A stretch of DNA of 64,000 bases from positions 1 through 64,000 of the forward strand of contig JAEUMT010000018.1 of assembly GCA_016791365.1 (NCBI GenBank), written 5' to 3'. The translations under genes were made by a program, and so were the position numbers. The stretch comes from Hyphomonadaceae bacterium. Its GTDB lineage: Bacteria; Pseudomonadota; Alphaproteobacteria; Caulobacterales; Aquidulcibacteraceae. The notes under the pieces were generated by a model that saw only the letters and a program-made list of their open reading frames with translations, was not told the DNA's origin and searched no databases. Positions 1 through 64,000 of the stretch are shown in pieces. Positions within the stretch are counted from its first letter, which is position 1, and every line of letters starts with the position of its first letter.

Positions 1-20
1 ACTTCCGCTGGTTTTGCAAG

Positions 21-34
21 AAAGGAGGTGATCC
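21..34 (+). promoter_or_regulatory. Maximal Shine-Dalgarno sequence
   Basis: AAAGGAGGTGATCC lies directly before an ATG at 35. It is the exact reverse complement of the conserved 3' tail of 16S rRNA (GGATCACCTCCTTT), so 14 contiguous bases can pair with the ribosome. Ordinary sites in this window match 4-6 bases. The sequence downstream is not 16S helix 45, so this is not an rRNA gene end. Confidence 0.7.
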
Positions 35-103
35 ATGTCTCATTGTCACTCTGTAGGGGCACTGTCGCAGGCTTGGACCACCTCGGGTGGGACCAGCGCT
101 TAA
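35..103 (+). CDS. Putative 22-aa leader peptide
   Basis: A 22-codon frame (begins MSHCHSVGAL, ends TSGGTSA, stop TAA at 101-103) starts immediately after a 14-base perfect Shine-Dalgarno match and is followed by a strong intrinsic terminator. The order RBS, short ORF, terminator is what a leader peptide, attenuator or free-standing small protein would show. I do not recognise the peptide. It has no hydrophobic segment and one Cys flanked by two His. A downstream segment (75-84) can pair with the ribosome-binding site. It could instead be the tail of a transcript that starts before the window. Confidence 0.4.
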   Translation: MSHCHSVGALSQAWTTSGGTSA

Positions 104-132
104 GCTTTGCCCCGCACGGGACAGACAATGGA

Positions 133-166
133 AGGGCCGCACCGGCAACGGTGCGGCCCTTTTGCT
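133..166 (+). terminator. Rho-independent terminator
   Basis: A perfect 12-bp stem (AGGGCCGCACCG / CGGTGCGGCCCT) is closed by a GCAA tetraloop and followed by TTTTGCTT. It ends the short transcript carrying the leader ORF. Confidence 0.85.
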
Positions 167-182
167 TGTCTGACGCGGCGTC

Positions 183-503
183 TTAAGCGCGCTTTTTGGC
201 GGCGCGCTTCTTAGCGCCCTTCTTGGCCGCCGCCTTCCGCTTCGCCGTGTTCTTGGCGCGTGTCTTCGCTGCTTTCTTCGCGGCGCGTTTGCGCGCCGCC
301 TTCTTCGCCGGGATCGGACTATCAGGCGTGTAGTTCGGCTTGCCCTTGCGCTTGGTCGACGCAAACTCGTCAAGCTGCTTTTCGCTCATCGAATCGTACA
401 TCTGACGTGACGCGCCTTTGAGATCGGCGCGCTTCGTTTCACCGCGCTTGGCGGACAATGCGGCGCCGGCGGCTTTCTGTTGTGCTTTGGATTTGGCGGG
501 CAT
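183..503 (-). CDS. DUF3008 protein with histone-like Lys/Ala tail
   Basis: The 106-aa product begins MPAKSKAQQKAAGAALSAKR and continues with a MYDSMSEKQLDEFASTKRKG segment, the hallmark of the DUF3008 family of small conserved proteins of unknown function. From about residue 65 the protein becomes a low-complexity tail of Ala, Lys and Arg (AKKAARKRAAKK repeats) like the C-terminus of histone H1 or bacterial H1-like proteins. The tail would bind nucleic acid non-specifically; that is inference. A GAGGAG site lies eight bases upstream of the ATG. It stands alone downstream of the lysozyme gene, separated from it by a terminator. Confidence 0.8.
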   Translation of the reverse strand: MPAKSKAQQKAAGAALSAKRGETKRADLKGASRQMYDSMSEKQLDEFASTKRKGKPNYTPDSPIPAKKAARKRAAKKAAKTRAKNTAKRKAAAKKGAKKRAAKKRA

Positions 504-550
504 GCAAAATTCTCCTCACCGCTCAATGCGCGGCGGAGAACCGGCGTTCC

Positions 551-583
551 GCAAAAAATGAGGGCGGGATTTCTCCCGCCCTC
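551..583 (-). terminator. Terminator of the lysozyme gene
   Basis: Read on the minus strand, a 10-bp perfect stem GAGGGCGGGA / TCCCGCCCTC with a GAAA tetraloop is followed by ATTTTTTG. It lies just after the lysozyme stop codon. Confidence 0.9.
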
Positions 584-609
584 CGGGCTCACCAGCCAAG
601 AGAAGAGAT

Positions 610-1677
610 TTACGCCTCGACGGAGACCGCCTTCGGCTGCGGCGCGCGCCACAAACCAAACGCTGACATCAGCACAGCGGCGACACCCGGCGTGCCGAGC
701 GCAGCCGCGCCGGCGTACTCGGCCATATCGCCCGTTCCAGTGACCAGCAACGAGGTGGCTGTCGCGAGCAGAGCCAAACCGAAGAGCATCAGCGCGACGA
801 GGCCAAAATTCTCAAAGGACGGCGCCTTCATCTCCACCGACTTGCGGACCTTGTGAATGCGCTGGTCCGCGCCATCGGGCGCGTCCTTGCTGCGATTGAA
901 CAGCCCGGACTTCTTCGCCTTGGCTTGCTCACTGCGGCGCGGCGCGACGCGCGGTTCGAAATCGTAACGCGCGACCGGCTTGGCGTGCGCGGTCGTGATC
1001 TCGCCGTCTTCGTCGGCGTTGTCAGCGACGACCTGCGTCAACAGCAACGCTTCCGTCGCCGGTTCGCTCTTCAAGATCTCGGCCAACCGTTGCGCCGGTT
1101 CCGGCTTCGCAACCGCCGGCGCGATCGAGCCGACTTCGGGGACCGGCGCGTAGGAAACCGGCGCTCCAAGAATGGACGCGGCATGATCAAGCTGCGGACG
1201 CACGAACACGGACGGCGCGGCGAGAGCCGGCAGCCCTTTCAGGAACAGCGCCTTCTCGGCGGTGCGACGGCGCACCAGCGCGTCAACGATGACCAGTTCG
1301 CCGCCGACATCGCTCTTGCGCCACGCATCCATCGCGCAGGCGGCGGAGACGTAATCGTTGGCGTTCACGCGGCGCAGAACCTGGCTTTTACCAAAAGCCT
1401 CGGCGCCAACAGAGAACGCGAAGGAAATAAGCGCGTCGAACTGGGTCTGCGTAAGCGGCTGGGTAACCAGCGTGTTCACCAGTGTTTCATAGGGCGCGAG
1501 ATCGCTCGTCAGCAATTCAACGGCTTCGTTCTCGTTAACCGCTTCGCCCGCGTCATCGGCGCGAACGTGGCTGTAGCCCACGACCCAACCGCCGGTCGGC
1601 AGCTGTTTTGGCTCGGCCTGGAAGCCTTCGAACTCTTGGATGAGAGCGAGGCCGTTGGCTGAAATCGCGTTCGTCAT
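610..1677 (-). CDS. GH24-type lysozyme with membrane-anchored C-terminus
   Basis: The first ~150 residues resemble the phage-type lysozyme fold (GH24, peptidoglycan muramidase): NGLALIQEFEGF near the N-terminus supplies the expected catalytic Glu, followed by a TGGWVVGYSH segment corresponding to the usual GxxTIGYGH, and the helical block TQTQFDALISFAFSVG. The linker (about 170-275) is rich in Pro, Ala and charged residues. Two hydrophobic segments follow (LVALMLFGLALLATATSLLV and a second near the end), so the protein is probably tethered to the inner membrane. The start at 1677 is preferred over 1683 because AAGGG then lies eight bases upstream. No holin or phage genes are nearby, suggesting a cellular wall-remodelling enzyme. 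The exact substrate is unproven. Confidence 0.75.
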   Translation of the reverse strand: MTNAISANGLALIQEFEGFQAEPKQLPTGGWVVGYSHVRADDAGEAVNENEAVELLTSDLAPYETLVNTLVTQPLTQTQFDALISFAFSVGAEAFGKSQVLRRVNANDYVSAACAMDAWRKSDVGGELVIVDALVRRRTAEKALFLKGLPALAAPSVFVRPQLDHAASILGAPVSYAPVPEVGSIAPAVAKPEPAQRLAEILKSEPATEALLLTQVVADNADEDGEITTAHAKPVARYDFEPRVAPRRSEQAKAKKSGLFNRSKDAPDGADQRIHKVRKSVEMKAPSFENFGLVALMLFGLALLATATSLLVTGTGDMAEYAGAAALGTPGVAAVLMSAFGLWRAPQPKAVSVEA

Positions 1678-1814
1678 GGACATTGCCCTTGTATATTTCG
1701 AGCCGCCGTCCCGTTTCGATGCTTTGCAGGCGGCAGCTTTCCCCTTTCAGGCAAGTGCGGCGCCACGCGCGCACGCTCATGGTGATCCGCCGTTAGCCAT
1801 GCATGCGCGTTAAA

Positions 1815-1850
1815 CAAAAAAACGCGCGCAACCCACCGGTCACGCGCGTC
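1815..1850 (-). terminator. Terminator of the DUF4198 gene
   Basis: On the minus strand GACGCGCG and CGCGCGTT form a stem around a 14-base loop, followed by TTTTTTTG, just after the stop codon of the DUF4198 gene. Confidence 0.75.
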
Positions 1851-1873
1851 TCGTTGCGATGTTTGCGCCTGGT

Positions 1874-2665
1874 TTAGCGGCTCACTTCAAAGGTCAGCGA
1901 CGTAGTGTAGCTCCGGACCGCGGTTTCGGCGCCGCTTGGCGCGTCACCACTCTTGCGCGTCATCAGAAGGTAAACGCCAGGTTGCGTGAAACGGATCGTC
2001 AACGCGCCGCTGGCGTCCGTGTGCAGCGTCTGCACAAACGCCGGCTCATCGTAGCCGCCGCCATCGCGCGTCAACTCAAGCGCCTGGTTGGCGACCGGCG
2101 CGCCGTCGAAGGTGACGCGCAGCGAGAACCCCTCATCCAGGTAAATCGAGTTGGGATGCGTGACCGGCACGATCGCCAGGCGGCCAACGCTGACGCCGAT
2201 CACCTGCGTCGTCGGCGGGCCCTTGGTCACATAAACGTCGGCGACCGTCGCCGTTTGGCTTTGCCGCGTCTGCACGCCGCGCGGCGCCTCCGCGCCCGGT
2301 TCGAGCGGACGCCATTCGCCATCGATCCGCGCCTGCAGCGAAGTGCGGCCAAGCCGCTCTCCGGTGGTGAACCTGTACGTGCCGGTTTCCGTCAGATCGC
2401 TTTCGAGCACCGTCATTTGGTTCAGCACGGTGACCCGGTCGTACGAGTCACGGCGCCCGTCCGGGCGATAGAGATGAAAGTCCTGCGACTCGACCGCGAT
2501 CTCGGGGCGCGAGAAATCCTCTGTAAACGAGGTTTCGATGGTCACTTGGGAGGCATTCGCCGTGTCGAAGAGATTGGGCTGCATATAAGATGTGTGCGCG
2601 GACGCTGATGCCGTCATGAGCGCAACACCGGCGGCCAAGCCGGCAACAATCAGTCTCTTCGTCAC
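1874..2665 (-). CDS. DUF4198 family exported protein
   Basis: 263 aa with a clear Sec signal peptide (MTKRLIVAGLAAGVALMTASASA, cut before HTSYMQP). The mature part starts with the His-containing HTSYMQPN segment typical of DUF4198, a family related to periplasmic components near nickel/cobalt uptake genes, and ends in a beta-rich domain with a GVYLLMTRKSG strand. No metal transporter lies beside it here apart from mgtE, so a metal role is only suggested. The start is GTG at 2665 with GAGGG four bases upstream. It has its own terminator. Confidence 0.7.
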   Translation of the reverse strand: MTKRLIVAGLAAGVALMTASASAHTSYMQPNLFDTANASQVTIETSFTEDFSRPEIAVESQDFHLYRPDGRRDSYDRVTVLNQMTVLESDLTETGTYRFTTGERLGRTSLQARIDGEWRPLEPGAEAPRGVQTRQSQTATVADVYVTKGPPTTQVIGVSVGRLAIVPVTHPNSIYLDEGFSLRVTFDGAPVANQALELTRDGGGYDEPAFVQTLHTDASGALTIRFTQPGVYLLMTRKSGDAPSGAETAVRSYTTSLTFEVSR

Positions 2666-2741
2666 GCCACCCTCACGCGCCAGTTAATAACCATTCGCAT
2701 CTAGCGCCGAACCGGAACCCACGCAAGCCGCCAACTCACAC

Positions 2742-4127
2742 TCAGCTCAGGAGAATGAGCGTCGCCAAACCGAGGAATGCGAGAAAGCCCACAATGTCCG
2801 TCACGAAGGTGACAAAGACGGATGACGAAACCGCCGGATCGGCGCCGAAGCGGCGCAGCGTAAGCGGCACCAGAATGCCCGCGAGCCCAGCGCAAGCGAA
2901 GTTGATCAAAATCGCCAGCGCCATCGCAAGCGCCAGCAGCGGCATCTTGAACCAGATCGCCACCACCACCGCGAGCACGACCGCGAAAATGGCGCCGTTC
3001 GAAACCGCCGTCATCGCCTCACGCAGGATGTAGCGCGGCGCGTTGCCTTCGGTGAGATCGCGCGAAGCAATGGCGCGCACCGCAACGGCAAGCGCCTGCG
3101 TGCCGGCATTTCCACCCATTGATGCAACGATCGGCATCAGCACCGCCAGCGCGATGAGTTGATTGATCGAACCTTCAAAGTTCGAAATCACCCAGGACGC
3201 GATCACCGCCGTGCCCAGATTCACCAGCAGCCACGGCGCGCGCGCGCGGACAGATTTCAGCACGCTGTCGGTTTGCGCGGCCTCGCTGACGCCGGCGAGC
3301 TTGAGCAAATCCTCTTCGCTCTCCTCGCTGATAATATCCACGATATCATCGACCGTCACCATGCCCTTGATGCGGCCGGATTCATCGACCACCGGCGCCG
3401 ACGCCATGTGATATTTCTGAAACGTCTGCGCCACCTCTTCCTGGTCCATCTCCTGACGGATCAGGATCAGCGGCGCGCGCATGATGTTGACGAGCGGCGT
3501 TTCGCGGCGCGCGCGCAGCAAGCTTGAGACGCGCACCGCGCCGATCGGATGCATCAGCGCATCGACGACATAAATCTCGAAGAACTCGTCCGGCAGCTCC
3601 GCGGAATCCTCGCGCAGCCGGTCAATGACGTCGCCAACGCTGTCTCCTTCCGGCGCGGCGACGTATTCGCGCTGCATGAGACGCCCGGCCGTCTCCTCCT
3701 CGAACGACAGCGCTTCTTCGACGGCGAGACGCGTATCCTCGTCGGCGGCAGCGAGCACCTTGCCGAGTTGCTTTTCATCGATGTCGGCGGCGACGGCGGC
3801 GGCGTCGTCGGTGTCGAGCTGACCAAGCGCGCGGCCAACATAGTCCGACGGCAGCTCCGGAAGAATTTCCTCGCGGCGCTCCCAGGACAGCTCGGCGAGG
3901 AATTCGGGCGGAAGGTAACGCCCCACCATCTTGGCAATGGTGCGCGCCGTCTCAAGCGGCACGTGCTCGATGACATCGGCAATGTCGGCAGGATCCAAAT
4001 TCGCCAACTGACGGCGTAGCGCAGGACCATCATGGTCACCGGCCGCCGCGATGATCGCGACGATGAATTGGGCGTCTTCGGAAGGCGCGTGGCGCTGTTC
4101 CGCCGCCGGTTCGGTCTCGGTGTTCAT
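2742..4127 (-). CDS. mgtE: Magnesium transporter MgtE
   Basis: The 461-aa protein has the complete MgtE order. An N-terminal acidic superhelical domain (about 20-130, with repeated DPADIADV-like units and TDDAAAVAADI) is followed by two CBS domains (about 135-260, ending VTVDDIVDIISEE) and a five-helix membrane domain (about 285-461) containing the family motif PIVASMGGNAGTQ. It is an Mg2+-gated channel of the inner membrane, in which the cytosolic domains sense Mg2+. No M-box-like leader is visible in the short region upstream. Single gene, divergent from the outer-membrane protein gene at 4277. Confidence 0.95.
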   Translation of the reverse strand: MNTETEPAAEQRHAPSEDAQFIVAIIAAAGDHDGPALRRQLANLDPADIADVIEHVPLETARTIAKMVGRYLPPEFLAELSWERREEILPELPSDYVGRALGQLDTDDAAAVAADIDEKQLGKVLAAADEDTRLAVEEALSFEEETAGRLMQREYVAAPEGDSVGDVIDRLREDSAELPDEFFEIYVVDALMHPIGAVRVSSLLRARRETPLVNIMRAPLILIRQEMDQEEVAQTFQKYHMASAPVVDESGRIKGMVTVDDIVDIISEESEEDLLKLAGVSEAAQTDSVLKSVRARAPWLLVNLGTAVIASWVISNFEGSINQLIALAVLMPIVASMGGNAGTQALAVAVRAIASRDLTEGNAPRYILREAMTAVSNGAIFAVVLAVVVAIWFKMPLLALAMALAILINFACAGLAGILVPLTLRRFGADPAVSSSVFVTFVTDIVGFLAFLGLATLILLS

Positions 4128-4276
4128 CGGCGGGCCGCTTCACTCTTGGACGTAGTGGTTTCGTGCCCTCCCAAAACGCCGCGTTGGCCCTCACGTCAAC
4201 CCCACGCGTCAATCTCGCGCTAGGAAATCGGGCGCATTAAGGGTTTATGATTGCACGCGCTCAGAACGAGGACGTC

Positions 4277-5596
4277 ATGAAGCTCTGGATTGCGGCGCCT
4301 GCCGTTTGGCTCCTCATAGCCACGCCCGCATGGGCGCAGGATCATCAGCACGATCACGGCCATATGGAGGATGGACAGAGCGAGACGCAGACGGAGCCGC
4401 AGTATGAAAGCGCTCCAGACGAAGTCATTACTGGCGGCATGTTCGGCGCGCTGGGACCGTATGCGACGAGCCGTGAGGCGTCAGGCACATCCTGGCAACC
4501 GGACGTAAGCCGGCATGGCGGCGCCCACAGCCAGCGCGGTGACTGGATGATCATGAGCCACGCCCTGCTCAACGGCGTTTACGCCTGGTCCGACGGGCCG
4601 CGCGGCGATGAGAAGGCGTTCATCAGCGGCATGGTGATGGGCGCCGCGCGCCGCTCCATCGGCGAAAACGGCACGCTGAACCTGCGCGCCATGGTCTCGC
4701 CCGATCCGTTTATGGGCGCGCGCGGTTATCCGCTATTGTTTGCCGCCGGCGAGAGCGCGGACGGCGTCGAGCCTTTGGTCGACCGCCAGCACCCGCATGA
4801 TTTGTTCATGGAGCTATCGGCGTCGTACGCGCACAGCTTCGCGTATGACTCGTCTGTCTTTATCTATGGCGGCCTCCCGGGCGAGCCGGCGTTTGGCCCA
4901 CCGGCATTCATGCATCGTGCGTCGGCCGCCGACACACCCGAAGCGCCGCTGACCCACCACTGGCTTGACAGCACGCACATCACCTTTGGCGTGTTGACGG
5001 CGGGCGTCACGCACAACGGCTGGAAACTCGAAGCATCGCGCTTTCGCGGCCGCGAGCCGGATGAGGAGCGCTACGACATCGAATCCGGCGATCTCGATTC
5101 ATCGGCGTTGCGCGTGAGCTGGAATCCCAACCCGAACCTGTCGCTGCAGGCCTCATGGGCGGACATCTCCTCTCCCGAGGCCCTGGAGCCTGATGAAGAC
5201 GAAGAACGCTGGTCAGTCAGCGGCGTCTATACAAGGCCGATGGGCGTTGATGCGTCCTATTCAATCACCCTCGCGTTCGCGAACAAGGAGCGCACCGACG
5301 GCGTCTCGCTCGATGCATGGCTGGCGGAAGCGGCGTGGCGCCCGGATGCACGCTGGACATGGTTCGCCCGTGCGGAAGCGATCGAAACCGATGAACTGGG
5401 CGCCGCGCATCATGGGCCGGTCGAGAATGTCGCGCGGCTCAGCGCCGGCGTAATCCGCGATTGGCGGATCAACGAGAATGCCGTCTTCGGCGTCGGCGCC
5501 GTGCTGCAGCAGCATTTCGCCTCCGACGCATTGGCGCCGCTCTATGACGGCGACCAGGAAGGCGCGATGGGCTTTGTGCGATTGAAGATCGGGTGA
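4277..5596 (+). CDS. Putative outer-membrane beta-barrel protein, His-rich N-terminus
   Basis: A signal peptide (MKLWIAAPAVWLLIATPAWA) is cut before QDHQHDHGHMEDG, a His/Asp cluster that could bind metal. The remaining ~420 residues alternate short hydrophilic and aromatic segments typical of porin-like barrels, with MVSPDPFMGARGYPLLFAAGE and DRQHPHDLFMELS as the most distinctive stretches. Similar proteins occur in proteobacteria beside metal-resistance genes and lack a tested function. Start at 4277 (GAGGA upstream) rather than the earlier in-frame ATG at 4247, because it begins the signal peptide. It is followed after 56 bases by the DoxX-like gene. Confidence 0.65.
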   Translation: MKLWIAAPAVWLLIATPAWAQDHQHDHGHMEDGQSETQTEPQYESAPDEVITGGMFGALGPYATSREASGTSWQPDVSRHGGAHSQRGDWMIMSHALLNGVYAWSDGPRGDEKAFISGMVMGAARRSIGENGTLNLRAMVSPDPFMGARGYPLLFAAGESADGVEPLVDRQHPHDLFMELSASYAHSFAYDSSVFIYGGLPGEPAFGPPAFMHRASAADTPEAPLTHHWLDSTHITFGVLTAGVTHNGWKLEASRFRGREPDEERYDIESGDLDSSALRVSWNPNPNLSLQASWADISSPEALEPDEDEERWSVSGVYTRPMGVDASYSITLAFANKERTDGVSLDAWLAEAAWRPDARWTWFARAEAIETDELGAAHHGPVENVARLSAGVIRDWRINENAVFGVGAVLQQHFASDALAPLYDGDQEGAMGFVRLKIG

Positions 5597-5652
5597 CGTT
5601 GTAGGATCGCACTGGATAGAATCGTCCTCGAACCAGCATCAAGGAGGCGACG

Positions 5653-6048
5653 ATGAAGGCCAGTGCTTCTGTTTGGATTGGACGCGTGCTCTCAGGACTG
5701 TTCGTCCTGTTCATGTTGGGCGCGTCAGTGGCGCCGAAGCTGCTCGGCATGCCGATCGCCGAAGAAACACTGGCGCAATTGGGATGGCCGCCCGGAAATG
5801 CGATGTGGATCGGGGTCGTAGAACTTACGCTCACCCTGCTCTATCTGTATCCGCCGACCAGCGTGCTTGGGGCGACTTTGTTCATGGGCCTGTTCGGCGG
5901 CGCGATGGCGACTCACATTCGCGTCGACAGCCCGCACTTTAGCCATACGCTTTTCAGCATCTATCTGGCGCTTTTCATGTGGGGCGGTCTGTGGCTGCGT
6001 GACGAGAAGCTGCGCGCCCTGTTCCCATGGCGGCGCAAAGGCGCCTGA
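5653..6048 (+). CDS. DoxX-like membrane protein
   Basis: 131 aa with four predicted membrane helices (about 8-28, 52-70, 76-93, 102-120) and the arrangement of the DoxX-like family: GRVLSGLFVLFMLGASVAPK at the start and GVVELTLTLLYLYPPTSVLG in the second helix. Members are small inner-membrane proteins, some linked to thiol and oxidative stress handling; the function here is unknown. AAGGAGG lies about seven bases before the ATG. It is probably co-transcribed with the outer-membrane protein gene upstream. Confidence 0.75.
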   Translation: MKASASVWIGRVLSGLFVLFMLGASVAPKLLGMPIAEETLAQLGWPPGNAMWIGVVELTLTLLYLYPPTSVLGATLFMGLFGGAMATHIRVDSPHFSHTLFSIYLALFMWGGLWLRDEKLRALFPWRRKGA

Positions 6049-6138
6049 CAAATTCGCGCCGCGCGCAAGAATTCATCCGCGCCTCGCGAGCTTACTCCTA
6101 ACGTCTGGAAGAACCGCGCAAGTGGAGACGCCAGAAGA

Positions 6139-6177
6139 GAAAGAGGCCCCGGCAACAGAGGCCTCTTTTTCGTTTGG
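6139..6177 (+). terminator. Terminator after the DoxX-like gene
   Basis: The stem AGAGGCC ... GGCCTCT is followed by TTTTCGTTT on the plus strand, 90 bases after the DoxX-like stop codon. Confidence 0.7.
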
Positions 6178-6182
6178 GGTTG

Positions 6183-6318
6183 CCAAAGCCTCTTCCCGGC
6201 AATCGCGTCGCCGGAGCCGGACTTAAGGTAGGCTTCGAAAACGCGAGCCTTCCGCTCGTCATCGAACGCCAAGCAGGCTTTCAGTCGCCACAGGCCAAAC
6301 TTCGCGGTGCGCGAATTA
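6183..6318 (-). pseudogene. Truncated GIY-YIG nuclease copy (C-terminal half)
   Basis: The minus strand encodes RTAKFGLWRL, then LAFDDERKARVFEAYLKSG and SGDAIAGKRLW. These align almost residue for residue with the C-terminal half of the intact GIY-YIG gene at 6330-6572 (SKYRPWRL, FAFEDEKRAIAFERYLKSG, SGKAFANKRLW). The N-terminal half with the GIY-YIG core is absent, no start codon is in a sensible place, and the frame runs on past the natural end into unrelated sequence. It is a decayed tandem copy. Confidence 0.75.
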
Positions 6319-6329
6319 ACAAGACAGCA

Positions 6330-6572
6330 TCACCATAAGCGCTTGTTGGCAAATGCCTTGCCCGAGCCCGATTTCAGGTAGCGCTCAAACGCAATGGCTC
6401 GTTTCTCGTCCTCAAACGCGAAATAAGCGACGAGTCGCCATGGGCGATATTTGGAGGTGTGAGACGAATCACCCTTGTTGTGGACCTTCAGCCTTGCTGC
6501 GACATCCGCGGTGAATCCAGTATAGCGCTGCCCTGGGAATGCTTCGCTCTCAAGCAAGTAAACATAGAACAT
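6330..6572 (-). CDS. GIY-YIG domain single-strand-type nuclease
   Basis: 80 aa covering a minimal GIY-YIG (URI-type, COG2827) nuclease domain: MFYVYLLES provides the first strand, RYTGFTADVAARLKVHNKG the second motif with the catalytic Arg region, and FERYLKSGSG the Glu-containing helix. Such short proteins are frequent in alphaproteobacteria and often present in several copies. The cellular role is unproven. No strong ribosome-binding site precedes the ATG. A broken paralogous copy lies directly downstream and a palindromic repeat directly upstream, which fits a gene family that spreads locally. Confidence 0.8.
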   Translation of the reverse strand: MFYVYLLESEAFPGQRYTGFTADVAARLKVHNKGDSSHTSKYRPWRLVAYFAFEDEKRAIAFERYLKSGSGKAFANKRLW

Positions 6573-6587
6573 GTTTCAGCTTAGCTT

Positions 6588-6681
6588 GATCCCGCCCTCC
6601 TTCGCTAAAGCTTCGGAGGGCAGCCTTCGCGCTTCAAGGTTGGGCGCTTGGCCTGCCAGCCGTAGCGCAAAGCGCGAAGGC
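6588..6681. repeat. Palindromic repeat pair between nuclease gene and tRNA-Leu
   Basis: Two hairpins follow one another. The first is GCCCTCCTTCG ... CGGAGGGC (about 6589-6621). The second is a longer imperfect one with arms CAGCCTTCGCGCTT and AAGCGCGAAGGCTG (about 6620-6682), which ends at the tRNA 3' end. It resembles dispersed intergenic repeats of alphaproteobacteria; only this one copy is in the window. Confidence 0.6.
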
Positions 6682-6766
6682 TGGTGCGCTCGAGAGGACT
6701 CGAACCTCCACGATGTTACTCGCTGCCACCTCAAGGCAGTGCGTCTACCAATTCCGCCACGAGCGC
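6682..6766 (-). tRNA. tRNA-Leu (anticodon GAG)
   Basis: On the minus strand the 85-nt sequence begins GCGCTCG and ends with the matching CGAGCGC plus ACCA, so CCA is encoded. The anticodon stem-loop CTGCC-TTGAGGT-GGCAG gives anticodon GAG, reading CUC/CUU leucine codons. A long variable arm (class II tRNA) and the T-loop TTCGAGTCC are present. No integrase or attachment-site duplication is seen beside it. Confidence 0.96.
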
Positions 6767-6798
6767 ATTTAGGGGCGCGGGGTTACCAGACCCGCTGC

Positions 6799-6830
6799 AA
6801 ACGAACAAGGCCCGGGTTGCCCCGGGCCTT
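6799..6830 (-). terminator. Terminator of the secreted PPC-like gene
   Basis: A perfect 10-bp inverted repeat AAGGCCCGGG / CCCGGGCCTT with a 4-base loop is followed on the minus strand by GTTCGTTTG. It lies 24 bases after the stop codon of the gene at 6854. Confidence 0.8.
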
Positions 6831-6853
6831 GCGGATCAGCTTCAGCGTTCGCC

Positions 6854-7339
6854 TTAGTGGCTGGTGAGCTCTGAGATCGACAGAACCGCCGGGGCGTTGC
6901 CCTGGGCGTAAGTGCCGACCCAGATGTCGTAGAGACCGCTTACCGGGTGATCGATACGCAGGCCCGGATTCATGCCGTTAAAGCCGCCATCGTCTTCGCA
7001 GAGCCACTGGCCGGCCGGCGTGCGGACAACCAGCGTGGTGTCGGTGTTCGAGCTTGCCGAGATCACCAACGGAAGCGAGCCGCTGCCAGCGGTCCAGTAG
7101 AGGTCGAAATCCGGGTTATTGGCGATGAATCCCGGGCAGGCGGCGCCAAGAGCCGCGCGCGAGTCGATCGGACCGCCAGCCACGAGTTGGACTTGATGCG
7201 GATCGGGCGTGAAGCCCGAACGCAGCTGAACGCTGCCGTAGGTAGGCGCACCTTGCCAATTCTGAGCAGCCGCGGCGCCCGCGGTCAGGACAACAGCAGC
7301 GGCCGCGACGACGGCTGCGATACGCGTCTTCATGTTCAT
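6854..7339 (-). CDS. Small secreted beta-sandwich protein (PPC-like)
   Basis: 161 aa with a typical signal peptide (MNMKTRIAAVVAAAAVVLTAGAAAA, split here only by eye) and a compact mature domain that contains ACPGFIANNPDFDLYW, then TTLVVRTPAGQWLCEDDGG and GLYDIWVGTY. The order of a 'W-C-D-D' strand followed by a Gly-rich terminal strand resembles bacterial pre-peptidase C-terminal-like domains. Two Cys could form a disulfide. The function is unknown. The start at 7339 has GGGGAAG upstream; an ATG two codons later is also possible. Confidence 0.6.
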   Translation of the reverse strand: MNMKTRIAAVVAAAAVVLTAGAAAAQNWQGAPTYGSVQLRSGFTPDPHQVQLVAGGPIDSRAALGAACPGFIANNPDFDLYWTAGSGSLPLVISASSNTDTTLVVRTPAGQWLCEDDGGFNGMNPGLRIDHPVSGLYDIWVGTYAQGNAPAVLSISELTSH

Positions 7340-7459
7340 AGACTTCCCCGTCAGTAGCGCACACCGGCTCCGGCGTGCGGTCAGCAGCATGGCGTCCCGC
7401 GCCCGAACCATACATGAACGGATAGGCAAGATTCCGTCTAGCCCAAATCTAGGGGGTTC

Positions 7460-7717
7460 CTAGGCTGCCGCGTTAAATTCGTGGACATCAGCGGGCTCGG
7501 TTACCGTGATGCACAGCCTGTCGCCCTGGATCGTGATCTCCCCCCGGGCGATCGGGTGGCCGGCGGCCAGGATCCAGAGTTCGTCGGTCTCCTTGGTGTC
7601 CAGCGGGATTACCGCGCCCCGGCCCATCCGCAGCAATTGCTGCATCGGCATCGAGCAACGCCCGAGAACCACCGACAACTCGATATCGACATGATGAGCT
7701 TGGGTTTTACCAGACAC
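7460..7717 (-). CDS. Stand-alone FliN-type SpoA domain protein
   Basis: The 85-aa protein consists almost only of a SpoA (surface presentation of antigens) domain. Key stretches are DIELSVVLGRCSMPMQQLLR, MGRGAVIPLD, the central DELWILAAGHPIARGEI and the final strand LCITVTEP. In flagellar FliN/FliM and type III secretion C-ring proteins this domain builds the switch. Here it lacks the longer N-terminus of FliN (usually over 100 aa) and no other flagellar gene is in the window. It is divergent from lipB with a 61-base gap. It may be FliN itself or an extra C-ring subunit. Confidence 0.7.
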   Translation of the reverse strand: MSGKTQAHHVDIELSVVLGRCSMPMQQLLRMGRGAVIPLDTKETDELWILAAGHPIARGEITIQGDRLCITVTEPADVHEFNAAA

Positions 7718-7778
7718 GCGACGACCCCATTTGATTCTGCTCTAGTCGAACCTGAAAGGGTTGCGGGCGCGTGAACGA

Positions 7779-8444
7779 ATGATCGGCTGGGCTGTTTCTC
7801 CCGGATTGGTTGAGTACGAGGCCGCCGTCGTCGCGATGGAAGCGCGCGCCGCGGCCATCGCGGCGGATGAAGCCGGCGAACTCGTTTGGCTCTTGGAACA
7901 TCCTCCGCTCTACACGGCCGGCGTCAGCGCCAAGGATGCCGACCTGCTGGCGCCCGATCGTTTCCCGGTTTTTCGAACCGGGCGCGGCGGCCAATTCACC
8001 TATCACGGCCCCGGTCAGCGCGTGGCCTACGTGATGATGGACCTGCGCAAACGCGGACGCGACGTGACCAGGTTCGTCGCTGATCTTGAGCGATGGATCA
8101 TCGGCGCCCTCGCCGACTTCAACGTCAAAGGCGAAATCCGCGAAGGCCGCGTCGGCGTGTGGGTGGAACGCAAAGGCCCAGGTTGGGCGCGCGAAGACAA
8201 GATCGCCGCTATCGGCGTGCGCTTACGCAAATGGGTGAGCTTTCACGGCATCGCGTTCAACGTTGAACCCGATCTGGAACATTTCTCCGGCATCACGCCG
8301 TGTGGAATCTCCGCGCCGCAATTCGGCGTCACAAGCCTCGTCGATCTTGGACTTCCTGTAACAATGAGCGACGCCGACGCCGCGCTTCGCGCATCGTTCG
8401 AGCGCGTGTTCGGCACAACGGAACAACAACCTCCGCCGACATAG
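7779..8444 (+). CDS. lipB: Octanoyltransferase LipB
   Basis: LipB moves octanoate from acyl carrier protein to lipoyl domains, the first step of lipoate biosynthesis. The family fingerprint [13 protein letters not shown] is intact, followed by KIAAIGVR with the catalytic Lys (about residue 141), SFHGIAFNV, and ITPCGI with the catalytic Cys (about residue 175). Length (221 aa) is normal. ATG at 7779 is preferred over an upstream TTG at 7761 because homologues begin at this point. No lipA is nearby. Confidence 0.95.
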
Positions 8445-8516
8445 GCCGCGAGAGATAATTGCATCCAGGCGCACGCGCGCGGACATCTCATCTCGCGAGA
8501 CAACGGAGAGAATGAG

Positions 8517-8666
8517 ATGAACGCTCCAGCCGACAGAACCGCCAAGCGCATCAGCTTGCAGGAATGGTTCGCGCGCTACGATGCGCTCGATCTTCTCAAG
8601 CGCACTCAGCAAACCGCTCAACCGCTGATGCGCGCCCCGGCCGATCGCACCGCGCTACGAACGTAG
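8517..8666 (+). CDS. 49-aa protein with repeated termini
   Basis: A short frame preceded by GGAGAG seven bases from the ATG and followed 38 bases later by a strong terminator, so it looks like a complete small gene. The product has a central amphipathic helix (ISLQEWFARYDALDLLKRTQ) between two nearly identical ends, MNAPADRTAK and MRAPADRTAL. I do not recognise it. High similarity of the two ends at the protein level with divergent codons suggests selection on the peptide. No membrane segment. Confidence 0.5.
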   Translation: MNAPADRTAKRISLQEWFARYDALDLLKRTQQTAQPLMRAPADRTALRT

Positions 8667-8703
8667 CGCACAAGCGTTACCCCTCCTAAAGTGCAAAGCC
8701 TCC

Positions 8704-8732
8704 AAGGCGCGCCTCGCAAGCGCGCCTTTTTC
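8704..8732 (+). terminator. Terminator after the 49-aa gene
   Basis: The stem GGCGCGC / GCGCGCC with a 7-base loop is followed by TTTTTCTTT. Confidence 0.85.
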
Positions 8733-8809
8733 TTTGCGCGAGCGGATCAAAGCAGCGCCGTTCCGGCTTTGACTCCGCCCCGAAGGCCGCGGCGCGATAG
8801 GCTCCGCAT

Positions 8810-10141
8810 ATGGCAGTGAGTGATTCCTTCGCCCCCTTCGAGCGCCCGCGCGGCTGGGTGACCACGCAGACCGTCGATGAGGTGATCGCGAACGTGCGTC
8901 ACGGGGCGCTCCCGCGCACCTGCTACACGATCGTGATGGCGTTGATCTCGCTGGCGATGCTGCCGATCTGGCTCGCCGCGCTCTGGCTCGCTTTTATCGT
9001 CGCGTGGGAGATCGCCCTCCGCCCCCATCTTGAAAACAGGCTCGCCCTTCCCGCGGCGCGCCGCTCGCAAGCTGAAGGCTTTGGCTGGCTCGCCGCCATC
9101 AATGTCATCGGCGCCACCGCCTACACGATCTATCCGGTGATGATCTGGAGGTCCGGCGAAGCGATGGGGATGGTGCTGGCGACCGCATGGATATGCGGCT
9201 CCGCGAACCATCTGTTCGTCTATTTCTCCGCCAACCGCGCGCTGTTGTTGTCCTGCGTCATACCGCTCGCCGCGCTCTCGCTCTCCGCGCCGCTAATGAC
9301 GACCGGCCTCAGCCTTGAGTCCGCGATTTCAATTTCGAGCCTCGGCGCGCTGATGCTTGCGGCCGGCATGTTCGGGTTCGATCGCCGGGCGCTGCTCACC
9401 AAACTCGCGCGCGACGCCGAGGCGCGCGCATCGGCGGAGCAGGCCAACGCCGCGAAATCGCAATTTCTATCGACCATGAGCCACGAACTGCGCTCCCCGC
9501 TCAATGCTGTCATCGGCTATGCCGAACTCATCGAGGAGGAAGCCGAAGCCGGTCCAATCGCCGAAGACGCAACCAAGATCAGGACATCGGCGCGACAATT
9601 GCTCGGCGTCATCGACCTCATACTCGATCTTTCAAAGCTCGAGACCGGTGCGATCGTGCTGCGCCGCGAACGCGGCCTTGGCTCGGCCATTCTCCAACAA
9701 TTAAGTGAGGCGGCGTTGCCGCTCGCGGCCGCGGGCAATAACCGCCTCACCGTCTCCGAGGCCGGCGCTCTCGGCGAAGCCGAGATCGATCACATGCGTC
9801 TGCATCAATGCCTGATGCAGCTTGTGTCGAACGCCGCCAAATTCACGCGCGACGGCGAGATCAGGATCAGCGCGAGGCGCGAGCAGCTTGGCACGATTGA
9901 TCGTCTCATCTTTAGCGTCAGCGACACTGGCGCTGGCATCAGCGCCGAGGATCAGGCGCGGATCTTCGAACCGTTCGTTCAAGGCGAAAGAGCCCCCACG
10001 CGGCGCGCCGACGGCGCGGGCCTCGGCCTTGCGCTGGTGCGCCGCCTAGCGCGGCTCATGGGCGGCGACGTCAGCTGTGAAAGCAGCCCCGGCCAGGGCT
10101 CGACCTTCAACCTGTGGATCGACGCCGCCCCCGCGCGCTGA
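8810..10141 (+). CDS. Membrane-bound sensor histidine kinase
   Basis: The first ~195 of 443 residues are a sensor region with about six hydrophobic helices and no obvious periplasmic domain, so it probably senses within the membrane. A HisKA dimerisation domain follows, with H-box SHELRSPLN (phospho-acceptor His225). The HATPase_c domain has N-box LVSNAAKFT, DTGAGIS and GAGLGLAL. All catalytic motifs are intact. No response regulator is adjacent, making it an orphan kinase. The loop between the kinase boxes is short, as in Caulobacter-type PAS-less kinases. Confidence 0.88.
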   Translation: MAVSDSFAPFERPRGWVTTQTVDEVIANVRHGALPRTCYTIVMALISLAMLPIWLAALWLAFIVAWEIALRPHLENRLALPAARRSQAEGFGWLAAINVIGATAYTIYPVMIWRSGEAMGMVLATAWICGSANHLFVYFSANRALLLSCVIPLAALSLSAPLMTTGLSLESAISISSLGALMLAAGMFGFDRRALLTKLARDAEARASAEQANAAKSQFLSTMSHELRSPLNAVIGYAELIEEEAEAGPIAEDATKIRTSARQLLGVIDLILDLSKLETGAIVLRRERGLGSAILQQLSEAALPLAAAGNNRLTVSEAGALGEAEIDHMRLHQCLMQLVSNAAKFTRDGEIRISARREQLGTIDRLIFSVSDTGAGISAEDQARIFEPFVQGERAPTRRADGAGLGLALVRRLARLMGGDVSCESSPGQGSTFNLWIDAAPAR

Positions 10142-10219
10142 GCTTTTTCGCCGGCGACTGCGTCCAAACCCGAAGCCCCCCGCATCTGTGTCAGCAATAG
10201 GGCAACGTCCCTAGAGGCT

Positions 10220-10633
10220 ATGGAGTTGACAATGGACGCCGACTTTCTCATTCCTTTCGTGTTTTTCGGATTTCTCGCCGCGATCATCCTCGTCCCGACG
10301 CTTGCCAGGGAGCGCACTAAGCGCTCCGCCCACGATCTCGTTTCGCAGGCGCTCTCACGCGGCCAGAACATCGATCCGGCCCTGGTGCAGCAGCTCACCC
10401 AAAACATGCTGGATGAAGGCAACCGCGCCCGCAAAACCCTGGGCAACGCCGTGATCCTGCTCTCACTTGCCGGCGGCTTCCTTGCCGCTGGTTACGTGAT
10501 GGATGGCTTCGATCCGGGCGGCGACGCGCGCCATGGCATGTGGATCCCGGCCGTCATCCTGGGCTCGGTCGGCGTCGCCTACCTGCTGCTCTCGATCATC
10601 GACTACGCCAGCAAGCGCCGCACGGCCGCCTGA
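10220..10633 (+). CDS. Small membrane protein, DUF6249-like
   Basis: 137 aa: an N-terminal membrane helix (FLIPFVFFGFLAAIILVPTL), a cytosolic segment with SHDLVSQAL-type amphipathic helix and QNIDPALVQQL, then two more helices (about 76-95 and 108-126). This layout recalls DUF6249 proteins, often found near sigma factor or anti-sigma genes; the match is from memory. ATG at 10232 is an alternative start. The function is unknown. It ends with its own terminator. Confidence 0.6.
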   Translation: MELTMDADFLIPFVFFGFLAAIILVPTLARERTKRSAHDLVSQALSRGQNIDPALVQQLTQNMLDEGNRARKTLGNAVILLSLAGGFLAAGYVMDGFDPGGDARHGMWIPAVILGSVGVAYLLLSIIDYASKRRTAA

Positions 10634-10654
10634 TCTAACTGCCGCCGACGCATT

Positions 10655-10690
10655 GGGCCGGAGACTTCCCTCTCCGGCCCTTTTGCTTTT
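10655..10690 (+). terminator. Terminator after the DUF6249-like gene
   Basis: The stem GGGCCGGAGA / TCTCCGGCCC with a 6-base loop is followed by TTTTGCTTTT. Confidence 0.9.
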
Positions 10691-10778
10691 GCGCTCCAAG
10701 TCCATCAAAATTCCCTATTTCCGCACCGCTCGCGCCTTGGCGGGCGGCTTTGATCCGGCTGCTGTGGACAGAGTGGTG

Positions 10779-11924
10779 ATGGGTAGGCTGAAGGCATATG
10801 TGGTTATGGCGGCGCTGGCGCTGAGCGGATGCTCCGCCGCGCGCGCTGACGCGCCCGCCGAAGGCCAAGACGCCTGGGTTCAAATCACGCCGGCGCCAAC
10901 GCGTCTCGATGGCCGGCTCTACACGCCAACCTGTTCGCACGCCCAGGGCTCCGATCCCGCCTACCGTTTCTGGTTTCATCGCGGCACGGCCGATGGTCTG
11001 GTGATCTTCTTCGACGGCGGCGGCGCCTGTTGGGACGACATCACCTGCGCCATCCCACGCCGTCGCGAAGCCGAGCGCGATGATGACGGTTTCTACAAAC
11101 CCGAACTCATCCCCGCCGACAATCCAAATCGCTTCGGCGGAATTTTCGATCTCGACAACCCGCGCAACCCGGTGCGCGATTGGAGCATCGTGTACGTGCC
11201 TTACTGCACCGGCGATGTGCACTCAGGCTCAAACACCGCCCACTACACCGATCCCGACACCGGCGAGCCCTATGCGATCGAACATCGCGGCGCCGATAAC
11301 TTCCGCGTCGTTCTGGACTGGCTGAAACACAACTTCCCTCAACCAGGCCAATTGCTCGTGGCCGGCTCCAGCGCGGGCGCCTATGGCGCTTCCACCCACT
11401 ATCCGCGCATACGCGCCGCCTTCCCGCGCGGCCGCGCGTTGATGCTGGGCGACGCCGGTCAAGGCGTCATGACCCAGACCTTCCTCGATCAGCGCAACGC
11501 CAGTTGGCGGTTCGCGCTGCCGCGCGAGGTCTTTCCGCGCAACACGATGCTGACGCCGGACGTCGATGTCGTCGCCCGCGTCGCCGCGCGCTACCCCGGC
11601 GATCGCTTCGCCCAGTACACCACTGCTCATGACATCACACAGTCCAGCTTCTACGCGCTGATGGGCGCTGAAAACGCCTGCGTCGCGTGGACAAACGAAA
11701 TGACGACGGCTTTGGCCGAGCGCCAACAAGCCCCAAACTTCCGGTCCTATTTGGCGTCAGGTGAAACGCACTCGATCCTACGCACCCCGCGCTTCTACAC
11801 CGAGACCAGCGGCGGCATGCCCTTAGCCGATTGGCTGACGGCGGCGCTAAGCCCCGAGGGCGCCGGTTGGGACAATCGCGAGTGCCGCGACTGCATGGTC
11901 CGCCCAACACGGTGCATGTATTGA
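10779..11924 (+). CDS. Pectin-acetylesterase-family lipoprotein
   Basis: 381 aa. A lipobox (ALSGC, Cys18) predicts a lipid-anchored protein. The body is an alpha/beta hydrolase of the pectinacetylesterase family (PAE/Notum-like): an FFDGGGACWD oxyanion segment (about 77-86), YVPYCTGDVHSG, then GSSAG with the nucleophile Ser198, and SGETHSIL with the likely catalytic His near the end. It may de-acetylate plant polysaccharide or another ester; the substrate is inference. The start at 10779 fits the signal peptide; the frame stays open further upstream. Confidence 0.8.
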   Translation: MGRLKAYVVMAALALSGCSAARADAPAEGQDAWVQITPAPTRLDGRLYTPTCSHAQGSDPAYRFWFHRGTADGLVIFFDGGGACWDDITCAIPRRREAERDDDGFYKPELIPADNPNRFGGIFDLDNPRNPVRDWSIVYVPYCTGDVHSGSNTAHYTDPDTGEPYAIEHRGADNFRVVLDWLKHNFPQPGQLLVAGSSAGAYGASTHYPRIRAAFPRGRALMLGDAGQGVMTQTFLDQRNASWRFALPREVFPRNTMLTPDVDVVARVAARYPGDRFAQYTTAHDITQSSFYALMGAENACVAWTNEMTTALAERQQAPNFRSYLASGETHSILRTPRFYTETSGGMPLADWLTAALSPEGAGWDNRECRDCMVRPTRCMY

Positions 11925-12373
11925 GCGCGCCGACCATCTTCGTCGACGCCGACGCCTGCCCCGTCAAAGAAGAGATTTACCGCGTCGCGCGGCGCACCGG
12001 ATGCCCGGTCCAGGTCGTCGCCAATGCCTTCATGCGCGTGCCGCCCGATGTCACGCTCACCGTCGTCGACGCCGGACCGGACGTCGCCGACGATTGGATT
12101 GCCGCCCGCGTCCAGCCAGGCGACATCGTCATCACCAACGACATCCCACTTGCAAGCCGCGCACTCAAAGCCGGCGGCGCGGCTCTCGGCGCCACGGGCA
12201 AAGCCTTCACCGAAAGCTCCATCGGCGCCGCTTTGGCGCAGCGCGAATTGATGGAACATCTGCGGTCATTCGGCGAAGTCGGCGGCGGGCCAAAGCCATT
12301 TTCGCAAATGGACCGCTCACGTTTCCTGTCAGCGCTTGACGCCGCCGTCGCGAAAGCCAAACGCCTGCGCTAA
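11912..12373 (+). CDS. YaiI/YqxD family protein (DUF188)
   Basis: The family signature is clear: TIFVDADACPVKEEIYRVA at the start, VVDAGPDVADDWIA in the middle and DIVITNDIPLASRAL, a PIN-like fold with conserved acidic residues. Members are predicted nucleases of unknown role. The start is GTG at 11912 (or TTG at 11921), overlapping the end of the esterase gene, which suggests coupled translation; the long in-frame extension upstream is not used by homologues. Confidence 0.88.
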   Translation: MHVLSAPTIFVDADACPVKEEIYRVARRTGCPVQVVANAFMRVPPDVTLTVVDAGPDVADDWIAARVQPGDIVITNDIPLASRALKAGGAALGATGKAFTESSIGAALAQRELMEHLRSFGEVGGGPKPFSQMDRSRFLSALDAAVAKAKRLR

Positions 12374-12420
12374 GGCGAGCACATCCGGCGGCGCGTCACG
12401 CACCGCCGGATTGCCTTCAC

Positions 12421-14103
12421 CTAGAGAACGGCTTGCGCTTCGCCGCCCATCATCTGCTGGCGGACCAGCGGAATCGGCGGGCCGCCGAAGCTCAGGAACT
12501 GGTCGTGAAAGTCATGCCAGCCTTCGCGGCCGCCATGGGTCGCCGTCCAATCCTCACGCAAGCGGCGGATCATCAGTTTGCCCAGCGTGTAGTTCAAATA
12601 CGCCGGATCGTACGTGCCGCGCGCCGCTTGTTGGCGAGCGTTGCCTTCGTCTTGATAGCACTCGTTGACGAACATCTCGCGCGACTGATCCACCGTCATA
12701 CGGCCGGTGTGCATCAGGATCGCTGACAGATAACGGCAATCACGGCGCAAGGCGTTCGAGATTTGCCCCACGTGCGTTTCCGCATCGCCATTACCGAGGC
12801 CGGCGTCCCACATCATCTCTTCGGTGTAATGCGCCCAGCCCTCCGCGTAAGCGTAGCCAACGAACACGCGCCCGAACTGGTTTTGCGACCGGTTGGCGTG
12901 CAGGAAGTTGAGGAAGTGCCCAGGCCAAACTTCGTGCGCGGACACGAACAGCAACTCGGCCTGTCCCGGCACGAAATCGCGCTGCACTTGCGCGGGCCAC
13001 GACGGGTCCGGCGGCGCGATATAATAGACCGACGGCAGGTTCGTCTCGTACGGACCCGGAATATCAATGTAGGCGAAGTTCTGCCGGCGGAATGGCGGCG
13101 CCTCCGCCACTTGCGCCTCTTCCGTGCCGGGAATGGAAACCAGATTGTGATCGACAATGAACTGACGCAGCCCCGCGAGTTGAGCGCGCGCGCCTTCCAC
13201 TGAACCACCTTGCGGCTTGTGCTCACCCATCCGCGCCATGCATTGCGGAATGGTCGCCCCCGGGGCGAACTGCCCACAAGCCTCACGCATCGCGGCCTGG
13301 TTGCGCGCCAGATCCTCGCGCCCAATGCGCTCAAGCTCTTCGAGCGACAAGTCCACCATCTCGGTATCGCGCAGCATTTGCGAGAAGCGTTCCGCGCCAA
13401 GCGCAAAATCACCGGTCGCGGTCGGACGCTGCGATTCAACCCAGTCCGACAATTCCCGCATCGCCGCTGAAGCCGTGGCGGAGGCCGCTGTCAGCTGGCT
13501 TTGAAGCGCCGGATCGTTGACTTCGGCAAACGCCGCCTTGCCGTCGCCCAAATAATAGTCAGCCAAGCCGCCGAACGATGACACGCCGAAGTTCACGAAC
13601 GTGAGCGGCATCGGCGTGCGCAAGTTGGCGCGAATTTGCTGCGCCGCGTTCGGCACCGCTTGCAGGTATTGAATATAGGCGCGCAGACGAACATCAGCGG
13701 CCGCGTAAGGACGCGCGACATACATCGAGGGGCTTAAGGCGCCCATGTAATAAGCAGGGTTCGTGTGCGGTTGATCAGCCGTGTCCAACCAAAACAGCTG
13801 TCCGCGCGCAACGGCAACGAGATAGTCGCGCTGAAACGTCTGCTGCTCGTTCAAGCCGCGCATGGCTTCGGCTTGCGTGATCGTGTCGCGCAAGAACGTC
13901 TTGGCCGCCGTGAGCCCTTCTTCGCTCCAGTCAGGAAGACGCCCATCAAACTCGTGACGCCCTTGCCCGGCCCCAAACGTCGGATCGATTTCGAACGCGC
14001 GGTCGATGTAATTGCTCTGAAACTCATCCCAGTTGGCGGCATTCTGATTGCAACCTGCGAGCGCAAGAAATGCTGCGGCTGCGAGCACGATAAGCTTGTT
14101 CAT
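12421..14103 (-). CDS. DUF885 family lipoprotein, putative metallopeptidase
   Basis: 560 aa with lipobox LALAGC (Cys18). The DUF885 hallmark HEVWPGH (residues 390-396) is a variant HExxxxH zinc motif, followed by GYAYAEGWAHYTEEMM with a likely third ligand Glu. Family members are secreted or periplasmic proteins related to carboxypeptidase-like gluzincins; activity has been tested for few. AAGGGGACCAC before the ATG at 14103 fixes the start, and the frame upstream is non-coding. With the S9 and M2 enzymes it makes three exported peptidases in the window. Confidence 0.87.
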   Translation of the reverse strand: MNKLIVLAAAAFLALAGCNQNAANWDEFQSNYIDRAFEIDPTFGAGQGRHEFDGRLPDWSEEGLTAAKTFLRDTITQAEAMRGLNEQQTFQRDYLVAVARGQLFWLDTADQPHTNPAYYMGALSPSMYVARPYAAADVRLRAYIQYLQAVPNAAQQIRANLRTPMPLTFVNFGVSSFGGLADYYLGDGKAAFAEVNDPALQSQLTAASATASAAMRELSDWVESQRPTATGDFALGAERFSQMLRDTEMVDLSLEELERIGREDLARNQAAMREACGQFAPGATIPQCMARMGEHKPQGGSVEGARAQLAGLRQFIVDHNLVSIPGTEEAQVAEAPPFRRQNFAYIDIPGPYETNLPSVYYIAPPDPSWPAQVQRDFVPGQAELLFVSAHEVWPGHFLNFLHANRSQNQFGRVFVGYAYAEGWAHYTEEMMWDAGLGNGDAETHVGQISNALRRDCRYLSAILMHTGRMTVDQSREMFVNECYQDEGNARQQAARGTYDPAYLNYTLGKLMIRRLREDWTATHGGREGWHDFHDQFLSFGGPPIPLVRQQMMGGEAQAVL

Positions 14104-14260
14104 GTGGTCCCCTTGCGGCGCGGACATTGGCGGAGACGCGCTGAAGTCGCCAGAGGAAAATCGATGAACCGACGACAAGCCTTGCTGACCGGTCGCATAC
14201 GCGGCCCGCCTCACGGCGCCAGTTCTATTCGCAAGTGCTGCCGACGTGCGCCGTCATGAC

Positions 14261-15721
14261 TCAGCCATAGAGAAATTCGCCGCCGCCGAGATCTATGGCG
14301 GGTATCTCTTCTTTCTCGCGCCAATAGTCCTGAGTGTGCTGCCACTCATACTTCGACCCGCGCTTCGGCAACAGATGCATGCGACGCATGAGGTAGCCGG
14401 GATTGAAGTTCTCGGCGTCAATCCAAGGCAGAATGTCCATGCTCTCGTCACCCGCCGGTATCGCGACCTCGACACGGCGGACGCCGTTCTCATCCATGTG
14501 CCGCAGCAAACGGCAGACGAAATCCCCGAGAAGATCGACGCGCAGCGTCCAGCTGGCGCGGAAATACCCGAACACCCAAACCATGTTGGGCACGCCAGTG
14601 AACATCATGCCGCGATAGGTGACGGTTTTCGAAAAATCGATCGGTTCACCATCGACCTTGAAAGGGATGCCGCCGAGCACGCTCAGATTGAAGCCTGTCG
14701 CGGTGATGATGATATCCGCTTTCAGCTCCTGGCCGGATTTGAGCAGCACGCCCGCCTCGGTGAACCGGTCGATCTCGTCCGTCACCATCGTCGCTTTGCC
14801 GCTTGCGATTCCCTGAAAGAGATCGCCATCGGGCACGAACGCGATGCGCTGGCGCCATGGACGATAGCGCGGCGTGAAATGGGTCATGTCATAGTCGGGC
14901 CCGAGGAACATGCGCACGCCGCCCAGCAATTCTTCGCGCAGCGGTTCGGGGTCCTCGAACGAGCGCTTCGTGAATTGATCCTGGTCGAAGAGAATCTTCC
15001 TCCGCGCGATATCGTGGATCGTCATCTCATCGACGCCGATGGTGCGCAGCATCTCGACCAATTCATTGATGTTACGCCCGGGAATGAAATAGGTCGGCGA
15101 CCGCTGCAGCACCGTGACGTGCCTGCACTCGCCCGCGATTGCGGGAACCACCGTCGCCGTCGTCGCGCCCGAGCCGATGACCAGAACGTTCTTGTCCTTG
15201 AGATCGATGTCCTTCGGCCAGGTCTGCGGGTGAACGATCTGGCCTTTGTAGTCTTTCATCCCCGGCCAATCGGGCGTGTAGCCCTGGGCATGCTCGTAAT
15301 AGCCCTGGCACATCCAGAGAAAATTGCAGGTGAACACGCGGCGCTCGCCGGTGTCCGTGCGCTCGGATTCCACAGTCCAGAGATTGGTCTCGCGCGAGAA
15401 CGAAGCCGAGGTGATTTTGTGCTTGTAGCGAATGTGCGGAGTGAGATCGGCTTCCTCGATCACCTCGTTCATGTAGTCGAGAATTTCCTGAGCGCCCGCA
15501 ATTGGCGTGCCGAGCCACGGTTTGAAGCGATAGCCGAAAGTATAAAGATCGCTATCGGAACGGATGCCCGGATAGGTGTGCATCAGCCACGTGCCGCCGA
15601 AGCTCTCCAGCGCTTCGAGAACGACGAAGGACTTGCCCGGGCATTGCTGCTTCAGGTGATAAGCCGATCCGATGCCGGAAATGCCGGCGCCGGCGATCAG
15701 GACGTCAAAATGCTCGCTCAT
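14261..15721 (-). CDS. Baeyer-Villiger-type flavin monooxygenase
   Basis: 486 aa. A FAD-binding GAGISGIG motif at residues 11-18, the Baeyer-Villiger fingerprint YKGQIVHPQTWP (consensus FxGxxxHxxxWP with Tyr in place of Phe), and an NADPH-binding GSGATTATV. These make it a class B flavoprotein monooxygenase, close in layout to EthA-type enzymes that oxidise ketones or thioamides. The substrate is unknown. GGAG lies upstream of the ATG. Downstream neighbours do not suggest a pathway. Confidence 0.9.
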   Translation of the reverse strand: MSEHFDVLIAGAGISGIGSAYHLKQQCPGKSFVVLEALESFGGTWLMHTYPGIRSDSDLYTFGYRFKPWLGTPIAGAQEILDYMNEVIEEADLTPHIRYKHKITSASFSRETNLWTVESERTDTGERRVFTCNFLWMCQGYYEHAQGYTPDWPGMKDYKGQIVHPQTWPKDIDLKDKNVLVIGSGATTATVVPAIAGECRHVTVLQRSPTYFIPGRNINELVEMLRTIGVDEMTIHDIARRKILFDQDQFTKRSFEDPEPLREELLGGVRMFLGPDYDMTHFTPRYRPWRQRIAFVPDGDLFQGIASGKATMVTDEIDRFTEAGVLLKSGQELKADIIITATGFNLSVLGGIPFKVDGEPIDFSKTVTYRGMMFTGVPNMVWVFGYFRASWTLRVDLLGDFVCRLLRHMDENGVRRVEVAIPAGDESMDILPWIDAENFNPGYLMRRMHLLPKRGSKYEWQHTQDYWREKEEIPAIDLGGGEFLYG

Positions 15722-15806
15722 GAGACTGCTCCGGTGAGCATGCTCATCTTAGCGGCGCGCAAGCGGCTTGAGGCAAATCAAATGACGTCGCGAAAAGCGC
15801 CGGGCC

Positions 15807-15937
15807 AATATGGACCGCCGGCGTCCCGCCGGCCTGCTCGAGCGTATCAAGGTTAGGCCGAGCATGCGCCGCGGGAGCCGCGCGCTCCAATCTTCAAGCG
15901 CCAGCACAGGCCGGCGGGACGCCGGCGGTCCATATTA
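15807..15937. repeat. Repeat family A, copy 1 (REPIN-like)
   Basis: The left arm starts AATATGGACCGCCGGCG, the right arm ends CGCCGGCGGTCCATATT, and the two are inverted copies of about 30 bases. Each arm also contains an internal GCCGGCG/CGCCGGC palindrome. The ~70-base spacer contains GCATGC. The last bases overlap the stop codon (TTA on plus strand) of the carboxylase gene. Confidence 0.9.
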
Positions 15938-17935
15938 AGCCAGCTCAATCATCACTTCGTCCGCCGCCACGCTGGCGCCGGCCGCGATGTTGACCTTGGC
16001 GATCACCCCGTCGCGTTCGGCGCGGATGATGTTTTGCATTTTCATGGCTTCGACGACGGCGACGCCCTCGCCCGACTTGACGTCTTGGCCCGGCTTTACA
16101 TCGATAGAGATCACAAGCCCCGGCATCGGCGAGACGATGAGCTTGGAAGTGTCGGCCTTCTGCTTTTCCGGAATCTTCTTGTGCAACTCGGCGCCGCGCG
16201 GAGTTGCGACTTGCGCGAGCACCGTCACGCCCCGGTGACGGAGCGTGTAGCCCCCAGGCGCGGTCTTGATTTTCACCGAGAACGGCTTGCCGTCGAACTT
16301 GCCGCTGATGATGCGCGCGCCGGGGCGCGCGACGGTGTCGAGGCGATGGGTCTTGCCGTCGATGGCGATCGCGGCGCCGGCATCATCGAGATCGACATTG
16401 GTGAGATGGTGGGCGCCGTTGAGGATGACCGTCCAATCACGCTGCCAATCGTTCGCGCCGCCATTGAGGCCGCCGCTGATGTCGCGGGCGCGGCGGGCGG
16501 TGAAGCAGCGGGCGATGGCTGCGGTGGCGATCAGCAACTTTTCCTGCTCGCTCGTCGGCGGGACGCCTTCGAAACCGTCTGGAAAATGTTGCTTGATGTA
16601 GGCGGTGGTGAAATCGCCCTTGCGGAAGTCCTTTTCCTCCATCACCGCGCCGAGGAACGGAATGTTGTCGGCGATGCCGTCGATGAGGAAATTGTCGAGC
16701 GCGGCGGCTTGCGCATCGATGGCGGCGATCCGCGTCGGCGCGTGGGTGATCAGCTTGGCGATCATCGGATCGTAGAACATCGAAATCTCGTCACCCTCGC
16801 GGACGCCGGTTTCGTTGCGGAGCGTAACGTCGCCGAATTTGCCTTCGGCAGGGGCTTGATAGGCGCGAAGGCGGCCGATGCTGGGCAAGAAGTTGCGGTA
16901 TGGATCCTCGGCGTAGATGCGGCTTTCGATCGCCCAGCCTCTGATCTTCAAATCCTTCTGCTTGAATTTCAGCGGCTCGTCGGCGGCGACGCGGATCATC
17001 TGCTCGACCAGATCGAGGCCGGTGATCATCTCCGACACCGGGTGCTCGACCTGGAGACGCGTGTTCATTTCCAAGAAATAGAAGCTCTTGTCGGCGCCGC
17101 TGGCGACGAACTCGACCGTGCCGGCGCTATCGTAGTTCACAGCACGCGCGAGGGCGCAGGCTTGTTCGCCCATCGCCATGCGCGTCTTTTCATCGAGCAG
17201 CGGCGACGGCGCTTCTTCGATGACTTTCTGGTTGCGACGCTGGATTGAGCATTCGCGCTCGAACAGATGCACGACGTTGCCGTGCTTATCGCCCATCACC
17301 TGAATTTCGATGTGCCTGGGCGCGGTGACGAACTTTTCGATGAAGATACGGTCGTCGCCGAAGGCGCCTTTGGCTTCGGCGCGCACTGCCGGGAAGCCCT
17401 CTTCCACTTCCTTACGATTGTAAGCGACCCGGATGCCTTTGCCGCCGCCGCCGGCGCTGGCCTTGATCATCACCGGATAGCCGATCTCTTCGGAGATCTG
17501 CACGGCGTGCTCGACGCCTTCGATTTCGCCGATGAACCCCGGCACGCACGAGACGCCAGCTTCGGCGGCGCTCTTCTTCGACTCGATCTTGTCGCCCATC
17601 GCGCGGATGGCGTGCGCGTTCGGGCCGATGAAGACGATCTTCTCGGCCACGAGGCGATCCGCGAACTCGGCCTTCTCGGAAAGGAAGCCGAAGCCGGGAT
17701 GGATCGCCTGCGCGCCGGTCTGCTTCGCGGCGGCGACGATCTTATCAATAACAAGATAGCTCTGCGCGGCAGGCGGCGGTCCGATGAACACCGCCTCGTC
17801 GGCCATCTCGACCGCGAGGCTGTCGGCGTCGGCTTCCGAGAAGACGATAGCCGTCTTGATGCCGAGCCGGCGCGCGGTGCGGATGATGCGGACGGCGACT
17901 TCGCCGCGGTTGGCAATCAGGATTTTATCGAACAT
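15935..17935 (-). CDS. pccA: Biotin-dependent acyl-CoA carboxylase alpha subunit (PccA-type)
   Basis: 666 aa with biotin carboxylase, BT and biotinyl domains in one chain. The start (MFDKILIANRGEVAVRII) and ATP-grasp core (IKASAGGGGKGIR), the RLQVEHPVSE motif and the RIYAEDP motif of the carboxylase are intact. A linker/BT region follows (about 460-590), then a lipoyl-like domain with VEAMKMQN, biotinylation at Lys632. Acetyl- or propionyl-/methylcrotonyl-CoA carboxylase alpha chains share this layout; 3-domain length best fits propionyl-CoA carboxylase. The beta subunit is not in the window. The stop codon lies inside the edge of a palindromic repeat. Confidence 0.9.
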   Translation of the reverse strand: MFDKILIANRGEVAVRIIRTARRLGIKTAIVFSEADADSLAVEMADEAVFIGPPPAAQSYLVIDKIVAAAKQTGAQAIHPGFGFLSEKAEFADRLVAEKIVFIGPNAHAIRAMGDKIESKKSAAEAGVSCVPGFIGEIEGVEHAVQISEEIGYPVMIKASAGGGGKGIRVAYNRKEVEEGFPAVRAEAKGAFGDDRIFIEKFVTAPRHIEIQVMGDKHGNVVHLFERECSIQRRNQKVIEEAPSPLLDEKTRMAMGEQACALARAVNYDSAGTVEFVASGADKSFYFLEMNTRLQVEHPVSEMITGLDLVEQMIRVAADEPLKFKQKDLKIRGWAIESRIYAEDPYRNFLPSIGRLRAYQAPAEGKFGDVTLRNETGVREGDEISMFYDPMIAKLITHAPTRIAAIDAQAAALDNFLIDGIADNIPFLGAVMEEKDFRKGDFTTAYIKQHFPDGFEGVPPTSEQEKLLIATAAIARCFTARRARDISGGLNGGANDWQRDWTVILNGAHHLTNVDLDDAGAAIAIDGKTHRLDTVARPGARIISGKFDGKPFSVKIKTAPGGYTLRHRGVTVLAQVATPRGAELHKKIPEKQKADTSKLIVSPMPGLVISIDVKPGQDVKSGEGVAVVEAMKMQNIIRAERDGVIAKVNIAAGASVAADEVMIELA

Positions 17936-17968
17936 TGGGGGCGGTGCTTAGCGGCGAAATTCCCTCTC

Positions 17969-18118
17969 GTCATCCCACCACTCATCCCCGGATTGGCCGC
18001 AGGCCAAGTCCGGGGCCCATAAACGCGACTGTTTGGGAGTCTAAGCGCGAAACAAACGTGTTTATGGGTCCCGGGATCGATGCTTCGCATCGCCCCGGGG
18101 AATGGGTGGTAGGGTGAC
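17969..18118. repeat. Repeat family E (150-bp inverted repeat)
   Basis: Outer arms CATCCCACCACTCATCCCCG and GGGGAATGGGTGGTAGGGTG, with inner arms GGCCCATAAACGC and GTGTTTATGGGTCC, fold into one long imperfect hairpin. It resembles dispersed elements known in Caulobacter-like genomes and occupies nearly the whole gap between the two divergent genes, so it may carry or affect both promoters. Confidence 0.75.
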
Positions 18119-18121
18119 GGG

Positions 18122-19120
18122 ATGAATCGTCGTGATGTGATTGCCGGCGCCGCGGCCCTCGCCGCGTGTTCGCCGCAAGCTCAGAGCCAGGCCCCGCCCG
18201 CGCCGTTCCCCATGCGTCGCGGCGTCAATCTCGGCAACGCGCTCGAGGCGCCGAATGAGGGCGATTGGGGCTATCGGATCGAACTGCCGCACCTCGATGC
18301 GATCCGCGACGCAGGGTTCGACGGCATACGCTTGCCGGTGCGGTTCGATGCGCACGCGGGCTCGGCGCCGCCCTACGCCTTCGGCGGCGATTTCTGGCGC
18401 CGCATCGATGAGATCGTCGATCACGCGCTTGGGCTTCGTCTCAAAGTGCAACTCGACATGCATCACTATGAGCGGCTGCTTAGCAAACCGGCGCGCCAGC
18501 GCGACCGCTTCCTCGGCATGTGGAATGTCATCGCGCACCACTACCGCGGCGCGCCCGCGGGGTTGATGCTGGAGCCGTTCAACGAACCGAACGGGCCGAA
18601 CTGGGCCAATGGCGCGCTGATGGATTTGCAGCGCGACGTCGTCGACGTGATCCGCGACCGCGGCGGCGCCGACCGGCTGATCGTGCTCGGCCCAGGCAAT
18701 TGGCAGAACATTGACGCACTACGTGACTGGCGTCCTCCTGAGGGCCCCAACATCGCCGTAAGCGTGCATTACTACGAGCCGCACGCATTCACGCATCAGA
18801 GCGCGGAATGGTTGGGCGCCGACGCACCAAACTTCGGACGCGACTGGGGAACGGGCGCCGATCGCACCCAGGTGCGCGAACATCTGATGCGCGCTGTCGA
18901 TTGGGGCGCGCGGCGCGGCTACGCGATGCAATTGGGTGAGTTCGGCGTAAACCGCGCGCTGCCGATCCAGCAACGCGCACAATGGACACGCACGGTGCGC
19001 GAGCTTTGCGAAGCCAATGGCATCGGTTGGTGCGTGTGGGATTTTGCCGGCGCGTTTCCGATTTGGGATCAGGAGACCGGCGCGCTCATTCCGCTGATGC
19101 GGGATGCGTTGTTAAGCTAA
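18122..19120 (+). CDS. GH5-family glycoside hydrolase (cellulase-like)
   Basis: 332 aa. A short lipoprotein-like leader (NRRDVIAGAAALAAC, Cys16, twin Arg) precedes a TIM-barrel with GVNLGNALEAPNEGDWG, EPFNEPNG (acid/base Glu155) and MQLGEFGVN (nucleophile Glu273), the pair expected in GH5 endoglucanase-like enzymes. HYYEPHAFTHQ is a further family stretch. It likely cleaves beta-linked polysaccharide outside the cytoplasm; the exact substrate is unknown. Its TAA stop overlaps the first bases of a repeat of family A. Confidence 0.87.
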   Translation: MNRRDVIAGAAALAACSPQAQSQAPPAPFPMRRGVNLGNALEAPNEGDWGYRIELPHLDAIRDAGFDGIRLPVRFDAHAGSAPPYAFGGDFWRRIDEIVDHALGLRLKVQLDMHHYERLLSKPARQRDRFLGMWNVIAHHYRGAPAGLMLEPFNEPNGPNWANGALMDLQRDVVDVIRDRGGADRLIVLGPGNWQNIDALRDWRPPEGPNIAVSVHYYEPHAFTHQSAEWLGADAPNFGRDWGTGADRTQVREHLMRAVDWGARRGYAMQLGEFGVNRALPIQQRAQWTRTVRELCEANGIGWCVWDFAGAFPIWDQETGALIPLMRDALLS

Positions 19121-19143
19121 TATGGACCGTCGGCAGCCCGCCT
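19119..19143. repeat. Repeat family A, copy 2 (half)
   Basis: AATATGGACCGTCGGCAGCC matches the left arm of family A with a few changes. It begins on the TAA stop codon of the glycosidase gene and no right arm follows, so it is a single arm or a truncated copy. Confidence 0.6.
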
Positions 19144-19642
19144 AGTAATCGAACATCTTCTCATCGCGCTCGGCGCGGCGCTTGGCTTGCGACACGATGT
19201 GGGCGGCGAGTTCATCGCGCGTGAGCGAGGGCGTCACGCCGCTGGGATCGAGATTGTGTTCGGCGACGAGGGCGCGGAGCGCGCTTAGGTCGTGATCGGC
19301 GAGAGCCGCGGTGAGCGCGTCTTCACCCTCTTTCTTGTAAAGGCCAGCGGGATTGAGCGCCTGCGCGCTTTGCTCCCCCGCTTGCGGGGGAGCTGTCGGC
19401 GCAGCCGACTGAGGGGGCGCGGCGCGACGGTTGGCGGACTTTCCCCCTCCCCTCGCTGCGCTCGGACCTCCCCCGCTCGCGGGTGAGGATTCTGCAACGT
19501 CCTCCAACACTTCATCCGCCACATCGCGCCGCGAGTCATGGCGCTGCAGCACCGCGTCCAGGCGATCCGCGAATTCCGGATTGCGCTTCGCTTCGCGGCG
19601 GATTTCGTCAAACAGGCGGTCGAGCGTTTTGTTGAGGCTCAT
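19142..19642 (-). CDS. Conserved linker protein paired with ParA, carrying a repeat insert
   Basis: 166 aa. An N-terminal helical domain (TLDRLFDEIRREAKRNPEF, 1-50) and a C-terminal domain (LNPAGLYKKEGEDALTAAL to the ending KMFDY) resemble a small alphaproteobacterial protein family of unknown function. The central stretch (about 52-91) is Pro/Gly/Ala rich and is encoded by a palindromic repeat of family B (19372-19490), inserted in frame without a stop. Its ATG overlaps the end of the ParA gene by 4 bases, so the two are translationally coupled. Confidence 0.75.
   Translation of the reverse strand: MSLNKTLDRLFDEIRREAKRNPEFADRLDAVLQRHDSRRDVADEVLEDVAESSPASGGGPSAARGGGKSANRRAAPPQSAAPTAPPQAGEQSAQALNPAGLYKKEGEDALTAALADHDLSALRALVAEHNLDPSGVTPSLTRDELAAHIVSQAKRRAERDEKMFDY
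19372..19490. repeat. Repeat family B, copy 1, inside a gene
   Basis: The arms CTCCCCCGCTTGCGGGGGAG and CTCCCCCGCTCGCGGGTGAG flank GCTGTCGGCGCAGCCGACTG-type inner palindromes. About 120 bases, 40 codons, no stop in the coding frame on the minus strand. Confidence 0.85.
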
Positions 19643-20511
19643 AGACTGGGCGCGACCTCGACCTTGCTCTGGAATTCTTCGCCGAGCTTTTTGATCGTGT
19701 TAGCCATCGAGCCGTACTTCTGCTCGAAGGTGCGGGGTGTCTCGGACCATTCCGCCGCCTTGGCGATATCGACGTTCTGCGGAATACGGACATCAAACAT
19801 CGCATCGCCGAGATTGTCTTTCAGCAGCGACGCTTCCGAGCGGTGCAGCGAGAAGCTGTCCTCGTACTTGGTGGCGAGCACCATGAGTTGCGACGGACCG
19901 CCACGGCGCTCATTGATCAGGCGCAACGCGCGCTTGCGGAACGTGATGAGGCCGAGGCGCGAAACATAGTCCGGAATTGACGGCACCAGGATCGTATCAG
20001 CGGCAATCAAAGCCGCTTCCGCGAACAGCGAAATCCCAGGCGGGCAATCGATCAGGATGTAATCGTAATCGTTCAAGACGTTCTTCAAGCCATTGGCGAA
20101 GCGTTCGAGGATCCATTTCTGGATCATATCGATCTGGAAGCCGCGCTTGACGAAGCTCTCGATCATGTCGCGTTCGACGATGCGAAATTCCGGCGCCGAG
20201 GCGCACAGCGACACATCAGGCTTGCCTTTCAAATCGCTGACTTGCTTTTCGATCAGCTGTTTGAACGGCTTCGGCTTCTGCTGGACGATGTAGCTCTCGA
20301 AATAGAAATCGAGCGTGCGCTCAGCTTCGCGCATGCTGTTCCACTTCTCGGGACCAGCAACCATGATCGAGGCGTTGGTTTGCGGATCGAGATCGATCAC
20401 CAACACACGGCGGCGCTGGTGATGCGCAAGCGTTTCGGCGAGCGAGACAGTCGTCGTCGATTTACCGACGCCGCCCTTCATGTTGATCACCGAGATGATA
20501 CGCGCGGGCAT
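19639..20511 (-). CDS. ParA-family ATPase
   Basis: 290 aa. A deviant Walker A box KGGVGKSTT near the N-terminus, a Walker A' VIDLDPQTNASI and a LIDCPPG box identify a ParA/Soj-type ATPase. Such proteins position DNA or protein cargo by cycling on the nucleoid. No ParB or parS is seen beside it, so it is probably an orphan that acts on another cargo together with its coupled partner. I chose the second ATG (20511) because AAGGGG lies five bases upstream; the first (20535) has none. Confidence 0.85.
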   Translation of the reverse strand: MPARIISVINMKGGVGKSTTTVSLAETLAHHQRRRVLVIDLDPQTNASIMVAGPEKWNSMREAERTLDFYFESYIVQQKPKPFKQLIEKQVSDLKGKPDVSLCASAPEFRIVERDMIESFVKRGFQIDMIQKWILERFANGLKNVLNDYDYILIDCPPGISLFAEAALIAADTILVPSIPDYVSRLGLITFRKRALRLINERRGGPSQLMVLATKYEDSFSLHRSEASLLKDNLGDAMFDVRIPQNVDIAKAAEWSETPRTFEQKYGSMANTIKKLGEEFQSKVEVAPSL

Positions 20512-20727
20512 TCTTGCCCCTTTCTTTTCGTCCATAATTTCAGAACCCCGGACGGTCGGCGCGGAGGGTTAGTTTCTGGTAAACTTGGGTCAAGCCATGG
20601 GCGCAGTGTTCCCCACTGCAAACCGAACGTGAATCTCAGTCTGGGTTCAGCAACGCGGCGCCAATCTGTGTCTCGAGGGTAGTTGAGACATGAGACGGCA
20701 AGGATCGTCTCGGGAGCGCAAGGTACC

Positions 20728-21276
20728 ATGAAGACGAAGTTTTTTGCTGCGGCTCTCGCCGCGATGACACTCGCGACCGCTGGCGCTGCCTCGGCGCAAG
20801 ACTTCCGGCGCGGCGATCGCGACCGCGACTGGGATCGCGGCGACTTCCGCGGCCGCCAGGAGATCACCATCCGCAAGGATGGCCGCGTGATGACGTTCAA
20901 CCGCGGCGATCGCATGTTCCACCGCCTGCAGGATCGCCCGTTCCGTTTCGAACCCGGCCTGACCTACGCCTACACCGATCGTTGCAATCGCCAGGGCTGC
21001 GTCGCGTTCGTGTTCGACAATCGTCACCGCCGGCCGATCGACCGCATCTTCGCGCCGCACCTGCAAATGCGCGACTATGCGTGGCGCGAAGCGCGCGATT
21101 TCGACCGCAACTATGGCAGCTTCGGCCGCTACGACCGTGACGACCGCAACTGGAACAACCAAGATGACCGCAATTATCGCGATGGCCGTGACGGCCGCTT
21201 CGATGATCGCCGTGACGATCGCAACGGCCGCGATCGCGGTGATCGGCTCGAAGGCGGACCGACACAACGCCGCTAA
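20728..21276 (+). CDS. Exported basic protein, RcnB-like, Asp/Arg-rich tail
   Basis: 182 aa with signal peptide (MKTKFFAAALAAMTLATAGAASA). The folded part (about 40-120) includes GLTYAYTDRCNRQGCVAFVF, with two Cys that could form a disulfide, and RPIDRIFAPHLQ. The last ~60 residues are a low-complexity run of D, R, N and G. Bacterial RcnB-type proteins share the basic periplasmic layout, but I am not certain of the family. The start at 20728 is set by the signal peptide; the frame upstream looks non-coding. A terminator follows. Confidence 0.6.
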   Translation: MKTKFFAAALAAMTLATAGAASAQDFRRGDRDRDWDRGDFRGRQEITIRKDGRVMTFNRGDRMFHRLQDRPFRFEPGLTYAYTDRCNRQGCVAFVFDNRHRRPIDRIFAPHLQMRDYAWREARDFDRNYGSFGRYDRDDRNWNNQDDRNYRDGRDGRFDDRRDDRNGRDRGDRLEGGPTQRR

Positions 21277-21300
21277 ACGACGGCGCTAATGTGAAACGAC

Positions 21301-21340
21301 GCGAGGCGTCGGCTTAGGCCGGCGCCTCGTTGTCTTGCTT
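21301..21340 (+). terminator. Terminator after the RcnB-like gene
   Basis: The hairpin GCGAGGCG ... CGCCTCGT with an inner GGC/GCC pair is followed by TGTCTTGCTT. Confidence 0.6.
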
Positions 21341-21358
21341 CGGCGATGTTTGAATTGG

Positions 21359-21436
21359 CGTCATGCTGAGCTTGTCGAAGCACGACGCCCACGCACCGGA
21401 GGGTCCGCGTCGCCCTTCGACAGGCTCAGGGTGACG
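21359..21436. repeat. Repeat family C, copy 1
   Basis: The arms CGTCATGCTGAGCTTGTCGA and CGACAGGCTCAGGGTGACG are inverted copies around a ~40-base spacer. The same unit occurs near 56150. It lies between the RcnB-like gene and the glutathione reductase gene and matches a dispersed repeat widespread in alphaproteobacteria. Confidence 0.85.
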
Positions 21437-21462
21437 CTACTTCTTGCAACGACGCTGCTTCG

Positions 21463-22848
21463 TCAGGCTGGCGCTTCGTTATCGTGGCTCACAGGTTCGC
21501 CCATCAGCACAAGTTCTTCGGCGGCGGTGGGGTGGACAGCGCAGGTCGCATCCCACTGCGCTTTCGTGAGCTTGGCCTTCACAGCAACAGCAGCGACTTG
21601 GATAATCTCGGGCGCATCGACGCCGGCAATGTGTACGCCCAGCACCAGATCGGTTTTTGCATCCACGACCATCTTCATCAGCGTACGCTGCTCGTTGCCG
21701 GCAAGGATGTGTTTCATCGGCCGGAAGCTGGAGCGATAGATTTTGAGCTTGTGCCCCTTCTCACGCGCGCGTTCCTCGGTGAGCCCAACGGCCCCGACGG
21801 GCGGGCGCGAGAACACGGCGCTGGCGACGTCGGCGTGGTCGAAGGCCGTCGGCGTGTTGAGAAATTCAGTGGCGACGTAGGCCATCGCCTCGCGGATCGC
21901 GACAGGCGTGAGGTTTACGCGATCCGTAACGTCGCCGACCGCCGAAATGTGCGGAACACTGGAGCGCGAATATTCATCGACAGCGATAGCGCCGCGATCC
22001 GTTAACCGCACACCCGACGCTTCGAGCCCCATATTCATCGTATTGGGCACGCGTCCCACCGCCCACAGCACTTGGTCCGCTTCGATGCGCATCGAATTTG
22101 AAAGCTTCACCAGCTTGCGGTCGTCCGCGAGCGGCGTGAGTTCATCAATGGTCGAGCCGCAGATGATGTTGACGCCGCTCCGCGCCAGTTCGGATTGCAC
22201 ATGAAAGCGCACGTCGTGATCGAAGCCGCGCAAAATGCGCTCGCCGCGATAAACGACGGTGGTTTCCACGCCGAGCCCGGAAAAAATCGTCGCGAACTCG
22301 CACGCTATAAATCCACCGCCGGCGATGACGACGCGCGATGGCAGATCTTTCAGCAGGAAGGCGTCTGTTGAGGTGATCCCGAGTTCGTGCCCCGGCGTTT
22401 CCTCGGGACGATAGGTGTGACCGCCGGTGGCGACGAGAATTCTGTCAGCCGAAAGATAGCGCCCCTCCCGCACCAGCCGGACCGTGTGCGGATCGGTGAG
22501 CACGGCGCGATCTTCAAAGAGTTCGACGCCCGCGTTCTTGAGGTTTTCGAGATAAAGCCCGGAAAGCCGGTTGACTTCAGCCTGCACGGAGTCGCGCAGC
22601 GTCGGCCAATCAAACCGCGCCCAGTCCACAGTCCAGCCGAAGCCCTTCGCATCGCGAAACGCCTGCGAATACTCGGACGCATACACAAGCAGCTTCTTGG
22701 GCACACAGCCGCGCAGCACGCACGTGCCGCCAACCTGCACCTGCTCGGTAATCGCAACCTTCGCGCCCGTCTTCGCCGCCAGCCGCGCCGCCCGCACGCC
22801 CCCCGAGCCCGCGCCAATAACAATAAGATCGTAGTCGTGTTGGGGCAT
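21463..22848 (-). CDS. gor: Glutathione-disulfide reductase
   Basis: 461 aa, normal length. FAD-binding GAGSGGVRAAR, redox motif GTCVLRGCVPKK (Cys43 and Cys48), NADPH-binding GGGFIACEFA, and C-terminal CAVHPTAAEEL with the active His439 are all present. It reduces GSSG to 2 GSH with NADPH in the cytosol and keeps the thiol pool reduced. YRGERILRGFD downstream of the NADPH site fits the NADPH-specific glutathione reductase subgroup. The downstream gene is separated by a repeat element. Confidence 0.93.
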   Translation of the reverse strand: MPQHDYDLIVIGAGSGGVRAARLAAKTGAKVAITEQVQVGGTCVLRGCVPKKLLVYASEYSQAFRDAKGFGWTVDWARFDWPTLRDSVQAEVNRLSGLYLENLKNAGVELFEDRAVLTDPHTVRLVREGRYLSADRILVATGGHTYRPEETPGHELGITSTDAFLLKDLPSRVVIAGGGFIACEFATIFSGLGVETTVVYRGERILRGFDHDVRFHVQSELARSGVNIICGSTIDELTPLADDRKLVKLSNSMRIEADQVLWAVGRVPNTMNMGLEASGVRLTDRGAIAVDEYSRSSVPHISAVGDVTDRVNLTPVAIREAMAYVATEFLNTPTAFDHADVASAVFSRPPVGAVGLTEERAREKGHKLKIYRSSFRPMKHILAGNEQRTLMKMVVDAKTDLVLGVHIAGVDAPEIIQVAAVAVKAKLTKAQWDATCAVHPTAAEELVLMGEPVSHDNEAPA

Positions 22849-22856
22849 CCTGAACC

Positions 22857-23252
22857 TTACTCCTCACCCGCTTGCGGGGGAGGTGGCTGCGAAGCAGCCG
22901 GAGGGGGTAAGTGATGGGCGATGGTTTCCCATACGCCGGAGAGATTGTCGTACACATCCGCACTCGTCACGCGCAGTACACGCCATCCTCGCTCGGAGAG
23001 ATACTTGGTGCGGCGCGTGTCGTGTTCCAACTGCTCTGATGTCCAGTGCGTATAGCCATCGACCTCAACAACGAGCTTTGCGGCTACGCACGCGAAATCC
23101 GCGATATACGGGCCTATGGGATGCTGCCGGCGAAAGCGCGCGCCGTTCACGCCACCCCTGCGAATGTAGCTCCAGAGCAGTGCTTCGGAGCGCGGCATCT
23201 TTCTGCGGAGTTGCTTGGCGAATTCGCGGGATTGTTTCTCGTTGTCGCGCAC
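22857..23252 (-). CDS. DUF559 (Vsr-like) endonuclease-domain protein bounded by repeats
   Basis: 131 aa. The DUF559 core has RKMPRSEALLWSYIR, FRRQHPIGPYIADF, the catalytic VVEVDGYTHW (acidic/His cluster like very-short-patch-repair and restriction nucleases) and LRVTSADVYDN. Function of the family is unproven. The last ~17 residues ([17 protein letters not shown]) are encoded by repeat copy B2, and the GGGGG before the GTG start lies in repeat copy B3, so both ends of the gene are formed by palindromic elements. Confidence 0.8.
   Translation of the reverse strand: MRDNEKQSREFAKQLRRKMPRSEALLWSYIRRGGVNGARFRRQHPIGPYIADFACVAAKLVVEVDGYTHWTSEQLEHDTRRTKYLSERGWRVLRVTSADVYDNLSGVWETIAHHLPPPAASQPPPPQAGEE
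22860..22911. repeat. Repeat family B, copy 2
   Basis: CTCACCCGCTTGCGGGGGAG followed by GTGGCTGCGAAGCAGCCGGAG. It encodes the C-terminus and stop codon of the DUF559 gene. Confidence 0.8.
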
Positions 23253-23253
23253 T

Positions 23254-23456
23254 GTCCCCCTCCCCTCGCTTCGCTCGGGACCTCCCCCGCAAGCGGGTGA
23301 GGAGTTAGTTGCGCCACCTTAGCTGCTCACCCGCTTGCGGGGGAGCTGTCAGCACGCGAAGCGTGATGACTGAGGGGACGCGGCGCCACATTCTGAAACG
23401 GACTCACCCCCTCCGGCCCACTGCGCTCGCCACCTCCCCCGCAAACGGGTGAGGAG
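23254..23456. repeat. Repeat family B, three adjacent units
   Basis: Units at about 23254-23302, 23326-23383 and 23403-23456 alternate in orientation. They fill the gap between PurL and DUF559 genes. The last ends one base before the PurL stop codon, and the first supplies the GC-rich purine track before the DUF559 start. Confidence 0.85.
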
Positions 23457-25688
<2,232 letters not shown>

Positions 25689-25738
25689 GGCCGCGAGATA
25701 GCGTGTGTCGCTTGGGGCGGCAATTGTCGCTCTTGCAT

Positions 25739-25858
25739 ACTCCTCCCCCGCCTGCGGGGGAGGTGCTGACTCCCGCGAAGCGGGAGGAAGCAGAGGGGGA
25801 GCGCGGCCCTCCGCCCCCTCTGTCAGCTGCGCTGACAGCTCCCCCGCTGCGGGGAAGC
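25739..25858. repeat. Repeat family B, copy 5
   Basis: Arms CTCCCCCGCCTGCGGGGGAG and the inverted AGCTCCCCCGCTGCGGGG enclose inner inverted repeats. It fills the promoter region between purL and the MaoC gene. Confidence 0.85.
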
Positions 25859-25927
25859 ATGTGCGGAACGTGGCGGCAACTCGACAAGCGCCAGCCCCAG
25901 GACTACTCCCGGGGCAGGAGACTATTC

Positions 25928-26377
25928 ATGCGCGAAATTCCGATTTCTGAAATCCAGACCCTGGTCGGCCAGGAGATCGGCGTGTCCGATTGGCTGGAGA
26001 TCACCCAGGACCGGGTCAATCGTTTCGCGGACGCGACGGGCGACCACCAGTGGATTCACGTCGACGTCGAGCGGGCGACCAAGGAACTCGGCGCGCCGAT
26101 CGCGCACGGCTATCTCGTCCTCTCGCTCATCCCATTTCTAGCCAAGAACATCGTCAGCTACACCGGCGTTTCGCGCGGCATCAATTACGGCTCCAACAAG
26201 GTCCGCTTCACCAACATGGTGCCGGTCGGCTCGCGCCTGCGCATGCGCGCTAAGATGCTGAGCTGCGAACAGCGCGGCGGCGGCTACCAGGTCACCAACG
26301 AGTTCACGATCGAGCTTGAGGGTCAGGAGCGCCCCGCGTGCGTGGCTGAAGTCGTGTCTTTGGTTTTCCCGGGCTGA
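25928..26377 (+). CDS. MaoC-family (R)-specific enoyl-CoA hydratase
   Basis: 149 aa hot-dog fold. The catalytic set is FADATGDHQWIHVD, typical for R-specific hydratases and MaoC dehydratases, with Asp and His of the dyad. GAPIAHGYLVLSLIP follows. It hydrates 2-enoyl-CoA, in fatty-acid or polyhydroxyalkanoate metabolism. The start at 25928 is set by homologue length. Its TGA overlaps the ATG of the next gene by one base (TGATG), so the two are made together. Confidence 0.9.
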   Translation: MREIPISEIQTLVGQEIGVSDWLEITQDRVNRFADATGDHQWIHVDVERATKELGAPIAHGYLVLSLIPFLAKNIVSYTGVSRGINYGSNKVRFTNMVPVGSRLRMRAKMLSCEQRGGGYQVTNEFTIELEGQERPACVAEVVSLVFPG

Positions 26378-27207
26378 TGCTGACCTTCGTTGAAGCGATC
26401 TCACTCGCCGGGGATCGCGCAAAGCAAAACGACGACACGCTGGGCTTTCAGCACAAGTCCGCGTGGGTGATCGACGGCGCGACGGATCTCTCCGAGACGC
26501 CTGTCACCAAGACGGCGTCCGATGCGAGCTGGATCGCGCAAGTGGCAAACACAAGCCTCAACGCCTGGACCTATGGCGATCTGCGCGAAGCTGTCCGCTC
26601 CGCAAGCGAAACCGCTGCGAGCACGTTTTCTTATCTGACGCGCGGCCAAACCATAGAACGTTGGCAACTGCCGACAGCGTCGCTGCTCATGATCACGGAA
26701 AATGAACGTGGCGTGATCGATGGCGTTGACCTCGGCGATTGCCGTGTGTTCGCGCTTGACGCCGATGGCGTGCAAGTGGTCGGCGGCCATGACGGACTGG
26801 ACGACGAGGTCAAGCTTGCCGCTTCGCAGCCGGACGCCGACAAGCCGCTCTTGAAGCGAAAAGCAGCGATCGAAACGCTTCGCCGCAATCGCGCCGCGAT
26901 CAATCAGGAAGGCGGGCGCTTCTGGACCTTCGGCCTCCATCCCGCCTGCGCCGATCATGCGCGGGCCTGGACGCTCTCGCTGAAACGCCCCGCTCACATT
27001 TTGCTGATGACCGATGGGTTTGCGGCCCTGACCGACAGGTACCGCGCCTATGAGCCCGCGGCGCTGGTGAAGGCTGCGATCGCGGTTGGACTGCAGGAAC
27101 TGGGGCGCGAATTGAGGGCGATTGAAGTTGCCGACGCCGCCGGATCGCAACATCCGCGATTCAAGCAGAGCGACGACGCCACGGCGATCTTGCTCCGCCT
27201 CACCTAA
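26377..27207 (+). CDS. PPM/PP2C-type protein phosphatase
   Basis: 276 aa. The PP2C metal-binding motifs are recognisable: RAKQNDDTL, VIDGATDL, GDCRVFA and, near the end, LLMTDGFAALTD and SDDATAILL. These bind two Mn2+/Mg2+ ions and hydrolyse phospho-Ser/Thr. The insert between strands (about 120-180) is longer than usual. No serine kinase is in the window. Coupled to the upstream MaoC gene by a one-base overlap, which is unusual for a phosphatase; a role in regulating that enzyme is speculation. Confidence 0.8.
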   Translation: MLTFVEAISLAGDRAKQNDDTLGFQHKSAWVIDGATDLSETPVTKTASDASWIAQVANTSLNAWTYGDLREAVRSASETAASTFSYLTRGQTIERWQLPTASLLMITENERGVIDGVDLGDCRVFALDADGVQVVGGHDGLDDEVKLAASQPDADKPLLKRKAAIETLRRNRAAINQEGGRFWTFGLHPACADHARAWTLSLKRPAHILLMTDGFAALTDRYRAYEPAALVKAAIAVGLQELGRELRAIEVADAAGSQHPRFKQSDDATAILLRLT

Positions 27208-27249
27208 CCCATTGACCGCCCCCGTTCATTCCTCGCAGAAGGCGATCTC

Positions 27250-29448
27250 ATGAACCGTCGTGAACTTCTCCAAGCCAGCGCTGCTTTGCCGGTCGCCGCC
27301 CTTCTTCCCGCTTGCGCCTCAACGGATGCTCCCATGCCCGAAGCTACGCCGCCGCTCTCGTCGCCGCTTTCTCCGCCCGTCGCGCGCGTCGAACCAAAGA
27401 CGTTCGAACAGATCGGCCGCACACGCGTCGACAATTACGCGTGGCTGAAGGACGACAATTGGCAAGAAGTGATGCGCGATCCATCGCTGCTGAAAGCTGA
27501 CATCCGCGCCTATCTCGATACGGAGAACGCCTATCGCGAACAGCAAATGGCGCCGACGGCGGCGCTGCAGGAACGCATCTATCAAGAGCTGCGCGGGCGC
27601 ACAAAGGAAGACGATTCATCCGTGCCGTCACCTGATGGCCCATGGGAGTATTACCGTCGCTTCGAGACCGGCGCACAGCATCCGAAATACGCGCGTCGCC
27701 CGCGCGGCGGCGGCGCAGAGCAGGTTCTCATCGATGTCGACGCGCAAGCGCGTGGTAAGACGTTCTACAAAGTGATCGCTGCCGAGCACTCACCCGATCA
27801 CGCCTACATCGCCTACGCCGTCGATGAGCAAGGCTCGGAAATCTACACCGTTTACATCAAGCAGTTGCACACCGGCGAAATCCTTCCGAACCCAATCACG
27901 AACTGCACCGGCGATTTCTGCTGGTCGCCGAGTTCACTCTATCTTTACTGGATTTTCCGCGACGACAACGGCCGCCCGGCCAAGGTCTATCGCCGCAACA
28001 TGCTGGGCGACGAAGACGTGCTTGTCTATGAAGAGCCGGACGATGGCTTCTTCATCGGCGTTACGCTCAGCGAAAGCCGAGAGTACATCCTGATCAGCAC
28101 CGGCAACGGCTCGCAGTCAGAATTCCACACGATTTGGTTCGATGATCCCACGGCGCCGCCGACGCTTTTCCATGGGCGCGAAGACGAATTGCTCTACACC
28201 CCAACGCATTGGGATGGCCGCTGGTATATCGTCACCAACGCCGACAACGCCGTCGATTTCAAGATCATGACAGCCGAGCCTGGCCGTACGTCGCGTTCAC
28301 AATGGCGCGAGTTCTTGCCGCATCAGGAGGGCCGCTACATCCTCGGCCTGCATGCGACGAAGGATTACCTCGTGCGCGCGGTGCGTTCGAATGCGCTGCC
28401 ACAAATCGTCATCCGTCATCGCGGCGGCGCCGAGCACGAGATCTCGCTGACTGAGCAAGCCTATAACATCGAGATGGCCGGCGGGTACGAGTACGACACG
28501 GCGACGCTGCGCTACATCTACGAGTCACCCACGACGCCGCTGAAGTGGTTCGACTACGACATGGGGGCCAAGACTCAAGTTCTGCGCAAAACGCAAGAAA
28601 TCCCGTCAGGTCACAATCCTGACCACTATCAAACCGGCCGGTTCTTCGCGACCGCAAGCGACGGTAAGCGCATTCCGATTACCATTCTGATGCGACGCGG
28701 AACGCCCCTAAATGGCAGCGCCCCACTCTATCTGTACGGCTACGGCTCGTACGGCATTTCGATGGATGCGGATTTCTCGATCCGCCGCTTCAGCCTCGTC
28801 GATCGCGGTTGGATTTACGCCATCGCGCACGTGCGCGGCGGCTCGGAAATGGGCTTCAGCTGGTTCCAGGACGGTCGCCGCTTCAACAAGCGCAACAGCT
28901 TCACCGACTTCATCACCGTCGCCGAAGAACTGATCGGCGCGGGCTATGGCCGCCCCGGCAACATCGTGTGCGAAGGCCGCTCCGCCGGCGGCCTGCTGAT
29001 GGGCGCGATCAACAACATGCGTCCCGATCTTTGGGCCGGCGTGATCGGCGGCGTGCCGTTCATCGACGTGATCAACACGATGAGCGACACATCCCTGCCG
29101 CTGACGCCGCCGGAATGGCCCGAATGGGGCAATCCGCTCGAGGATCCCGCGGCCTACGATTACATGGCTTCCTACTGCCCCTACACGAACGTGACGCAAA
29201 AGGCGTACCCCGCCGTGCTTTCAACCGGCGGCCTCACCGATCCGCGCGTAACCTATTGGGAGCCGGCCAAGTGGGTGGCGAAACTTCGGCCGCACACGAC
29301 AAGCGGCAAGCCAATCCTGCTCAAGATGAACATGGGCGCCGGCCATGCCGGCAGCGCCGGACGGTTCGAGTACCTGCGCGAAATCGCCCACGACTACGCT
29401 TTCGCGATCAAAGCCATCGGCGCGGAAGAAGCCGGCGGGCCGTTCTGA
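27250..29448 (+). CDS. S9 family prolyl oligopeptidase / oligopeptidase B-like
   Basis: 732 aa. It has a leader with twin Arg and a lipobox-like LLPAC (Cys22). Beta-propeller (about 60-430) and alpha/beta hydrolase (about 450-732) domains follow. The catalytic triad is visible: GRSAGG (Ser578), GLTDPRV (Asp664) and GAGHAG (His699). SYGISMDADFS and AHVRGGSEMG are S9A signatures. It cleaves short peptides after Pro or basic residues; the anchoring suggests a periplasmic location. Confidence 0.9.
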   Translation: MNRRELLQASAALPVAALLPACASTDAPMPEATPPLSSPLSPPVARVEPKTFEQIGRTRVDNYAWLKDDNWQEVMRDPSLLKADIRAYLDTENAYREQQMAPTAALQERIYQELRGRTKEDDSSVPSPDGPWEYYRRFETGAQHPKYARRPRGGGAEQVLIDVDAQARGKTFYKVIAAEHSPDHAYIAYAVDEQGSEIYTVYIKQLHTGEILPNPITNCTGDFCWSPSSLYLYWIFRDDNGRPAKVYRRNMLGDEDVLVYEEPDDGFFIGVTLSESREYILISTGNGSQSEFHTIWFDDPTAPPTLFHGREDELLYTPTHWDGRWYIVTNADNAVDFKIMTAEPGRTSRSQWREFLPHQEGRYILGLHATKDYLVRAVRSNALPQIVIRHRGGAEHEISLTEQAYNIEMAGGYEYDTATLRYIYESPTTPLKWFDYDMGAKTQVLRKTQEIPSGHNPDHYQTGRFFATASDGKRIPITILMRRGTPLNGSAPLYLYGYGSYGISMDADFSIRRFSLVDRGWIYAIAHVRGGSEMGFSWFQDGRRFNKRNSFTDFITVAEELIGAGYGRPGNIVCEGRSAGGLLMGAINNMRPDLWAGVIGGVPFIDVINTMSDTSLPLTPPEWPEWGNPLEDPAAYDYMASYCPYTNVTQKAYPAVLSTGGLTDPRVTYWEPAKWVAKLRPHTTSGKPILLKMNMGAGHAGSAGRFEYLREIAHDYAFAIKAIGAEEAGGPF

Positions 29449-29465
29449 TCGCAAAGCGGCGTACT

Positions 29466-29600
29466 GCTCACCCGTTTACGGGGGAGCTGTCAGCGCGCGG
29501 AGCGCGATGACTGAGGGGGCGGGCGGGCGGGCGCCAAGTCTTTGGACAGACTTACCCCCACCCCTCGCTTCGCTCGGACCTCCCCCGCAAGCGGGTGAGG
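29466..29600. repeat. Repeat family B, copy 6
   Basis: Arms CTCACCCGTTTACGGGGGAG and CTCCCCCGCAAGCGGGTGAG are about 95 bases apart. It lies between converging genes and ends one base before the OppA stop codon. Confidence 0.85.
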
Positions 29601-29601
29601 A

Positions 29602-31233
29602 TTACGCGTTCCTGATTCCGAACCAGCGGGCGCGGTGAAAATCGCTGATGTTGTCCTCGTAGCCCGTGAGGTCGGGGTGCACGAGATTGGTCGAGTTGAT
29701 GAAGACGCTGGTGCAAATCGGCGCTTCATCGAGCGCGATCTGCTCGGCGCGCGACATTGTCTCGCCACGGCGCGCCGCATCGATTTCAAAGTCGCTCTCG
29801 TGCACCAGCCGGTCATATTCAGCGTTTGAATAGCTTGGATAGTTCTGCGCGCCCGTCCGCGTCTCCAGAAGGAAGAGATAATTCTTGGCGTCGTTGAAGT
29901 CGGCGGACCAGGCGCCGTCTCCGATATCGAAATTCTTGGCACGCAGATTCGCGTAGTGCACCTGCGTCTCAACGCCCCGCAGCTCCACCGTCACCCACGG
30001 CGCAATCGCGCGCCAATTGCTCTGCACAATGACAGCAACGCGCGGATTGTCGCTGGTGTTGCGGTGCGTAAATTCGAAGCGCAACGGATTGTTGGGCCCA
30101 AACCCGGCCGCCCGCAGCAAACGCTCGGCCGCTTGTCGGCGTTGCTCAATCGGCTGGTCCGCCCAGCGATACCGCGCCGTTCCCGGATATTCCATGATCC
30201 CGGGAGGCACGAACGAATACGCCGCCTGCTCGCCGGTGCGATAAATGTTCGCCGCAACCCAAGTGCGGTCGTACGCCATGGTAAGCGCCTGACGCACGCG
30301 GACGTCGTTAAACGGCGCCTTGGCCGTGTTGAACGAAAAATAGTTGCACGTGAGATATTGCGACACCCGGACGTAACCCGGCAAATCCCTGCGCAATTGC
30401 TCAACCTGGTTCGAGGGAAACCGCGTTGACCATCCGGCCTCGCCACTCAGCACGCGCCGCGCCGCCGCGTTCACATCGTTTGAGGGATAGAAATACAAAT
30501 TCTCCATCACGACATTGGCGGCGTCGAAGAATTGCGGATTGCGTTCCAGGTGAACGATGTAGTTCGACCACCATTTGACCAGCTTGAAAGCGCCGTTCAC
30601 CGCAATGTGGTCGGGTTGAACCCAGTCATCCCCGTACCGTTCGACAATATGCTTCGGCACCGGATAGGCCGTGTAGTGCATCAGGAGCTGCGGAAGATAC
30701 GCCGCCGGGTGTTCAAGCTGAATCTCCAGCGTCAAATCATCGAGCGCGTTGACGCCAACCGCCCCGGTCTCCATCCGCCCCGATGCAACCGCCTCGGCGT
30801 TCTTGATCGGAAAGAGCAGCGACGCGTACTCGGACATGTTCTCGGGATTGAGAATCCTGCGAAACGCGAAGGCAAAATCGTGCGCGTCGCAGGCTTCACC
30901 ATCCGACCATTGCGCGCGGCGCAGCTGGAACGTCCAAGTGAGGCCGTCGGCGCTGGTTTCCCAACGCTCAGCCATGCCCGCAATTGGCTCTCCCTTTGCG
31001 TCCTCCGTGGTGAGGCCGACAAACATGTTGCCAATGATGTTGTTTTCCCAGGTGCCGACCGCCTTGTGCGGATCAAGCGAAAGCGGCTCGCCCTGATTGC
31101 AGATATCGAGCGAGCGCTTGGCTTTATCAAAGCCGACAATCTGCCCGTTCGCGCAGGCGCCAAGCGCGGCCGCCGCTGTCAGCCCGCCTGCTCCGGTCAA
31201 GAGCCGCCGCCGATCGGTCCACAACGCCGCCAT
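29602..31233 (-). CDS. oppA: Peptide ABC transporter substrate-binding protein (OppA-type)
   Basis: 543 aa. Signal with twin Arg and lipobox (DRRRLLTGAGGL ... LGAC, Cys27), then the SBP_bac_5 fold: LDICNQGEPLSLDPHKAVG at the start, the PYLVDDLTLEIQL-type segment and DVRVRQALTMAYDRTW. It binds oligopeptides in the periplasm and hands them to the OppB/OppC permeases. Genes run oppB-oppC-oppA on the minus strand, with 37 bases between C and A; the usual order has oppA first. Confidence 0.9.
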   Translation of the reverse strand: MAALWTDRRRLLTGAGGLTAAAALGACANGQIVGFDKAKRSLDICNQGEPLSLDPHKAVGTWENNIIGNMFVGLTTEDAKGEPIAGMAERWETSADGLTWTFQLRRAQWSDGEACDAHDFAFAFRRILNPENMSEYASLLFPIKNAEAVASGRMETGAVGVNALDDLTLEIQLEHPAAYLPQLLMHYTAYPVPKHIVERYGDDWVQPDHIAVNGAFKLVKWWSNYIVHLERNPQFFDAANVVMENLYFYPSNDVNAAARRVLSGEAGWSTRFPSNQVEQLRRDLPGYVRVSQYLTCNYFSFNTAKAPFNDVRVRQALTMAYDRTWVAANIYRTGEQAAYSFVPPGIMEYPGTARYRWADQPIEQRRQAAERLLRAAGFGPNNPLRFEFTHRNTSDNPRVAVIVQSNWRAIAPWVTVELRGVETQVHYANLRAKNFDIGDGAWSADFNDAKNYLFLLETRTGAQNYPSYSNAEYDRLVHESDFEIDAARRGETMSRAEQIALDEAPICTSVFINSTNLVHPDLTGYEDNISDFHRARWFGIRNA

Positions 31234-31270
31234 CTTCTTCTCCGCGCCAGTCGAACCTGGCAGAAAGGGT

Positions 31271-32179
31271 TCAACGCTCTTTGGGATCGAGCGCGTCGCG
31301 CAGGCCGTCGCCCAGAAAATTGAGCGCCAGGAGCGTGATCAACATCGTCACCGCCGGGGCCAACAGCATCCACGGCGCGTTGATCATCTGCCCCGCGCCG
31401 GTCGAGATAAGCCGCCCGAGCGATGTCAACGGCTCCTGAACCCCAAGCCCAATGAACGACAGAAAGCTCTCCGCCAGAATGATCACCGGAATGTTCAGCG
31501 TCGCGAACACGACAACAGGGCCCAGTACGTTTGGGACGATATGCCGGAACACGATCTGAATTGGCTTAGCCCCCGCTGCGCGCGCCGCTTCAACGAATTC
31601 CTTCTTGCGCAGCGCGATAGTTTGACCGCGCACGATGCGCGACATGGTCAGCCATTCGACTGCGCCGATGGCCATAAAGATGAGCATCAAGTTGGTGACG
31701 GGACTGTCTGTCTGCACCACCGTCATCAGCACGATGACGAAGAACACGAACGGGATCGAATAAAGCACGTCGACGAAGCGCATCATGCCTTCATCGACCC
31801 AGCCGCCAACGAAACCGGCAATAGCGCCGTAGGTCACGCCGATCGAAAGCGCCACGATGGTCGCGGCAAGACCGACAAGCAGCGATATGCCAAGCCCGAA
31901 GATGAGGCGCGCAACCATGTCGCGGCCCTCGGTATCGGTGCCGAGGATGTGCATGTCCTTCCAGGTCGGCGCGATCGCGACGCTTTCGCGGAAGATGGTG
32001 TCGTACTTGTGCACCCACAGGAACGGCCCAAACACTGCGATGAGCACCAGGATGGCGACAACGTAGAGACTCGTCACCGCGGCCGGATTGCGCATCAGGC
32101 GCCTGCGCGCGTCCTCCCAAAGCGAGCGGCCCTTGATCGCCTGCGGCTGCGGCGTGTCGTCGATCAGAATGTCGCTCAT
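31271..32179 (-). CDS. oppC: Oligopeptide ABC transporter permease OppC
   Basis: 302 aa. N-terminal OppC-type helix, then about five more helices with an EAA loop EAARAAGAKPIQIVFRHIVP, which docks the ATPase. MSDILIDD at 32179 is chosen as start because its ATG overlaps the oppB stop by four bases; a longer frame upstream is in the oppB coding region. Family layout includes the periplasmic HILGTDTEGRDMVARLI. The ATPases OppD and OppF are not adjacent. Confidence 0.9.
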   Translation of the reverse strand: MSDILIDDTPQPQAIKGRSLWEDARRRLMRNPAAVTSLYVVAILVLIAVFGPFLWVHKYDTIFRESVAIAPTWKDMHILGTDTEGRDMVARLIFGLGISLLVGLAATIVALSIGVTYGAIAGFVGGWVDEGMMRFVDVLYSIPFVFFVIVLMTVVQTDSPVTNLMLIFMAIGAVEWLTMSRIVRGQTIALRKKEFVEAARAAGAKPIQIVFRHIVPNVLGPVVVFATLNIPVIILAESFLSFIGLGVQEPLTSLGRLISTGAGQMINAPWMLLAPAVTMLITLLALNFLGDGLRDALDPKER

Positions 32180-33105
32180 GCCGCGCGACTCCGCGGGTCG
32201 AGCACCCGGTACATCAGATCCGCGGCGAGGTTCAAAAGGATGATCAGGAACGAGTAGATCAGCACCACGCCCATCACGAGCGTGTAGTCGCGCTGCTGCG
32301 CGGCGAGCACAAATTGTTTGCCGATCCCCGGCAGCGCGAACACCGTCTCGATAACGAACGAGCCCGCCATCACGCCCGCCAGCGCCGGCCCCGCGTACGA
32401 GACGACAGGCAGCATGGCGATCGGCAGCGCATGGCGCCAAATCACCTGCGCTTCGGGCAATCCCTTGGCGCGCGCCGTGCGGATCGCGTTCGAGCGCAGC
32501 GCTTCAATCATCGAGGCCCGCATCAGGCGCGACACAATCGCGATAATCGGCAACGACAACGTCAGCACCGGCAACAGCAGATATACGACGCCGAATTCGT
32601 CCCGATGGAGCCCCTGCGTCGGGAGGATCTGCCACTGGATGCCGAAAAACAGCTGCATGATCGGTCCGACGACCAGGGCCGGCAAACACACACCGGCGAT
32701 CGCGAGCCCCATGATCAGGTAGTCTTGCGCCTTGTTCTGTCTCAGCGCGGCGATGACGCCAAGGAAACTTCCCACCACGATCGCAAGGGCCATCGCGCTC
32801 AGGCCCAGGATCGCGCTCGTCGGCGCCCCCTCGGCGATGATGTCGACGACGTCCTTATCCTTGTAGGTCATCGACGGGCCGAGATCGCCGCGCACGAGGC
32901 CGGCGAGGTAATGCCCAAGCTGGACATGGATCGGTTGGTCGAGATTGTATTCCGCCAGCAGCCGCCGCTCGATCTCCGGCGGCATCTGCCGTTCCTTGGT
33001 GAACGGCCCGCCTGGCGCGAGGTGCATCAGCACGAACGCAGCAGCGACGATTGCAAGTAATGTTGGTATCGCGAGAAGAAGGCGCCGAACGGCTTGAGCT
33101 AACAT
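32176..33105 (-). CDS. oppB: Oligopeptide ABC transporter permease OppB
   Basis: 309 aa with six helices: MLAQAVRRLLLAIPTLLAIV is the typical first segment, and the cytosolic EAA-like loop is RTARAKGLPEAQVIWRHALP. GPSMTYKDKDV between helices is a further family stretch. First gene of the oppBCA operon; 92 bases separate it from a divergent sulfurtransferase-like gene. Confidence 0.92.
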   Translation of the reverse strand: MLAQAVRRLLLAIPTLLAIVAAAFVLMHLAPGGPFTKERQMPPEIERRLLAEYNLDQPIHVQLGHYLAGLVRGDLGPSMTYKDKDVVDIIAEGAPTSAILGLSAMALAIVVGSFLGVIAALRQNKAQDYLIMGLAIAGVCLPALVVGPIMQLFFGIQWQILPTQGLHRDEFGVVYLLLPVLTLSLPIIAIVSRLMRASMIEALRSNAIRTARAKGLPEAQVIWRHALPIAMLPVVSYAGPALAGVMAGSFVIETVFALPGIGKQFVLAAQQRDYTLVMGVVLIYSFLIILLNLAADLMYRVLDPRSRAA

Positions 33106-33197
33106 TCTCAGGTCCTGTGGCGCCGAAGCAGTGTCGAGGCGTGCGAAACCTTGCGTCCCCGCAAGGCCGTGTCAACGTGGGGATGTAGGGTGGTCGG

Positions 33198-33635
33198 ATG
33201 AGTGAATTTAAGCGTGTGACGCCGGACTTTGCGGTGGCTGCTCAGCTGGAACCGGGCGACGTCGCGCGCGCCGCCGCCGAAGGCTTTCGGACCATCGTGA
33301 TCAACCGGCCTGACGGTGAGGCGCCCGGCCAGCCGCCCGCCGGCGAAATGAAGGCCGAAGCAGAGGCTGCCGGGGTCGAATTCAGGGCCATCCCGTTTCA
33401 GGGCCTGCCGCCCTCCCCGGCGATCGTTGCGGAGACGGCGGCGATGCTGGATGAGGCAAACGGCCCTGTGCTTGCCTATTGCCGAACCGGTACGCGCTCA
33501 ATAACAGCCTGGGCCATGGCCGAGGCGCTTGCCGGGAACCGTCGGCCCGACGAAATAATCGCTTTGGCTCAAAAGGCGGGTTACGACTTGAGTGGGGCGC
33601 GGGGGGCGCTCGAAACGCTGGCGCCGAAGGCCTAA
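33198..33635 (+). CDS. TIGR01244 (DUF442) phosphatase/sulfurtransferase-like protein
   Basis: 145 aa. PTP-like fold with TIVINRPDGEAPGQP at the start and the active loop CRTGTRS (Cys95, Arg100). It is a member of the TIGR01244/DUF442 family, often fused to metallo-beta-lactamases in sulfide-oxidising operons. Here it is single. The role may be in sulfur metabolism. AGGGTGGTCGG precedes the ATG. Confidence 0.85.
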   Translation: MSEFKRVTPDFAVAAQLEPGDVARAAAEGFRTIVINRPDGEAPGQPPAGEMKAEAEAAGVEFRAIPFQGLPPSPAIVAETAAMLDEANGPVLAYCRTGTRSITAWAMAEALAGNRRPDEIIALAQKAGYDLSGARGALETLAPKA

Positions 33636-33757
33636 CCGCCGACGGTCGGCAGCATCAGTATCCACGCCGTCTTCAATAAGACGATCAGGGACAGGGCCAG
33701 CAGCACAGTGCGCACGCGATCCAAGGTGAACACACAGACGGCGAATGCGCTTTGCAT
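33632..33757 (-). CDS. 41-aa single-helix membrane protein (possible)
   Basis: A short minus-strand frame, MQSAFAVCVF at the start, a hydrophobic segment VLLALSLIVLLKTAWILM and a short tail LPTVGG. It would be a small inner-membrane protein. No good ribosome-binding site is visible and its end overlaps the converging gene by a few bases. Too short to judge by codon use. Confidence 0.35.
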   Translation of the reverse strand: MQSAFAVCVFTLDRVRTVLLALSLIVLLKTAWILMLPTVGG

Positions 33758-33801
33758 GGCGCATCCGCTAGCAAGCGCCGGGCCGCGGAGCCTTTAACCT
33801 C

Positions 33802-34752
33802 GTGACAGATGCAACGCCCCGCGTTTTCCAGACCTCCGGGTCTGTGTGGCTCAAGGACTTTGAGTTCGGCCTGACCGGCTTAACCGTGCGCAAGACCGGC
33901 GCGCGCGTCCCATATTCACCATCCGTCATCAATCAGGTGACAGCGTGGTTTCGCTATTTCTTCGCCGCCAAGGCCATCAAGCCGCTGGAGCCGCGCTTCA
34001 CGATCTTCTTCACGCCCGAACGCGCGCGGCCCTGGTACTTGATCTTCTCGGTTTCCCGCGCCGCCGGCGCACGCCTCGCCAAAGACGCCAGTCAAGCTGA
34101 CGTCGTCATGCAATTTGAAGACGCGACCTACAGCCCCAATGATCCGCCCGCGAAGTTGAAGCCCGGCGTGAAATTGGTGAATTTCGACTGCCGCGACGTT
34201 TCAAAAACGAACGTCGCCCGCGCCTGCGCCGCCGCCTTCGGCAATCCGCTCGCCGTCGACCCCGCGACCTTCACCGGCCTGGCCGTCGAAAAATCCGAGA
34301 TCAACGCCGCTCACGACGGGCACATCGTCCAATGTCCCACGGCGGCGATCCCCGGACGCGTTTACCAGCGTGTCGTTGATAATCGCATGAATGCCGATCT
34401 CAACCTCGTTGAAGATCTGCGCACCTCCACCGTAGGCGGAAAACCGGTTTGCGTGTTCATCAAACGCCGCGAAGTAACCAAGCGCTTTCTCAATACGAAC
34501 TCCGAAGTGCTGCTGCGGACGCCCGACGAAGTCTTCAGCCGCGAAGAACTTGACCAGATCAGCGCCTTCACGCGCGAGATCGGCTTGGAATGGGGCGGCG
34601 TGGATGTTTTGCGTGATCGCAATGACGGTAAGCTTTACATCGTCGACGCCAACAAGACCGACATGGGCCCCCCCATCGGCCTCAATCTCCCGGACAAGAT
34701 CAAAGCGACCTATATGTTGCGGGATGCCTTCCGTAAGTTCGTTCTCGGCTGA
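33802..34752 (+). CDS. ATP-grasp-like protein of unknown function
   Basis: 316 aa. The last third has the pattern of ATP-grasp ligases: PVCVFIKRREV (strand with a Lys), LEWGGVDVLRDRNDGKLYIV and VDANKTDMGPP, where Asp and Asn would hold Mg-ATP. The N-terminal part (YSPSVINQVTAWFRYFFAAK) is distinctive and not recognised. The substrate is unknown. The start is GTG at 33802. It is nine bases from the next gene, a metallo-hydrolase, so the two probably form an operon. Confidence 0.6.
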   Translation: MTDATPRVFQTSGSVWLKDFEFGLTGLTVRKTGARVPYSPSVINQVTAWFRYFFAAKAIKPLEPRFTIFFTPERARPWYLIFSVSRAAGARLAKDASQADVVMQFEDATYSPNDPPAKLKPGVKLVNFDCRDVSKTNVARACAAAFGNPLAVDPATFTGLAVEKSEINAAHDGHIVQCPTAAIPGRVYQRVVDNRMNADLNLVEDLRTSTVGGKPVCVFIKRREVTKRFLNTNSEVLLRTPDEVFSREELDQISAFTREIGLEWGGVDVLRDRNDGKLYIVDANKTDMGPPIGLNLPDKIKATYMLRDAFRKFVLG

Positions 34753-34761
34753 GACCCGCTA

Positions 34762-35664
34762 GTGGCGGCCCAAATCCCATTCGTCCGCGAGATGGACTTT
34801 GAGTACGAGAAGCCACAGCAGGTCAGCCCGCTGATCCGCCGCCTTGTCGCCAACAATCCCGGCCCGTTCACGTTCAGAGGCACCGGCGTTTACATCGTCG
34901 GTCACGGCGAAGTGGCGATCATCGATCCCGGCCCGGACGATCCGGAACACATCGAGGCGCTGTTGGACGCGGTCAAAGGCGAGAAGGTCACGCACATTCT
35001 CGTCACCCATCGGCATATGGACCACTCGCCCGCGGCGCATCCGCTTGCCGCGCGCACCGGCGCGAAAGTGTACGCAAGCACGCTTCCGCCCAAGCCAAGC
35101 GATTGCGATGAGCTGCGACTCGAAGCGGGTGATGACCACTATTTCACGCCGGACATCGACGTTGAGGACGGCCAGCGCTTCAGCGGCCCGGGCTGGACGA
35201 TCGAGGCGGTCTTCACCCCGGGCCACACCACCAACCACATGGCCTACGCGCTGATCGAGGAAAACGCGCTCTTCCCCGGCGATCACATCATGGGTTGGTC
35301 AACCACCGTCATCGGCCCGCCCGATGGCGACATGACCGATTACTTCAACAGCCTCGAAAAAGTGCGCGACCGCGACTTCACCACCTTGTGGCCGACACAC
35401 GGCCCGCCCGTGCGCGACGTGCGCCCTTTTGTTCAGGCCTTCATCGACCACCGCAAGAATCGCGAAGCGCAAATCCTCGCTCAAATGCAGGCCGGCCACA
35501 CGCGCATCAAGGACATGGTCAGCGTCATCTATGCCGACGTCGACAAGCGTCTGCACCCGGCCGCCTGCCACTCCGTGCTCGCGCACATGATCAGGCTGGT
35601 GCGGATCGGCAAGGTCGTGACCTTCGACCCGCCATGCGTCGATACCGAATACAGGCTGGCCTAG
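34762..35664 (+). CDS. Metallo-beta-lactamase-fold hydrolase (LACTB2-like)
   Basis: 300 aa. Metal motif THRHMDHSP (His83, His85, Asp87, His88), further ligands FTPGHTTNH and LFPGDHIMGWST. A C-terminal winged helix domain (about 230-285) places it near the LACTB2/RNase-like group, some of which cut single-stranded RNA. GTG start at 34762. Forms a likely two-gene unit with the ATP-grasp protein. Confidence 0.85.
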   Translation: MAAQIPFVREMDFEYEKPQQVSPLIRRLVANNPGPFTFRGTGVYIVGHGEVAIIDPGPDDPEHIEALLDAVKGEKVTHILVTHRHMDHSPAAHPLAARTGAKVYASTLPPKPSDCDELRLEAGDDHYFTPDIDVEDGQRFSGPGWTIEAVFTPGHTTNHMAYALIEENALFPGDHIMGWSTTVIGPPDGDMTDYFNSLEKVRDRDFTTLWPTHGPPVRDVRPFVQAFIDHRKNREAQILAQMQAGHTRIKDMVSVIYADVDKRLHPAACHSVLAHMIRLVRIGKVVTFDPPCVDTEYRLA

Positions 35665-35702
35665 TTCCAGGCTCGCCCATCAAGGGCGAGGAGTGTTCGC
35701 CC

Positions 35703-35933
35703 TCAGTGAACCGTTGGCGGCGGGCCGTCGAAATCCTCGAGCGTTACGATGCAGCCTTCGTTGCGCAAATCGCGGATTTGAAAACCGGTGGCGCCCAGTT
35801 CTTCGCGCGCGCTGACGCTCCACACATGCGCCTGAAACCGCGCCGTCGCCAACTCGACGTCAAGCGGCGGGCGAATGAGGCATATGGCGCCCTCTTCGGT
35901 GGTCTCTCTCAGGAATTCGATACGGTAGCGCAC
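35703..35933 (-). CDS. Small hypothetical protein
   Basis: 76 aa from a GTG at 35933, with GGAG nine bases upstream; an ATG at 35999 would add 22 residues with no ribosome site. The protein has an alpha/beta pattern (YRIEFLRETTEEGAICLIR, AHVWSVSAREEL, CIVTLEDFDG) and no membrane segment. I do not recognise the family. It is flanked by an MBL gene and the terminator of an acyl ligase gene. Confidence 0.5.
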   Translation of the reverse strand: MRYRIEFLRETTEEGAICLIRPPLDVELATARFQAHVWSVSAREELGATGFQIRDLRNEGCIVTLEDFDGPPPTVH

Positions 35934-36023
35934 GGTCCGCGTCTCCTGCTTCGGAGATGCGAATTTACGCCTTCGCGGATGCGACGCGTATTCTGGCAAG
36001 CGGCCTATGCCGTCCGGGCTAAC

Positions 36024-36060
36024 ACACGAAAACGGCCCCGGTGGCCCGGAGCCGTTTCAA
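36024..36060 (-). terminator. Terminator of the acyl-CoA ligase gene
   Basis: On the minus strand AAACGGC ... GCCGTTT with an inner CCGG pairing is followed by TCGTGTGTT, about 100 bases after the stop codon. Confidence 0.65.
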
Positions 36061-36159
36061 TGGCGTCGATTTTGACCTGATCCAAAGGGTGTTGCCGTGG
36101 GATAGTGCCTTTAGCGCGGTCTGGCGTGAGAACGCTTTGCCGCCGCGCCGGTTCCGGCC

Positions 36160-37815
<1,656 letters not shown>

Positions 37816-37874
37816 CGCCTTCGCCTCCCGTTATGTCGTTGGGGCGATTTAAGCGCGTAAGGTCGTGCCGCGCA

Positions 37875-37944
37875 AATATGGACCGCCGGCGCCCTCGCCG
37901 GCCAACGCCAGTGCATGCCGGCGAGGGCGCCGGTGGTCCATATT
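37875..37944. repeat. Repeat family A, copy 3
   Basis: AATATGGACCGCCGGCGCCC ... GGGCGCCGGTGGTCCATATT, two inverted arms with a short ~10-base spacer containing GCATGC. Compared with copy 1, both arms differ at the same mirrored positions (CCCTCGCC / GGCGAGGG). The right arm ends four bases before the pdxH stop codon. Confidence 0.9.
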
Positions 37945-37948
37945 CCGC

Positions 37949-38614
37949 TTAGGGGTAGAGCCGCGCCTTGCGCCACGCCTCGCCCGGCGCATCGCGGGTG
38001 AAGGTCAGCCGGTCGTGCAAGCGGAACGGGCGATCGCGCCAGAACTCAAAACTGAGCGGCGTCAGCTTATACCCGCGCCAATAATCCGGCCGCGGCACTT
38101 CGCCGACGCCGTACTTCAAGGCGTACTCGGCGATACGCTTTTCCAACGCCAGCCGATCCTCAAGCGGCCGAGATTGCGCGCTGGCCCAAGCGCCGAGCCG
38201 CGCGCCGCGATCACGGCTCTTGAAATAGGCATCCGCCTCCGTGTCGGAGACAAACGAAATCGCGCCACGCGCCCGCACCTGCCGGCGCAGCGATTTCCAA
38301 TGAAACACCACCGCCGCCCGCTGGTTCTCGCCAAGCTGCGTCCCCTTCGCGCTTTGCGCATTGGTGTAGAAAACGAAGCCTCCATCCTCGAAGCTCTTCA
38401 TCAGCACCATGCGGACATCGGGAAAGCCTGCGGCGTCCGCCGTCGCGAGCGCCATGCCGTTCGGATCGTTCGGCTCCTTCTCCTTGGCCTCCTTGAACCA
38501 GCGCTCGAACAGCGCAAACGGCTCATTCTCGACGAACAGCCCCGCATCGTCCGGCGGAGGCGCGGCCGTCGGATCGTATTGCGGCGAAGGCGGTATGAGA
38601 TCGTCGCCTGACAA
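37949..38614 (-). CDS. pdxH: Pyridoxamine 5'-phosphate oxidase
   Basis: PdxH oxidises pyridoxine or pyridoxamine phosphate to pyridoxal phosphate with FMN. The motifs [35 protein letters not shown] and [17 protein letters not shown] are typical, and the C-terminal [11 protein letters not shown]...WRKARLYP is complete. The start is TTG at 38614 with GGGGAG ten bases upstream; no ATG fits better. Length 221 aa is normal. Confidence 0.93.
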
Positions 38615-38664
38615 GGAATCGTGCTCCCCTTCTTTGCGCCTTGGATATAAGGGCTTTCAGTAAG

Positions 38665-39756
38665 ATGTCCCACAACACGTTCGGCCACCTCTTCCGCGTC
38701 ACCACCTGGGGCGAAAGCCACGGGCCGGCGCTCGGCTGTGTCGTTGACGGCTGCCCGTCAGGCCTGCCGCTCACGGTTGCCGACATCCAGTACTGGCTGA
38801 ACCGCCGCGCGCCCGGCACGAGCCGCTTCGTCACCCAGCGGCGCGAACCCGATGAAGTGAAGATCCTCTCCGGCGTGTTCGAAGACGATCGCACCGAAGG
38901 CCAGGTCACCACCGGCGCGCCGATCTCGCTCATGATCGAAAATGTCGACCAACGCGGCAAAGACTACGACGACATCCGCGATCTCTATCGCCCGGGCCAC
39001 GCCGACTATGTCTATGACGCCAAATACGGCCTACGCGATTATCGTGGCGGCGGGCGCTCCTCCGCTCGCGAGACTGCGGCGCGCGTCGCCGCCGGCGCCG
39101 TGGCGCGGCGCATCCTGGGCGACGTTCAGATCCGCGCCGCCCTGGTGCAGGTCGGCAAGATCGCGATCGATCGTGCGCGCTGGGATTGGGCCGAGACCGA
39201 GAACAATCCGTTCTGGTGCCCCGACGCCGGGACCGCGAAGCGCTGGGAAGAATTGCTCGACGCAACCCGCAAGGACGGCAACTCCGTCGGCGCGATCGTT
39301 GAAGTCGAAGCCACGGGCGTGCCAGCCGGCTGGGGCGCGCCGGTTTACGGCAAGCTCGACGCCGAAATCGCGGGTGCGCTGATGAGCATCAACGCCGTCA
39401 AGGGCGTTGAGATCGGCGCCGGCTTCGGCGCCGCCGAACTCACCGGCGTCGAAAACGCCGACGAAATGCGCGCCGGCAATGACGGCAAACCGGTATTTCT
39501 CTCCAACGCTGCGGGCGGTGTGCTCGGCGGCATCTCGACCGGCCAGCCAATCATCGCGCGCCTCGCGATCAAGCCAACCTCATCGATCCTCACGCCGCGC
39601 CAAACCGTAACCCGGGACGGCCGGAACGCGGACGTCTCGACCAAGGGCCGCCACGACCCATGCGTCGGCATTCGCGCGGCGCCCGTCGCCGAAGCCATGC
39701 TCGCCTGCGTCCTCGCCGACGCGATGCTACGCCATCGCGGGCAGAGTGGCCGTTGA
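38665..39756 (+). CDS. aroC: Chorismate synthase
   Basis: Last step of the shikimate pathway, EPSP to chorismate, with reduced [23 protein letters not shown] at the N-terminus, [12 protein letters not shown] in the middle, and RASSRETA-type [16 protein letters not shown] are intact. The ATG at 38665 is preferred over an in-frame ATG at 38641 because homologues start there. The last 30 bases overlap the converging gene at 39727. Confidence 0.96.
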
Positions 39757-41151
39757 ACTCGGCGCCGGCGCGCGCGCATGCGCGCTTTCGCGGACCGTGC
39801 GGGCAATATGATCGCCAACCGCCACCGCCACCTCAGGCTGATCGAAATAGGTCGTGTGGATCAGACTATCCCACGTCATCGCATCGGTGGTGAGTGAGGT
39901 CAGCGAAGCGCTGTTGTCGCCGCCGACAGTGAACAGCGCCCAGCGATATTTGTCGATCAGCTTACCCGCCGCGCCGTTGGCGTGCTCCTGCATGCGTGCA
40001 GCGCATTCGCCGCTCAGCACCTGGTCCTGCGTCGAGTGCGTATGCGAACGCGGCGACACGTTGCACAACACCTGATCGCCGTCCCGCCCCATCGCCACGC
40101 CGCGCATGACCCCGCCCACGAAGCGGTTCATTGAGCCACGCGCACCGACTTCCTGAACGAAACCGCCGACAATGAAGCGATACACAAAATAGACCACAGT
40201 GAAGATCGCCGGAGAGAGCAATAAGCTAACCACCGCCATCACGGCGATGTTGCTCGCCACATCGTCGTCGGCGATGCCTTCCATCATGCCCAGCACGTCG
40301 GCTTGACCGAGGCTATAGAGCAGAGGGTTCAGCAGACCTATCGCCAGCACGGCGAGCACGCCGAACGCGATCGCCGCGCCGCGCGAACCACGATAAAGCG
40401 AACCGCGCGGAAACGGCTCAAGATTGAGTTCTTCGACGCGCTGCAGGAACGCGATCGCCTCATCGTTCTGATGCCAGATGCTGAAGATCGAAGTCCGGGT
40501 TCTGCCGCCTGTCTTGGGGCGCAGGATGCGGCGAATGCCTTGTCGCGACATGCTCAGCATGAACAACGTGCATGGTCCGACGATCAGAATGTAGATCGCC
40601 GTCGCCGTGAGCTCGGCTTGCGGGCTGCCCATGTCCATCAGGTTCTCGCCGCTCAACGCGCCCCAAATCAGAAGCGCCGCAAGCAACGGGAAAACCACCG
40701 CGCTGGCCCAGGCGATGACCAGGAACAACACGCCGGCGATGCGCTGCGGCGTGCCGGTGCGAACGTTGAAAAACGGCGTGCCAACAGTCGTGAGGCTATC
40801 AAATTTCTCGCGCGCGGCATTGCGGCGGAGGCCCCATTTCAGCAGCACCGCCGCGTCATTGGCGACGTTGCCGCCATGGCTGTGGCCGACAACATGGATG
40901 GTGTCATAGCGCTTGTAGAGACCGCGCAGCCGCGCCGCGAGCGTGTTGGCGCCGCGTTCACGGTCCCAGGCGCTGTTTGCGCCGCTCCACAAATGTGGGA
41001 CAATTTCCCCGTCGATGCCCTGCGCGCTCAGATGCTGCAGCAGGCGCTGGCTGAATTGCGAACCCCGCTGAAACCACTTCGCGCCGTCCGCGCTCTCTGC
41101 CGTGTCCCCGGTGCCGTGTACGGTGACAATGGCGACCTTGCCTTCTGACAT
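39727..41151 (-). CDS. Membrane-inserted alpha/beta hydrolase-like protein
   Basis: 474 aa with an N-terminal alpha/beta hydrolase segment ([11 protein letters not shown], nucleophile elbow GHSHGG with Ser91) interrupted by about six hydrophobic helices in two pairs (residues ~145-195, ~260-330). The C-terminal cytosolic part carries [19 protein letters not shown] and [10 protein letters not shown]. Hydrolase and membrane domains in one chain of this order are unusual. It may be a lipase-like enzyme acting on membrane lipids; unproven. It converges with aroC. Confidence 0.55.
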
Positions 41152-41213
41152 GTCCCACTCCCTGGCCCAAGGTTACGGCCATGAGAGGTTTGGAGCAATC
41201 GGCGCGGCGCGGA

Positions 41214-41417
41214 TTACTCCCTGCGCCCGCTCGTCATGCGGTCCTTGAGCATGAGTTGAAACAGCGCGTCATGCGTCAGCTGGCGGACAATCACGTCCGG
41301 GGCGCCGCCATCCACAAGCGCCGCGCTGAGTGAGGCCCAGTCCTGATAGTGACCGCTGCCCGCAAGGGCGTAGGCGCGTCCGCGCAACGCCGCGAGCGGA
41401 TCGTCTTTGTCTGGCAT
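41214..41417 (-). CDS. 67-aa conserved small protein
   Basis: A short helical protein starting MPDKDDPLAALRGRAYAL, with HYQDWASLSAALV and a TMs-free C-terminus. It looks like a small conserved alphaproteobacterial protein; the function is unknown. An extended frame upstream gives a non-plausible N-terminus. It is divergent from the membrane gene at 41467 and 62 bases from the hydrolase gene. Confidence 0.55.
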   Translation of the reverse strand: MPDKDDPLAALRGRAYALAGSGHYQDWASLSAALVDGGAPDVIVRQLTHDALFQLMLKDRMTSGRRE

Positions 41418-41466
41418 CGCGCAGCGAACGCGCGTACAGTGCCGAGGTTCCTGTGGGGTCGGGAAA

Positions 41467-41988
41467 ATGTTACGCAAACGAAAACAATCTCGTCGCAATC
41501 GCGTCCCGTTTTCACAAATGGTCCGCGACATCGGCCCGCGCGCCCAATTAGCGTTTCGGCATGCGCGTGTCGGCCTCTGGCGCTTCAAGCGCAGTCCGGA
41601 GCAGCGCGACCGCGCAGCGAAGTACGCGACGTTTGCTTTCATTGGACTTTTCGCGATCGGCAGCGTCGACGCCATCGTCACCGGCGGCGCCGACTTTGGC
41701 CCGCACTCAGCCTATGCCGCGGAATACCGGCCGGTGCGCGTCGTCCCGGCCGCGCCGGTCACCGCGCCCGCGGATGTCGAATTGCCGGCCGTTGCGGATG
41801 CCGCGCTCAAGGCGACCGAAGTCGACTACAGCTTCACGACCGAAACACTGCTTGGCGAACCGGAAGCTGAACTGGCGGCCGTTGAGGACGCGGTCGAGGC
41901 CGCTCCGCTCACGGTCGAGGACGGCAAGATTGACATCACCAAGCCTGGCGCCGTCGACGTCGGCGGCGAAGAAGACCCCGCACTCTAG
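41467..41988 (+). CDS. Single-helix membrane protein, tandem paralogue 1
   Basis: 173 aa. A basic N-terminus (about 1-60), one membrane helix (FAFIGLFAIGSVDAIVTGGAD) and an acidic, Ala/Val/Glu-rich C-terminal tail. The helix region is clearly related to that of the gene starting 63 bases downstream (FAGIALFAIAAVDVMVTGGFD), so the two arose by tandem duplication. GGGAAA precedes the ATG at 41467. The function is unknown. Confidence 0.6.
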   Translation: MLRKRKQSRRNRVPFSQMVRDIGPRAQLAFRHARVGLWRFKRSPEQRDRAAKYATFAFIGLFAIGSVDAIVTGGADFGPHSAYAAEYRPVRVVPAAPVTAPADVELPAVADAALKATEVDYSFTTETLLGEPEAELAAVEDAVEAAPLTVEDGKIDITKPGAVDVGGEEDPAL

Positions 41989-42051
41989 CTGATTTCGTAA
42001 GCTCCGGCCCGGAACCGGCTTCGCGCTGATTTGTTTGTCGCGCGGAGGCCG

Positions 42052-42549
42052 ATGGCCATGCTTGATGACAACCCGGTTCTGAAAGAACGCCTGATGGCGT
42101 GTGGCGCGTTTGCAGGCATTGCCTTGTTCGCCATCGCCGCCGTGGACGTCATGGTCACCGGCGGGTTCGACCTCGGCGCCGCCCGCGCCGACTACAATCG
42201 CGAACAACCCTCTGCTTATGTCCGCGTCGTCGACGCCGCCAACTACGTAGGCGATCGGTTCCGCACAATCTCCTGGGACGCGCCAACCTTTATCGACAGC
42301 GCGGATGCCGCAACGAGCGATGACTTGGCCGGCGCCGATGACGGCGCCCCGCCGCCCGATGCGACCTCCACGGAGGACCTGGAACAGCAGATCGTAGCCC
42401 TCTACGAGAACGATACGCCAAGCTACGAGAGCAGCGCGGCCGATTACGCCACTCCGTCTGGGTCCGAAGACGAGTCGCCTTACACAGAAGAGTCCGACGC
42501 CGAAGCCGACAAGATCGCTAGCGCTTACGAAAACGCGTCACCTTGGTGA
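42052..42549 (+). CDS. Single-helix membrane protein, tandem paralogue 2
   Basis: 165 aa from ATG 42052 (GGAGG just upstream; ATG at 42058 is also possible). One membrane helix with the VDVMVTGGFDLGA stretch shared with its upstream neighbour, then an acidic tail (SSAADYATPSGSEDESPYTE). A similar helix-then-acidic-tail plan suggests both interact with the same partner. The end overlaps the converging methyltransferase gene by 32 bases. Confidence 0.6.
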   Translation: MAMLDDNPVLKERLMACGAFAGIALFAIAAVDVMVTGGFDLGAARADYNREQPSAYVRVVDAANYVGDRFRTISWDAPTFIDSADAATSDDLAGADDGAPPPDATSTEDLEQQIVALYENDTPSYESSAADYATPSGSEDESPYTEESDAEADKIASAYENASPW

Positions 42550-43573
42550 GGAAGGCCAACTCGGTCTCGACAACGTCGAACCCGAACTCGCCAAACAAGG
42601 CGGCGAAATCTTCCTTGAGGTACGAGCTGAAATACGGCTCATGAAAACCAACCGGGAAGTATTCTAGCATCCGGTCGAGGTCCGCCGCATCGCCTGTCTG
42701 AATTGAATCCGCGAGCACGAACGCCGCGCCGGGCTTCAAGACACGTCCAATCTCGCGGGCCGCATCGCGGCGCACGCGGGGCGGCAGTTCATGGAACAGA
42801 TAGACGCACGTTGCAGCGTCAAACGAAGCATCTTCGAACGGCGCCTGCTCGATCGCACCGGTCACAATCTCAACCTGCGGCCACGCCGCCAGACGCTTGC
42901 GTGCTTCGGCGCAATAGGCGGGCGAAAGATCAAGCCCCGTCGCCGGCATGCGCGGCAGTGCAGCCATCACTTGGCGCAGGAACCGCCCATTGCCCGACGC
43001 AACATCCAGTAACTTCACTTTACGCTGGTCGGTCCCGCGAACCGCGCGCGCGAGCGCGCCCAGCGCGATACGGCGCATCGCATCGGCGGCGCCGCCGAAC
43101 AATATCTCAACTTGGGTGTCGTAAAGCCTGGCGCTGTCCTCGCTCAGCCAGCCGCCGCTCTGGTAGTGGAAGTTCTGGAGATAGTACGTGGGATAGCGGC
43201 CATCGCCCTTCGCCTGTTCGCGAACCTCGGTGCCGTCGCGCTCAAGACGGCGCTGATCGACGTTGGGCAGATCGCGGAAAAAGTTAGCCGAGCTACGCAG
43301 CGCTTCGATGGCGCGCGTCAGCCGGATGTCATCCGGCGCGGGATAGTATCCTGCTTCGATATTGGCGCGATCGCGCGCGAAGAGGTCCAAGAACGCCGCG
43401 CGGATGCTCTGCGCATCGCCTTCGGGCGCCTGCGGTTCGAATTTTGGTTCGCCGGGGCGGTTGAACGGGCCCGAGATGCGGCGCGCCAGCAGGTACTGGC
43501 TCATATACCAGGCGACGCGCGCGCCCTGGGCGGCGGCGTAACGAGCGCGGCCGATATCGCGCAACAAGCTCAT
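42518..43573 (-). CDS. Class I SAM-dependent methyltransferase
   Basis: 351 aa. Central SAM-binding motif LLDVASGNGRFLRQVM, then ATGLDLSPAYCAEARKRL, and the post-I motif DAATCVYLFHELP. The N-terminal ~100 residues are an extra domain. The C-terminal part (DLDRMLEYFPVGFHEPYFSS) is family specific. The substrate is unknown; similar proteins are annotated as ubiquinone/menaquinone-type methyltransferases, but that is only fold-level similarity. Confidence 0.8.
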   Translation of the reverse strand: MSLLRDIGRARYAAAQGARVAWYMSQYLLARRISGPFNRPGEPKFEPQAPEGDAQSIRAAFLDLFARDRANIEAGYYPAPDDIRLTRAIEALRSSANFFRDLPNVDQRRLERDGTEVREQAKGDGRYPTYYLQNFHYQSGGWLSEDSARLYDTQVEILFGGAADAMRRIALGALARAVRGTDQRKVKLLDVASGNGRFLRQVMAALPRMPATGLDLSPAYCAEARKRLAAWPQVEIVTGAIEQAPFEDASFDAATCVYLFHELPPRVRRDAAREIGRVLKPGAAFVLADSIQTGDAADLDRMLEYFPVGFHEPYFSSYLKEDFAALFGEFGFDVVETELAFLTKVTRFRKR

Positions 43574-43665
43574 AGGCCAGATGTAGCGCGCCCGCGCCCG
43601 CTCCTCTACCCGCGCCGGCGTCGCACGCGCGGCATTTCTGTGACTTTCGGTCTAGCGCGCAAGCC

Positions 43666-44229
43666 TCAGCGTTTGACGCGCTTACGTCTGCGATATTTCG
43701 CCGGCGGTTTTTCAAGCGGATCCGGCCAGCGCGTAATGCGCTTGATAAGCCCCGGCATTTTCAACCGCCCTTCCGGGCGCGTCTTATTTCGCACCGACAC
43801 TTTCGCAACATGAACGCTGTCTTCGTCGCCGGTGAGCAGCGGATGCCACCAGAACAGGTCTTTGCCTTCCGACACCAATCGATACGCGCACGTGCGCGGC
43901 AGCCAATCCAGTTTCGGCACGTTCTTCGGCGTCAGCTTCACGCAATCGGGAACGTATTGCTTGCGGTTTTCATAGTCGCCGCAACCACAGGACTTGGTGT
44001 CGAATAGCTTGCAGGAAACATCCGTCAGATAAAGCTCACCTGTATCGGCGTCTTCGATCGAGATGACGCAGCACTTGCTGCACCGATCGCACAACGCTTC
44101 CCATTCACGCTCGTTCATCTCGGTGAGCGTTTTCTTGCGCCAGTAGCCATCTTCGAGCGGCGCCGCATCAGCCTTCGGATCGCGTTTGCGGCGCGAACGT
44201 TCGTAATCGAGGAGCGTGATCTTGGTCAT
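43666..44229 (-). CDS. YcgN family cysteine-cluster protein
   Basis: 187 aa. Cys cluster ALCDRCSKCCVISIED, further Cys in DVSCKLFDTKSCGCGDYENR and CVKLTPKNVPKLDWLP, typical of the YcgN/CxxCxxCC family thought to bind zinc or iron. The function is unknown. The family A repeat copy 4 lies directly upstream. Confidence 0.9.
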   Translation of the reverse strand: MTKITLLDYERSRRKRDPKADAAPLEDGYWRKKTLTEMNEREWEALCDRCSKCCVISIEDADTGELYLTDVSCKLFDTKSCGCGDYENRKQYVPDCVKLTPKNVPKLDWLPRTCAYRLVSEGKDLFWWHPLLTGDEDSVHVAKVSVRNKTRPEGRLKMPGLIKRITRWPDPLEKPPAKYRRRKRVKR

Positions 44230-44238
44230 ACGCGCGCC

Positions 44239-44320
44239 AATATGGACCGCCGGCGTCCCGCCGGCCTGAGCCAGATTGTCAGAACAATGCGCATGCCGGC
44301 GCGTCGCCGACGGTCCGTAT
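44239..44320. repeat. Repeat family A, copy 4 (partly degraded)
   Basis: The left arm AATATGGACCGCCGGCGTCC is perfect. The right arm (GCGTCGCCGACGGTCCGTAT) has several changes. A GCATGC motif lies in the ~25-base spacer. The right end is directly next to the methyltransferase stop codon. Confidence 0.85.
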
Positions 44321-45631
44321 TCATCGCTCGAACGCTCCGACGAGTTCGATATGCGGGCTCCAGCGGAACTGATCTACCGGCGTGATCTTGGTGAGTGTAA
44401 ATCCGTGCTCGATCAGAACTTTGATATCCCGCGCAAAGCTCGCCGGATCACATGACACGTAGGCCAGCTTCCGAATTGGCGCCCGCGCGATCTGCTCAGC
44501 CTGCTGACGCGCCCCTGAACGCGGCGGGTCCATGACGGCGGCGTCGAACTTCTTCATTTCCAGCGTCGAAAGCGGCGTACGCAATAGGTCGCGGCGCAAC
44601 GTCGTGATCTCCTTCAACGCCCCGCCCGCGCCATCGGACGCCTTCTTCAACGCCGCGAGCATTTCGTTGTCGCCTTCCGCGGCAAGCACCTCGGCGTGCT
44701 CGGCAATCCGAAGCGCGAACGTGCCAATGCCCGAAAAGAGGTCGACGACGCGTTTGGCGCCGTGCAGCGCCTCAAGCGTCAAGCGGGCCAATGTCTCTTC
44801 CCCCAACACAGTTGGCTGCAGGAACGCGCCAGGCGGTGGGCTAACCACAGCGCGTCCCATGCGCAATATCGGCTTCGCGCGTTCAACGATCGGATCGCCG
44901 TCGAAAGAGAGCCGCGCCAAATTTAGCGCGGCGGCCTCCGCGATGAGTTTTTCAAGCGCGGCGCGGTGAAGGAGATCAACACGCCCCGCGCCCTTGATCG
45001 AAACATCGACGCCGGCGTCCGTCAGCAAACATTGCAGCGTGATCTCGCCCCGCGCCGGCAGCGCCAACTCAGCCAGCGGCGCAAGCTTTAGCACCACCGC
45101 TTCAAGCTGCGGCGCCAACACCGGACACTGTGAGATCGGCGTCAAGCGTGCGCCGCCGCGCTCAATAAAGCCGATCCGCACCTGATTGTTCTGACGCGCC
45201 GCGTGCAGAGCCGCGCGGCGGCGCCCTTCGCCCCAGGCCGCAATCGTCGGTTCAACCCGCGCGCCGCCGAAGCCGCGCTTGGTAAGCGCCTCGACCACCT
45301 GCTCCCGCTTCCAAGCGAGGTACGGTTCGTCCCGCCAGTGCTGAAGCTGACACCCGCCGCACCGGCCAAAGTGCCTGCACGCCGGCGCCTGGCGCTCGGG
45401 ACTGGACCGCAAGACCTCCAGCACCTCGGCCCGCCCTCCGACGACACGGGCGCGCACCTGTTCGCCGGGCAGCGCGTACGGAGTGTAAATCGGGCCGTTT
45501 TCTCCCTCAGCGGTTGAATCGCCACGCGATCCGACCGCCGAAATTTCCAGCAGACGCTCTTCCGCGGCCGGTAAATCGGGCTTTCCCGCCTGACGAGGCC
45601 GGGAGCGGGAGAGGCGGTTCATACGCTTCAT
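44321..45631 (-). CDS. RumA/TrmA-type RNA (uracil-5-)methyltransferase
   Basis: 436 aa. An N-terminal TRAM-like region, an Fe-S cluster (ACRHFGRCGGCQLQHW, with a fourth Cys further on near ISQCPVL), the SAM motif VVDLFSGIGTFALRI and the catalytic DPPRSGA ... YVSCDPASFARD (Cys nucleophile) define a 5-methyluridine methyltransferase of rRNA. The start at 45631 (or 45622) avoids overlap with the divergent gene at 45686. Confidence 0.9.
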   Translation of the reverse strand: MKRMNRLSRSRPRQAGKPDLPAAEERLLEISAVGSRGDSTAEGENGPIYTPYALPGEQVRARVVGGRAEVLEVLRSSPERQAPACRHFGRCGGCQLQHWRDEPYLAWKREQVVEALTKRGFGGARVEPTIAAWGEGRRRAALHAARQNNQVRIGFIERGGARLTPISQCPVLAPQLEAVVLKLAPLAELALPARGEITLQCLLTDAGVDVSIKGAGRVDLLHRAALEKLIAEAAALNLARLSFDGDPIVERAKPILRMGRAVVSPPPGAFLQPTVLGEETLARLTLEALHGAKRVVDLFSGIGTFALRIAEHAEVLAAEGDNEMLAALKKASDGAGGALKEITTLRRDLLRTPLSTLEMKKFDAAVMDPPRSGARQQAEQIARAPIRKLAYVSCDPASFARDIKVLIEHGFTLTKITPVDQFRWSPHIELVGAFER

Positions 45632-45685
45632 GTGCCGTTCAGACTGGATTTGCTTTCTTCGGCTCGAGTTAAAGGGAGCCACCCC

Positions 45686-46222
45686 ATGCGCCGTTCACTA
45701 CTTGCCGCCGCCGCCATGGCGACCGCCCTTACGGCGTTTGCCCAACCTGCGGCAGCCCAGCAATACCGGAGCTATCACGACGAACACGTCGCGACGCAGC
45801 AACAATGTCAGACCTCGCGAAATAACCGCACCACCGGCGGCGCCGTAATCGGCGGCGTCATCGGCGCCCTCCTGGGCCGCGAAGTCGCCGACCGTGGCGT
45901 GCGCGGCGAAGGCGCCGGCCTTGGCGCGGTTGTCGGCGCGGTCGCCGGCGGCGCCATTGGCCGCTCGACCGCCAATTGCGGCCAGGTCCAGGGCAGCTAC
46001 GACCCGTACACGGGCCAGGCCGCCAATTATCCGTCCGACCGCCCCTATTACGGCAGCCAGGATGAAGACCTCTACGGCGGCCCCTATGAAGACGGCTATT
46101 ATCGCGGCGACGATCGCGACTGCCGCATGGGCGAGCAAATCACGCGCGCACCAAACGGCCGTGAATATCGCGAAGAAGTTCTGATGTGCCGCGGCAGCGA
46201 TGGCGTCTGGCGCGCCGAGTAA
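45686..46222 (+). CDS. Glycine-zipper 2TM domain exported protein
   Basis: 178 aa with signal peptide (MRRSLLAAAAMATALTAFAQPAAA). Two glycine zippers follow, GGAVIGGVIGALLGREVA and GLGAVVGAVAGGAIGR, a fold that inserts in the outer membrane or assembles as an oligomer. A Tyr/Asp-rich segment then leads to a C-terminal domain with two Cys (DCRMGEQIT, VLMCRGSDG). Function unknown. AAAGGGAG lies upstream of the ATG at 45686. The terminator follows. Confidence 0.8.
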   Translation: MRRSLLAAAAMATALTAFAQPAAAQQYRSYHDEHVATQQQCQTSRNNRTTGGAVIGGVIGALLGREVADRGVRGEGAGLGAVVGAVAGGAIGRSTANCGQVQGSYDPYTGQAANYPSDRPYYGSQDEDLYGGPYEDGYYRGDDRDCRMGEQITRAPNGREYREEVLMCRGSDGVWRAE

Positions 46223-46267
46223 TCTCCATAGGTGAACCCCGCCTAAAGTACGTACGCAATGACTGAA

Positions 46268-46300
46268 ACCCCGGCTCCCCAAGAGCCGGGGTCTTTCTTT
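46268..46300 (+). terminator. Terminator after the glycine-zipper gene
   Basis: CCCCGGCTC / GAGCCGGGG with a 5-base loop followed by TCTTTCTTT. Confidence 0.9.
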
Positions 46301-46354
46301 GCCGTCATCCGCGACAGCGCGACCGGACCCTGAGCAACCGACGGGCCTGAGGCA

Positions 46355-46376
46355 GCGTCACGCTGAGCCTGAAAAA
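46355..46376. repeat. Possible half-copy of repeat family C
   Basis: GCGTCACGCTGAGCCTGAAA resembles one arm of family C (CGTCATGCTGAGCTTGTCGA) with several changes; no second arm follows. Confidence 0.35.
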
Positions 46377-46400
46377 CAGACTCGCGACACCTACCCGCTT

Positions 46401-47126
46401 CTAGCGTTTCAAATGAACAAGCCGCTCAAGATTGCCGTCACCACCGCGGATCGGTGAATCGATCGACGCACTCACCGTAAAGCCCTCAAGCCTATCAAGC
46501 GTGGCGATCGCGCCTTCGGCGGCGACGCGCGCCGTCTCCTCATCCAGCACACCATCCCGCCCGGCCTTCGGCCCCGCTTCAAATTGCGGTTTGATCAGCA
46601 CGATTGCGTCGGCGTGCTCGGCCGCTAGCGCAAATGGAGTCGCGAGAACTTTCGCCGCGCCGATGAAGCTCGCATCGCAAACAACCAGCGACGGCGCTTC
46701 AACGATCCGCGCGCGCGTCAGCCCACGCGCGTCCGTTTGCTCAAGGCGAACGATGCGCTCATCCGAACGAAGCGAAGCATGCAACTGATCGCGGCCGACA
46801 TCGACGGCATAGACGCGCGCCGCACCGCGCGAAATCAGCACCTGCGTGAAGCCGCCGGTGGAAGAACCAACATCAAGACAAACGCGCCCGGCAGGATCGA
46901 CGCCGAACGCATCAAGCGCCGCTTCCAGCTTCACGCCGCCGCGCGACACCCAAGGATGCGGCAGAGTCACATCAAGCGCCGCCGCCTCATCAACGAGATC
47001 AGACGCCTTCCCCAACACCACGCCATTGGCGCGCACGCCGCCCGCCTCAATGGCGGCGCGCGCCTTGGCGCGGCTTTCGACAAGGCCGCGCGCCACAAGC
47101 AACAAATCGGCGCGAATGCGTGACAT
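46401..47126 (-). CDS. tlyA: TlyA-family rRNA (2'-O-)methyltransferase
   Basis: 241 aa. An S4 RNA-binding domain (RIRADLLLVARGLVESRAKA) is joined to an FtsJ-like methyltransferase domain with VCLDVGSSTGGFTQVLI (SAM motif) and a KPQFEAG-containing segment, exactly the TlyA plan. TlyA 2'-O-methylates 16S/23S rRNA; some members also act as haemolysins. The start at 47126 is used because homologues begin with the S4 domain. Confidence 0.92.
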   Translation of the reverse strand: MSRIRADLLLVARGLVESRAKARAAIEAGGVRANGVVLGKASDLVDEAAALDVTLPHPWVSRGGVKLEAALDAFGVDPAGRVCLDVGSSTGGFTQVLISRGAARVYAVDVGRDQLHASLRSDERIVRLEQTDARGLTRARIVEAPSLVVCDASFIGAAKVLATPFALAAEHADAIVLIKPQFEAGPKAGRDGVLDEETARVAAEGAIATLDRLEGFTVSASIDSPIRGGDGNLERLVHLKR

Positions 47127-47247
47127 CACACGGCTCCTGGCGCGCGCTTGACGCCAAGGCAAGGCCCTTTCCCCGCTTGCGGGCAAGCCTCGCTCTGCGC
47201 CAATCTAAACGCGCGGGCCGAAAGAGCACGACATAGGGGGAAGTTGG

Positions 47248-48741
47248 ATGACCGTTTCACGTCGCGAAATCGTCGCAAGCGCGGCCGCGCTTGGGGCGCT
47301 GACCACCGCCGCCGGATGCGAACGCCTCGGTGGCGGCGCGCCTTCGGACGCGCTTGGCGAGCATGATGCGACAGGCGTCGCTGCTGCAATTCGCGGCGGC
47401 GAGATCACCGCCGCCGAAGCGCTTGAAGCCGCCATCGCGCGCAGCGAACGGGTCAACGGCGATCTCAATTTCATCGCCTCGCCGCTCTACGAATTCGGCC
47501 GCGCCCGCGCGGGCGAAACGCTGAGCGGGCCATTCGCTGGCGTGCCCACGCTCATCAAAGATCTTATGCCAATGACCGGCCAGCCAACGAAGTACGGCAG
47601 CCGCGCCTTCGCCAACAACATCGCACAAGAACAGCCTCCGTACATGGACGCGCTGCTCGCCGCCGGCCTCGCGCCGTTCGGCAAGTCGACGACACCAGAA
47701 TTTGGCCTCACCGCAACAACCGAAACGCTGTTGAGCGGCGCGACCAAAAATCCCTGGGACGTGTCACGCTCCAGCGGCGGCTCATCCGGCGGCGCCGCGG
47801 TCGCTGTCGCCGCGCGCGTCGTGCCGGTCGCGCACGCCAGCGATGGCGGCGGTTCGATCCGCATCCCGGCCTCCTGCAACGGCCTCTTCGGCCTCAAGCC
47901 CTCACGCGGACGCTCGGTGCCCGGCGGACGCCCGGACAACGGCATCGACATTTCAGTGAACGGCTGCGTCAGCCGCAGCGTCCGCGACACGGCCGCCTGG
48001 CTCGCGGCGACCGAACAAACCGGCGCCACGCCGACATTCCCGCCGGTCGGCGTCGTCAGCGCGCCGAACACACAGCGTCTGCGCGTCGCGCTCGATATTC
48101 CAAACGCCCTCGGCAACCAGCCTGATCCGGAAGTCCGCGCCGCGGTCGAAGCCGCCGCCGAACTCTGCCGTTCGCTTGGTCACACCGTCACGGAAGCCAA
48201 GCCCACCATCGACGGCCCGCAATTCTCAGCCGACTTTATTCTGCTCTGGGCGTTCGGCGCGGCCGAGGTCGTCCAACTTGTGCAATCGCAAGCGGGCGCC
48301 GACGCCCCGCTCGATCAATTGCTTGAGCCCCTCACCATAGAACTTGCCCGGCACGCAAACCAGCAAGGCCTGCCGGCGCTGCAAGCCGCAATCGGCCGTT
48401 TGCGCGCGGTCGAAGCCGCATACGCCGCCTTCTTCGAAACCACCGACGTCTATCTGACGCCGGTCCTCGCCAAGCCGCCCGTCCCGCTCGGAACCATAGA
48501 CGGCGCCAAGGGCATGGCCGTGTTCAACACGCTCAACGATTATGTCGGCTACACACCGCTTCAAAACGTGGCCGGCGCGCCGGCCATGAGCGTGCCGCTG
48601 GGCTCGTCAGCGGCTGGGCTGCCAATCGGCATCCACTTCTCGGCCGCGAAGGGTCAGGAAAAGCGTCTCCTGGAACTTGCCTATGAGCTGGAACAGGCGC
48701 AGCCATGGGCCAACCGAAAGCCGGGCGTGACGGCGGGCTGA
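47248..48741 (+). CDS. Amidase-signature hydrolase
   Basis: 497 aa with a leader containing a lipobox-like AAGC (Cys24). Amidase-signature triad: Lys104 in TLIKDLM, the GGSSGG cis-Ser segment (about 179-180) and nucleophile Ser203 in DGGGSIRIPAS. It hydrolyses amides (candidates: aryl or acyl amides, peptide C-terminal amides); substrate unknown. A 47-base gap separates it from the next gene, so co-transcription is possible. Confidence 0.9.
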   Translation: MTVSRREIVASAAALGALTTAAGCERLGGGAPSDALGEHDATGVAAAIRGGEITAAEALEAAIARSERVNGDLNFIASPLYEFGRARAGETLSGPFAGVPTLIKDLMPMTGQPTKYGSRAFANNIAQEQPPYMDALLAAGLAPFGKSTTPEFGLTATTETLLSGATKNPWDVSRSSGGSSGGAAVAVAARVVPVAHASDGGGSIRIPASCNGLFGLKPSRGRSVPGGRPDNGIDISVNGCVSRSVRDTAAWLAATEQTGATPTFPPVGVVSAPNTQRLRVALDIPNALGNQPDPEVRAAVEAAAELCRSLGHTVTEAKPTIDGPQFSADFILLWAFGAAEVVQLVQSQAGADAPLDQLLEPLTIELARHANQQGLPALQAAIGRLRAVEAAYAAFFETTDVYLTPVLAKPPVPLGTIDGAKGMAVFNTLNDYVGYTPLQNVAGAPAMSVPLGSSAAGLPIGIHFSAAKGQEKRLLELAYELEQAQPWANRKPGVTAG

Positions 48742-48788
48742 ATGCCTGTTCCACACTCCCGCCCTGTTTGGGAGCTACCCGCGAACCC

Positions 48789-49202
48789 ATGAAATTGCGC
48801 GTCTTGTTTTGCGCCGTGCTCATCGCCGCCGCCGCTCTGCCGGCAGCGGCCCAGCAACCGCGCCGTCAGCCTGCTCCAGCTCAACAAACGCCGCCCGCGC
48901 GCGGCGAGGAATGGTATCGCGGCCAGCTCGTGACCTTGGCCGAAGTGCTCGGCGGCGCGCACTATCTGCGTGTCGTCTGCGACGGCCGCGGCGACCAGCG
49001 TTGGCGCAATTACATGCGCGGAGTCATCGAGCGCGAGCCGCAATATAACGGCGTCCTGGTTGAAGGCTTCAACCGCGGCTATCGCCAGGAGGAAGCGCGC
49101 TTTCCCGTGTGCGACGCCACCACGCGCCAAATGGAAGCGGAGCTGCGCGCCCGCGGTCTGCGCATCGCGCAAGGCTTGAGCGCACGACACGCCGGCCAAT
49201 GA
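48789..49202 (+). CDS. TIGR02301 family exported protein
   Basis: 137 aa. Signal peptide (MKLRVLFCAVLIAAAALPAAA), a Pro/Gln-rich linker, then WYRGQLVTLAEVLGGAHYLR, VVCDGRGDQRWRNYM and the Cys-containing ARFPVCDATTRQME, the fingerprint of TIGR02301, a family restricted to alphaproteobacteria. Function unknown. The ATG of the next gene overlaps its stop (ATGA). Confidence 0.85.
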   Translation: MKLRVLFCAVLIAAAALPAAAQQPRRQPAPAQQTPPARGEEWYRGQLVTLAEVLGGAHYLRVVCDGRGDQRWRNYMRGVIEREPQYNGVLVEGFNRGYRQEEARFPVCDATTRQMEAELRARGLRIAQGLSARHAGQ

Positions 49203-49432
49203 GCGCTGACGATCCCGAAAAAAAAGGCCGCGCGCTCCAACTCATTCTGGATGCGTGGGATACGGCGCTGAAGGAAGGCGCCGAGCCGGAAGTCATCGCA
49301 TCCGTCGCCATCTACGCCGCGCTCGCGGACATGGTCGATCGCTACGGCGAGGACGCGGTCTCCGAATTTTGCGCCACGCTGCCGGAGCGCGCAAAGCGCG
49401 GCGAGTTCACCCTCCGCGCCAACGATCCCTAA
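49199..49432 (+). CDS. 77-aa helical protein coupled to the TIGR02301 gene
   Basis: A short protein (KKGRALQLILDAWDTALKEG, AIYAALADMVDRYGEDAVSE) with two amphipathic helices and no membrane segment. Its ATG overlaps the preceding stop by four bases, so it is translated together with the TIGR02301 protein and may act with it. I do not recognise the family. Confidence 0.75.
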   Translation: MSADDPEKKGRALQLILDAWDTALKEGAEPEVIASVAIYAALADMVDRYGEDAVSEFCATLPERAKRGEFTLRANDP

Positions 49433-49489
49433 CGGTCGTGGCGCCGGTGTTTGAAGTGCGCCACGCTGAGCCTCTCAAAGCGCGACGTC

Positions 49490-49942
49490 TCACCGTCCGG
49501 CCCACGTCGCTTCCAACCATTCGCGCGACGGCGCGCCCTCTTCGGCGGCGCCGGCGCGCGCCAAAAACAAATGCCGCACGATCTCCGCCTGGCGCTCGAT
49601 GTTATAAGCACTGAGCTTCGACGATTGCGGCGTGTAGGCGTAAGCGGCTCTGCCAAGCGCCTTGAGCTTCGCCGCGCCGAGCACGACACCGCGCGCAGCC
49701 TGCCAGACATGCGTCAACTCGTGCGCGAACCAACCCTGGTCCCAGAGCGACGCCGCGCTGAAATCGTACGCGGCGCGCCATTTGGAAAAGATCATCGTCC
49801 GCCCAAACGGGACCATGGCGCCGAAGCCAAGCGCCGGCGCCTGCAAGATTCGGATTTTCCCCCAGGCGATTTCGTCGCCGAACACCGTTCGCCCCAGTGC
49901 GATTTCGCCCGCGGTCAGCGCGCGGCGCTCTCCAGGCTTCAT
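49490..49942 (-). CDS. DUF4157-like 'vgr-related' HExxH protein
   Basis: 150 aa from the ATG at 49942 (MKPGERRALTAGEIALGRTV). A zinc metalloprotease-like motif HELTHVWQ lies in the centre, with a Glu-containing NIERQAEIVRHL downstream. The arrangement is that of small DUF4157-related proteins found in alphaproteobacteria. Another ATG at 50050 would extend it into the start of the divergent macro-domain gene; I prefer the shorter start. Confidence 0.7.
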   Translation of the reverse strand: MKPGERRALTAGEIALGRTVFGDEIAWGKIRILQAPALGFGAMVPFGRTMIFSKWRAAYDFSAASLWDQGWFAHELTHVWQAARGVVLGAAKLKALGRAAYAYTPQSSKLSAYNIERQAEIVRHLFLARAGAAEEGAPSREWLEATWAGR

Positions 49943-50027
49943 GCGGTGCAGTTTTTCCACGCTGACCAATGTGGGCAAGAAAAGCCGCCGCGACAATCGC
50001 CGCCCGGATGCGTAGAAATACCAGGCT

Positions 50028-50546
50028 ATGAGCGCGCCGTTTGAAATCATGGTGGGAAGGATCGAGACGCTGGCGCTCGACGCCGTCGTGAACGCCGCGA
50101 ACCGGCAGCTGATGCCCGGGAGCGGCGTCGACGGCGCATTGCGCGCGGCAGCCGGACCAAAGCTGACAGAAGCCACCTCGCGCATCCCGCCAATCCTCAC
50201 CGGCGAAGCAGTGATCACGCCCGGCTTCAACGCGCCGATGAAGTTCATCATCCACACCGCCGCGCCGGTATGGACCGATGAAGGCCCACGCGGCGCCAAA
50301 GTCGCCGGCCTCGCCAAATGCTACACATCCGCGATCAAGATGGCGGCGTCGCGCGGCTTCGTGTCGATCGCGTTTCCCTGCCTGGGCACCGGCGTTTACG
50401 GCTGGCCGCGCGGGTTCGCGTGCGGCATCGCCGTCGCCGCGTGCGAACAGGAATTACCCAAAGCACCGAAACTAAAGCGCATCGTGTTCTGTTGCTTCAC
50501 CGAAGAAGACGCAAAGATCTACCGCGACGGACTGGGAGTGAGTTAA
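50028..50546 (+). CDS. Macro-domain (ADP-ribose binding) protein
   Basis: 172 aa. The macro-domain signature DAVVNAANRQLMPGSGVDGA with the conserved Asn, GEAVITPGF, HTAAPVW and the ADP-ribose loop FPCLGTGVYGWPRG. Family members remove ADP-ribose or O-acetyl-ADP-ribose. The end CCFTEEDAKIYRD is encoded by 50489-50546; a degenerate second copy of that sequence lies at 51375-51432, beyond the VapBC genes. Confidence 0.92.
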   Translation: MSAPFEIMVGRIETLALDAVVNAANRQLMPGSGVDGALRAAAGPKLTEATSRIPPILTGEAVITPGFNAPMKFIIHTAAPVWTDEGPRGAKVAGLAKCYTSAIKMAASRGFVSIAFPCLGTGVYGWPRGFACGIAVAACEQELPKAPKLKRIVFCCFTEEDAKIYRDGLGVS

Positions 50547-50548
50547 AA

Positions 50549-50680
50549 AATATGGACCGCCGGCGTCCCGCCGGCCTGCGCTAATGTTTGAAAGTCCAAC
50601 AGCGCGCATGCGAGTCGGAGCTCCGCGCTCCATGCTTGATAGAGTGGCGTGGGCCGGCGGGACGCCGGCGGTCCATATTA
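50549..50680. repeat. Repeat family A, copy 5
   Basis: Perfect arms AATATGGACCGCCGGCGTCC and GGACGCCGGCGGTCCATATT with a ~72-base spacer containing GCATGC and related to the spacer of copy 1. The left end is 2 bases after the macro-domain stop, the right end overlaps the VapC stop codon. Confidence 0.92.
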
Positions 50681-51076
50681 GCGCAACAGACGCATGCCAA
50701 GTTCAGCGGCCGCGCCCGTGTCAAACGTCACAGTTTCGCTCGCGCCCGCCAGCGCGGCGATTTCAGAAATTAGAGCGTCGGCATACTCCGCCGATGGCGC
50801 ACTTCGATAAATAGCAAGCGCGCGATAGGCGGCGGGCGCATTTTCCACCACGAGTTCCGACGACCGCAGCAGGCCTTCAACGGCCGCCGCGATGTCATCG
50901 CGCGAGGCCTTGTAGGCGCGCGAGAGAACCCAAGTGATTTCGGCCAGCACGACGCAACCGACAAAGCCGGGCCGTTCTCTGCTGAGGCGGTTCATGAAAC
51001 GGGTAGCGATTGGCGATTGTACGTCGTCGTCCTGCGCGAGGAAGCGCACAACAACGTTCGTGTCGAGCCCGATCAC
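50678..51076 (-). CDS. vapC: VapC-family PIN-domain toxin
   Basis: 132 aa. PIN fold with Asp5 (MIGLDTNVVVR), AEITWVLSRAYK and a C-terminal EYADALISEIA, then VTFDTGAA with the closing acidic residue. As VapC toxins cut RNA, it likely inhibits translation when free of VapB. Its start overlaps the stop of the vapB gene by four bases. The stop codon overlaps a repeat of family A. Confidence 0.9.
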   Translation of the reverse strand: MIGLDTNVVVRFLAQDDDVQSPIATRFMNRLSRERPGFVGCVVLAEITWVLSRAYKASRDDIAAAVEGLLRSSELVVENAPAAYRALAIYRSAPSAEYADALISEIAALAGASETVTFDTGAAAELGMRLLR

Positions 51077-51312
51077 TCGCCCTTGACCCCGCGCGCGATG
51101 GCCGCGTCCATGTCCGCGAGCGACACCGGCTTCCGCGGTTTCGGGATGAGGCCCTTGAGCTTCTTCACCGATTGCGTGGCGGCCATGACGGCGAAGTTGC
51201 CGTCCTCCATCCGGACAAACTCCACCCTATCGCCCGGACCCACGCCAAGGGCGGTTCGGATTTCCTTAGGCAGCGTCAGCTGGCCTTTGGTCGTAACGGT
51301 GGCGGTCGTCAT
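51073..51312 (-). CDS. vapB: VapB-type AbrB-fold antitoxin
   Basis: 79 aa. AbrB/MazE-like swapped hairpin (VTTKGQLTLPKEIRTALGVG) and an acidic/Lys C-terminal tail that would cover the toxin. Antitoxins of this class also repress their own operon by binding the promoter upstream of 51312. Coupled to vapC. Confidence 0.9.
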   Translation of the reverse strand: MTTATVTTKGQLTLPKEIRTALGVGPGDRVEFVRMEDGNFAVMAATQSVKKLKGLIPKPRKPVSLADMDAAIARGVKGE

Positions 51313-51374
51313 GATGGCTTACTTTCTGTAAGGCGCAATGTAAGGCACGCGACCGCATGGGTCAAGGCGCGCGG

Positions 51375-51432
51375 CATTGCTGCTTCACCGAAGAGGACGC
51401 AACTTGTCGCGACGGATTGTGCGTGAGCTAGG
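51375..51432 (+). pseudogene. Degenerate copy of the macro-domain gene 3' end
   Basis: TGCTGCTTCACCGAAGAGGACGC and, after a small deletion, CGCGACGGATTGTGCGTGAG match the last ~58 bases of the macro-domain gene at 50489-50546 at about 80% identity. The copy is downstream of the vapB promoter side and cannot be translated usefully. It frames the repeat plus vapBC block. Confidence 0.7.
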
Positions 51433-51450
51433 TTCGGCGTTGAACGCCGC

Positions 51451-51882
51451 CTAACCACTCAGAGCGGCCACCTCTTCCAACGGCAAGAGCCGCGAGTCGC
51501 TGATCGCGGCGGTGCGATGTCCCAGACCAACCAAGTATGCAGGGTTCGAGGCAAACGCCACGAACGATTGAACACTGCCTTGCCGCACCAGCATGGCGAC
51601 ATCCCAGCGCTCGTCCGGCGGCCCGATGAAGAATGGCCCACCCCGGCCGAGCAGCGCGAGTTCACCGCCGCTGTCCTTCAAGAACGGCATCGTGTGCGCG
51701 ATGTAGAGGTCGAAGGCCTGCGCGCCGCTGATCGGCGTTGCCGGCGCCAATTCCGGCGCCTCCGAATAGTCAGCCACATCGCGCAGCCGAATGAGATTGA
51801 GCATCACAACAGGGCCCGCGATCCCGCGCATAAGAAGCGCACGGCCGCTTTCCTGGGTTGGCTCGAGATAGGCTGGCGTCAT
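51451..51882 (-). CDS. DUF1330 family protein
   Basis: 143 aa. A ferredoxin-like fold with PVVMLNLIRLRD at the start and, later, AFDLYIAHTMPFL and ERWDVAMLVRQGSVQSFVAF, typical for DUF1330 and YciI-like small enzymes. Function unknown. ATG at 51882 is chosen. Confidence 0.75.
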   Translation of the reverse strand: MTPAYLEPTQESGRALLMRGIAGPVVMLNLIRLRDVADYSEAPELAPATPISGAQAFDLYIAHTMPFLKDSGGELALLGRGGPFFIGPPDERWDVAMLVRQGSVQSFVAFASNPAYLVGLGHRTAAISDSRLLPLEEVAALSG

Positions 51883-51919
51883 CAATCGGTACTTTCGTAA
51901 AGCACAAGGCGGCGTGGCG

Positions 51920-52960
51920 TCAGGCCGCGCCGCTCAATCGCCAGCCCAGCGTGGCGCCCGCATGGAACGGCACGATCTCCGCCCCCCCAGCGCCAATGCG
52001 TCCGGGTACAATCTGCGCCTCGCGTTCAAGCGTTATGCGCTCTTCGTTGAGAGGCAGCCCATAAAAGCGCGGCCCATGCTCCGATGCGAAAGCTTCAAAA
52101 CGGTCCATCGCATTTTCTTCATCGAAGACCTTCGCGTAGCTTTCAAGCGCGTGCGGCGCGCTAAAAACACCCGCGCATCCGCATGCTGTTTCCTTGGCGC
52201 CGACAGCGTGCGGCGCTGAATCGGTGCCCAGGAAGAACTTGGGAGACCCCGAAATTGCGGCCTTGCGCAGCGCCAGCCGGTGGTGCTCGCGCTTGGCGAC
52301 AGGCAGACAATAATAGTGCGGGCGTATGCCGCCTTCGAACATGGCGTTGCGATTGTAATCGAGATGATGCGCCGTGATCGTCGCCGCGAGCGTGGCCGGC
52401 CCCGCCGCGACGAACGTCGCCGCTTCTTCCGTTGTGATATGCTCAAGCACGATCCTGAGCGCGGGAAAATCGGCGACAAGCTTCGATAATATCTGATCGA
52501 TGAACACGGCTTCGCGGTCAAAAATATCGACGTGCTTGTCAGTCACCTCGCCATGCAGCAACAAGGGTATGCCGATGCGCTGCATCGTCTCCAACGCCCC
52601 ACGGATATTCCTGATGTCCGTCACGCCGTGGCTGGAATTGGTCGTCGCGTGCGCCGGATAGAGCTTGCATGCCGTAAAGGCGCCAGCGGCAAAACCGCGC
52701 TCGATCTCACCAGCGTCGATATCGTCCGTCAAATAACAGGTCATCAACGGCGTGAACGAAAGCCCCGGCTCAAGCGCCGCCAGGATACGCGATCTGTAAG
52801 CCTCGGCCGCCGCGACCGTGGTGACCGGCGGATTGAGATTGGGCATGACGATCGCGCGCGCAAACTGCCGCGCGGTGAAATTGACCACGCCCGCGAGCAT
52901 GGCGCCGTCCCTGAGATGGACGTGCCAGTCATCCGGCCGGCGCATCACGAACGTACTCAT
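51920..52960 (-). CDS. pyrC: Dihydroorotase PyrC (class II)
   Basis: 346 aa, the PyrC type. The HxH metal motif DDWHVHLRDG (His13, His15), the carboxylated Lys99 in ACKLYPAHATTNS, and FLGTDSAPHA with the metal-bound Asp are intact. It converts carbamoyl aspartate to dihydroorotate in pyrimidine synthesis. Its ATG overlaps the stop of the glycosyltransferase upstream by four bases. Confidence 0.95.
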   Translation of the reverse strand: MSTFVMRRPDDWHVHLRDGAMLAGVVNFTARQFARAIVMPNLNPPVTTVAAAEAYRSRILAALEPGLSFTPLMTCYLTDDIDAGEIERGFAAGAFTACKLYPAHATTNSSHGVTDIRNIRGALETMQRIGIPLLLHGEVTDKHVDIFDREAVFIDQILSKLVADFPALRIVLEHITTEEAATFVAAGPATLAATITAHHLDYNRNAMFEGGIRPHYYCLPVAKREHHRLALRKAAISGSPKFFLGTDSAPHAVGAKETACGCAGVFSAPHALESYAKVFDEENAMDRFEAFASEHGPRFYGLPLNEERITLEREAQIVPGRIGAGGAEIVPFHAGATLGWRLSGAA

Positions 52961-53883
52961 CTCAAGCCTCCGGCGTGCAGCAATTCGAGCGCCGCGGCTT
53001 CCACCGCGTCGATGCTGATGTCGTCCATTGCGCCGCCCTCGTCCAGAGTCGCTTCCTCAAAGCTCCTGGCGCGCAGCGTGCGGGCCCGCGCACCGCGCGG
53101 GGCGCGCACGCGTTCGTCGGTCGGGCCGAACAGCGTCAAAGTCGGCACCCCCATCGCGGCGGCGATGTGGGTTAGCGCGTTGTCATTGCCGATCGTGAGC
53201 GTGGCGCGTTCGGCGAGCGCGGCCGCCGCGAGAAGATCAAGCCCAGCGCCACTCGCCGGAACGCCGTCAGCATCGAGGCTGGAAACGATGCGCGCGGCGA
53301 TCTCATCGTCGCGCGTTGCGGCGCTGAGCACGACAATGCGCGCGCCGTTGAGCGCGCCCGTGGCAAGGCGCCGTGCGACGGCAGCGAAGCGCTCGTGTGG
53401 CCAGCGTTTGACGGCGTTGTTGCCGCCAGGCGCAACGAGCAGCACCGGCGCCCCATCCGGGGTAATCGCGGCGGCGGCGGCGCGCGCACGATCGTCGAGC
53501 CAGATTGTTGGCGCGAGCGTCCGCTCACTGCCAACGAGCGTACTCAGATCTTCGCTGAAGTGACGCAGCACTTCGGGCGCCGGCAAAATCAGCTTCTGCT
53601 TTGCCGGCAGCACGAGCGCGGCCGGCGTCCGGCGCGTATCAAGCATCAGATCAAAGCGGCGCGCGCGCCGGCTCCACGCCAGTTCAACGAACCGGCCCAC
53701 ATCACCAATGCCCTCAACCGTGTATTGCGCTTTCAGGCCTGGCGCTGAACGGAAGAGCGGGCGCGCGTCGGCGCTGGTGAGAACCGTAAGTTCGTCGCCC
53801 GCGCCCAGCACATGCGCCAAAGCCCCCGTGGCGAGCACGGTTTCTCCAAGGTCGGCCGGGGCAAGGAAAAGGACGGACGCCAT
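52957..53883 (-). CDS. Glycosyltransferase family 9 (heptosyltransferase-like)
   Basis: 308 aa. GT-B fold with N-terminal VLFLAPADLGETVLATGALAH, the C-terminal donor site LLVAPGGNNAVKRWPHERFA, IGNDNALTHIAAAMGVPTL and FGPTDERV. Family 9 enzymes usually add heptose to lipopolysaccharide core; the acceptor is unknown here. It is translationally coupled to pyrC, an unrelated pathway. Confidence 0.88.
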   Translation of the reverse strand: MASVLFLAPADLGETVLATGALAHVLGAGDELTVLTSADARPLFRSAPGLKAQYTVEGIGDVGRFVELAWSRRARRFDLMLDTRRTPAALVLPAKQKLILPAPEVLRHFSEDLSTLVGSERTLAPTIWLDDRARAAAAAITPDGAPVLLVAPGGNNAVKRWPHERFAAVARRLATGALNGARIVVLSAATRDDEIAARIVSSLDADGVPASGAGLDLLAAAALAERATLTIGNDNALTHIAAAMGVPTLTLFGPTDERVRAPRGARARTLRARSFEEATLDEGGAMDDISIDAVEAAALELLHAGGLR

Positions 53884-53980
53884 CTCGCGCTGGTTAAAGG
53901 CGCGACGGGGGTAAATGTGAAGTCAACAAAGCCAGTGCGGCGGGGTTGCGCGGCATCACGGCGCGGCCCAAGTGGTCGCC

Positions 53981-54802
53981 ATGACACGCCCGGGGCGAAT
54001 TGAGCGCGGTTTGATCGCGGTGGGCGGGCCGGACGCGCGGCCGTTCCTGCAAAATCTGCTGACACAGGACTTAGACAAATTGGACGCCGCCGGCGTTGCG
54101 TATGCGGCGCTGCTTTCTCCACAGGGCAAGGTCAACGCCGACATGTTCGTGTGGGAGCGGGCCGATGGCCTGCTGCTGGACGTCGCTCCGTCACGCGGCG
54201 CCGACTTGCTGCGGCGGCTTTCAATATACAAACTGCGGGCAAATGTGACGCTGGCCGATGTGAGCGCTGAACACGACGTGCTGATCAGCGCCGACGCGTT
54301 TGATGGCGCCGTCAGCGATCCACGCCTGGCGGCGCTCGGCTATCGCGCGATCGCGGCCAAAGGCGACGCTCCTCCCGCCTCGCTGGATGATCGCCATATC
54401 GCCGCGGGCGTTCCCGATCTCGCGCGCGACGCCCAGCCCGAAGAAGTGTTCGCGGGCGAAGCGCTGCTGGAAGAGTTGAACGGCGTTGCGTTCGATAAAG
54501 GCTGCTTCGTCGGCCAGGAGAACGTCAGCCGCATGAAGCGGCGGGCGACGACGCGCAAGAAGTTCTGCCCTGTCGTGTTTGAGGGCGAGGGAATCGCGTT
54601 CGGAACGCCGGTGCTCACGGGCGAAGCGGAGATTGGGTCGGTGCGCACCGGCGTGGCGGGCCGCGCCATCGCTTTGCTGCGCTTGGATCGGGCACTGGAC
54701 GCCGCCAGGGCGGGCGCCAACCTGACGGCGGCAGATCGGCAAGTCCGCCTCGACGCCCCACCTTGGCTCATCGTGCCGCGCCAGGAGGACGGTGCGTACT
54801 AG
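53981..54802 (+). CDS. ygfZ: YgfZ/GcvT-like folate-binding protein
   Basis: 273 aa. The YgfZ signature KGCFVGQE, with the Cys needed in the E. coli protein, and the T-protein-like N-terminal LLTQDLDKL. YgfZ proteins support Fe-S cluster enzymes with folate. Start at ATG 53981 (a GTG at 53972 is also possible). Divergent from the GT9 gene. Confidence 0.9.
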   Translation: MTRPGRIERGLIAVGGPDARPFLQNLLTQDLDKLDAAGVAYAALLSPQGKVNADMFVWERADGLLLDVAPSRGADLLRRLSIYKLRANVTLADVSAEHDVLISADAFDGAVSDPRLAALGYRAIAAKGDAPPASLDDRHIAAGVPDLARDAQPEEVFAGEALLEELNGVAFDKGCFVGQENVSRMKRRATTRKKFCPVVFEGEGIAFGTPVLTGEAEIGSVRTGVAGRAIALLRLDRALDAARAGANLTAADRQVRLDAPPWLIVPRQEDGAY

Positions 54803-54808
54803 CGCCGC

Positions 54809-54890
54809 AATGGAGCGCGGGCGTCCCGCCCGCATGCGCCCCATGGAGCATGCACAGGCGGTCGCGGGCGGGGACGCCCGCGCTCCATGG
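54809..54890. repeat. Repeat family A, variant copy 6
   Basis: The arms ATGGAGCGCGGGCGTCCCGC and GCGGGGACGCCCGCGCTCC are inverted. Both arms share the same changes relative to the GGACCGCCGGCG type, again mirrored. The centre has GCATGC twice. It lies seven bases after the ygfZ stop codon. Confidence 0.8.
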
Positions 54891-54985
54891 TCCTAAGCTG
54901 TGGGGAGCCGGATTGACGCCTTCGCCCTTGCGGGTTTAACGGCGTCCTGCGCGCATGTTGCAGCGCGGCAAACGGGGACCACGCA

Positions 54986-56104
54986 TTGACTGTCGCCATT
55001 TCCGCGACCGGCCTTTGGACGCCGTCGGATTCCATCACCAACGCTGAACTGGTCGCGTCGTTCAACACGTACGTCGCGCGCTTCAACGCCGAACACGCGG
55101 CGGAAATCGCGGCGGGAACCAAGACGGCGCTGCAGCCCTCAAGCGTGGAATTCATCGAGAAAGCGTCCGGCATCAAGCACCGCTTCGTGATGGATAAAGC
55201 CGGCTCGCTCGACGTGGACCGCATGGTTCCGCGCATCCCCGAGCGTCCGAACACCGAGATTTCGCTGATGGCCGAAGTTGCGGTTATCGCGGCCAAGCAA
55301 GCCTTGGAGCGCGCGGGCCGAGACGCCGCCGATGTCGGCGCGGTCATCTGTTCATGCTCATCGTTGCAGCGCCCATACCCTGCGCTAGCGATCGAAGTAC
55401 AAAACGCCCTCGGCGCCGGCGGCTTCGGCTACGACATGAACGTCGCCTGCTCCTCGGCGACCTTCGCCATTCAAAACGCCATCGACATTGTGCGCGCCGG
55501 ACACGCGCAATCCGTGCTGGTGGTGAACCCCGAACTCACAACCGGCCATCTCAATTTCCGCGACCGCGACTCGCACTTCATCTTCGGCGATGCCGCCGTG
55601 GCGATCCTGGTCGAGCGCGCCGAGATCGCGCCAAAGGGCGCCTGGACCATTCTCGGCTCAAAGCTGAAGACGGTGTTCTCCAACAACATCCGCAACAACT
55701 TCGGCTTCCTCAATCGCGGCGACGAAGCCCATCGCGACGATCCTGACAAGCTCATCACCCAACAGGGCCGCAAGGTGTTCAAAGAGGTCGTGCCGCTAGT
55801 TTCAGAGATGATCCTCGAGCAAATGGCCGCGATGAATTTGAAGGCGAGCGACATGCGCCGCCTTTGGCTGCATCAGGCCAACTCAAACATGAACCGCCTG
55901 ATCGCCGAGCGCGTGCTCGGGCACGAAGCAAGCCAAGACGAAGCGCCGACCGTGCTCGACGTTTACGGCAACACCGCCGGCGCCGGCTCGATCATCGCCT
56001 TCCACAATCACAGCGACGACCTCAAAGTCGGCGACAAAGGACTCATCTGTTCCTTCGGCGCCGGCTACAGCGCCGGTTCGATTTTCGTGCAGAAGAGCGC
56101 CTGA
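54986..56104 (+). CDS. 3-oxoacyl-ACP synthase III-like thiolase-fold enzyme
   Basis: 372 aa, longer than FabH (~320). Catalytic triad Cys155 (NVACSSATF), His296 (LWLHQAN) and Asn329 (DVYGNTAGAG) is intact. The long form (inserts around 30-60 and 215-260) is found in secondary or lipid biosynthesis clusters. The start is TTG at 54986 with GGGGA seven bases upstream. No ACP or reductase is adjacent. Confidence 0.88.
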   Translation: MTVAISATGLWTPSDSITNAELVASFNTYVARFNAEHAAEIAAGTKTALQPSSVEFIEKASGIKHRFVMDKAGSLDVDRMVPRIPERPNTEISLMAEVAVIAAKQALERAGRDAADVGAVICSCSSLQRPYPALAIEVQNALGAGGFGYDMNVACSSATFAIQNAIDIVRAGHAQSVLVVNPELTTGHLNFRDRDSHFIFGDAAVAILVERAEIAPKGAWTILGSKLKTVFSNNIRNNFGFLNRGDEAHRDDPDKLITQQGRKVFKEVVPLVSEMILEQMAAMNLKASDMRRLWLHQANSNMNRLIAERVLGHEASQDEAPTVLDVYGNTAGAGSIIAFHNHSDDLKVGDKGLICSFGAGYSAGSIFVQKSA

Positions 56105-56149
56105 GGCGGGTCCGTTCGCAAATCGCACGACGTCTGAGCCACCCACCAG

Positions 56150-56235
56150 CGTCAGCCTGAGCGTGTCGAAGGCGTGACGGACACACCCCAAGGGCCGGTG
56201 CGTGGCGCCATGCTTCGACAAGCTCAGCATGACGC
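56150..56235. repeat. Repeat family C, copy 2
   Basis: GCGTCAGCCTGAGCGTGTCGA and TCGACAAGCTCAGCATGACG are inverted arms, as in copy 1. It lies between converging genes. Confidence 0.85.
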
Positions 56236-56263
56236 CAACGTCAGCCCGCCACCAACGCCGGAC

Positions 56264-58102
56264 TCACCAACCGCACTCACGCCCGCGGTTGCGGGTGCGC
56301 AGATCGTCCATCAATGGCTGGAAGTAACGCACCATGGCGCCGCCATCCATTTGACGCGTGCCGGTGAACGCTTCCAACGCATCCGGCCAGGGGTGCGAAG
56401 CGCCCATTTCCAGCATGCGGGCGAAGCGTTCACCGACTTCGCGGTTGCCATAAACCGTGCAGCGATGCAGCGGGCCTTCCCAGCCTGCTTGGCGGCAAGC
56501 CGCTTCGTAGAACTGGAACTGCAGCACGTAGGACAGGAAGTAGCGTAAGTACGGCACGTTGTTGGCGATGTGATACTTGGCGCCCGGATCGAAGAATTCT
56601 TCGCCGCGCGCATTCGGCGGACGAACGCCAGAATAGCGCTCGCGCAATTCCCACCAGGCCGCGTTGTAGCGGTCAGGCGTGATGCGGCCGTCGAACACCT
56701 GCCAGCGCCATTGATCCATCGTCAGCGCGAACGGCAGGAAGGAGATTTTCTCCAGCGCGCGTTCGAGCAACAAGTTGGTGTCAGCGGCGGCCGGCGGAAT
56801 CTGATTGCGACGCAGCAGGTTGATGTCGACCAGATATTGCGGCGTGATGTTCAGCGCGATGAAATCACCGATCGCTTCGTGGAAACCATCATGCGCGCCG
56901 TTCCGATAGAGGAAGGGCTGCTGATTGTAGGCGCGCTGGTAAAAGTTATGACCAAGCTCATGGTGGATGGTCTGGAAGTGTTCGGCATTGATCTGAATGC
57001 ACTGCTTCACGCGCAGATCGTCGACATTGTCGATGTCCCAGGCTGACGCGTGACACACAACATCGCGATCGCGCGGCCGCGTCAGCAGCGAGCGCTCCCA
57101 GAACGTATCCGGCAATTCCGGGAAGCCGAGCGAGGTGTAGAAGCGCTCCGCCGTTTCCGTCATCTGCACCGGCGTGTAGCGCGCGCGTGTGAGCAGTTCC
57201 GTCGTGTCATAGGTCGCGCGGCCGCCCGAGGGGCGCACCAGCGGGAAAAGCGTCGACCAATCCTGCGCCCACATGTTGCCGAGCAGGTCGGCGCGGATCG
57301 GCTGATCCATCGGCACGACCGCATCGCCATAGCGATCGTTCAGGCGCGCGCGGACATAGCAATGCAGCTGCTCATAAAAGGGCGAGAGCTGTCCCCAGAG
57401 GCGCTCGACCTCCCGCTCCATGTCGTCGGCGGACATGTCGTAATTCGACAGCCACATATTGCCGACGTCTTCGAAGCCAAGATCGCGCGCGCCTTCGTTG
57501 GAAATTTCGACCATACGCGCATAATCATCGCGCATCGGCGCGGCGACCGCGTGCCACTTGGTCCAAATCTCTTCCAGGCGCGCCGGGTTGTGCTCGGTCC
57601 CCATCAGCGTCTCGAGTTCATCGAGCGTGACCTGGCGGCCTTGATACTCAATGCGTCCCGTCGAGTAGATCGACGCCAGGCGCGTGGTGATTTCCGAAAG
57701 CTGGCCGGCGGCGCCTTCGCGCTGCGGTGCAGGCAGCGTGAGGCTCAAACGCAGCAGATCGACCTTACGGCGCGTGTCGGCCGGCAGTTCGACGTTTGCG
57801 TACCGGCCCGCTTCGCTCGCCAGGCGCACGCGCGCTTCGGTAGCTTCGGCGTCGGAGCGCTGCAACAGCCATTCCGTGTCGTAGGTGATGTTGGTGTTAT
57901 AGACCCAGGCGACGCGGCCCTCGTATTCCGAGCGGCGCATCAGCTCTTCTTCCGCCGCCTGCACGAATTCCGCCGCGGACTGCGCGGTCGGACGCGTGTT
58001 GCTTGAAGTCGTCCCGCTTGGTGCCGACGTCGTCGCGCACGCGGTTAGCGCGGCGATGGCGATCCAGGACGCTGCCGCCCTGAGCAATGGTTTCGCGATC
58101 AC
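56264..58102 (-). CDS. M2-family peptidyl-dipeptidase (ACE-like) lipoprotein
   Basis: 612 aa. Lipobox-like LTAC (Cys22), then a helical gluzincin: zinc motif HELGH (His381, Glu382, His385) and third ligand Glu409 in GFHEAIGD, as in M2 angiotensin-converting-enzyme-like dipeptidases. It removes C-terminal dipeptides in the periplasm. The start is GTG at 58102 with GGGAGAGAGA nine bases upstream. It is the third exported peptidase in the window. Confidence 0.92.
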   Translation of the reverse strand: MIAKPLLRAAASWIAIAALTACATTSAPSGTTSSNTRPTAQSAAEFVQAAEEELMRRSEYEGRVAWVYNTNITYDTEWLLQRSDAEATEARVRLASEAGRYANVELPADTRRKVDLLRLSLTLPAPQREGAAGQLSEITTRLASIYSTGRIEYQGRQVTLDELETLMGTEHNPARLEEIWTKWHAVAAPMRDDYARMVEISNEGARDLGFEDVGNMWLSNYDMSADDMEREVERLWGQLSPFYEQLHCYVRARLNDRYGDAVVPMDQPIRADLLGNMWAQDWSTLFPLVRPSGGRATYDTTELLTRARYTPVQMTETAERFYTSLGFPELPDTFWERSLLTRPRDRDVVCHASAWDIDNVDDLRVKQCIQINAEHFQTIHHELGHNFYQRAYNQQPFLYRNGAHDGFHEAIGDFIALNITPQYLVDINLLRRNQIPPAAADTNLLLERALEKISFLPFALTMDQWRWQVFDGRITPDRYNAAWWELRERYSGVRPPNARGEEFFDPGAKYHIANNVPYLRYFLSYVLQFQFYEAACRQAGWEGPLHRCTVYGNREVGERFARMLEMGASHPWPDALEAFTGTRQMDGGAMVRYFQPLMDDLRTRNRGRECGW

Positions 58103-58122
58103 GTTCTCTCTCCCTTTGTCCC

Positions 58123-58207
58123 GGGAATAGGGAGTGGGGAATAGGGAATGTTGACGCGCAAACGTTCACTCGGCTCCCTATTCCCAACTCCCTATTCCCC
58201 GTTCCCC
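58123..58207. repeat. Repeat family D
   Basis: GGGAATAGGGAGTGGGGAAT and CTCCCTATTCCCAACTCCCT, an inverted repeat of tandem GGGAATAG units; the central region is about 25 bases. This is a dispersed element known in several proteobacteria. It lies between the M2 and GNAT genes, close to the GNAT stop codon. Confidence 0.85.
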
Positions 58208-58209
58208 CG

Positions 58210-58698
58210 CTAATTGCCTTCCGCGGCAAGCCACTCAATGCCGTCCGCTGACATCATGAACATGGCCGCTTCGCGCCGTTTGGCGCCGACAGCGGCGAAG
58301 AATTTCTGTGCAACCTCGTTCTCGACCCCGGTCGTGATCGCCAGCTCCCGCGCGCCCACATCACGGGCCCGCCGCGCCACGGCGCTCATCATCGCGCGGG
58401 CGAGGCCGCCGCGGCGATGCTCAGGCACAACATAGAGCTCGCAGAGCACGATGCTCGGCGCGCCCCTACGCATGTCGTAACTCTTGGTGATGATGGCCTG
58501 CGCCACGATCGGCGCCCCGACCCGCTCCTGCGCGACCCAGACCTCGAACAGAGCGTTCGAACCGAAGGCATGCGACTTGATCCGGTCAACATCCAGACTC
58601 GACAACGCGCCTTCCTGACTCGCGGCCTCGGCGGCGAGCTTGGCGATAGCGTCAGCATCGCGCGGCGCCGCGCGGCGGATTGAGAGTGGGCGCTCCAT
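58210..58698 (-). CDS. GNAT-family N-acetyltransferase
   Basis: 162 aa. Acetyl-CoA-binding motif EHRRGGLARAMMSAVARRAR (R/Q-x-x-G-x-A type) with the preceding strand IVLCELYVVP and AITTGVENEVAQKFFAAVG. The acceptor is unknown. Start at 58698; an in-frame ATG upstream at 58743 has no clear ribosome-binding site. Confidence 0.85.
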   Translation of the reverse strand: MERPLSIRRAAPRDADAIAKLAAEAASQEGALSSLDVDRIKSHAFGSNALFEVWVAQERVGAPIVAQAIITKSYDMRRGAPSIVLCELYVVPEHRRGGLARAMMSAVARRARDVGARELAITTGVENEVAQKFFAAVGAKRREAAMFMMSADGIEWLAAEGN

Positions 58699-58793
58699 TC
58701 TATCAAGCAATGTAAGGCGCACAGACGCGCCCGACGCAAGCAAAACAGAAGACTCGCCAGCGGTTTGCGGCGGGCGTCAGCCCGATGCTCGCG

Positions 58794-58925
58794 TCAGTGA
58801 TCGACCCAGGGACCCATCGGGCCGCCGTCCTCGTGATCCCAGCCGCCCGATCGGCGCGTCATGAACGCACCGAGCAACGTCAGGCCAACGACAAGACCGA
58901 CTGCAACAAGGAACCAGAAGAACAT
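58794..58925 (-). CDS. 43-aa single-helix membrane protein
   Basis: The frame MFFWFLVAVG ... LLGAFMTRRS, then a hydrophilic tail (GGWDHEDGGPMGPWVDH). GGAG lies five bases before the ATG. An N-terminal membrane helix with a short acidic/His tail. It sits between the GNAT gene and the acyltransferase on the same strand. Likely a real small protein; function unknown. Confidence 0.65.
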   Translation of the reverse strand: MFFWFLVAVGLVVGLTLLGAFMTRRSGGWDHEDGGPMGPWVDH

Positions 58926-58965
58926 TTACGCTCCGGTCTGGCGGGCGTGGCAGAGCCGCCGGAGG

Positions 58966-60174
58966 CTAACGCGCCTCCCCAATCACCACTGCCGGCAGGC
59001 TAGCAGCCCGATGCGGCATTTTCGAGGGCAGGCCTATCCACACGCGCAGAATGGGAACCCGGCGCCCCAGATCGTAGAAAAGCCAGCACCCCAAGGCGGT
59101 CGCGCCGACAAGCAGCGGCGCCTCGATCCAAAGCGGCAACTCAAGCTCATCGAGATGGTGGCCGGCAACGACGATGATCGTTTGATGGATCAGGTAAAAC
59201 GGGAAGATCGCCTGTGTCAGCATGCGCCGGATCGGGCCATCCGCGTTCTTCAAATAACGATGCGCGAAACCAAGCGCGGCGATGATCGCGCACCACGCAT
59301 CGAGTTCGTGCACGCAACGCATGACGAAGCGCAGCCAATCAGGCGGCGTCACACCGTCGGGATACGAGCCATAATAGGTGACGATCGCCGCCCACGAACC
59401 GAGCGCAATCGCGAGCGCGACCCAGCGCAGCTTCACGCACTGATCGAAGAATGCCTGGTTCTTGGCGATCGCGAACCCGAAGAGGAACACGCCGAAATAA
59501 AGCGCGTGCAGATACCAGTCTTCGCGGAAGTCGTGGCTTTCGCCGAAGGTCGGAAACAGCGTGACGCGCAGCGCCGCCATGATCAGCCACGGCGTGAGGA
59601 TCAGCAACGGCCCGGATATCAGCACGCTCGCAGCCTTGGGAACCCGCCGCAACAGCGGCAATAACGGCACAAGCGCGAGCGTGTAGAAAATGAGGTACGC
59701 GACAAACCACATGTGGTTGTACGTCGGCGTCGTCAGGCAGCCGTCGTCGTCGCACCAATTGCCGGAAGCTGTCGCGTATTTGACGTAGAAATTGTCCAGC
59801 GCCAGCGGGTATTGGGCCGCAAGGTGCGCCGGCAGCGCCTGCAGAGCCTCGACAATCTCATAATAGCTCTGTGGCGGAACGGTCACGAACACCGCCAACA
59901 GCAACGGCGGCCAAAGCCGGCCCATCCGCGAGCCGGTGAGCTTCCACGCGCTCATCTTGTCGGCCATGAACCGCGTCGCCGCGCCCGAGATCAGAAACAG
60001 CAGCGTCAGCCGCCAGGGATTGGTCAGCACCATCAGCGGCTCGATGACGTCGCTCGCCGCCCGCGATTTCACGTGCCAGTCCCAGGTCACGTAAAACATA
60101 CCGCAATGGTAGAGAATGAGCAGGCCAAACGCGATGATGCGGAGCCAGTCGAGATCATGGCGGCGGTCGGTCAT
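58966..60174 (-). CDS. Acyltransferase family 3 membrane protein
   Basis: 402 aa with about ten membrane helices. The start (DLDWLRIIAFGLLILYHCGM) is the usual OafA/YrhL-like N-terminus with the His of the catalytic core, followed by LLFLISGAATRFMADKMS. These enzymes O-acylate sugars or glycans. ATG at 60174 gives the usual N-terminus. Its promoter is shared with the divergent LytTR gene (104-base gap). Confidence 0.85.
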   Translation of the reverse strand: MTDRRHDLDWLRIIAFGLLILYHCGMFYVTWDWHVKSRAASDVIEPLMVLTNPWRLTLLFLISGAATRFMADKMSAWKLTGSRMGRLWPPLLLAVFVTVPPQSYYEIVEALQALPAHLAAQYPLALDNFYVKYATASGNWCDDDGCLTTPTYNHMWFVAYLIFYTLALVPLLPLLRRVPKAASVLISGPLLILTPWLIMAALRVTLFPTFGESHDFREDWYLHALYFGVFLFGFAIAKNQAFFDQCVKLRWVALAIALGSWAAIVTYYGSYPDGVTPPDWLRFVMRCVHELDAWCAIIAALGFAHRYLKNADGPIRRMLTQAIFPFYLIHQTIIVVAGHHLDELELPLWIEAPLLVGATALGCWLFYDLGRRVPILRVWIGLPSKMPHRAASLPAVVIGEAR

Positions 60175-60278
60175 TGCGGGTCGGCTCTCCTTCGGGCCCC
60201 GCTTCTTTCCCGCTTCGGCCCGCCCCGCTACGCTGGCGCCACATCCGGCGGCTGGCCGGGACGAACGGGGAGCCTCCG

Positions 60279-61100
60279 GTGACCACCGGCGACGAAAAAG
60301 GGACGAACGGATGGGCCCGGGCCGAGTGGCGGCCATGGGTTTTCGTCGCATTGGTCTCGTTGGCGATCGTCACCGTGAACGCTTCCTCCGACTATTTGGA
60401 GATGAGCCGCTCCGGCATGGACTTCCAATGGTGGGAGCCTTGGCTCTGGGAAATGACGAGCGCGGTCATCATCGTCGCCATGGCGCCGCTGATCGGCATG
60501 GCGGTACGCCGCTGGACGCCGACGCGGGACAACCTCATCCGCCCCGCCCTCATCCATTTCGCGCTCACACTCCCCTTCGCCGCCGTCCACGTGATTTTCA
60601 TCTGGCTGCTGCGCGAGGGCGCCTATTGGCTCGCCCGCGAGCACTACGGCTTCTTCGATGACGGCGTCGCCCTCGTCAGCTTCTACGAATGGCGCAAGGA
60701 CGTCCTGACCTACGCCACCATCGCCGCCACCTACTGGATCTTCCACTATATCGCCGGGCGCACAGCCACCGCCGCCCAACCGCCAGCGGACGAACGCATC
60801 GAAGTCCGCGACGGCGGCGCGGCCGTCTTCCTCGCGCCCACCGACATCAGCCATGTCGAAGCCGCTGGCAATTACGTCGAATTCCACACCGGCGCCAAAA
60901 CCCACCTCGTGCGCGGCACGCTCGCTTCCTGGGAATCACGTCTCATCGCGCGCGGCTTCATCCGCGTTCACCGCTCGCGCCTCGTGAACCGCGCCAAGAT
61001 CACAGCGTTAAAACCAACGCCCTCTGGCGATCTCGAAATCACGCTTAGCGAAGGCCGCACCGTCCTCGGCAGCCGCCGCTATCGCGCCGTGCTGACCTAG
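60279..61100 (+). CDS. Membrane-bound LytTR-type transcriptional regulator
   Basis: 273 aa. Four membrane helices (about 20-165), then a LytTR DNA-binding domain: IEVRDGGAAVFLAPTDISHV, EAAGNYVEFHT, RGFIRVHRSRLVN and TVLGSRRYRAVL. Membrane sensor and DNA-binding domain in one chain suggest direct signal coupling. GTG start at 60279 with GGGGAG six bases upstream. Divergent from the acyltransferase gene, which it could regulate. Confidence 0.85.
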   Translation: MTTGDEKGTNGWARAEWRPWVFVALVSLAIVTVNASSDYLEMSRSGMDFQWWEPWLWEMTSAVIIVAMAPLIGMAVRRWTPTRDNLIRPALIHFALTLPFAAVHVIFIWLLREGAYWLAREHYGFFDDGVALVSFYEWRKDVLTYATIAATYWIFHYIAGRTATAAQPPADERIEVRDGGAAVFLAPTDISHVEAAGNYVEFHTGAKTHLVRGTLASWESRLIARGFIRVHRSRLVNRAKITALKPTPSGDLEITLSEGRTVLGSRRYRAVLT

Positions 61101-62446
61101 CCCGCCATCTCATCCCGGATCGACCTGCGCGCCATCCAGAACAGCGCCGCCGCGAGCAGTCCCGTCAACGCCGACACCAGCAACGCCCACCGCACGCCTT
61201 CGCCTTCACCCAAGCCGAACGATATCGCAAATACGTCAGAAAGCGCGCCAACGAAGATCGGCCCAAGCCCCAATCCGATCAGGTTGATGATGAACAGCAA
61301 TATCGCGGATGCGGTCGCGCGCATATGCGGCGGCACGATCGTCTGCGCCGTCGCATAGACCGGGCCGTACCAAAGCGTCCCGATGATCGAGCCGAAGAAC
61401 AGCATCGCCAGCGCAAACGACGCCGACGGCGAAAGCATCCCGGCGATAAACACAGGTATGACCGCGATGGAAGCGATCGCCGGCACGCTGACATAAGCGC
61501 GATAGTCGCGCCCGCCAAACTTGTCCGCAATCATGCCGCCCGCAAACGCGCCGATCGCACCGCCTATGCCGGCCATCAGCCCAAGTGCGAGACCTAAAAA
61601 GCCGCCGGCCTGCAAGCCGAACATCGCCGCGAGCTGTCCAACCTCCTCGGCATGGTTGCGATAAAAGAAGGACGCCGCGAATGGCGCCTGGCCATAGCCG
61701 ATGAACGCCTTGATCGCCGCGGCGAACGACACCAGCCAGAACGTCCGCTTCCTGCGCAAAGTCACCAGCGCCTCGCGAAACGGCTTGGCGTCACGAAGGG
61801 CCTGCGCACGCTGCTGCAACTCTTCCGCCGTCGCACGGATACGCGGCTCAACAAGCGAAAGCGCCGCCACAATCGCCAGCACAACGCCAGGAATGCCGCA
61901 GACGATGAACGCCATCCGCCAGCCATGCGCATCGGCGATGAGCCCGCCCAGCCCCATCCCCACCAAACTGCCGAGCGGGGTGCCCATCGAGTAGAACGCC
62001 AACGCCGAAGCACGCTTCTCCTTGGGCACATAGTCCACGATCAGCGAATGCGCCGGCGGCGTGCAACCGGCCTCGCCAACGCCGACGCCAATGCGCGCAA
62101 GCAGCAATTGCACGAAATTCTGCGTCAGTCCGCAGAGCGCCGTGAACAACGACCAAAGCGCCAGCGCGCCAGCGATGATCAGTGGGCGATGTCCGCGCTC
62201 GGCCGCGCGCGCGATCGGCAATCCCAGCACCGTATAGAAAAGCGCGAACGCCAACCCGCTCATCGCGCCGACTTGCCAATCCAGCAAATGAAGCTCGCGC
62301 TTGATCGGCTCGGCGAGAATATTGACCACCTGCCGGTCGACAAAGTTCATCACATAGATGAGCAGCAGCAGCCCCATCGCATAGGTGCGATAGCCGGCGC
62401 TGACAGCACGCACGCCAAGCGGCGCTGGACCCGCGGTTTCCGTCAC
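61097..62446 (-). CDS. MFS transporter
   Basis: 449 aa with twelve membrane helices; the A-type loop between helices 2 and 3 carries PIARAAERGHR and the first helix LLIYVMNFVDRQVVNILAEP. The layout is that of the spinster/anion-sugar MFS family seen in sphingomonads and Caulobacter. Substrate unknown. GTG start at 62446 with GGGAGGAGA five bases upstream. The end overlaps the LytTR gene by four bases. Confidence 0.85.
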   Translation of the reverse strand: MTETAGPAPLGVRAVSAGYRTYAMGLLLLIYVMNFVDRQVVNILAEPIKRELHLLDWQVGAMSGLAFALFYTVLGLPIARAAERGHRPLIIAGALALWSLFTALCGLTQNFVQLLLARIGVGVGEAGCTPPAHSLIVDYVPKEKRASALAFYSMGTPLGSLVGMGLGGLIADAHGWRMAFIVCGIPGVVLAIVAALSLVEPRIRATAEELQQRAQALRDAKPFREALVTLRRKRTFWLVSFAAAIKAFIGYGQAPFAASFFYRNHAEEVGQLAAMFGLQAGGFLGLALGLMAGIGGAIGAFAGGMIADKFGGRDYRAYVSVPAIASIAVIPVFIAGMLSPSASFALAMLFFGSIIGTLWYGPVYATAQTIVPPHMRATASAILLFIINLIGLGLGPIFVGALSDVFAISFGLGEGEGVRWALLVSALTGLLAAALFWMARRSIRDEMAG

Positions 62447-62571
62447 AGCACTCTCCTCCCGCGTGGTCCTTTTCAGCGAGCTTAGGCGCCTTTGCGGCAA
62501 GCGCCAGCCAAAAGCCCGGCGCCGAGGCGAAAGCGTTTACCCACGCAGCTTAGAGCCGGTATGTAACGCCC

Positions 62572-63183
62572 ATGCCTCGCGCCCCGTCGCCCAAACCCGC
62601 AGAGAAGCCACGCGCCTGGCAACGCATGTTGTCAGGACGGCGGCTCGATCTGCTCGATCCCTCGCCGCTCGATATCGAGATCGAAGACATCGCGCACGGC
62701 CTCGCGCGCGTCGCGCGCTGGAACGGACAAACCATCGGCACGCACGCCTTCTCGGTCGCGCAGCACTCATTGGTGGTTGAAGAGATCGTCCGCAAGATCG
62801 CTCCCGATTGGGATCGCAAGCGGCGCCTCATGGCGCTTTTGCACGATGCGCCCGAATACGTGATCGGCGATATGATCAGCCCGTTCAAGGCGGCGCTCGG
62901 CCTTGACTACAAAGCCTTCGAGGCAAAGCTCGAAGCGGCGATCCACATGCGCTTTGGCTTGCCTCCACATCCGTCGGCCGTCGTCAAAGGCGTCATCAAG
63001 CGCGCCGACATCATCTGCGCCTATTTCGAAGCCACCCAGCTGGCCGGCTTCACCGAAGCGGAAGCCAAGCGCTTCTTCGGCCCGCCCCCGCGGGGCATGA
63101 AGCTCAAACTGACTCCCCAAAGCACGGCGCAAGTGCAAGAAGCCTTCGTGAAGCGCTTCCGGTCGCTGATCGATCCAGCCTAA
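62572..63183 (+). CDS. HD-domain hydrolase, YfbR-like
   Basis: 203 aa. Metal-binding HD residues are in THAFSVAQHS and LLHDAPEYVIGDM, followed by a distal Asp (KRADIICAY). Like YfbR, it probably hydrolyses nucleoside monophosphates; the exact nucleotide is not known. Separated by 11 bases from the next gene. Confidence 0.85.
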   Translation: MPRAPSPKPAEKPRAWQRMLSGRRLDLLDPSPLDIEIEDIAHGLARVARWNGQTIGTHAFSVAQHSLVVEEIVRKIAPDWDRKRRLMALLHDAPEYVIGDMISPFKAALGLDYKAFEAKLEAAIHMRFGLPPHPSAVVKGVIKRADIICAYFEATQLAGFTEAEAKRFFGPPPRGMKLKLTPQSTAQVQEAFVKRFRSLIDPA

Positions 63184-63194
63184 ACTGACGGCGC

Positions 63195-63722
63195 ATGACC
63201 ATCATCGTTTGCCCCCTTTCCCGCGCGCCGCACATAGCGCGTTTGAACAAAGTCTCGCACGTCGTCAGCCTGCTCGATCCCGACACGCCATTTCCAATAA
63301 TCAAGGAAGTCGCCGACAGGCACCTGCGCCTCGAAGTTCACGACATCGAAGAAGACGAAGAAGGCATGGATCCGCTTTGTGCGACACGCACGAAGCACAT
63401 TCTTGATTTCGTCGGCCTCTGGGATCGAAGCCAGCCAATTTTGATCCACTGCTATGCCGGCATTTCTCGCTCGACGGCGACAGCGTTCATCACCGCTTGC
63501 GCGCACAACCCTGATATCGACGAGCGCGCGATCGCCAAAGCGCTCCGCGACGTATCGCCGACAGCAACACCAAACCGCCGCTTCGTCGCGCTTGCAGATG
63601 CAGCGCTCGCCCGCAAAGGCCGCATGAGCGCAGCCATAGAAGCCATCGGCCGCGGCTATCCGCGCTGGCCCGACATCAGGGAAGCCGAACCCTTCACGCT
63701 GCCATCACGGTTCGCGGCATGA
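63195..63722 (+). CDS. Protein-tyrosine-phosphatase-like protein
   Basis: 175 aa. The CX5R active loop is HCYAGISRS (Cys86, Arg92), preceded by the VHDIEEDEEG acidic segment. Dual-specificity phosphatase fold. It is in tandem with the HD gene and overlaps the next start by four bases. Confidence 0.85.
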   Translation: MTIIVCPLSRAPHIARLNKVSHVVSLLDPDTPFPIIKEVADRHLRLEVHDIEEDEEGMDPLCATRTKHILDFVGLWDRSQPILIHCYAGISRSTATAFITACAHNPDIDERAIAKALRDVSPTATPNRRFVALADAALARKGRMSAAIEAIGRGYPRWPDIREAEPFTLPSRFAA

Positions 63723-64000
63723 GCGAAGCGCGCGTCACCATCGGATTGTCGGCCGTCGTCGTCGCGGTCACCGAAGACGCGCCCTACGTCGTCGTCACCC
63801 GCGACGGCGGCGACGCCGCCGCGCTTCCCTTCGGCCCGTTCGATCCGGCTGGCGATAGAACACTCGAACTCTCTCTACGTGGCTGGGTAAAAGAGCAAAC
63901 CAGCTTCGACATCGGTTACGCCGAACAACTCTACACGTTCGGCGATCGCGGTCGCGAAATGCCGATGGCCGAAAGCGCCGGATCAGAGCGCGTGATCTCG
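63719..64000 (+). CDS. NUDIX-related 'NAD regulator'-like protein (partial)
   Basis: 94 residues are inside the window, and the gene continues beyond it. MSEARVTIGLSAVVVAVTED at the start and PFDPAGDRTLELSLRGWVKE resemble the N-terminal part of alphaproteobacterial NrtR-like NUDIX proteins annotated as NAD regulators. The C-terminal DNA-binding half is not seen. Overlaps the preceding stop (ATGA), so it is coupled to the phosphatase. Confidence 0.6.
   Translation, partial: MSEARVTIGLSAVVVAVTEDAPYVVVTRDGGDAAALPFGPFDPAGDRTLELSLRGWVKEQTSFDIGYAEQLYTFGDRGREMPMAESAGSERVIS

Follow-up and report, generated by a model that had tools for sequence, protein, structure and literature searches.

The small RNA family CC2171 (RF01867) is typed in Rfam as an sRNA, and its printed consensus structure includes neither an ORF nor a pairing between a ribosome-binding site and an internal copy. 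The family reportedly stems from Landt et al. 2008. A literature search by name, and partly by passages, found no function for CC2171: two papers that contain this string name it, as far as their accessible text goes, in tables only, with Mesorhizobium huakuii MH_s33 counted among the members, the other papers that contain it have titles on unrelated subjects, and the accessible passages of PMC5988900, PMC11005374 and PMC5082802 hold nothing that could be tied to a CC2171-type RNA. According to the accessible part of Schrader 2014 (PMC4117421), which does not give their names, two Caulobacter RNAs formerly predicted to be non-coding are translated, and CC2171 is a candidate for one of them. 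Three further systems invite comparison with the element described below. Like the element, rnTrpL carries a short ORF on a small transcript, but it is a leaderless trp attenuator, whereas the element has a ribosome-binding site of great length and lacks a conserved gene downstream. The 23-aa protein SEP1 of S. meliloti is described in the available sections of PMC10117765 as conserved in Rhizobiaceae and as having the top translation efficiency of the unannotated sORFs; its length fits the MSSDFVF... form of the element's family f177, which we take for Rhizobiaceae, whereas its reported pI of 4.18 (PMC10117765) compares with 4.37 to 12.0 for the 23-aa f177 forms. Judged by this description, SEP1 may be a relative of the element. 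The rhizobial RNAs SmelA075 and SmelA099 also carry an anti-Shine-Dalgarno sequence; in the accessible text of PMC3927594 this is CCUCCUCCC in hairpin loops, whereas the element holds its copy within the ORF, opposite its own full-length site.

The element lies at the very start of the window, by which we mean the whole 64,000-nucleotide stretch of Hyphomonadaceae contig JAEUMT010000018.1 that was analysed. The original prediction knew of no described alphaproteobacterial family matching it; this was mistaken, since a permissive Rfam scan gives a match to RF01867 over its full length (positions 17-160, + strand; model 1-159), including the ribosome-binding site, the strands of helix P2 and the terminator, with GAAAGGAGGUGAUCCA..UGUCUCAUUGUC and GACAAUGGA in the alignment. 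The score of 72.8 bits (E 3.4e-15) falls just below the gathering score of 75, and a default scan of the window lists a tRNA gene only (6685-6766, - strand), the sole match above gathering score. Among class genomes, RF01867 is found in 61/289 at E<=0.001 and reaches the cut-off in nine of these 289; the Caulobacter vibrioides control also reaches it. What was already known is a catalogued RNA family; new are its spread, a frame kept without peptide selection, P2, the internal copy and the lack of a shared neighbour. Set against the non-coding label of RF01867, the element's frame and stop are conserved, and its peptide gives no sign of selection. Our best explanation, to which we assign a probability of about 0.5, is that the locus encodes, as a gene standing on its own, a structured RNA (~165 nt) belonging to CC2171, which would lock itself and be opened by ribosomes, with the ORF serving as a ribosome track.

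That the block of Shine-Dalgarno site, ORF and hairpin would be conserved in related genomes was found to hold, both in the genus and in the wider class. A 170-base block is matched in 27/30 genomes of the genus, and the exact 14-mer of the site occurs in 26 of the 30, at a single place each, and in 20/20 of the good genomes. The exact site followed by RTGTCTCATTG is present at no fewer than 119 loci (at least 119) in named genomes, where the constancy of the site and of the MSHC start proves nothing because the loci were picked by those letters. Eighty titles among the matches listed comprise four unclassified Proteobacteria, one Ramlibacter bin and otherwise what read as Alphaproteobacteria; Methylobacterium, Bosea, Microvirga, Roseomonas, Brevundimonas and Kaistia are among the matches listed. 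A model built from 64 elements matches 93/385 class genomes at E<=0.001, leaving 292/385 without a match under strict filters that lose weak matches, and in a phylum sample of 200 it finds 34 alphaproteobacterial genomes and two others. The exact site with a start codon occurs in 66/385 class genomes versus 1/385 for a backward-pattern control, and in 30/51 alphaproteobacterial versus 5/149 other genomes of the phylum sample; the five others are G479, G494, G525, G550 and G557. The block is widespread in Alphaproteobacteria, usually in one copy. Two copies are present in Methylobacterium tarhaniae (L055 and L109), two pattern matches each in G577, G651 and G663, and a second, weak RF01867 match in G042, G072, G099, G219 and G302, with two more in G329.

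The feature that sets the locus apart is its ribosome-binding site. The sequence AAAGGAGGTGATCC occupies positions 21-34 and is directly followed by ATG at 35-37, so that 21-37 reads AAAGGAGGTGATCCATG. The 14-base match to the 16S rRNA tail that had been proposed here is real and extends further, as 16 bases (19-34, + strand) are complementary to the 16S tail GGATCACCTCCTTTCT. Because the window's own genome yielded no 16S 3' end, the tail was taken from a genome of the same order (G037), where it reads CTGGATCACCTCCTTTCTAAGG. Allowing up to three mismatches to the complement of the tail, the window contains three matches versus 3.06 expected by chance; the site at 19-34 has no mismatch, and the other two have three each. 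The predicted duplex between the site and the 16S tail amounts to -28.4 kcal/mol, compared with a median of -7.8 and a best value of -16.3 kcal/mol for the 48 long ORFs of the window, with many candidate starts allowed for each ORF. According to the accessible text of Schrader 2014 (PMC4117421), a Shine-Dalgarno site is found for only 24.6% of coding sequences in Caulobacter, which makes a site of -28 kcal/mol the more unusual.

Among 107 rows from model-based searches, some of them repeated places, 81 have the site without mismatch; the search models weight the site, and this view is nevertheless less biased than the pattern-picked loci. Fourteen substitutions were tallied by eye over 13 genera, with two doubtful non-alphaproteobacterial matches excluded. 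They fall on positions 1, 11 and 14, none of them on a G or T, and 11 keep the pairing with 16S as G-U while the remaining three break a pair. For at least 11 of 14 to keep pairing, the binomial probability is 4e-5 when the share of changes expected to do so is set at a quarter, and 7e-4 when it is set at a third; these figures assume an unchanged 16S tail in the lineages concerned and treat as independent genera that are not fully so. By this comparison of sequences, substitutions in the site favour pairing to 16S. Diverged elements mostly retain the site as well: family f177 has MSSDFVFQNVASADCTFGKQSSR and the like, and the MSHGSV... form of the element stands behind AAAGGAGGTGATCC. One element, L017 (G002, 58-200), is a counter-example in which ORF, P2 strands and terminator are present and a different sequence takes the position of the site; it lies 58 bases from a contig end, and being so near the contig start it may be misassembled. 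The same genome also carries L043, another element, itself divergent, that has the site and an ORF of 12 codons.

Downstream of the site, the 22-codon ORF and the tetraloop terminator of the original prediction were both borne out. The ORF, MSHCHSVGALSQAWTTSGGTSA, spans 35-103 (+ strand). An in-frame stop falls at codon 20-26 in 143/149 elements, compared with 4 and 15 for the other two frames. In a larger set, dereplicated from 251 elements to 195, it falls at codon 18-27 in 176 (other frames, 23 and 31). Ninety of these 195 elements contain a GGA[TC]C core at a variable distance of 27 to 55 bases from the start; it lies in one codon phase in 74/90 cases, and GGA[TC]C after the stop is distributed 17/15/10 over the three phases. 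The position of the stop and the phase of this core show that the reading frame is kept.

The RNA also has a putative secondary structure that embraces the ORF. Helix P2 is formed by CATTGTC in ORF codons 3-5 (41-47, + strand) and GACAATG just before the terminator (124-130, + strand), both strands being supported by alignment covariation, RNAalifold and the window fold. In alignment A1, made of 64 of 117 dereplicated elements, P2 has 97.8% of its cells paired with two-sided changes in four of its seven pairs, and the entire structure including the terminator is 95.3% paired versus 32-65% in slid controls. RNAalifold recovers P2 unaided, and the fold of the window RNA also gives it (z -4.67). 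The intrinsic terminator (131-163, + strand), identified by fold and covariation, has a 14-pair stem with one G-T, a GCAA loop and a T run at 160-163, and its stem covaries in A1. Comparison of alphaproteobacterial elements shows conservation of the frame, of P2 and of the terminator. Family f177 has a covarying hairpin around AGCAGYCT near the stop, as seen in 29 elements chosen by length and start, and structural details therefore differ by lineage.

Inside the ORF lies a stretch resembling the 16S tail, TGGACCACCTCG (74-85, + strand), which is predicted to be able to pair with the site; many lineages have such a stretch, and it reads CGGATCACCTCG in L019, TGGATCGTCGCCTCC in Methylobacterium and CGGATCGCCTTCA in L308. 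When the pairing between site and ORF body was compared with shuffles in 119 clusters (each represented by one element with an ORF of 16-30 codons, and not fully independent of one another), the median p was 0.15 with 22.7% at or below 0.05 (KS 3.7e-18), whereas a 3'-UTR control of the same length gave a median p of 0.49 with 6.7% at or below 0.05 (KS 0.76). Single clusters are weak, 77% of them having p>0.05 and the window's own cluster p 0.08. In 30 of the 40 best clusters, 8-24 bases separate the end of the paired stretch from that of the ORF (range 1-38). Pairing between site and copy thus has statistical support at the level of predicted base pairs. Covariation between the two gave no clear result in the seven of 11 named variants covered, the rest having been dropped as duplicates: in three of the seven, and clearly in two, the copy matches the site of its own element more closely than the consensus site. 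The minimum-energy fold of the window RNA, calculated with a program that cannot show pseudoknots, places the internal copy in a local hairpin and not on the site. In L027 (G006) the ORF has 14 codons, and a perfect copy of the 16S tail, GGATCACCTCC, follows the stop instead of lying within the ORF.

A copy of the 16S tail on a small RNA could also act on other transcripts. The locus would then encode a non-coding or dual-function sRNA acting in trans, whose copy or site pairs with other RNAs at their ribosome-binding sites or CCUCC loops, with the ORF being regulatory. The Rfam type and the anti-Shine-Dalgarno loops of SmelA075 and SmelA099, as described in the accessible text of PMC3927594, are consistent with such a role. 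The conserved frame would be unexpected in a purely non-coding RNA, and most changes in the site preserve its pairing with 16S. We regard this reading as unlikely, if still a serious one.

The kept frame might instead point to the peptide. In that case the locus would be a small mRNA with very high output for a functional protein of 20-26 residues (MSHC...W...), much as the earlier suggestion of a highly expressed small protein had it. The frame and stop are as expected for such a gene, most elements of the main type begin with MSHC (the named ones having been picked by a pattern over those codons), and there is the precedent of the two translated Caulobacter RNAs in the portion of Schrader 2014 (PMC4117421) noted above. 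However, after codon 4 the ORF shows no sign of selection on amino acids. In 56 disjoint nearest pairs, not proven independent, from a set of 216/217 ORFs, changes are distributed 170/188/160 over the codon positions, and the ratio of synonymous to non-synonymous changes is 83:173 in frame and 78:167 and 86:171 out of frame, so that synonymous changes make up the same share in frame as in the wrong frames. The neighbouring DUF3008 gene, put through the same test with eight pairs, gave 34/27/155 over the codon positions and 118:20 in frame versus 6:125 and 11:129, and this strongly positive control indicates that the test has power, even if weak selection on the peptide could be hidden by constraints that the RNA places on third codon positions. 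The peptides moreover differ by lineage (MSHC.., MSSDFVF.., MSHGSV..), and the constant first codons double as a strand of P2. A conserved protein product is therefore disfavoured by the missing purifying selection, and we consider this reading improbable, if still a serious rival; in the comparison of sequences, the ORF is better taken as a path for ribosomes.

In order to place the element in its genomic setting, the contig edge has to be taken into account. Positions 1-120 of the window overlap contig C1:1-120 of G000 by 120 bases, exactly at the gene, so that the genome runs on from C1 to the window's contig. The contig start cuts through the gene and leaves the promoter region and the 5' hairpin on C1; the 3' part of this 5'-UTR hairpin (CCAGCG-acttc-CGCTGG) lies at 1-11 of the window (+ strand) and its 5' arm on C1. 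A promoter-like CTTGCG-N17-TATCTT is found on C1, ~41 bases upstream in the window's genome. A -10-like hexamer is present in 25/25 genus rows (21 of them TATCTT) by a pattern written for that hexamer, and the -35 and the 5' hairpin were judged by eye. A simple consensus scan of positions 1-600 lists neither the terminator at 131-163 nor any promoter. From its sequence the element nonetheless appears to be an intergenic gene with its own promoter and terminator.

The next gene downstream, identified from the ORF list and the profile of neighbours, is the convergent DUF3008 gene (183-503, - strand), and upstream lies a divergent gene for LprI, a lysozyme inhibitor (L033, 229-699, + strand). A gene with a phage-lysozyme domain (610-1683, - strand) and the LprI gene flank the element on either side, and downstream ORFs that look lysozyme-like by eye recur in eight elements of one cluster. 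Neighbours were analysed in 143 dereplicated elements with long enough loci. No widely shared neighbour was found among 125 downstream and 117 upstream neighbours, the largest group of like neighbours (by naive ORF calls) being 8/125 and 8/117, respectively. Clade-specific neighbours do occur, namely what we take to be release factor 3, divergent and upstream, in L066 and relatives (8 loci), and presumably RNase R, downstream, in L132 and relatives (7 loci). With a terminator behind a short ORF, the locus has the classic layout of a leader or attenuator of a downstream gene. This reading is very improbable, given that the next gene in the window is convergent and that the next ORF runs in the same direction in 56 of the 125 elements whose flank is long enough (again by naive ORF calls), with no like-neighbour cluster larger than eight; it was rejected because there is no conserved co-directed downstream gene. 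An antisense 16S end, a contig-end error or a chance motif, as might be suspected from a motif that equals the antisense 16S 3' end and sits at a contig start, was rejected as having next to no probability, since no 16S sequence follows the motif, the Rfam scan of the window contains no rRNA match, and the block lies inside the single contigs of three relatives (G020, G023 and G027) and in named genomes of many genera.

In our preferred reading of the locus, a self-locking RNA opened by ribosomes, the free RNA would hold itself closed by pairing the site with the internal copy and the start region with the 3' segment; since P2 and the site/copy pairing cross, the locked form would be a pseudoknot. 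A 30S subunit could win over the internal copy by its longer pairing with the site and thereby open the RNA. The ribosome would then run over the copy and stop shortly after it, keeping the RNA open, such that translation would be the switch and the peptide a by-product. The long docking site, taken together with a peptide sequence that seems unimportant, suggests that the element probably works by engaging ribosomes and not by making protein.

As for what such a device might be used for, the most likely role would be to respond to, or tie up, free 30S subunits. We put a sensor or buffer of free 30S first, since the site matches the 16S tail in full and the peptide can drift freely, the basis of this proposal being complementarity and predicted energy; antisense RNA would be the next choice of output. 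More tentatively, and with a good deal of doubt, we hypothesise that Alphaproteobacteria share this usually single-copy, self-locking RNA, that only free 30S opens it because it has the full complement of the 16S tail together with a copy of the tail, that its ORF is a track for ribosomes whose peptide has no meaning, and that the RNA either reports on or buffers free ribosomes or verifies the integrity of the 16S 3' end. An ORF whose frame is conserved and whose protein is not may be misfiled by a protein survey as a protein and by an RNA survey as non-coding. On sequence evidence, an unexplained RNA family looks built around contact with the ribosome, and it may offer a one-gene, class-wide handle on free-ribosome sensing in, for example, Caulobacter and Methylobacterium.
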